This document shows positions 1-24,141 of a stretch of 24,141 nucleotides of DNA, piece after piece (position 1 is the first letter of the stretch; each line of letters starts with the position of its first letter). Both the position numbers and the translations under genes were made by a program. The notes beneath the pieces were generated by a model. That model was not told the origin of the DNA and ran no database searches. It worked only from the letters and a program-made list of their open reading frames with translations. This DNA is from a virus. Where the stretch lies: the IMG/VR virus record IMGVR_UViG_3300005527_000288, positions 1 through 24,141 of that record. One strand, given 5' to 3'.

Positions 1-51
1 CCCGTGTCCCCTGCCGTTCCTAACCGACCACTAATCGGAATTATTCATAAG

Positions 52-321
52 TCAGCCGACCGCATCCCCCTGATCGCTAATCTCAACCCCATCCCTGCCC
101 GCCTTGATCGTGCGCTTTACAAGCAGCGCACCGATTGCAGAGATAGTCGCCAACACTTGAGCGTGTGCGGCAAGGGCAAGGTAGAAAGCGTAATCGGGAT
201 GGTTGCGGGTGAGATAGACGCCCACGGCTGCAAACAGCGTAAAGACGGCGGCAGCGCCCCATAGGGCAATCAGCGCCCAAGCCCTGCGTCCGTCAGGTGT
301 GGTAATCGGCGGCAGTTTCAT
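52..321 (-). CDS. Two-helix membrane protein at the end of the lysis cassette
   Basis: This 89-aa protein has two hydrophobic segments, about residues 14-37 (AWALIALWGAAAVFTLFAAVGVYL) and 45-68 (AFYLALAAHAQVLATISAIGALLV), joined by a short TRNHPDY turn. The C-terminal 20 residues are charged. This fits a holin, antiholin or other small lysis-associated membrane protein, so the region may hold two membrane lysis proteins. No family is recognised. The ATG at 321 overlaps the previous stop (ATGA). The 51 bases beyond its end hold no gene that I can see. Confidence 0.75.
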   Translation of the reverse strand: MKLPPITTPDGRRAWALIALWGAAAVFTLFAAVGVYLTRNHPDYAFYLALAAHAQVLATISAIGALLVKRTIKAGRDGVEISDQGDAVG

Positions 322-542
322 TCGCCCCCCATCAGCATTTGAGCGCCCGCATGAAACAGGCCGATTGCCTTGAAGCCTTCCGCATCACCCCAACCGAAGT
401 TAAACAGGCTTTCATCGCTTTCCGGCACCATGACGCCGGAAACGGGAGCGCCGAAGTTCCCCGCTTCAATGTCGTCCGCAATGTTGCGGAGCATTTGCGG
501 AATGTCGTGCAGCGAGGGCTTGGGAAATTCGATTACGTTCAC
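318..542 (-). CDS. Hypothetical phage protein after the endolysin
   Basis: This 74-aa protein begins MNVIEFPKPSLHDIPQMLRNIADDIEAG, with a helix carrying the pattern 'iP.mLR.iAddIEaG', then a more hydrophobic part ending AGAQMLMGGE. I recall similar short proteins in alphaproteobacterial phages but know of no function. The start codon is GTG at 542, which overlaps the endolysin stop (GTGA); its own stop overlaps the next ATG (ATGA). Confidence 0.75.
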   Translation of the reverse strand: MNVIEFPKPSLHDIPQMLRNIADDIEAGNFGAPVSGVMVPESDESLFNFGWGDAEGFKAIGLFHAGAQMLMGGE

Positions 543-1141
543 CAGCCCGCCCCCTGCAATGCGCGCTGGAAGGTCACGGCATAGTCGGCAATCGCGGTTG
601 CCTTGTCCTTGCCGTTGATGATGCGGCGGGCCTCCACAAACTGATCGCGGGTTGCCGCGCCTTGCTTGGGCAAGAAGTGGTCGAACGCCTTGCCGGTGAA
701 CCAGCCCTCGTCCATCCCGCGCCGCATGATCTGCGCGGCAATGTCGGGACGCATTGCAAGGTCCGGATTGCCTTCTAGCGGGTAGCCAAGCTTTTCACCG
801 GCCCGCTTGTAGTTGTTGCGCCAGGTAAGCTGCACATACCCGCGCCCGCAAAACTTCACCCCGTCGCCGGGATAGATATTCCCCATCCCGCTAGCCAGTG
901 CGGGCCGTTCGCCCTTGGGGTCATACATTCGGAAAAAGTAGCGGTCGCCGCCGTATTCCTTGATCGGCTGCATGGTGTGCGCTGTTTCGTGGTAGGCAGT
1001 CGCTAGGGCATAGGCACACCAGCTAATCGGCGCACCATCCATTGCGTCTAGGATGGCTTCGCAGCCGGAAACCTCGTCACCGTCCAGCGTAGGGCCGAGA
1101 ATGCCCTTGCGGACAAGATCGAAAAAGGCGCGTCTGTCCAT
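539..1141 (-). CDS. Endolysin, GH19-type muramidase/chitinase-like
   Basis: This 200-aa wall-degrading enzyme acts at the end of infection. It has the GH19 pattern: AYALATAYHETAHTMQPIKEYG, where E52 fits the catalytic acid and E62 is a candidate second acidic residue, and the substrate-cleft motif KFCGRGYVQLTWRNNYKRAG (96-115), followed by LEGNPDLAMRPDIAAQIM and RRIINGKDKATAIADY. No signal peptide or membrane anchor is visible, so release should depend on a holin. The ATG at 1141 has AGGA about 10 nt upstream in a leader that may fold over it. The stop overlaps the GTG of the next gene. Confidence 0.93.
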   Translation of the reverse strand: MDRRAFFDLVRKGILGPTLDGDEVSGCEAILDAMDGAPISWCAYALATAYHETAHTMQPIKEYGGDRYFFRMYDPKGERPALASGMGNIYPGDGVKFCGRGYVQLTWRNNYKRAGEKLGYPLEGNPDLAMRPDIAAQIMRRGMDEGWFTGKAFDHFLPKQGAATRDQFVEARRIINGKDKATAIADYAVTFQRALQGAGW

Positions 1142-1147
1142 GCTTGC

Positions 1148-1249
1148 TTTTCCTGTGGTTTATGGTAAGGAATGGGGCGATGGCGAGGAGGAAAACCACC
1201 TATGGCCCGCCCCCGCGTCGGGAAGACGACTAACCCGGAGCCGGTGGTT
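1148..1249 (-). promoter_or_regulatory. Endolysin leader with mutually exclusive pairings
   Basis: This is the gene-free gap before the endolysin. On the minus strand the segment GGTGGTTTTCCT (1200-1189) can pair in three ways: with AACCACC upstream (1249-1243), with AAACCAC downstream (1161-1155), or through TTTTCCT with AGGAAAA (1154-1148), which is the endolysin Shine-Dalgarno sequence. Some of these exclude one another. No gene with a proper start was found here on either strand. A regulatory role is inference; runs of seven paired bases can occur by chance. Confidence 0.35.
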
Positions 1250-1282
1250 GGCTACGCCGGGGGGTGCGGTGGAAGCCCGCAG

Positions 1283-1477
1283 CTAAATCCGCCCTGACAG
1301 GGCAATCACAACGTCAACCAGCCCTTCGCATACGTCCCTAACGGATTCCCCGCTACGGATACGCTTGGCGGCTTGTGTAAGCACTCTGGCGGCAGCTTCC
1401 GCGCTAACGGATATACCTTCAGGAAGGTCGCTCAGGTGAACGTCCGGGCGGTCCAGCGGGAAGCTAAAGGGCGTCAT
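1283..1477 (-). CDS. Small hypothetical protein before the endolysin
   Basis: This 64-aa protein contains a helix with the sequence SAEAAARVLTQAAKRIRSGESVRDVCEGLVDVVIALSG and a short acidic start (DRPDVHLSDLPEGI). No membrane segment and no known family are visible. The ATG at 1477 overlaps the stop of the 38-aa frame (ATGA). A 141-bp gap follows before the endolysin, the longest gene-free stretch in the window. Confidence 0.7.
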   Translation of the reverse strand: MTPFSFPLDRPDVHLSDLPEGISVSAEAAARVLTQAAKRIRSGESVRDVCEGLVDVVIALSGRI

Positions 1478-1590
1478 TCGTCGATCCCTTCGCTATCATC
1501 CACCACTACAAGCGGTTCGGGCGGGTAATAGGCAAGCAGGACTTCGGCGGATTCCGCTTCCTTGCCGAGCCACATATAAGGCAACGTCAT
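1474..1590 (-). CDS. 38-aa small protein between phosphoesterase and 64-aa gene
   Basis: This short frame begins MTLPYMWLGKEAESAEVLL and ends VVVDDSEGIDE, an acidic C-terminus. Its ATG overlaps the phosphoesterase stop (ATGA), and its own stop overlaps the ATG of the next gene in the same way, so it fills the only space between two coupled genes exactly. That arrangement is the main support. No family or function is recognised. Confidence 0.65.
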   Translation of the reverse strand: MTLPYMWLGKEAESAEVLLAYYPPEPLVVVDDSEGIDE

Positions 1591-2702
1591 ACGGCCTCCT
1601 TCAGCATCGAAAGCCCGCAACGAATGCGGCTAATTTCGCCATGTTCGCGGTGATAAATTAGGGCCTTCATGTCGCGGCCTGAGCGGTAGCCAGCGTGGCG
1701 GTGCCAAGCGTCATTGGCGGCCAGCGTCCGGTGCGTTTCGACCGTGCAGCCGGGATGATCTTTTAACTGGTCGTGATGGAAGTGGCCGCAATGCCAAACC
1801 CGCCAAGTCGCCGCCGCCCAATCACCGGGAACGTCTGACGCCATAATAAGCGGAAGGTCGGCCAGCTTGGCCCCGTCCCCATGCGTGGAGCCGATCAGGG
1901 TTTTGCCGAAGCGGTAGTAGTAGAAGCTGGCGGGCGTCATTTCTATTTCAACGCGCGGCTCGTTAGAAAACATGGCGTCCAATGCTAACGAAAGCATGAA
2001 GGCTTGGTGGGGGTCGTGGTTGCCCCGGTTGTTCCGGACAATCACCTTGTTATGCTTTTCCAGTAGCCGCCGGATGCAGCGGATCATCGCCCTAAGCCCG
2101 ACTTGCGCGATAAGCTGAAAGCGCCCGTCAACGTCCAGCTGGTTGCCAGAATGCGGCGTCCGGTTGTTGCTGTTATCCGCGTGGTAGAAGTCGCCAAGGT
2201 TCAGCAGCATCGCCGTTTCGCTGGACGGGGTAAGCGCGCAAAGCCGGTCCACCGCCGCGAAGGTCAATTCCTCCGCTATCTTTAGATCGAAGTCCTCGCC
2301 CACTTCCTTTGACCAAGTAAGCAAGCCGAAGTGCGGGTCGCCCATCGGGATCAGGGTCAACAGGTCTGCATCATAATTGCTAGGCGCGGCGGTGGCGGGT
2401 AGCGCGCCCTTGATGTCTTGGGTGATTGCCTCAATCGCGGCCTCTAGCGCGTCAAAGGCTTCCTGCTGGCCGGGGGACTGCCGTTCCCATGTCCGTTCCA
2501 CAATGCCGCCAGGGCCGCGCTGAACGGTAACTTTGCCCATTAGATAACCGGGGGCCGTGCCGTTCTCAAAATGCCCCGGCGCTATGCCGTGCCGCGCGGC
2601 CTCTCTAAGCCTGTGGCGGAACGTTGACCGGGACAAGTTAAGCGCAGTTGCCGCCGCATTCTGTGATCCATGAAGGGAAACGGCTTCCACCGCCTCCCGC
2701 AT
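1587..2702 (-). CDS. HTH plus calcineurin-like metallophosphoesterase protein
   Basis: This 371-aa protein joins a DNA-binding head to a phosphoesterase. Residues 5-38 form a Fis-type helix-turn-helix (GSQNAAATALNLSRSTFRHRL). From about 113 on it shows the metal-binding set of calcineurin-like phosphoesterases: D122/H124 in MGDPHFG, D171 in LGDFYHAD, N228/H229 in RGNHD, H274 in STHGDG and H307/H309 in GHFHH. All metal ligands seem present, so it is likely active, perhaps on nucleotides or DNA. ATG 2702 is the first standard start, but the frame is open and looks coding for ten more codons to an ATT at 2732 with a much better Shine-Dalgarno sequence. The stop overlaps the next small gene (ATGA). 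Confidence 0.88.
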   Translation of the reverse strand: MREAVEAVSLHGSQNAAATALNLSRSTFRHRLREAARHGIAPGHFENGTAPGYLMGKVTVQRGPGGIVERTWERQSPGQQEAFDALEAAIEAITQDIKGALPATAAPSNYDADLLTLIPMGDPHFGLLTWSKEVGEDFDLKIAEELTFAAVDRLCALTPSSETAMLLNLGDFYHADNSNNRTPHSGNQLDVDGRFQLIAQVGLRAMIRCIRRLLEKHNKVIVRNNRGNHDPHQAFMLSLALDAMFSNEPRVEIEMTPASFYYYRFGKTLIGSTHGDGAKLADLPLIMASDVPGDWAAATWRVWHCGHFHHDQLKDHPGCTVETHRTLAANDAWHRHAGYRSGRDMKALIYHREHGEISRIRCGLSMLKEAV

Positions 2703-2746
2703 TTTCTCTTCACTGAGTGGCGCTGTCGGAATAAGTCACCTCTAGG

Positions 2747-3079
2747 TTAGGGGCCGCACCAGCGATAGCCTTGGCCCACCACGGTTTCGATGACGCGGTG
2801 ATGGTCGCCCAGCTTGGCGCGAATCCGGGTAAGGCGGACCTTCATGGCCCCGATCGAACCGACTTCACTGGCGCGGTTAGCCAACGCCTCGGCACTGACG
2901 GCGCAAGGGTAAGCCGTGGCAAGACTGTGCAGGAGGTTGCATTCGCCAAGGGCCAGCGCAGTCTTGACGCCGTAAAACCGAACCTCTTGGGGTGTGATTA
3001 GCCAAGGCCCGCGCTCAACTGGTCGATCCGCCCGGATGTTAAACCCGCAACTGGGGCAAAACGCCGGGGTGTCGGTCAT
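2747..3079 (-). CDS. CxxC plus OmpR-type winged-helix DNA-binding protein
   Basis: This 110-aa protein starts with a CPSCG motif (C8, C11), a zinc-ribbon-like knuckle although no second pair is obvious (other cysteines are C47, C59 and C108). Residues 27-107 match the C-terminal effector domain of OmpR/PhoB regulators: LITPQEVRFYGVKTALALGE, then the helix-turn-helix with GAMKVRLTRIRAKLGDHHRV and the closing wing IETVVGQGYRW. There is no receiver domain. It is probably a phage transcription regulator in the lysis region; target and ligand are unknown. The start overlaps the holin-like gene (ATGA). Confidence 0.85.
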   Translation of the reverse strand: MTDTPAFCPSCGFNIRADRPVERGPWLITPQEVRFYGVKTALALGECNLLHSLATAYPCAVSAEALANRASEVGSIGAMKVRLTRIRAKLGDHHRVIETVVGQGYRWCGP

Positions 3080-3267
3080 TTCCTACGGAACCAACCGCGC
3101 ACGGTTTCAGTCTCGGCGATCCGAATGCAGGTCCAGACTATTGTCAGCAGGGCGGCGATATTCGGTAGCATCTGGAATAGCGTCCCCAGCATTGTTCCAA
3201 TAGAAAGCGCGTCCAGAAGGTGTTTGAAACCTTCCGGAATGTGCTTCCAAATGTCATGGTCGTTCAT
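3076..3267 (-). CDS. Holin-like small membrane protein
   Basis: This 63-aa protein has a soluble start (MNDHDIWKHIPEGFKHLLDALSIGTMLGTLF), one strong membrane helix (about 35-52, NIAALLTIVWTCIRI) with a possible weaker one before it (about 20-32), and a basic end (VRGWFRRK). Size, charge pattern and place in a cassette with an endolysin fit a small holin, which would make the membrane permeable so that the endolysin can reach the wall. The name is a context-supported guess. It overlaps both neighbours by four bases (ATGA), so it is tightly coupled. Confidence 0.7.
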   Translation of the reverse strand: MNDHDIWKHIPEGFKHLLDALSIGTMLGTLFQMLPNIAALLTIVWTCIRIAETETVRGWFRRK

Positions 3268-3491
3268 TCTGCCGCCTCCTTCTGCGGTAGAATCAAGGAC
3301 ATTGTTTGATCGGAGAGGCCAAGCCTTTCCTTGTTGTGCAGCATGATCCCCAGTAGGACGGCGCAGCGAACGCGGGCAATTTCCGCAAGTCGGGTTAGCG
3401 CAACCTTGCGGTCCTTTAGCGCAAGGGCTTTAGCCTCGCGCTTGCCTAGCGCAGCCAGCATTAGCGCAAGCCGATTTGCGTTTTTGCTCAT
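3264..3491 (-). CDS. Small helical hypothetical protein
   Basis: This 75-aa protein is basic and helical, with heavy Ala, Leu, Lys and Arg content (LMLAALGKREAKALALKDRKVALTRLAEIARVRCAVLLGIML). One hydrophobic stretch (CAVLLGIML) is too short for a convincing membrane helix. I recognise no family. I chose ATG 3491 with GGAG 7 nt upstream; a TTG two codons earlier in the same frame is less likely. The stop overlaps the holin-like gene start (ATGA). It may belong to the lysis cassette, but that rests on position only. Confidence 0.75.
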   Translation of the reverse strand: MSKNANRLALMLAALGKREAKALALKDRKVALTRLAEIARVRCAVLLGIMLHNKERLGLSDQTMSLILPQKEAAE

Positions 3492-3506
3492 TATCAATCT
3501 CCGGAG

Positions 3507-4673
3507 TTATGCGCGGATTAGCGCCAAGGAATTGACGCGCCAGTTGGCCGCAACATCATAGGTGCCGGATTGCGCGCTTTGACTTCCTGCGGTCGGGGCA
3601 TCCTTGGTTGTGATGGCAAGCGCCGCATCGCTACCCGACAAAGTAAGTTCTTCGACTGCCTTGGCCCAACCCGAATCAGGCGTCAGGGTGCTGTCATTCG
3701 ATGCGTGGAAGGTATCGACCAGCAAGCGGTTGTCGCCTAGCGTGGTAATAGCATTCCCGGTCGGCGCGGTATTGCTGCCGCCGGAATTACCTGCAAACGC
3801 TTCGTAATAAGAGCCGCTGGCGACCATTCCACGGAATATCGCCGTTTTAAGAAACATTCGGTCAATTGAGCCGCCCGATTGGCTCATGTAAATTACGGGG
3901 CTTTCAGTCCCGTCTAGGCGGCGCGCAAACAAAAGGCTCCGGTGCCCGGCATAGGTTGAATCCGAAACCAGCGTCCACCCCGAAGGCGTTGGAATCGTTG
4001 CGCCTGCGCCCCCTGAGGTAAAACCGGCAAACATCAGCAAAAGGGCAATGTCGCCAACAGCATAATCATTAGGAACATTTACGTCCATAAAGCTGCGCGC
4101 CGCCGCGCGTCCGTCTCCACTTTCGGCAATGAAATCGCTTCCCGTTACCGTTCCCGCCTGTTCGCAAAGCGCCCAACAATTGATCGGGTTTGACGAGGCG
4201 GAAAGCGTCAAGGTTCCCGGCAGTGCCGAGCTAAATGTTGCCGTTGCGGAAAATGCGCTACCTACAGAAGAAACCCGCTGTGTTGATGCGCTTTCGTAAT
4301 TTATGCCAACCCGGTAGCCGGTTGACGCGGGCAAGTTTTCTATTGGGCTTACCAGCGCCAGTTCTGTCAGCCGGTCGCTTGTCAATGTGACATCGCCCGA
4401 ATAGCCCAGAACAACACCGCTAGTGTCCGTAATCACGGCCCTAATTCGTTTCCCGCTATCTGCGGCGGTGTTGGCGTAAAACACCCGGCGAATTGTGCTA
4501 GTGCCACCGCTAGGCGTGGTGAAATCCACCAGGCGGACCTGGTTTGCGCTCCGGGCATCGCTTGAGTTGGCATCGAATAGCCCGCCAAGCGCGCGGTAAA
4601 GAACGCTTGAGCCGCCGCCACCGGGCGTTGTTAGGGGGATGCCTGCATAGCTAACATGGGGCAGCGCGAGCAT
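3507..4673 (-). CDS. Putative tail fibre / receptor-binding protein
   Basis: This 388-aa, beta-rich protein has two visible parts. The N-terminal part (to about 160) contains TTPSGGTSTIRRVFYANTAADSGKRIRAVITDTSGVVLGYSGDVTL, a jelly-roll-like pattern. The second (about 175-388) has VNVPNDYAVGDIALLLMFAGF, IPTPSGWTLVSDSTYAGHRSLLFARRLDGTESPVIYMSQSGG and ends in VNSLALIRA, a lectin- or concanavalin-like arrangement often seen in phage fibres. Receptor binding is inference from fold-like pattern and position after the tail tip and DUF2793 protein. The ATG at 4673 is coupled to the previous stop (TAATG). It is the last structural gene before the lysis region. Confidence 0.8.
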   Translation of the reverse strand: MLALPHVSYAGIPLTTPGGGGSSVLYRALGGLFDANSSDARSANQVRLVDFTTPSGGTSTIRRVFYANTAADSGKRIRAVITDTSGVVLGYSGDVTLTSDRLTELALVSPIENLPASTGYRVGINYESASTQRVSSVGSAFSATATFSSALPGTLTLSASSNPINCWALCEQAGTVTGSDFIAESGDGRAAARSFMDVNVPNDYAVGDIALLLMFAGFTSGGAGATIPTPSGWTLVSDSTYAGHRSLLFARRLDGTESPVIYMSQSGGSIDRMFLKTAIFRGMVASGSYYEAFAGNSGGSNTAPTGNAITTLGDNRLLVDTFHASNDSTLTPDSGWAKAVEELTLSGSDAALAITTKDAPTAGSQSAQSGTYDVAANWRVNSLALIRA

Positions 4674-5539
4674 TAGGAGTCATCCCCTGCCGCGATAGTG
4701 TATTTGATGCGAACGCCGATCAGCTTTGCATCTGCGGCCAAAGTATCGCTGCCGTTGCTTGCGTCCCGGTAGAACTGCAAGACAATCGTATCCTCAGCCG
4801 CAGGCGTCCCAGCAATCGTGATCGCGCTTGTAAAGGCGCTCTGCATCAAGTCGCCCGCCGCCGTCACGCTATCAGTCACGGATTGGGCGGTGCCAAATGC
4901 AGTATCAAGCGCGTCATCGTCACTTAACGCAACGCCCTGGCAAGCCCAAACCACATCGCCAGTTGCGCCAGCAGTCCAGATAAACTGGACCGTAACCGTG
5001 CCTTCATTCCAACTCTTGGGCATGGGGATCATAATTTGCGAATATTCAATATTCGCCGCGTCAAAATCCAAGGTGCGGGTCATTACCTTGTTGGTCGTGG
5101 TTTCCGCAGTTCCCGCCGTAGCCCCTGAAGTGGTGCGGGCGGTCATGGCAGCGGCCATAATAGGGATAGTGTGGACGCCTTGCAGGATTGGCGACCCGCT
5201 GCTTGTCGCAGCCCATGCCGCGCCGTCAAATTGATAGTCCGCATTTTCATCTTGAACGTAAGCCTTGGTGCCTTCGATTGGCGCAATAAAGGCCCATGCG
5301 CTAGAAAGATAAAACGCAATCTTGGTAGACTGCCCCGACCATGCCCCGGTTGCCGCCGCCGCAACGATGTAAGCGTCCCCATCGGCTGGCGAACCGGGCG
5401 GGGTTGCCAAGTCCTTATCCTTGACAATGAACGCGCCCGCCCCTTGCTCGGTATAGCGCACCTGTTCGTTGACAGTAGTTTCGGGCGCGGCTTGCGAGAG
5501 CACAAGTTCGGGCGCTCCGATGCGCGGAGTGTTACTCAT
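4673..5539 (-). CDS. DUF2793 tail fibre-type protein with C-terminal beta domain
   Basis: This 288-aa protein begins with a DUF2793 domain (about 1-115): TPRIGAPELVLSQAAPETTVNEQVRY, DKDLATPPGSPADGDAYIVAAAATGAWSGQSTKIAFYLSSAWAFIAPIEGTKAYVQDE and FDGAAW. The C-terminal part (about 125-288) is a separate beta domain with ETTTNKVMTRTLDFD, MPKSWNEGTVTVQFIWTAGATGDVVWACQ and AAEDTIVLQFYRDASNGSDTL. I recall this second domain from other phage fibre proteins, without a known function. Its place after the tail tip suggests a fibre or receptor-binding protein. The ATG at 5539 has AGGAG about 8 nt upstream, and the stop shares a base with the next ATG. Confidence 0.85.
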   Translation of the reverse strand: MSNTPRIGAPELVLSQAAPETTVNEQVRYTEQGAGAFIVKDKDLATPPGSPADGDAYIVAAAATGAWSGQSTKIAFYLSSAWAFIAPIEGTKAYVQDENADYQFDGAAWAATSSGSPILQGVHTIPIMAAAMTARTTSGATAGTAETTTNKVMTRTLDFDAANIEYSQIMIPMPKSWNEGTVTVQFIWTAGATGDVVWACQGVALSDDDALDTAFGTAQSVTDSVTAAGDLMQSAFTSAITIAGTPAAEDTIVLQFYRDASNGSDTLAADAKLIGVRIKYTIAAGDDS

Positions 5540-5557
5540 TCAACAATGCTCCTAGGG

Positions 5558-8500
5558 TCAGGCGGAAGCGACAAAGCCCCGGCCAACGGCGTCCGAAACC
5601 TGATAGACCCGCCAGGAAAGGCTGGTCTGCGGTGCGCCGAAGTCCGTGGTCTGGTTTGCGCTCGAATAGGTGTAGGAAGGGCTGGTCAGCCCGGTAACGG
5701 TGCGGACAACGGTTCCGCCGTTCATAATCTCAACTTCATATTCTTCTGAAGCTTCAGACAGCGGGATTGCACTGCCGCCGGTCCATGCCCCGCCAACACG
5801 GGTGCGGCGGGTCCATGACAATGCCCAGTCACCCGAACCACTATCGCGGACCTCGCGCAATTGGCACGGCGCGTAGGGCTTAAGGCTGGCCCCGGTAAAG
5901 GGTGCAACGGCAATGGGGAATGCGCTGGTTGCCGTCCGGCCCTGCGTTACGGCCTTGAAGCTAAGATTGGTCGAAACGTCAGATAACCCTAGGTCGTCAG
6001 GCTCGGCAGTATCGAGCAGCAAGAATACATCGCGCACCGCATGGGTGCCGGTTGCCCATTCCGTCCCGCGCCGCCCGCGCTTGAAGCCCGACAGCGTATA
6101 GCTGCCGTCCCCCTCTAGCGTGGCCGTGGTAAAGTTGACTATTTCGTCACCAAGCAGCGCAAGGTTCAAGGTCGGGCGCGCGTTAATGTCCGCCTCCGTG
6201 CATCCGGTCAGGGTGCCGTATTGCAAAAGCACATTGACACTGCCGCCCCGGTCCCAAAGGTTCGGGTTGGCATCGGCTAGAACGTCAGTCGCATAGCCCC
6301 AATTTGCGATTGAACTTGAAGGAATCGAGGCTGCTTCATCCGTATATTCGCCGCCGGTCTGCTGATAGAATGTTGCCCCCGGCCAAGTCCCGGCAGCATA
6401 CGGCGCGGCGGCAAAATACATGACGGGATTAACCGAATTGTCGCCATCGGCCAGCAACGGAATATCGAGCGCAAAGCCCTTGCTGGTTAGCGGGACAACG
6501 ATAACCGCCGGGTTGCGGCCATCAAATCCGGCCCCGTTTGCGCCGCTCAAAAGCGCAAGGCTGGGATGATCGTAACGCCATTCACATTCCAGCGTTTCGT
6601 TTGCGCCGATCTTCAGCCGCACAAGGCGGGCGGTCAGGGTTTCGCCGTCAAGGCTCAATGTGCGAACGTCACCCGGTTCTAGCGCCAATTCCTGCGCCGT
6701 CAGGGCATTCGTAACCTGAACCCGCTGATTCCACACGCGGCGGAAATAACGCTCCGCCAGCCCGCGCGCCTCGTCCTTGCCCAAGGCAAGCGTTGCAAGG
6801 TCAATCGTCTGTTCCGAGCGTGACCCCGTTGCGTCAAGCGGGCGGTCAGCGCGGGCGTTGTTCGGTTGCTGGTCGGCATCAATGTCGGCAAAGTTGAACG
6901 TCAACGCGCGCGGCAGTTCCGGGGCTTCTTGGAGCCGGACAGAATAGCGCGGTTGGCCTTCAACAAACCGCTCGGTTAGCAGCGTTGAACCGGTGGTAAC
7001 GCCTGTCCGCTTGATTCCCTCAATGGCAAAGTCATGCGGGCGAATGTCGCTGTCATAGGCATCGAGCAGCGGTTCAATCATGTTGCTGGCGGGGCCGTTG
7101 GTGGCCGACCAGCCGATGACTTCCTGATCTAGATCGGTAAAGTCATATTCGGTTATCCCGACCCGATCCGATACGTCTGCAACAATGCTGCCAAGCGTAA
7201 CGGTCGCGCTGCCAACCCGGTCCAGATAAAGAAACTGGATTTTATCTAGCGAGGCATGGGGTGCAATCAGGGCGTGGAGCGTAGGGCAATACAGAACGCC
7301 GCTGTCGCTATCGTTGCTAACGTCACCCCAAGGGCCGGAAATGCCAAGGCTGTAGCTGCGAACAACCGAGAGGTCTTTCAGCGAGACTTCAACCGCATTG
7401 CTGGCGTAAATCCACACAGTCCCCGAACCTAGCGGACACCAGCGCAGGTTTTTGCCGATGGTTTCTTCATTGATAGAAAGCGAGGTCTGGCTAGCATTGA
7501 TCGCGCCGGTTGTCGCATCGACAGCGTAAAGGTTCCCCGCCCAATAGAATACGAACTGGTCAAGGGCGGTGTCCTGATAATGCGTGACCCCGGCGTAATC
7601 GTGGTCAAATTCATCCGTTCCGCTAGTCCGGTTGGCAAGCCCGGTCACGGTCACAAAACTAGGACCGCCGCGCTGGCCGCAATCAATCACGCGATAAAAA
7701 TAGGCCGTGGTCTGGTTGCTGACAGCGCGGCTTGCAAAGGCCCATATGTCGCCAAACAGGTCAACAAAATAGCCCTTTGGCTGTAGGTTGGCAATTCCGG
7801 TGATGGTCGAAAGGTTGAACTCTACCCCGTCAACAAAGAACGGCGTGAAGGTCAGGTAGGGGCGCGAAAGCCAATGCTCCACCCCGTTGCCATCCGTCAA
7901 AACCCAAACGTCATCCTGGCGCTCCGGCAGCGCGCCGAAGTCAATAATCTCGGTCGAGCCGGTGCCGTCAGGATCAAACTGCAACAGCCGCACATCGGAA
8001 AAGCTTTCAGTGCAAGCCAGCCAACTGCCATCGGCATACATACCCAAGCCGGAATGCTGGTCGTCAAGGTCCGGCGCGGGGCCGGAGATCATCGAGGCGC
8101 GGGCGGCAACGTCAAAAATCTCATATTCGCTTGCCGTGCTAGTCCACATGAAGCGCGAATAATCGTTTGTATAGGCGATGTTGCGTAAGCGAAACGGCGC
8201 GTCAATGTTGGTGTCAATCGTTTCGACCGGGAACAGCGCATCGGGAGCCGAAACGGCCTCAACCGACACCTGGGGGATGCGGTTGCCCAGCTTCTCAAGC
8301 GGAACGTCTTTGAATACAATGTAAGCAGTGCCGCGATAAGCGGGGCAAGTCCCCTCCCCGTTGCGTTCTTCAGTGGTCGCCAGAATGCGCGGGTCCGGCT
8401 CTTGCGTTTCCGTGCCAAGGTAGATTGCGATATTTTCGGTTGAGAATGCCGCACCCGCGCCCCCGCTCTTGCTGTTTCCGGCCTCCCCGCCAAAATCAAA

Positions 8501-8857
8501 CGGCGTCACCGGGCCAGCGCCGGAAAGGTCAAAGACCAAGTGCGTATCAAACCAGATGCGCCGGATTGCCGCAATCTCATGGCCCGCAACGGCAACCGCC
8601 CACGTTCCATAATAGGTATAGTCGTTAAACTTGCCGCCCTTGGTCTTGCGCTGCTGCTTTACCTCGCGCAAATCCTCCGCGAAGAAGATCGCCGGGATAA
8701 GCCGCCGCAGGCCCCACAGGTTATTGAGCGGGCTTCCATAATCTCCGGTCGTGATTTTGGTATCGTCGAGGCGCGGGCCTTCGATAGTCCGCGACATTGA
8801 CATAGCCACGTTCGCGGCCATGAGCGCCGCCGTGACGACCACTTTAGGAATCGGCAT
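5558..8857 (-). CDS. Tail tip / central fibre protein (GTA gp15 / lambda J-like)
   Basis: This 1099-aa protein is the large tail-tip component that follows the NlpC/P60 gene and probably contacts the host surface. The first 200 residues (IEGPRLDDTKITTGDYGSPL, WAVAVAGHEIAAIRRIWFD, LEKLGNRIPQVSVE) and the part from 555 on (LGSIVADVSDRVGITEYDFTDL, then DEARGLAERYFRRVWNQR) follow the standard tip fold. Between them, about 222-552, lies a segment of repeated beta-rich units that looks like a seven-bladed propeller insertion. The C-terminus is fibronectin-like (LSWTRRTRVGGAWTGG). I chose ATG 8857, which has a GGAGG Shine-Dalgarno sequence; a TTG at 8887 in the same frame has none. Confidence 0.92.
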   Translation of the reverse strand: MPIPKVVVTAALMAANVAMSMSRTIEGPRLDDTKITTGDYGSPLNNLWGLRRLIPAIFFAEDLREVKQQRKTKGGKFNDYTYYGTWAVAVAGHEIAAIRRIWFDTHLVFDLSGAGPVTPFDFGGEAGNSKSGGAGAAFSTENIAIYLGTETQEPDPRILATTEERNGEGTCPAYRGTAYIVFKDVPLEKLGNRIPQVSVEAVSAPDALFPVETIDTNIDAPFRLRNIAYTNDYSRFMWTSTASEYEIFDVAARASMISGPAPDLDDQHSGLGMYADGSWLACTESFSDVRLLQFDPDGTGSTEIIDFGALPERQDDVWVLTDGNGVEHWLSRPYLTFTPFFVDGVEFNLSTITGIANLQPKGYFVDLFGDIWAFASRAVSNQTTAYFYRVIDCGQRGGPSFVTVTGLANRTSGTDEFDHDYAGVTHYQDTALDQFVFYWAGNLYAVDATTGAINASQTSLSINEETIGKNLRWCPLGSGTVWIYASNAVEVSLKDLSVVRSYSLGISGPWGDVSNDSDSGVLYCPTLHALIAPHASLDKIQFLYLDRVGSATVTLGSIVADVSDRVGITEYDFTDLDQEVIGWSATNGPASNMIEPLLDAYDSDIRPHDFAIEGIKRTGVTTGSTLLTERFVEGQPRYSVRLQEAPELPRALTFNFADIDADQQPNNARADRPLDATGSRSEQTIDLATLALGKDEARGLAERYFRRVWNQRVQVTNALTAQELALEPGDVRTLSLDGETLTARLVRLKIGANETLECEWRYDHPSLALLSGANGAGFDGRNPAVIVVPLTSKGFALDIPLLADGDNSVNPVMYFAAAPYAAGTWPGATFYQQTGGEYTDEAASIPSSSIANWGYATDVLADANPNLWDRGGSVNVLLQYGTLTGCTEADINARPTLNLALLGDEIVNFTTATLEGDGSYTLSGFKRGRRGTEWATGTHAVRDVFLLLDTAEPDDLGLSDVSTNLSFKAVTQGRTATSAFPIAVAPFTGASLKPYAPCQLREVRDSGSGDWALSWTRRTRVGGAWTGGSAIPLSEASEEYEVEIMNGGTVVRTVTGLTSPSYTYSSANQTTDFGAPQTSLSWRVYQVSDAVGRGFVASA

Positions 8858-9278
8858 GGGTGGTCCTCCAGCGCCAAACGCTATCAATTCTCACGGCGGT
8901 CGCGCGTCCGGGCCGGACCTTGCCGGGTCCGGTCGGCATCGCCTCAATAATGCGGTCGGGCTGCGTCTCAGTGGGCGCGTAAATCGCCAAGTGCTGCGCC
9001 ACTCCGCCCATTCGCAAAAGCAGCACATCGCCCGGTTGACGTTCGGCCACCCGGTCGAACAACCTTGCAAGCCCTGCCTTCAAGCGCGGGACCGGGACGA
9101 ACTTTCCGTAGTCCGCTGCAATCGCTTCGACGCTATCGGCTTCAGCCCGCCCAACAGCGCGGGCGACCCCAGCAATCAGGCCCTTGCAGTCACAGCCCCG
9201 GCCTTTGGCACTGGCTTGCCAGTGGAACGGCGTTCCCACCCATTCTTCGGCTTCCGCCGCGATCAAGGCCCCGACCAT
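8844..9278 (-). CDS. NlpC/P60-family cell wall peptidase (GTA gp14-like)
   Basis: This 144-aa tail-associated peptidase probably cleaves cell-wall peptides to let the tail pass the murein. It follows the phage NlpC/P60 layout: EAEEWVGTPFHWQASAKGRGCDCKGLIAGVAR with the catalytic cysteine C31 in the DCKGL motif, and the catalytic histidine H96 in GGVAQHLAIYA after QPGDVLLLRM. The third polar residue expected a little further on is not clear; E112 lies near that place. Length is normal. It lies between the hub and tail-tip genes as in gene transfer agents. The start shares one base with the previous stop (TGATG). Confidence 0.92.
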   Translation of the reverse strand: MVGALIAAEAEEWVGTPFHWQASAKGRGCDCKGLIAGVARAVGRAEADSVEAIAADYGKFVPVPRLKAGLARLFDRVAERQPGDVLLLRMGGVAQHLAIYAPTETQPDRIIEAMPTGPGKVRPGRATAVRIDSVWRWRTTHADS

Positions 9279-10132
9279 CAGCCGCCCGGATTCGGATAGC
9301 GCAGCACTTGGTCTGTGCCAGGAACATCAGGGAACCCGCGAAAATTGATTACATTGTCAAACGCCAGACAATCCGCGCGGGTCTTGCCGCAGCCTTGGCT
9401 AATTTCCAAAGTGTCGCCCACTTGCGGGGCTTCGGGCAGCGCGGTCCAGAGCGTCACCACCCCGGCGGCGGTCCAATCGAAAACCTCAACCGGACGAATG
9501 CCTGCCAGCGCGCCGGTCACAAACGAAACCGTGCCTTTGTTGAAATAGTCATCAGCATAGGTTCCGGAGAACGAAACCGTAAAAGCGCGTTCATCCGTTA
9601 CCGCTGTTACCGTTGCCGCCAGCGGGGCAATGACAAGGCCGCAGCGCGCATCGCCAAAGTCGGCATCGCAATACGCACTGATAACCCGGCCAATGCTCTG
9701 CCCATACTTGGCGGCATCGCTGGAAATGGTGAAACTGAATTGACCGCCTGAGACATCGGCTTTCGTGACAAAGCCTGACAGTAGCGCGATAGCCCCGTTA
9801 GCGAGGTCGCTCCAGTTAACTTGAAAGACCCGCGCCCGCGCATCGGTATAACGACCGCCGATCACACCAATGCGGGAAACGTCATCGCCGATCGGCCCGG
9901 TGATTTCTATATCAGAACCGGACAGCCCCGTTGCCAGTTCGAGGTCTGAGGGCATGATCCCGGTGCCTGCCGAATAAGTGGCCGCGCCGTCCCCAAGGTC
10001 GAAGGAAATATCGTTGTCGTGATCGGTCACAGCAAGAACCGTGCCGTCCGCAAGGTCAAGCCGGATCATCATACACCGCTTTTGCGCATCAAGGGCAAGA
10101 TGCCCCTTCATGCCATTGGCAAGCGTCCTCAC
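9278..10132 (-). CDS. Tail hub protein, DUF2163 / GTA gp13-like
   Basis: This 284-aa protein fits DUF2163, the tail hub family found in gene transfer agents and alphaproteobacterial phages. Typical stretches are MMIRLDLADGTVLAVTDHDNDI, TYSAGTGIMPSDLELATGLSGSDIEI, and the end EISQGCGKTRADCLAFDNVINFRGFPDVPGTD. Four cysteines form two pairs, C155/C164 and C248/C255, which would suit a metal or iron-sulphur site as reported for hub proteins of this type. The start is GTG at 10132: it overlaps the upstream stop (GTGA) and has GAGGTG six bases before it. An ATG seven codons later has no good Shine-Dalgarno sequence. Confidence 0.9.
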   Translation of the reverse strand: MRTLANGMKGHLALDAQKRCMMIRLDLADGTVLAVTDHDNDISFDLGDGAATYSAGTGIMPSDLELATGLSGSDIEITGPIGDDVSRIGVIGGRYTDARARVFQVNWSDLANGAIALLSGFVTKADVSGGQFSFTISSDAAKYGQSIGRVISAYCDADFGDARCGLVIAPLAATVTAVTDERAFTVSFSGTYADDYFNKGTVSFVTGALAGIRPVEVFDWTAAGVVTLWTALPEAPQVGDTLEISQGCGKTRADCLAFDNVINFRGFPDVPGTDQVLRYPNPGG

Positions 10133-10497
10133 TGGCGCACCTCAACCAGCGTCATGTTTTCGATTTGGTCCAGGTGCGTTGCCAGCCCGACAATTTCCAG
10201 CGGGGTGTCAAAGCGAACCTTGACCACCGTTCCGCCGGTTTCGTCGGTCCAGTCGGTAAAGTCGAAACTGTGCAAGCTACCTTCGGCCTCGGCGTAAAGT
10301 TCAATCACGGCCAGATAGACCGGATCAGTTCGCACGGCGGGCGGGAAGCTTACGTCATAGGTGCGCAGGGGGGTTGCCCAGCGGTTATTTCTAACCTCAT
10401 GCCCGCCGTCCGTTGTGACGATTTCAGTGCCCCAGCGTTCACGGCGAACCGCGCCTAGTTCGATCTGTTCGGGAAGGGTCGAGTTAATGTGCGCCAT
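10129..10497 (-). CDS. Distal tail protein, compact DUF2460 / GTA gp12-like
   Basis: This 122-aa protein matches the N-terminal part of DUF2460 (GTA gp12 type): ELGAVRRERWGTEIVTTDGGHEVRNNRWATPLRTYDVSF, then VIELYAEAEGSLHSFDFTDWTD. The end (VKVRFDTPLEIVGLATHLDQIENMTLVEVRQ) resembles the last strands of the same family. The family is usually about 200 residues, so the middle appears to be missing and this is a compact version. It should form the ring at the tail end that links tube to hub. It shares one base with the tape measure stop (TAATG), and its stop overlaps the GTG of the next gene. Confidence 0.85.
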   Translation of the reverse strand: MAHINSTLPEQIELGAVRRERWGTEIVTTDGGHEVRNNRWATPLRTYDVSFPPAVRTDPVYLAVIELYAEAEGSLHSFDFTDWTDETGGTVVKVRFDTPLEIVGLATHLDQIENMTLVEVRQ

Positions 10498-12692
10498 TAC
10501 GCATCCCTCATCGGATTAAGTTCGCGGCGATAGCGGCGGGCGGCTTGCGCGCCTGTTTCGCGGGCCTCACGGGCGTTTGTAATTCCGGGGAATACAAAGG
10601 TGGGGTTATGCGATTGCTGCCGCCCCATGCCCTTTAGTTCATGGTTGGGAATGACCTGCGACCCGCGCTTGAGGTTGACCAGTTCCGGCCCGCGCTCCCC
10701 GACGATAGCAAGGCCGCCAGGGGCAAAGTTAGTGCCCTCGGCAAAGCCCGGAATGCCCAAAGCCCCAGCCAGCGGCTTGATAATCGCTTGCTGAATTTGC
10801 AGCCGCAGCAGTTCCGAAAGAACCTGCCCGACAACATTCTTGGCAACATCGGCCAGTGACTTGAAGTTGACAATCGCGTCAACCAGCCCGTCCTCTAGCG
10901 CCTTCAGCCCGTCAACCTTGATCCCGGCGATCGCGTCATTCAGCGCCCCAGCGGATAGATTGATTTCGCGGGCATATGCCTCACCTGGCCCCATTGTGCC
11001 TTGACTGACTGCCGCTTGCCGCTGGCCTGCCGTGCGCTGGACCGCCTCTTTCTCAAGCTTGGCGTTCTGCCATGCTGCCGAAGCCGCAGCCTCTACCGCA
11101 AGAATGCGGTCTAGTTCGGCAATCCGTAGCCGGTCTTGCAGGGCCAAAATAGCAAGTTCAGCGTCCCGCCGATCTGCGCTGTTGTCAGCCAGTTCGGCGC
11201 GAAGCTGCGCGTCCTCAATCTGGATTTGCAGACTGCCGCGCGTAATCTCGAAAGACTTGTTTGCGAGGTCGCGACCGTATTCCTGTTCAACGTTCTTTTT
11301 TTGCTGGTCAACAAGTTCGGTCTTAGCATCAATCAGGATTTGCCGCCGCGTATCGGTCAAGCCTTCATCGAGCGCCGCGCTCTCCTTAAAGGAGGCGAGT
11401 TCAACGTCTAGCGCCGCAATCTTGGCGTCATACGCGTTCTTTATGTTGCCGGTGTATTCGGCTTCCGCGTCCAGTTGGCTTACGTAAAGATCGCCTAGTT
11501 CGGCATTGAACCGGGCCGCATTCTGCGCCGCCTCGCGCGCAATGTCAGCCGCCGACTTACCACCACCGCCACCGGATCGACCGCCACCACCACCGCCGCC
11601 GGATCGACCGCCACCACCACCGCCGCCAAATCCTTCGGCAAAACCAGCGCCCAGCGGCTTGCTCTTGCTGGGCATGATTTCCGCGATGGTTAGGCCCTTG
11701 CTGCGGAGCAATTCATCTGCCTGCTTTTCGCGCGACAGATTAGCGTTGCGGCGATAACCAGCGGCTTTCTTCTGGTCACCTGCGAACGGCGAAATTCCGA
11801 AAATAGCGGCGTTTACATCGCCCTGGATTTCCTGCCGCTTAAGGTTGAATTGCCTTAGCGCAGCAGCGGCGCGGCCAATGACATTAATCAGCGAGACAAA
11901 CGCATTCGCCAGCCCAAGGATCGCATCGGCATTATCAGCCACCACACCGGCAACACGGGCCTTCAGCACCGTATTGAGCGCGGCCAGTTTATCGGCGGTT
12001 TCGTCCGCGCGCTGGATTTGATCTTCAGAAAGAACCGCGCCCAGCTTGTGCGCCGCTGAACGCAGTTCGTTGACCGCCGCCGAACCGCCGGAAAGCAACG
12101 GTTCAAGCTTTTGCCCAGCCTTGCCGAACATATCAGTTAGGATCGCCGCGCGTTGCGCCGGGTTTTCAACGCCCTTTAGCGCGTCCGCAATCTTGGGGAT
12201 CGCGTCAGCCGCGTTCAGGACATTGCCGTTGGCATCTTTAACCGCGATGCCCAGCGAGTTGAAAGCCTCAACCTGCTTTTTGCTGCCGTTAGCCGCCTCG
12301 CCAATCGTGCGGGTTAGCTTGGCAAGGGCCTTGTCCATTTCCTCTTGGGAAAGACCGGCCTGCGTTGCGGCGTAGCGGTATTCTTGCAGCGCGTCCGTAG
12401 TTACGCCAAGCTGCTGCGCCGTCTCGCCAAGACTAGAGGCAAAATCGAGACTGCCCTGCACCGCGTTTTGCATGGCGTTTGCAAGAACGGCAAAGCCCGC
12501 TGCAACCGCCGCCGTGCCAATAGTCTTTAGGCCGATGCCGACCTTTTGACCGGCCTTATACATCCGGTCAGATTCGGTGTTAAAATCCTTACCGGCGCGC
12601 TTCATCCCCCGGCGGGCCTTATCAAGCCCCCGGTCAAATTCTGCGCTTTCAAGACCGAGCGAAACCAGCAACGAACCTAACACGGTTGCCAT
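10497..12692 (-). CDS. Tail tape measure protein
   Basis: This 731-aa protein sets tail length and helps DNA ejection. The start VLGSLLVSLGLESAEFDRGLDKARRGMKRAGKDF is typical of tape measures. It is followed by a hydrophobic segment (TIGTAAVAAGFAVLANAM, near 57-74), long alpha-helical stretches (LGVTTDALQEYRYAATQAGLSQEEMDKALAKL) and a C-terminal AEGTNFAPGGLAIVGERGPELV motif common in this family. A glycine-rich linker of about 25 residues near 352-377 splits the protein into two halves and is encoded by a 27-bp tandem repeat. At this size it implies a fairly short tail, about 100 nm by the usual 1.5 angstrom per residue rule. The ATG has an AAAGGA Shine-Dalgarno sequence. Confidence 0.93.
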   Translation of the reverse strand: MATVLGSLLVSLGLESAEFDRGLDKARRGMKRAGKDFNTESDRMYKAGQKVGIGLKTIGTAAVAAGFAVLANAMQNAVQGSLDFASSLGETAQQLGVTTDALQEYRYAATQAGLSQEEMDKALAKLTRTIGEAANGSKKQVEAFNSLGIAVKDANGNVLNAADAIPKIADALKGVENPAQRAAILTDMFGKAGQKLEPLLSGGSAAVNELRSAAHKLGAVLSEDQIQRADETADKLAALNTVLKARVAGVVADNADAILGLANAFVSLINVIGRAAAALRQFNLKRQEIQGDVNAAIFGISPFAGDQKKAAGYRRNANLSREKQADELLRSKGLTIAEIMPSKSKPLGAGFAEGFGGGGGGGRSGGGGGGGRSGGGGGKSAADIAREAAQNAARFNAELGDLYVSQLDAEAEYTGNIKNAYDAKIAALDVELASFKESAALDEGLTDTRRQILIDAKTELVDQQKKNVEQEYGRDLANKSFEITRGSLQIQIEDAQLRAELADNSADRRDAELAILALQDRLRIAELDRILAVEAAASAAWQNAKLEKEAVQRTAGQRQAAVSQGTMGPGEAYAREINLSAGALNDAIAGIKVDGLKALEDGLVDAIVNFKSLADVAKNVVGQVLSELLRLQIQQAIIKPLAGALGIPGFAEGTNFAPGGLAIVGERGPELVNLKRGSQVIPNHELKGMGRQQSHNPTFVFPGITNAREARETGAQAARRYRRELNPMRDA
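11560..11627 (-). repeat. 27-bp tandem repeat coding a glycine-rich linker
   Basis: Two copies of a 27-bp unit (11574-11600 and 11601-11627) are identical apart from what can be seen at their edges, and a partial third copy precedes them (from 11560). On the coding strand each gives seven glycines followed by Arg-Ser. The array lies inside the tape measure gene and could change copy number by slippage without breaking the frame, since 27 is a multiple of three. Confidence 0.85.
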
Positions 12693-12693
12693 G

Positions 12694-12990
12694 CTATTTC
12701 CTTTCGATCTTGCGGATAGTCATCGGCGCGCCGCCGCTTTGATATGCCAGCAACGCGGCCAGCATTTCGCGCGGGGCTTGCGCTTTCTTCTTGGGGGAAA
12801 GGTAGTGCCGAAGGGGCTTCAGCTTACCGGATTGCGCAGCGGCAACGAATGCCGCCGTTTCCCATGCTAGCCGGGTTTGATCCTGGCTTTCGTTTTCCAG
12901 CCTTTTGCGAACGCCCTGCATCGCCATTTGGTAATGGCGGGGCGTTTGCTGCCAGAAGTCGTCAGGCGAAAACCCGGCCTGCACCCACAT
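12694..12990 (-). CDS. Tail assembly chaperone, downstream frame (lambda T-like, made by frameshift)
   Basis: The first ATG of this frame is at 12990 and gives 98 aa, but the coding pattern extends upstream without an ATG: the 17 codons before it read RADGGDPSDLTIDDFYV and lead directly into MWVQAGFSPDDFWQQTPRHYQ. 'L..ddfy.mw..aGfspddFW..TPr.y' is the signature of the phage chaperone family PF09550-like. There is no Shine-Dalgarno sequence before ATG 12990. The likely product is therefore the C-terminal part of a -1 frameshift fusion with the 13011-13340 protein. ATG 12990 is kept only as the conventional boundary; real coding in this frame begins near 13040. Confidence 0.85.
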   Translation of the reverse strand: MWVQAGFSPDDFWQQTPRHYQMAMQGVRKRLENESQDQTRLAWETAAFVAAAQSGKLKPLRHYLSPKKKAQAPREMLAALLAYQSGGAPMTIRKIERK

Positions 12991-13010
12991 GACGTAGAAG
13001 TCATCTATGG

Positions 13011-13340
13011 TTAGGTCGCTAGGGTCTCCGCCGTCTGCACGTTTCCCGGTTCAGCCTTGCCGCCGTAGCTGGTGAACAGGTCAATCAATGCGGTCGCCAA
13101 TGCCGCAGGGGCGCGGGCGACAATCGCCAAGGTGTGGTCCTCGGTAAAGTCGGGATGCTCCTGCGCGGCAAGGCATTTTACCAGCGTTGCCGAACGCGCC
13201 GGGGTTAACCCTTCGCCGTCAAAGGCAAGCAGGTTAATGCCGTGCTGTTCCGCCAAGGAAATCGAACGGAAGTTGAGGCGGAGAGTGATCGGCTCACCCT
13301 CCACCTCGAACGTTACCTTGGCATCAATAGGAGCGACCAT
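13011..13340 (-). CDS. Tail assembly chaperone, upstream frame (lambda gpG-like)
   Basis: This 109-aa protein resembles the GTA gp10-like chaperone family. It starts with a strand pair (AKVTFEVEGEPITLRLNFRSISLAEQHG) and continues as helices. In siphophages this gene encodes a chaperone that binds the tape measure before the tube assembles. A slippery heptamer GGGAAAC lies in the right register at 13047-13041, ten codons before the stop, and the -1 frame continues into the next reading frame. A fraction of ribosomes is therefore expected to make a fusion of about 215 aa. The start ATG shares one base with the tube-protein stop. Confidence 0.88.
   Translation of the reverse strand: MVAPIDAKVTFEVEGEPITLRLNFRSISLAEQHGINLLAFDGEGLTPARSATLVKCLAAQEHPDFTEDHTLAIVARAPAALATALIDLFTSYGGKAEPGNVQTAETLAT
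13041..13047 (-). promoter_or_regulatory. Probable -1 programmed ribosomal frameshift site (GGGAAAC)
   Basis: In the zero frame the minus-strand codons read CCG GGA AAC, which gives G GGA AAC, the X XXY YYZ form of a -1 slippery heptamer. It differs only in the last base from lambda's GGGAAAG in G/T. The -1 frame is closed by a TGA at 13053-13051 just upstream and is open from there to 12694, so the site sits where slippage must occur to join the two chaperone frames. No downstream stimulatory structure was identified. Confidence 0.85.
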
Positions 13341-13759
13341 TAGGCTTCAACCGAAGCGCCGGTAAAGCGAACCGTCAGCGTAGCGGTCATGCGGTCGTCA
13401 ATCGGAACGTTACGCTCCCAGCCCTTCACGATGCAGTCCCCGGTGATTTCCCAGCCGGTCGCGCCATCGGGCAGAACGATCTTATACGAACGAGTCACGC
13501 CGTCATTCAGCGCGGCCTGGATAAGCAGGTCAGTTGCGCCGCCAGCGACATAGTTAAATTCAAACGTGCCTTCGCCGTCCTCAATCAGCCCAGCGATATA
13601 TTCGCGGCGGCGATTGGGCGAAGCCATATGCGTTGCTTCAACGTCCGCGATCTGCGGGTTAGGCGGCGTTACCGAAAGAACTTCGTCCAGTTCGGTCAGG
13701 ACGCCGCCAGCGTTGTCCAGCCAAAATTCTGCGCCGTAGCCAATTCTTGCACTAGTCAT
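13340..13759 (-). CDS. Major tail tube protein
   Basis: This 139-aa protein is the likely subunit of the tail tube. The order YGAEFWLDNAGGVLTELDEVLSVTPPNP, then VEATHMASPNRRREYIAGLIEDGEGTFEFNY and the C-terminal GWERNVPIDDRMTATLTVRFTG is the classic tube-protein layout: a beta sandwich with the conserved '..d....v..h.sp...e.i.gl.d.g....f...' region. The ATG at 13759 has AGGA about 9 nt upstream and does not overlap the previous gene, in keeping with high expression. Position between DUF3168 and the assembly chaperones is the expected one. The stop overlaps the next ATG (TAATG). Confidence 0.92.
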   Translation of the reverse strand: MTSARIGYGAEFWLDNAGGVLTELDEVLSVTPPNPQIADVEATHMASPNRRREYIAGLIEDGEGTFEFNYVAGGATDLLIQAALNDGVTRSYKIVLPDGATGWEITGDCIVKGWERNVPIDDRMTATLTVRFTGASVEA

Positions 13760-13770
13760 TTGTGAAAATC

Positions 13771-14160
13771 CTATCCATCATGCCAAAGGTTGAGGTCGAT
13801 TAGTTCCCGGTGAATAAAGCCGGTTTCCGTCTGTTCGCCCCGATCCAAGACGGTATTCAAAAAGGCGCGCAGGAAGGTGACGCCCGATTGCGTGGCCTCG
13901 CCAATCAGCGCCGTGATTACGGCTTCGCGCAGTGCTACCGATTGAGCTTTCTTGAGCGCGTAGCAGTCGATTTGAACCCGCGTGGAACGGAAGCCGTCAA
14001 AGCCCGCCATGTGCTGCGAACGGCTGTCCGCCACTACGGTCAGAACAATACAGGGCGCAGTCGTGCCTTGCGGCCTTACGCCCCAATCAATCCGCGTTCC
14101 GGCCAGCGCCGAAACCCCCGCATCAGCGAGGAGACGGGCGCGCAATGCTGTTTCCATCAT
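13771..14160 (-). CDS. DUF3168 tail completion protein
   Basis: This 129-aa protein matches DUF3168, the tail-completion/terminator family related to lambda gpU. Signs are the N-terminal helix METALRARLLADAGVSALAGTRIDWGVRPQG, the strand PCIVLTVVADSRS, and STRVQIDCYALKKAQSVALREAVITAL. It is expected to cap the tail tube and join it to the neck. Two adjacent ATG codons open the frame (14160 and 14157); the first overlaps the upstream TGA and is the likely start. An 11-bp gap with its own Shine-Dalgarno sequence separates it from the tube protein. Confidence 0.88.
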   Translation of the reverse strand: MMETALRARLLADAGVSALAGTRIDWGVRPQGTTAPCIVLTVVADSRSQHMAGFDGFRSTRVQIDCYALKKAQSVALREAVITALIGEATQSGVTFLRAFLNTVLDRGEQTETGFIHRELIDLNLWHDG

Positions 14161-14609
14161 GCCCCCGCTTTTGCTGCCTTGCGGGCCGCGCGCTGTGCCG
14201 TTTTCATAATCTCAAGCCGCAAATCTTCGGACAGCCGTTCAACGGCTTCGTCGCGCTTTTCTTCAAACGCGGGCCGTCCTGCCGGTTGCGCTTTTTGGCG
14301 CTGACTGCCAAATTCGCTTTCGGGCGCATAGATATGCAACCGGCGGTCTTGGCTTTCGTCAACGCCGATAAAGACCGAAACCGTTTGGCCCTGGTTGGCA
14401 TTTTTTTGAAAAGTCTTGACCGCCTTGCCGATCTGGATTGACCGCTTTAGGTCGCCCTGATCGACCGGGACCAGTTCGGCCCAGCGGTCGCGGATAGGCT
14501 CAGCCGCTTTCCTTAGCGCCCGGTCGGCGGTTCGGCGCATGGTCGAACGCTTGCCCAATTCCTTTAGCGACTGCTCTAGTTCTTTGCCGCCGCTAAAGCC
14601 GCGTTTCAC
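14157..14609 (-). CDS. HK97 gp10-family tail/neck protein
   Basis: This 150-aa protein resembles the HK97 gp10 family, which joins the neck to the tail tube. Recognisable parts are the N-terminal helix GGKELEQSLKELGKRS, the RALRKAAEPIRDRWAELVPVDQGDLKRSI segment (the 'aP..tG.Lr.si' hallmark), and the later YAPESEFGSQRQKAQPAGRPAFEE corresponding to the 'EFG...q.a.pfl.pA' motif. The start codon is GTG at 14609, chosen because it overlaps the previous stop (GTGA). The C-terminal end is strongly basic. The stop overlaps the next ATG (ATGA). Confidence 0.9.
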   Translation of the reverse strand: MKRGFSGGKELEQSLKELGKRSTMRRTADRALRKAAEPIRDRWAELVPVDQGDLKRSIQIGKAVKTFQKNANQGQTVSVFIGVDESQDRRLHIYAPESEFGSQRQKAQPAGRPAFEEKRDEAVERLSEDLRLEIMKTAQRAARKAAKAGA

Positions 14610-14941
14610 AGTGCGCCGATTGTGGAAGCCATGACTTCCACCCCATCCCTGCGCCCTAGTTCAATCAGCGGGCCGGTGATTGCGTAGCGTTCGCCGTCAT
14701 GTTCTAGTTCGTCGGTTTCCGTCAGGGTCGAAGTCAGAGCATCCCAGCGGAAATGAAACCGCGTAACCCGCTGGCCGTCCTTGCCAGCCGCTTCGATTAC
14801 TTCCCGGCTCGTCATAGGCACAACACGCGCCCACCGCGTCCCGGCAATAGCCATCTCGCCCGGAAGCGTGGTGTAACCGTCATCAGTAGATGGACCGGCG
14901 CGGTATATCCCAACCCGCCGATCCAACTTGCCCGCTTCCAT
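14606..14941 (-). CDS. Head-tail adaptor / head closure protein
   Basis: This 111-aa protein matches the phage head-tail joining family (SPP1 gp16 / HK97 gp7-like, Phage_H_T_join). Characteristic is the start 'AGKLDRRVGIYRAG...DDGYTTLPGE', then WARVVPMTSREVIEA and the strands 'VTRFHFRWDA....TDELEHDGERYAITGP'. These small beta-barrel proteins plug the neck after DNA packaging. Length is normal. The ATG at 14941 shares one base with the upstream TGA; the stop overlaps the GTG of the next gene. Confidence 0.9.
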   Translation of the reverse strand: MEAGKLDRRVGIYRAGPSTDDGYTTLPGEMAIAGTRWARVVPMTSREVIEAAGKDGQRVTRFHFRWDALTSTLTETDELEHDGERYAITGPLIELGRRDGVEVMASTIGAL

Positions 14942-15354
14942 CAGACCTTAACCGCGCCAGCTTCTTGAATGTTGACGTTCAGAACGCTGGTAGAAGTGCA
15001 GATGCCGATAATGCAGGGGTAGTCACCCGCCGCAACGTCTGCAACCGGAGCAAGCCCGCCCGCAGTGCCGGACAGGTAGTAAACATCGCCCACGGCCACG
15101 GTTGCGCCGATGGTGATGGGGCCAGAGGTCAGAACGGCAATGGGCTGGCCCGATGATGCGGCATGAAGCGCGATCCCGGCAGGCGAACGAACCGCAGCGG
15201 TCGCGCTGTCAGTGTCGGCAAGCTTGTAAGTCCCGGCGGCGCTATCGAGGTAAAGCACCTGGCCCGCCGTGATCGAGGCACCGGCAGTGCCGTGGACAAT
15301 CTTTGCGCCCGAACCGGCGATAACGCTAGCGGCAGTGATAGAAAGGTCAGCCAT
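14941..15354 (-). CDS. Putative capsid decoration / cement-like protein
   Basis: This 137-aa protein is rich in Ala, Gly, Ser, Thr and Val and appears all-beta. The pattern GTAGASITAGQVLYLDSAAGTYKLADTDS and the later TIGATVAVGDVYYLSGTAGGLAPVADVAAGDY resembles DUF2190-like and head-fibre/decoration domains, where 'aGqvvYl...' strands are common. A capsid-surface role is plausible but not proven. Its ATG at 15354 follows a clear GGAG at about 8 nt (TAGGAGTTTGATTT), one of the few independent ribosome-binding sites in this operon, which suits a protein needed in many copies. Its stop overlaps the next start (TGATG). Confidence 0.7.
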   Translation of the reverse strand: MADLSITAASVIAGSGAKIVHGTAGASITAGQVLYLDSAAGTYKLADTDSATAAVRSPAGIALHAASSGQPIAVLTSGPITIGATVAVGDVYYLSGTAGGLAPVADVAAGDYPCIIGICTSTSVLNVNIQEAGAVKV

Positions 15355-15365
15355 AAATCAAACTC

Positions 15366-15923
15366 CTAGAAAGCAAAGCTGCGATAGTTGGTAAGAAGGG
15401 CCTCAACCGCGTTAGGCATTGCGATTAGGGGCTTGTCGGTCGCTGCGGATCGGTTGTCATACCATTGACCAACCAGCAGCAGGATTGCTTGCTTGAACGG
15501 CGCGGGAACGGTTGTGTAACCCGCAACGAAGCGGATCACGACATTATTGACGCCCTCAGATACTTCCGGCCATGTGTAGTTAGTTGCCCTGACAACCCAT
15601 TGCGGGTCGCTGGCATCGTCCAGGCTATAGTTAACGCTTGAAACGGTCTGTTCGGCCCCGGCAGTGTCGATATAAGTCACATACGTTATCGCAGTAACCG
15701 GGCCTTTTGGCAGGACCATTGCATCGCTGAAGCTATCGTAAACGGCTTCCCAGGTCTGCGAGACAATCGCGCGCCCGGTATAGAGTTCAACGTGGCTGGT
15801 CGCGGCGGCAATTAGCCCATCAACCAACGCATCCTCATCGGTCCCGTCAATTCGGCAATGCGTTTTAGCCTCTGCCAGCGACACCGGATAACTTGCCGGG
15901 GCAGTAATCAGGCGAATGCTCAT
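15366..15923 (-). CDS. Head-tail connector protein (phiE125 gp8 / HK97 gp6-like)
   Basis: This 185-aa protein is a head-completion connector that sits under the portal and forms the neck. The N-terminus has the typical 'P.Y.PVSLAEAKTHCRIDGTDEDALVDGLIAAATSHVELYTGRAIVSQTWE' arrangement: a first helix pairing with a long second helix, then the strand segment. LPKGPVTAITYVTYID and VVIRFVAGYTTVPAPFKQAILLLVGQWYDNR further on are hallmark motifs of the phiE125 gp8 family. Length is normal. The ATG at 15923 overlaps the stop of the repeat protein (ATGA). The gene reappears in standard HK97-like order after a five-gene insertion behind the capsid gene. Confidence 0.92.
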   Translation of the reverse strand: MSIRLITAPASYPVSLAEAKTHCRIDGTDEDALVDGLIAAATSHVELYTGRAIVSQTWEAVYDSFSDAMVLPKGPVTAITYVTYIDTAGAEQTVSSVNYSLDDASDPQWVVRATNYTWPEVSEGVNNVVIRFVAGYTTVPAPFKQAILLLVGQWYDNRSAATDKPLIAMPNAVEALLTNYRSFAF

Positions 15924-17065
15924 CTAGCCCCCCTTGAAACGTTAGCGCGGCGGACGCTTGATCCCTGCCCCGGCCTTGTGCTTGTGACAGCGGCAAAGCG
16001 GGCCAGTGAAGTTGCATCCGGTCGGTTGCCGCCCCGGTTATCCGAATGCCTCGCGGTGCTGCGCGGGATCGGGACGCCGATGCTTGCCGCGTCTTGTCCG
16101 GCCTCAACGCCGGAAAGACCGCCCTGGATAAGAACAAGTCCGGCAAACCCGGCGGTGTCCTCTCCGTCCGTAGCGGCGAGACTTCCGGTTGCGGGCAAGA
16201 CGCCAGCAATTGAAGCCGCGTCATTTCCGGCCTCAACCGCATTCAACAAACCAGAAACAACCGGCATTCCGCCGCTAAGACTGGCGGTGTCCTGCCCGGA
16301 CTCGGTTGCGGACAGCCCGCCTTGAATTAAAACTAGGCCAGTAAAGCCCGCCGTGTCGGCATTATCATTTGCGGCTAGTGCGCCGGTTATCGGAACATTC
16401 CCGGCAAATGCGGCACTATCCGCGCCACTTTCCAAACTGGAAAGCGCACCGCTTACAAATACGGCACCGGCAATTGACGCGGTATCCGCCCCGGCCTCAG
16501 TAACCGAAAGCGCCCCCACAATCGGGACAAATCCAGAAAGACCGGCAACGTCCGCGCCGGTTTCATTTACAGCCAGAGAGCCTGTGACGGGCGGGCTTGC
16601 CCCCGAACCGACAAAACTGGCGGTGTCCGCGCCGGTTTCAGTTAGCGCAAACGCGCCTTGGACTAAAACGTCACCCGATAAGCTGGCGACATCGCCCGCC
16701 GTCTCACTTACCGCCAATCCGCCTTGGACTATCACAACGCCGACAATCGCGGCGGTATCGGCTCCAGTTTCAACGGCGGCTAGAGTGCCGTCGATCAATA
16801 CGGCACCGGCCAGCGATGCGGTATCCGCCCCGGCTTCTGTGGCGGTCAGCGCCCCGTCAATCAGGACAAGCCCGCTAAGGCTTGCGCCATCTGCGCCGGT
16901 TTCTGTTGCCGCAAGACTTCCGATTATTGCGGGATCGGCAACAATGCCCGCCAGGCTTGCGGTATCGCTTCCCGCCTCATTTGCCGCCAGAGTTCCGGTT
17001 GCCGTGGCAGGAGGAGTCGAGAGTTGCTGTGCCGCAGCCTGTAGCGGCTGAAACAGCCAACTCAT
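15920..17065 (-). CDS. Repeat protein: about fourteen 22-residue E-x-G-x-D-T-A units
   Basis: This 381-aa protein has a short 23-residue head, about fourteen tandem units over residues 24-335, and a basic 46-residue tail rich in Arg, Ser and Asn. A typical unit reads GALTATEAGADTASLAGAVL, with spacing of 20 to 25 residues. Gly, Leu, Glu, Gly and the Asp-Thr-Ala core are the conserved positions; two units have shortened cores (NDNADTAG and DGEDTAG). The units are diverged rather than identical at DNA level, so they are old and under protein-level selection. The periodic beta-strand/turn pattern suggests an extended fibre or solenoid. Function is unknown; its place next to the connector genes suggests a head- or neck-associated fibre. 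Confidence 0.88.
   Translation of the reverse strand: MSWLFQPLQAAAQQLSTPPATATGTLAANEAGSDTASLAGIVADPAIIGSLAATETGADGASLSGLVLIDGALTATEAGADTASLAGAVLIDGTLAAVETGADTAAIVGVVIVQGGLAVSETAGDVASLSGDVLVQGAFALTETGADTASFVGSGASPPVTGSLAVNETGADVAGLSGFVPIVGALSVTEAGADTASIAGAVFVSGALSSLESGADSAAFAGNVPITGALAANDNADTAGFTGLVLIQGGLSATESGQDTASLSGGMPVVSGLLNAVEAGNDAASIAGVLPATGSLAATDGEDTAGFAGLVLIQGGLSGVEAGQDAASIGVPIPRSTARHSDNRGGNRPDATSLARFAAVTSTRPGQGSSVRRANVSRGAR
16061..16996 (-). repeat. Tandem array of diverged ~66-bp coding repeats
   Basis: This is the DNA array that encodes the 22-residue units of the protein at 15920-17065. About fourteen units follow with a period close to 66 bp, each containing a recognisable GGNGCNGACACNGC-like core for Gly-Ala-Asp-Thr-Ala. 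Units differ at many third positions and by a few inserted or missing codons. Confidence 0.85.
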
Positions 17066-17416
17066 TTATGCCACCTGCCGGATAGACCAAAGCACCGTAA
17101 TAGTTCCGGCCAGGGCGTCACAGGTAACGTCCCAACCGTTCATAAGGACAAGCGAGGGGCTAACCCAAATCGGGCTGGACTGTGCGCCCGTCAGAATTGC
17201 TTCATAGGCAATCCGCTGGGTGTCCGCGCTGCGCACCTTCTCATAAATTCGTATCTGTAGCTGGTCGCCCGCGATCATGTCAGAGAGGTCAAGCCAGACC
17301 TGGAACACGCCGTCAGTGGTCTGCGCGTCCCCGGTATCGTAGCTGGTATCGGTCGCAAGGCTCCATTCGGTCGTTGAGATTGCTTCGGTGCCGGTGATTA
17401 GTTCGGTAATCGCCAT
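17066..17416 (-). CDS. Hypothetical beta-rich phage protein
   Basis: This 116-aa protein has regular alternating hydrophobic strands, for example VFQVWLDLSDMIAGDQLQIRIYEKV near residues 37-61 and WDVTCDALAGTITVLWSIRQVA at the end. The pattern resembles a compact jelly-roll or immunoglobulin-like domain. I recognise no named family. It starts one base after the previous stop (TAACATG) and ends directly before the repeat-protein start (TAAATG), so it belongs to the five-gene block between the capsid and connector genes. A capsid-associated role is inference from position and composition only. Confidence 0.8.
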   Translation of the reverse strand: MAITELITGTEAISTTEWSLATDTSYDTGDAQTTDGVFQVWLDLSDMIAGDQLQIRIYEKVRSADTQRIAYEAILTGAQSSPIWVSPSLVLMNGWDVTCDALAGTITVLWSIRQVA

Positions 17417-17417
17417 G

Positions 17418-18272
17418 TTAGCCCCCGATCCCGATCACAGTTGCGTTATAGCCCGTTACCGGCGCGCCGCCATTGTTCCCGCGTATCCAGATTTCCGAAC
17501 CTGCCGGAACAGGCCAGTAAGCTTGCGGAAACACCCCGTTTGATGCGACGGTATCATAGATGGTTTCGTTGGTCGTAGAGCCTGAAACCGCCCGTGAAAT
17601 AATCTTCTTGTTGGTTTCATCGCCTACAGCAACTTCAATGTAAGTTTGGTGTGCGGACATGCCGCCATTATCGATCTGGACCCCCAACTGCCACCACCAA
17701 AGGGCGGTCGTGGTCGTCCCCAAGCTAACCCACGAACCAAAAGCAGAGTTTCCGGGTGTGAAGCCAGAGCCGTTGCTATTCGTAATCGTGCCGAAGGTCT
17801 GGCTAATTGCCCCGACTGGCACGTTCTCCGGATTGGTAGGTTGCCCAAAAAACCGCACCATAACGCGAACCGTGCCCGCCGTGGCGTTGCTGCCTTGAAC
17901 GCGAACCGCAACGCTGGACCCGGCTTTGATAAAGAACGGGAACAGGAAAAGTTTACTCCCCCCATTGCCAGCTGAAAGGGATGAACCACAAACCGCATTA
18001 GAAATTATGGCGGAATAACTGGTGCCGCCCGCTGGATCGACCCCTATGTCAAGTAGGTGGTTTTTGGCGTTGGACGCCGTGGCGCCCCCGTTGACTAAAA
18101 CTAAAATCCAATAGCAGTCGTGCGCAATGTTGGCACTGCTGGCAACCTGCGTCCATGCGCCTTCAACGTTTGACGCGCCCGGAACAACTGAAGTGCCCAT
18201 CGTCTGCGAAGCATTGGCCCCCCAGTTGTCATAGGTGAAGGCGTAACCAGAAAGGCCGGAGGGGAGGAGCAT
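17418..18272 (-). CDS. Hypothetical virion protein with two duplicated beta domains
   Basis: This 284-aa, beta-rich, Gly/Ser/Asn-rich protein is not one I can name. It consists of two similar halves, roughly residues 10-142 and 157-284. Matching landmarks in order are QTMGTSVVPG and QTFGTITNSNG, EGAWTQV and FGSWVSL, YWILVLVNGGATAS and WQLGVQIDNGGMSA, LLDIGVD and YIEVAVGD, IKAGSSVAVRVQG and VPAGSEIWIRGNN. This points to an ancient tandem duplication of a jelly-roll-like domain of about 125 residues. In this position, between capsid and connector genes, a head-surface or adhesion role is plausible. The start is coupled to the upstream gene by TAATG. Confidence 0.85.
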   Translation of the reverse strand: MLLPSGLSGYAFTYDNWGANASQTMGTSVVPGASNVEGAWTQVASSANIAHDCYWILVLVNGGATASNAKNHLLDIGVDPAGGTSYSAIISNAVCGSSLSAGNGGSKLFLFPFFIKAGSSVAVRVQGSNATAGTVRVMVRFFGQPTNPENVPVGAISQTFGTITNSNGSGFTPGNSAFGSWVSLGTTTTALWWWQLGVQIDNGGMSAHQTYIEVAVGDETNKKIISRAVSGSTTNETIYDTVASNGVFPQAYWPVPAGSEIWIRGNNGGAPVTGYNATVIGIGG

Positions 18273-18652
18273 TAGGCGTGAGTGATCGTGCCGGTCGTCA
18301 GCGTGACAGTCTGCCCCGCCGTGATCGAAACGCTATCGAGGTTAATGTCCGCGCCGGAAGTGCTGACGGTCAGGCCGGAAATAACCACCGTGCCGTCACT
18401 ATCCTTAATCCGCGCTTCTGCCGCAGTCCCGGTTGCATTGGCGCTAGTGTCCGAAATGTCAGGGTCAAAGTCGAAGGTCAGGACGCCAGCCGAAGCCGTG
18501 CCAGACGGGTCGGCCAGGGTTAGGATAGCCAGCACCGAGCCAAAGCCGGTCGTTCCAATTTCAAGCGTTCCAGGGCCTGCGCCCGCGTCGATCTGCGTGA
18601 TTACGGCGCCCATGCGCGCGGTTTTAACAGCAGTGGAATAGGTAACGGCCAT
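18272..18652 (-). CDS. Hypothetical beta-rich structural protein
   Basis: This 126-aa protein is rich in Thr, Ser, Gly, Ala and Asp, with alternating hydrophobic residues and almost no long helices. The C-terminal part (VVISGLTVSTSGADINLDS, then TITAGQTVTLTTGTITHA-like text) reads as successive beta strands ending in 'AGQTVTLTTGTITHA'. Such sequences are common among capsid decoration and fibre proteins, and its position two genes after the capsid supports a virion role. That is inference; I do not recognise a named family. Start and stop both overlap the neighbours by one base (TAATG at each end), so it is translationally coupled. Confidence 0.8.
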   Translation of the reverse strand: MAVTYSTAVKTARMGAVITQIDAGAGPGTLEIGTTGFGSVLAILTLADPSGTASAGVLTFDFDPDISDTSANATGTAAEARIKDSDGTVVISGLTVSTSGADINLDSVSITAGQTVTLTTGTITHA

Positions 18653-18840
18653 TATTCAGCCCCCCGCTTTTCAAGCACCGGCTTGCGCGCGGCAGTTTCT
18701 TTCTTCGCCTCGGCCACCGGCACGGCGAAGCCCGCTTCGATAAAGCGGATTGCCTCTGCGTTGCTGAAGCGTTCAGTAATTTCGCCAGCCTCAAGCGAAT
18801 ATTCAGGGCCGACAAAGCTGGCTGTCATCTTGATTTTCAT
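18652..18840 (-). CDS. Small hypothetical protein after the capsid gene
   Basis: This 62-aa protein has an N-terminal half that reads as beta strands around SFVGPEYSLEAGEI, followed by a helix with the pattern FSNAEAIRFIEAGFAVPV. Similar short proteins of this shape often sit between capsid and connector genes in phages, but no function is established that I can name. The C-terminal 18 residues are lysine- and glutamate-rich. The ATG at 18840 has only a weak GGGGA Shine-Dalgarno sequence behind the post-capsid hairpin. The stop overlaps the next start (TAATG), so it belongs to the late operon. Confidence 0.75.
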   Translation of the reverse strand: MKIKMTASFVGPEYSLEAGEITERFSNAEAIRFIEAGFAVPVAEAKKETAARKPVLEKRGAE

Positions 18841-18862
18841 TGTGCGTCCCCGTGCAGGAATA

Positions 18863-18886
18863 GGGCGGGAGATTGCTCCCCCGCCC
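18863..18886 (-). terminator. Strong hairpin after the capsid gene, no T tract
   Basis: On the minus strand GGGCGGGGG pairs with CTCCCGCCC (9 bp including one G-U pair) across a 6-nt AGCAAT loop, starting 7 nt after the capsid stop codon. The same pairing on the plus strand would contain an A-C mismatch, which favours a minus-strand RNA function. Only TATTCC follows, so it is a poor intrinsic terminator. It may stabilise or define the 3' end of a capsid mRNA. Confidence 0.5.
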
Positions 18887-18893
18887 GCATCCG

Positions 18894-20147
18894 TTAGGCC
18901 TGGATCAGGTGCTTTACAGCGCCGGTCTGGATCAGATCGCCGTCAAGGCGGACCACACCAGCAAGACCGATGTTCGGCCAGTAGTATTCACGGCGAACGC
19001 CGATCACCGGAGCGCCGACCTTGCGGACGTAATACTTGCTGAAGTCGCCAAACAGAACCGACTTGTTGCCGGTCGCGACGTTAGCCATCGCCTGGTTGAT
19101 GCTGTAGGGCTGGCCAAGCAGCGTCCCCGGAGCGCCGACGCGAACGTCACCCATCTGCCACAGGTAGTTGTTCTGACCGTCCTTCAGCTTGCGGATAACC
19201 GCCAGCGTCGAGTCGTTGAACATGAACCGGGCCTTGGGCGACATACGGTAAGCCGGATCGACCGAGTGCAGCAGGTCAATGAGTTCGTCCCCGGTGATCG
19301 CCGCAGCGCCAGCGGCAGTCTTGCCGAGCGCCGAAGCGGTAACAATGCCGTTCGGATCGCCGGTGCCGTCACCCGTAGTCAGTTCGGTATTGACGCGGCG
19401 GGCGAGACGTTCGCCAAGCAGTTCACCGATGAACGTTTCGACATTGACCGCCGAATCCTGAAGCAGTTCCATCGAAATCTGGACCCACTCAGTGTCATAG
19501 GCAAAGGCGTTCAGCGTCATCTTGGCAAAGGTAGCGTCAACGCCGCCGTCATCCGTCATGGCCCCGGCTTCGGTGTGCTGCGCAACCGCAACGGCGGTAT
19601 CGTCAACCTTCGGGAAGTCGATCGGGTTGCCCGATGCGGTATTCAGAACGGTGCAGATAGCCTCGTCATACATCGGCCCCCACATTTTCAGGGTCTTGTC
19701 GATGGTGGCGGCAAGATCGGTCGGGACGGTGAAGCCGCCCGCCGAGTTAGTGCCAGCGGTCTGCGCACGAAATTCCGAAACGCCAGCCTTGATAACCGCA
19801 CGGGCTTCCGGGCTGATTTCCTGAACGTCAAAGCCAGCGCGGGCCAGTTCAATAAAGGCTTCGCGGTATTCCGGCTTGGCAACTTCTTCAACGCCGCGAC
19901 CTTCGCCAGCGCCCATGTTGGGGCGGTTGGCAGCGCGCAGTTCTTCGGCGCGGGCTTCAGCCTGGGCCAGACGCTCTTCGCGGGCGATGTTCTTTTCCAC
20001 CTTGTCGAAGTCAGCCATGATAGCGTCATGGCGGGCTTCCAGTTCAGCCGCGCGGGCTTCGTCGGTGTTGGTCTTGATTTCGTCGAGGGCTTCACGGGCC
20101 TGGGTAACAAGGCGACCGCGCTGCTCCTGAAGGGCAGTCAGAGACAT
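18894..20147 (-). CDS. Major capsid protein (HK97 fold, with N-terminal delta domain)
   Basis: This 417-aa protein builds the icosahedral shell. Residues 1 to about 75 are a long, highly charged coiled coil (the delta or scaffold domain) that the upstream protease is expected to remove. After it come EYREAFIELARAG (93-105) and QTAGTNSAGGFTVPTDLAATI (129-149), the usual junction and N-arm region of HK97-type capsids. The body continues with DDTAVAVAQHTEAGAMTDD and the C-terminal YYVRKVGAPVIGVRREYYWPNIGLAGVVRLDG, both typical. The exact cleavage point cannot be seen. The ATG at 20147 has only a weak GGGA-type Shine-Dalgarno sequence, directly after the T tract of a terminator-like hairpin. A second strong hairpin follows the gene. 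Confidence 0.96.
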   Translation of the reverse strand: MSLTALQEQRGRLVTQAREALDEIKTNTDEARAAELEARHDAIMADFDKVEKNIAREERLAQAEARAEELRAANRPNMGAGEGRGVEEVAKPEYREAFIELARAGFDVQEISPEARAVIKAGVSEFRAQTAGTNSAGGFTVPTDLAATIDKTLKMWGPMYDEAICTVLNTASGNPIDFPKVDDTAVAVAQHTEAGAMTDDGGVDATFAKMTLNAFAYDTEWVQISMELLQDSAVNVETFIGELLGERLARRVNTELTTGDGTGDPNGIVTASALGKTAAGAAAITGDELIDLLHSVDPAYRMSPKARFMFNDSTLAVIRKLKDGQNNYLWQMGDVRVGAPGTLLGQPYSINQAMANVATGNKSVLFGDFSKYYVRKVGAPVIGVRREYYWPNIGLAGVVRLDGDLIQTGAVKHLIQA

Positions 20148-20161
20148 AGAGATATTCCCAT

Positions 20162-20187
20162 AAAAAACCCGCCGGGATGGCGGGCTT
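20162..20187 (-). terminator. Intrinsic terminator-like hairpin just before the capsid gene
   Basis: On the minus strand CCCGCC-ATCCC-GGCGGG forms a 6-bp all-GC stem with a 5-nt loop, extendable by one G-U and two A-U pairs, followed at once by six T residues. This is a classic rho-independent terminator shape. On the plus strand there is no good T tract, so it acts on transcripts running from the protease towards the capsid gene. The T tract ends only 14 nt before the capsid ATG, so any transcript that starts beyond the terminator would have almost no leader. Confidence 0.75.
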
Positions 20188-20240
20188 ACGTTGCGCGGAT
20201 CAAGCCTCGCGCTGGCCTCCGGTGGTCGCCGGGAAACTGT

Positions 20241-20849
20241 TTAGAGCTTGCGGAAACGCTGCTCGGAATCGGCTTTGCGCTTCAGATAACCCGCTTGGTC
20301 ATGCGCCTTGCGTTCGGCATCCTGGCGTTCTTCTTCGGCTTGGCGGCGCGCATTGTCGCGGTCGCGCAAAGCAATCTGTGTGGTCGGGTATGCGCCCCGG
20401 TTCACAATCGAAACGTCATACAGGACCACATCGGTAATCGTGCGAACGTCCGGCCCGTCTGCCGGGGTGTCCCAACGCTGGCCGGTCGCCTGAAAAGCGA
20501 AACTCATCTGGTCCAGCATCTTGCCGCGCATCTTGGGAACAATCCGCTGAACGTCAGGGTCAGACGGGTCCAGTTCGGCCCGAATGTGCAAGCCGTGGTC
20601 GTCCTCTTTCATGGTAAGGTTCCCGGCGGTCGAACGCGCCAGGGGAAGGCCCCCATGATTGATTAGAAATTCAACATCGTCGTTGCGGTCAAGCGCCGAA
20701 CGGAATGCACCGCGCGCCACGACTTCGGTGAAGACGCCGCCAATGTCGGTTGGCTGGTCAAAGACCGCCGCGTAACCTTCCACGACAATCTTGCCGTCAC
20801 CTTCAGCGCGAACTTCTACAGGAAGCCCGGCGCGCGTCTCACGTTCCAT
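20241..20849 (-). CDS. Prohead protease (HK97 family, peptidase S78)
   Basis: This maturation protease cleaves the N-terminal delta domain of the capsid protein and itself inside the prohead. With the start at 20849 it is 202 aa, normal for the family. Visible signatures are VVEGYAAVFDQPTD near residues 22-35, the catalytic-His motif FLINHG (H65), and the catalytic-Ser motif DQMSFAFQ (S116), followed by the usual LYDVSIVNRGAYPTT strand. The C-terminal 40 residues are a charged, probably coiled helix. The frame is open upstream to 21002, but that part overlaps the portal and reads as low-complexity basic sequence. ATG 20849 has a GGGGGAG Shine-Dalgarno sequence just upstream and gives the conserved N-terminus, so I chose it. 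Confidence 0.94.
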   Translation of the reverse strand: MERETRAGLPVEVRAEGDGKIVVEGYAAVFDQPTDIGGVFTEVVARGAFRSALDRNDDVEFLINHGGLPLARSTAGNLTMKEDDHGLHIRAELDPSDPDVQRIVPKMRGKMLDQMSFAFQATGQRWDTPADGPDVRTITDVVLYDVSIVNRGAYPTTQIALRDRDNARRQAEEERQDAERKAHDQAGYLKRKADSEQRFRKL

Positions 20850-22128
20850 CAATTTCTTCTCCCCCTTCCGGGTCAGGCTCAACCGGCTCAGGAGCGGGTG
20901 GCTCTGGCGCAATCGGCTCCGGTTCCGGCGCGTCAATCGGCATGGTCGCGCCCTGCATGAATAGCTTGTCTGCGTTTCCACCCTTGGCTGGGCGGTTCTC
21001 AAGTGAGCGGGCTTCGTCCGGCGTCAGGATCGAAGTCTGCACCGCGCGGGCCAGACCTTCCATGCGGGTCTTGAAGTCCCCGCGAAGCAGCCCGTCCATG
21101 TTATGTTCAACGTAGCGATTGCCGTTGCGCTGGCCGAAAAGCTTGAGGTTCATTTCCTCTTCAAGCGCCTCGGCCCACTGGCTCAGTAGATGCTTGACCA
21201 AGTGCAAATCCTGCTGCTCGGTATTGCTAAAGGTCCCGTGCGTTAGGTCTTGCAGGAATACCGGCGGTAAGCCGTAAATGCGGGCGATTTCCTCAACCGA
21301 GAAACGCCGCGCGTCCGTCATCTGGCCCTTGTCAGGATCGAACCCGACCGGCTTCAGTTCATAACCCGGCGGAATCGGGAACAGCGGCTTCTCGCTACCC
21401 TTGGCCGCGTCAATCGACCGCTGCACATCGGCCAGCGCCCGCTTCATGGCTTCAGGTCCGGCAGGCATTGGCCCGGTCAAAGCAAGCGGCGGAACCCCGC
21501 CACCGGCAAAGAACTTTGCGCCATAATCGCTCATCGCCAGCGCAAGCTGGATCGCCTTAGCACCAAGGACCAGCGGGCTATAATGCGACAGCCCGTCAGA
21601 CTTGAGCATGAACGGCACATCAATGATATCGGCGGCAGGGTAAATCTTGCCGTCGATTTCATAGGACAGCCGCCCCATGGCGTCGCGCTTGATCTTGGCT
21701 TTCGTCGGGTCAACCGGATAAAGGCCGATGATATTGGAACCGCTGCGTTCGATCCATAGCAGGCCGCGCCCGCCAAGAAAGACTTGCTGCCAGAAATACT
21801 GGCGGAGCTTGAACGCGGTCCATTCAGCGTTAGGCGCTTCATGAATCAGGGTGGCAAGCCCGCCGCTGATCTTTTCCGCGCCGGTTGACGCGGCGCGGTA
21901 AGCGTGAAGCGGCAGCGAGGCTAGCGACCGAGACAGGAACGACACAGCCGCCAGCACAGCCGGAACAGTTAGCGCGGTGTCGGTCGTGACAATCGGCAAT
22001 TCAACGCCGTTCAGATTGGTAACGGTGGCCCATGCAAAACCGGGACGCTCAATGCCGGGCACAGCGGTGATGATACGTTCCTCAACCGGCGTCTGCGGCC
22101 AGCCGAAGAAGTCCGCAATTTTACCCAT
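20839..22128 (-). CDS. HK97-family portal protein
   Basis: This 429-aa protein forms the dodecameric ring at one capsid vertex through which DNA is packaged and to which the tail attaches. Features typical of the family are the early VPAVLAAVSFLSRSLASLPL helix, YFWQQVFLGGRGLLWIER, the FSVEEIARIYGLPPVFL stretch and HLLSQWAEALEEEMN towards the C-terminus. Length is normal for HK97-type portals. The last 40 or so residues form a proline- and glutamate-rich tail with repeated PEP units, probably disordered. The ATG at 22128 shares one base with the large-terminase stop. The end overlaps the chosen start of the prohead protease by 11 bp, so translation is probably coupled. Confidence 0.96.
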   Translation of the reverse strand: MGKIADFFGWPQTPVEERIITAVPGIERPGFAWATVTNLNGVELPIVTTDTALTVPAVLAAVSFLSRSLASLPLHAYRAASTGAEKISGGLATLIHEAPNAEWTAFKLRQYFWQQVFLGGRGLLWIERSGSNIIGLYPVDPTKAKIKRDAMGRLSYEIDGKIYPAADIIDVPFMLKSDGLSHYSPLVLGAKAIQLALAMSDYGAKFFAGGGVPPLALTGPMPAGPEAMKRALADVQRSIDAAKGSEKPLFPIPPGYELKPVGFDPDKGQMTDARRFSVEEIARIYGLPPVFLQDLTHGTFSNTEQQDLHLVKHLLSQWAEALEEEMNLKLFGQRNGNRYVEHNMDGLLRGDFKTRMEGLARAVQTSILTPDEARSLENRPAKGGNADKLFMQGATMPIDAPEPEPIAPEPPAPEPVEPDPEGGEEIDGT

Positions 22129-23645
22129 TACGCGGCCCCCGTCAGGCTAAATGCGGGGTCATCCCAAGGCGAAATCGGCAGGGTTTCAATGCTCATCGCT
22201 TCAACCCCCTCTGCCATTGCCAGGGCAACCATGCCGTCGATTCGGCCCGTTGCTTTTGATTTATCCAGCTTGCGGTTTCCGGCAGGGTCAGGGACCGCCA
22301 CCGCGTTAGCCGCACACATTGCCAAAACCGGATGCCCGCCGTGGCGAACAATCCCGTTCAGTAAGTCCGCCTCCAGCGAGTCGAGCGCCGGGGACATTGA
22401 AACGTAACCTTGCCCGAAAGACTCAAGCGGCAGTTCAACCCCTTGCCGCTCAAGTGCGCCCTTCATTCGGTCCATGCGCCAGCGGTCAAAGCCGATCTTG
22501 CCGACATTCAACCCGCTGCAAATCTGCCCAATGTCCCGCGCGACGAAATCATAGTCGATCACTTTGCCCGGTGTGGTCCGCAAGAAACCCTGCTTGACCC
22601 ATACGTCATAGGGCGCACGGTCCCGCCGCGTAGCCTCTGCAACGCCATCCTGCGGCATCCAGAAGTGTGGCACCACATGAACCAACCCACCCTTACGGCA
22701 AGTCAGCACCAGCGCGGTCAGGTCGGTCGTGGCCGACAGGTCAAGCCCGCCGTAAACCATGCCGTCCAGTTCACCGGGGGCCTCGTTGCCGAGCTTCCAA
22801 ACCCCCGGCGAGACAAAGGCCGAAACCATGTTGACCCGCTGATTGAGTGTCAGCACCCGAAACGTGTTTTCAGCGGCGGGCATCCGCTTGGCTTGCGCCG
22901 ATTGTTCTTCAACGTCCCGGCGGCTGCGGAACAGGTCTAGCGCCGGGTTGGCCGCGCGCCATGCTGCTTCGTCGTCCAGTTCGCACCCTTCCGGGGCCGT
23001 ATAAACATGGCTGACAATCGAAGGGTCGGCAGACCGCTCCGCATCATCTAGCCAAATAGAGAACAGGCCCGCGTCGGTCGGGGCCTGGGTTGAAATCGCA
23101 ATCAGTAGCGGGTCGTCGTGCGCGCCCTGCGCCGTGGTGATCGCGTCAATGAAATCGTCTTGTGGGCCTTTAACCTGGCCAACTTCGTCCAGAATCGCCA
23201 AGACCGGCGAAAGGCCGTGCGCCGTGGTGCCGTCCGCTGCTAGCGCCCGGAACTCGGTATTCATCGCCAGCCCGATTAGCCGCTTGCCCGATGGCACAAT
23301 GCGAACCAGCTTTGACAGTTCCGGCGAAAGCTGAACCATCTTGCTAGCCAGTTGAAAGACCAGAGAGGCTTGATCCCGTGACCGCGCGCCGCTGACAAGC
23401 TGGCTATTCAACTTCGCTTCCGGCCCGACCAGATGAGCTAGCAGCAAGCAGGCAATCAGCGCCGACTTCCCGTTCTTTCGCGCAATAGCCAGATAGGCCC
23501 GCCGCGTCCCTGCCGGGTTGTCATAAACGTCCAGAATAAACTTGCGTTGAAAGTCCGCCAGGATGATCGGCTGCCCGACCTTTGCGCCCTCTGGAACCTT
23601 CAGGTATTTTTCAACGAATGCGCAAACTCGCTCGCCCCGCGTCAT
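22128..23645 (-). CDS. Phage terminase large subunit (ATPase and nuclease)
   Basis: This 505-aa protein is the packaging motor. It hydrolyses ATP to pump DNA through the portal and cuts concatemers with its C-terminal nuclease. A Walker A-like motif ARKNGKS lies at residues 55-61 and a Walker B motif VLAILDE at 148-154. The STQAP stretch near 186-190 fits the coupling motif that follows Walker B. The C-terminal half has GGLDLS..TDLTA near 299-311, where D302 fits the first acidic residue of the RNase H-like nuclease; IGFDRW and RIDGMVALAMA further on fit the later acidic positions. Length and motif order match the P27/HK97-type Terminase_1 family. The ATG at 23645 overlaps the small-subunit stop (ATGA), and the stop overlaps the portal start (TAATG). 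Confidence 0.96.
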   Translation of the reverse strand: MTRGERVCAFVEKYLKVPEGAKVGQPIILADFQRKFILDVYDNPAGTRRAYLAIARKNGKSALIACLLLAHLVGPEAKLNSQLVSGARSRDQASLVFQLASKMVQLSPELSKLVRIVPSGKRLIGLAMNTEFRALAADGTTAHGLSPVLAILDEVGQVKGPQDDFIDAITTAQGAHDDPLLIAISTQAPTDAGLFSIWLDDAERSADPSIVSHVYTAPEGCELDDEAAWRAANPALDLFRSRRDVEEQSAQAKRMPAAENTFRVLTLNQRVNMVSAFVSPGVWKLGNEAPGELDGMVYGGLDLSATTDLTALVLTCRKGGLVHVVPHFWMPQDGVAEATRRDRAPYDVWVKQGFLRTTPGKVIDYDFVARDIGQICSGLNVGKIGFDRWRMDRMKGALERQGVELPLESFGQGYVSMSPALDSLEADLLNGIVRHGGHPVLAMCAANAVAVPDPAGNRKLDKSKATGRIDGMVALAMAEGVEAMSIETLPISPWDDPAFSLTGAA

Positions 23646-24103
23646 TGCAAACTAGGCGTTGCCAGCAAGTCATCGCTAAGATCAGCTTCTAGCGACCGCC
23701 CCGCTTCCCGCTGCTTGGCCGCGTCCCGATTGTCGCCGCTTCGCGCGCGGGCGTGAAGGGCCAAAGACCGGCGCAGGGAAAGAATGTCCCCGGCCAGCGA
23801 CTTGACCACCCGGCCCCGTGGATTCTCAACCGTGGTGCCGTTCTCCCGAACCGCGATAAAGCCTTCGATCCGCAACTGCCGCTGTTCCGCCTCCATGTTC
23901 GCCATAGTGCGGGCTAGCATCGCGGCAATCTCAAGCTGATGCTCCGTCCATTCCGAACGGGCGAACTCCGCCACCACGTTTTCCCAGAAGGGCCAGTCGC
24001 AATCGTCAAGCGGAACATGGCTGGGCGGGGCAATATGCTTGACCGCGCCCTGGACAATCCGAACCGCAGCCGCGCTGCTATCAATGCGCTGCTTGCGGGC
24101 CAT
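23642..24103 (-). CDS. Phage terminase small subunit (putative)
   Basis: This 153-aa protein is probably the small terminase subunit, which recognises phage DNA and recruits the large subunit to start packaging. The assignment rests mainly on position: its TGA overlaps the ATG of the large terminase (ATGA), the standard order in HK97-like phages. The sequence is mostly helical and charged. It has a central stretch with WTEHQLEIAAMLARTMANME and a following VENPRGRVVKS segment, which resembles the 'G..v.nP....' region of P27-type small terminases. The ATG at 24103 is preceded by GAGG at a short distance. That Shine-Dalgarno sequence lies in a possible hairpin (24108-24141). I do not see a confident helix-turn-helix, so this is a context-supported call. 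Confidence 0.75.
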   Translation of the reverse strand: MARKQRIDSSAAAVRIVQGAVKHIAPPSHVPLDDCDWPFWENVVAEFARSEWTEHQLEIAAMLARTMANMEAEQRQLRIEGFIAVRENGTTVENPRGRVVKSLAGDILSLRRSLALHARARSGDNRDAAKQREAGRSLEADLSDDLLATPSLQ

Positions 24104-24107
24104 GTTA

Positions 24108-24141
24108 CCTCACGAAATTGGGGTTAGTGTTAATTTTGAGG
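24108..24141 (-). promoter_or_regulatory. Hairpin over the ribosome-binding site of the small terminase gene
   Basis: Read on the minus strand, CCTCA+AAATT pairs with AATTT+TGAGG across a 12-nt loop, with a 2-nt CG bulge on the 3' side (10 bp in all). The 3' arm contains the GAGG that serves as the likely Shine-Dalgarno sequence for the gene starting at 24103, so the fold would hide it. The hairpin ends exactly at the window edge and could be longer. A role in translation control is inference. Confidence 0.35.

Follow-up and report, generated by a model that had tools for sequence, protein, structure and literature searches.

A predicted lambda G/GT-like −1 frameshift at the tail assembly chaperone locus of an uncultured siphophage-type virus and its relatives

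Introduction

The mechanism of the phage lambda tail-gene frameshift, the roles of its products and the wide use of the device are established (reviewed in PMC5009743), and its conservation in dsDNA phages is credited to Xu, Hendrix and Duda (2004) in PMC5009743 and PMC3483164. Lambda gpG and gpGT are connected by the slippery heptamer G_GGA_AAG. The heptamer GGGAAAC has been predicted at the tail chaperone frameshifts, ahead of the tape measure gene, of Burkholderia phage KL1 (PMC3483164) and Caulobacter phage Colossus (PMC3556154) and, as G_GGA_AAC, at the g-t frameshift of the haloarchaeal virus HCTV-1 (PMC5009743).

Here we analyzed a stretch of 24,141 bases from an uncultured virus record (hereafter the window), in which a first-pass annotation had proposed a −1 frameshift between two tail assembly chaperone (TAC) frames. 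As in lambda, the two overlapping ORFs, in the 0 and −1 frames, lie between the genes for the major tail protein and the tape measure protein, the heptamer is located shortly before the first ORF ends, and the extension appears to have no start of its own. The locus differs from lambda in that its heptamer ends in C and not in G, and from the known TACs in that its first protein has no family-level sequence match to any of them. The difference in the last base, to which the first-pass annotation drew attention, is real yet not new: the heptamer is identical to those of KL1 and Colossus, whose sites are likewise predictions, and HCTV-1 has the same heptamer in the same kind of gene pair, although its host and ribosome are archaeal. 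Given these earlier predictions, the site in the window belongs to a known kind; the frameshift layout was also kept in every relative examined, which makes the locus ordinary in kind. With respect to described protein families, the extension matches PHROG 19318 but stays under the cut-off of PF09550.

Results and Discussion

The head and tail genes on the minus strand of the window form a module of siphophage type. The genes are arranged in the order terminase large subunit, portal-like gene, prohead protease, capsid, head-tail connector, HK97-gp10-like gene, tail completion, major tail protein, chaperone pair, tape measure, DUF2460, baseplate hub and NlpC/P60, the portal and capsid having been named by position and neighbours. 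The major tail (tube) protein gene (13340-13759, minus strand; Pfam Phage_TTP_12, E=5.4e-18; PHROG major tail protein, 7.7e-18) is directly upstream of the chaperone pair, and its stop codon and the first codon of the 0-frame ORF overlap. Directly downstream of the pair is the tape measure protein gene (10497-12692, minus strand; PHROG tail length tape measure, 7.6e-38; PhageMin_Tail, 1.3e-13). The pair thus sits between the two genes that are expected to flank a locus of the lambda G/GT type.

Three other features of the window were recorded along the way. A 381-aa ORF on the minus strand (15920-17065), for which no Pfam match was found, consists of degenerate repeats with units such as GALTATEAGADTASLAG, and its direct repeats are spaced by 66, 75 and 132 nt. 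In a 110-aa phage protein encoded at 2747-3079 on the minus strand, a CPSC motif is followed by a DNA-binding domain of the OmpR type (Trans_reg_C, 5e-7); the protein lacks a receiver domain. On the plus strand, a 597-aa open frame (18873-20666) runs antisense to the capsid and protease genes and is probably a by-product of codon usage.

The first chaperone frame, G-like, is an ORF of 109 aa (13011-13340, minus strand), and the heptamer G_GGA_AAC (13041-13047, minus strand) falls within its last 14 codons. The 0 frame reads CCG GGA AAC GTG there, so that the heptamer is in the correct X_XXY_YYZ register, as had been claimed. A one-base slip of both tRNAs would place them on GGG AAA, and reading would go on with CGT GCA GAC in the −1 frame. 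The T-like extension in this frame comprises 115 codons plus the stop (12694-13041, minus strand), from CGT at 13041-13039 to TAG at 12696-12694. The predicted fusion is 215 aa long (100 + 17 + 98) with the junction ...EPGN-RADGG, in line with the first-pass annotation. That annotation also pointed to a TGA closing the −1 frame just upstream of the site; the TGA is indeed present at 13053-13051, after which the frame is open to the TAG, but it is incidental, because the −1 frame of the near relatives L003 and L090 is open at this place. The first start codon of the −1 frame is an ATG at 12988-12990 (minus strand), which encodes Met-18 of the extension inside its conserved first helix (residues 12-21). 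The conserved LTIDDFYVMW motif begins upstream of this ATG, and no Shine-Dalgarno (SD)-like sequence precedes the ATG, both in agreement with the earlier description.

GGGAAAC is the sole XXXYYYZ heptamer in the upstream gene, counting all registers. Across the 7079 codons of the minus-strand genes it occurs in register once, and in-register XXXYYYZ heptamers of any kind occur 10 times. Of the shuffles of the codon order of the upstream gene, 4.6% put an in-register XXXYYYZ among the final 14 codons, and 0.27% put one of the GGGAAAN, AAAAAAN or CCCAAAN form there. These window statistics alone are suggestive of a heptamer beyond chance; combined with the comparison of relatives described below, the case that the sequences make against chance is decisive.

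For this comparison, viral contigs were queried with four proteins (the capsid, the terminase, the tail protein and the extension) and genome contigs with the capsid, and loci were taken from phage records as well. Scanning the genome contigs with the extension itself gave no matches, and the loci were obtained through the capsid, tail and terminase proteins. A profile search of the loci yielded 42 distinct extension homologues, which group into 36 clusters when an identity threshold of 80% is applied. Their sources are viral contigs, a single Sphingomonas MAG and two phage records; one of the 42, L002, repeats the sequence of the window itself on a different contig. In all 42, a −1 shift out of an overlapping upstream ORF, 80 codons or longer, gives access to the extension, and where an overlapping third-frame ORF exists, the −1 partner is present as well. 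The lengths of the predicted fusions are mostly 205-232 aa; a few are longer because starts were chosen automatically in long open frames, and two are shorter because the contig ends there.

In 39 of the 42 homologues the ORF overlap contains an XXXYYYZ heptamer in register, while the two control registers gave 9 and 3, and the remaining three, without a formal XXXYYYZ, have xAC_CCT at the same place. This register test ruled out a heptamer occurring by chance. The first-pass annotation had suggested looking for conservation of the heptamer itself, and here the answer is twofold: an in-register slippery heptamer is kept almost throughout, but the G_GGA_AAN form in 22 of the 42. Within the supported clade of the window, G_GGA_AAC is kept in all nine cluster representatives. 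Phage records from isolates fit this picture, with in-register GGGAAAG in the Paracoccus phages Pben1 and Psul1, CCCCCCG in Caulobacter phage Kronos and AAAAAAG in Shpa. Most of the loci that have a related major tail protein, but an extension undetected by the profile, show the same −1 layout (L067, L074, L079, L071, L083, L082, L158, L139, L138, L017, L192 and others); they carry GGGAAAC, GGGAAAA or AAAAAAC, and a few have no site in a simple scan.

The same comparison bears on the possibility that the two frames are separately translated genes, the downstream one encoding a 98-aa protein that starts at ATG 12990 by its own initiation or by coupling to the stop codon upstream, with the heptamer there by chance. 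This ATG lies 20 nt past the upstream stop codon and is called by gene finders, and the GenBank annotation of Kronos, Pben1, Psul1 and Shpa splits each locus into two separate hypothetical genes. Starting at ATG 12990, however, would cut the conserved first helix of the extension, and none of the 42 homologues has an SD-like sequence at any −1-frame start before the conserved FWxxT motif; in 23 of them the extension frame contains no ATG, GTG or TTG before this motif at all. The extension therefore appears, from these sequences, to have no independent translation start, as in loci of the lambda type. Relatives that lack the heptamer and start the downstream gene separately had been named as the finding that would speak against a frameshift, and no such relative was found among the 42. 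Together with the conserved register of the heptamer, this leaves separate translation very improbable.

Alternatively, a single gene could have been split in this contig by a sequencing error or by a real frameshift mutation. The two frames are contiguous and their total length is similar in all relatives, as one would expect from a split gene, but the identical −1 layout recurs in 42 of 42 distinct homologues, from independent samples and with finished phage genomes included, and a 0-frame stop follows in every one of them. No in-frame fused homologue was found among the 42. The relatives' identical layout refutes an error or mutation, to which we give hardly any weight. We conclude from the comparative pattern that the two chaperone frames are almost certainly joined by programmed −1 ribosomal frameshifting as in lambda G/GT. 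One point that weighs against this reading comes from E. coli, where AAC in the A site of the A_AAA_AAN heptamer is weaker than AAG (PMC5009743).

The first-pass annotation had the coordinates, frames and peptide right, and missed two possible stimulatory elements. One is an SD-like AAGG (13055-13058, minus strand), which ends 7 nt upstream of the heptamer. An SD match of at least 4 nt just upstream of the site was found in 72% of the 36 cluster representatives, compared with 23% of the control intervals taken from these genes. The other element is a downstream stem, the 5' arm of which (GGCGGAGACCC, 13022-13032, minus strand) begins 8 nt past the heptamer and pairs with a 3' arm at 12965-12975 (minus strand; GGGTTTTCGCC). 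An 84-nt stretch of the window folds here with z = −2.54. In the window's clade this 11-bp stem begins 5-8 nt past the heptamer, and the five strongest stems of the family belong to five members of the clade, L002 (the window), L003, L090, L096 and L105. We counted the pairs by script, with slide and swap controls. In six clade members (these five and L091), 61 of 66 positions pair, whereas sliding one arm by 1-9 nt leaves no more than 40 paired, and three positions are altered on both arms. Judging from these six related sequences, there is moderate support for a covarying stem in the window's clade. Family-wide downstream RNA structure was not supported, the mean z after the site being −0.61 and that at a control offset −0.60; support was confined to the clade of the window.

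The products were compared with known protein families and folds. The first protein (109 aa) matched no Pfam or PHROG family, and PDB searches with it returned nothing useful by sequence and nothing significant by fold. Its model, of moderate confidence (pLDDT 69), shows a beta hairpin and four helices. In BFVD this model has weak matches to small phage proteins (best E 8e-4), and several matches named tail assembly chaperone have E of 1.7e-3 and weaker, to be read with the moderate confidence of the query model. The extension matches phrog_19318 (E=5.7e-16, positions 3-97 of 105), as do all 34 of the 34 aligned relatives; the label of this family is unknown function, and its entry in the library used has no frameshift note. 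With Pfam Phage_TAC_6 (PF09550), the window's extension scores 20.8 bits, under the gathering cut-off of 23.4 bits, and matches with E no higher than 0.01 were obtained for 10 of the 34 aligned extensions, the best being 1.1e-5. The model of the extension is all-helical and confident (mean pLDDT 88). Its PDB sequence matches were designed repeat proteins, which were not counted as homologues. The tail assembly chaperone reading draws support from the gene order, the weak Phage_TAC_6 match and, more tentatively, the fold predicted for the first half of the fusion. The sequence evidence being weak, with the extension below the cut-off, the first protein without a family and the fold match modest, the assignment to the lambda-like group depends more on anatomy and position.

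From the observed anatomy and its conservation we infer the slippage, its rate and the function of its products in this phage as follows. Most ribosomes would complete the 109-aa first chaperone. On a fraction of them, the Gly-tRNA on GGA and the Asn-tRNA on AAC would slip one base back onto GGG AAA, probably aided by the stem-loop 8 nt past the heptamer and perhaps by the SD-like AAGG upstream, and these ribosomes would continue in the −1 frame to make the 215-aa fusion. On the lambda model, the short and abundant form would coat the tape measure protein, while the rarer fusion would recruit the major tail protein via its extension. For this phage and its relatives, the annotation of two unlinked hypothetical genes can be corrected to one frameshifted tail-chaperone locus, and PHROG 19318, at present of unknown function, can be named as a frameshift-encoded extension.

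Sorted by their sites, the 42 homologues comprise 22 with G_GGA_AAN (mostly AAC), 19 with xAC_CCT (L032, L044, L030, L026, L095, L194 and others) and one, Kronos, with C_CCC_CCG. In the xAC_CCT class the site is A_AAC_CCT in 16 of the 19; the exceptions to XXXYYYZ, which keep AC_CCT, are L095 with G_AAC_CCT and L026 and L194 with G_GAC_CCT. A gut phage record (MT835519, an unannotated human-gut relative) has G_GGC_CCT in register. Neither codon is the usual choice of the family: in the long ORFs from these loci, GGA makes up only 10% of the Gly codons and CCT only 16% of the Pro codons. With independent draws, CCT in 17 of 17 class representatives has p of about 4e-14 and GGA in 18 of 18 p of about 2e-18, values that serve as guides and not as tests, because these codons defined the classes and the rows are related. 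On the tree, about 6-7 class changes are needed, and well-supported branches force at least two, for example L173 within a GGGAAAC group.

These sites also bear on the idea that the slip is made by the polymerase and not by the ribosome. Some bacterial genes do use polymerase slippage on A runs, but the longest runs at the window site are only GGG and AAA, and AAACCCT and GGACCCT in relatives contain no long homopolymer, the conserved feature being the codon register. We regard transcriptional slippage as extremely unlikely.

Under ribosomal frameshifting, the family would alternate between two unlike slippery sites, G_GGA_AAN and the proline-codon xAC_CCT, at one orthologous position, a proposal that we hold to be somewhat better than even. 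At xAC_CCT sites, the Pro-tRNA would re-pair from CCU to CCC and the Asn-tRNA from AAC to AAA. Slippery heptamers usually have A or U as their second triplet, a rule that the xAC_CCT class strains. We found no phage precedent for AAACCCT as a frameshift site in the open-licence literature. The authors of PRFect report that all four bases occur at every heptamer position in actinobacteriophage data (PMC10274946). If the proposal is true, xAC_CCT represents a bacterial −1 site, with C_CCU at its centre, that has been little documented. The class is in any case a specific and testable candidate for a less canonical site of this sort, and within the family two slippery sites can be compared, as a natural experiment, at a single orthologous position.

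A separate observation concerns the near relative L003, which is identical to the window on both flanks. Between the flanks lies a block of ~550 bp that is identical to L004; it extends from about −50 to +500 around the GGGAAAC of L003 (position 1028) and covers the region from the frameshift site through the extension into the beginning of the tape measure gene. Either recombination has recently exchanged alleles here, or the assembly is chimeric.
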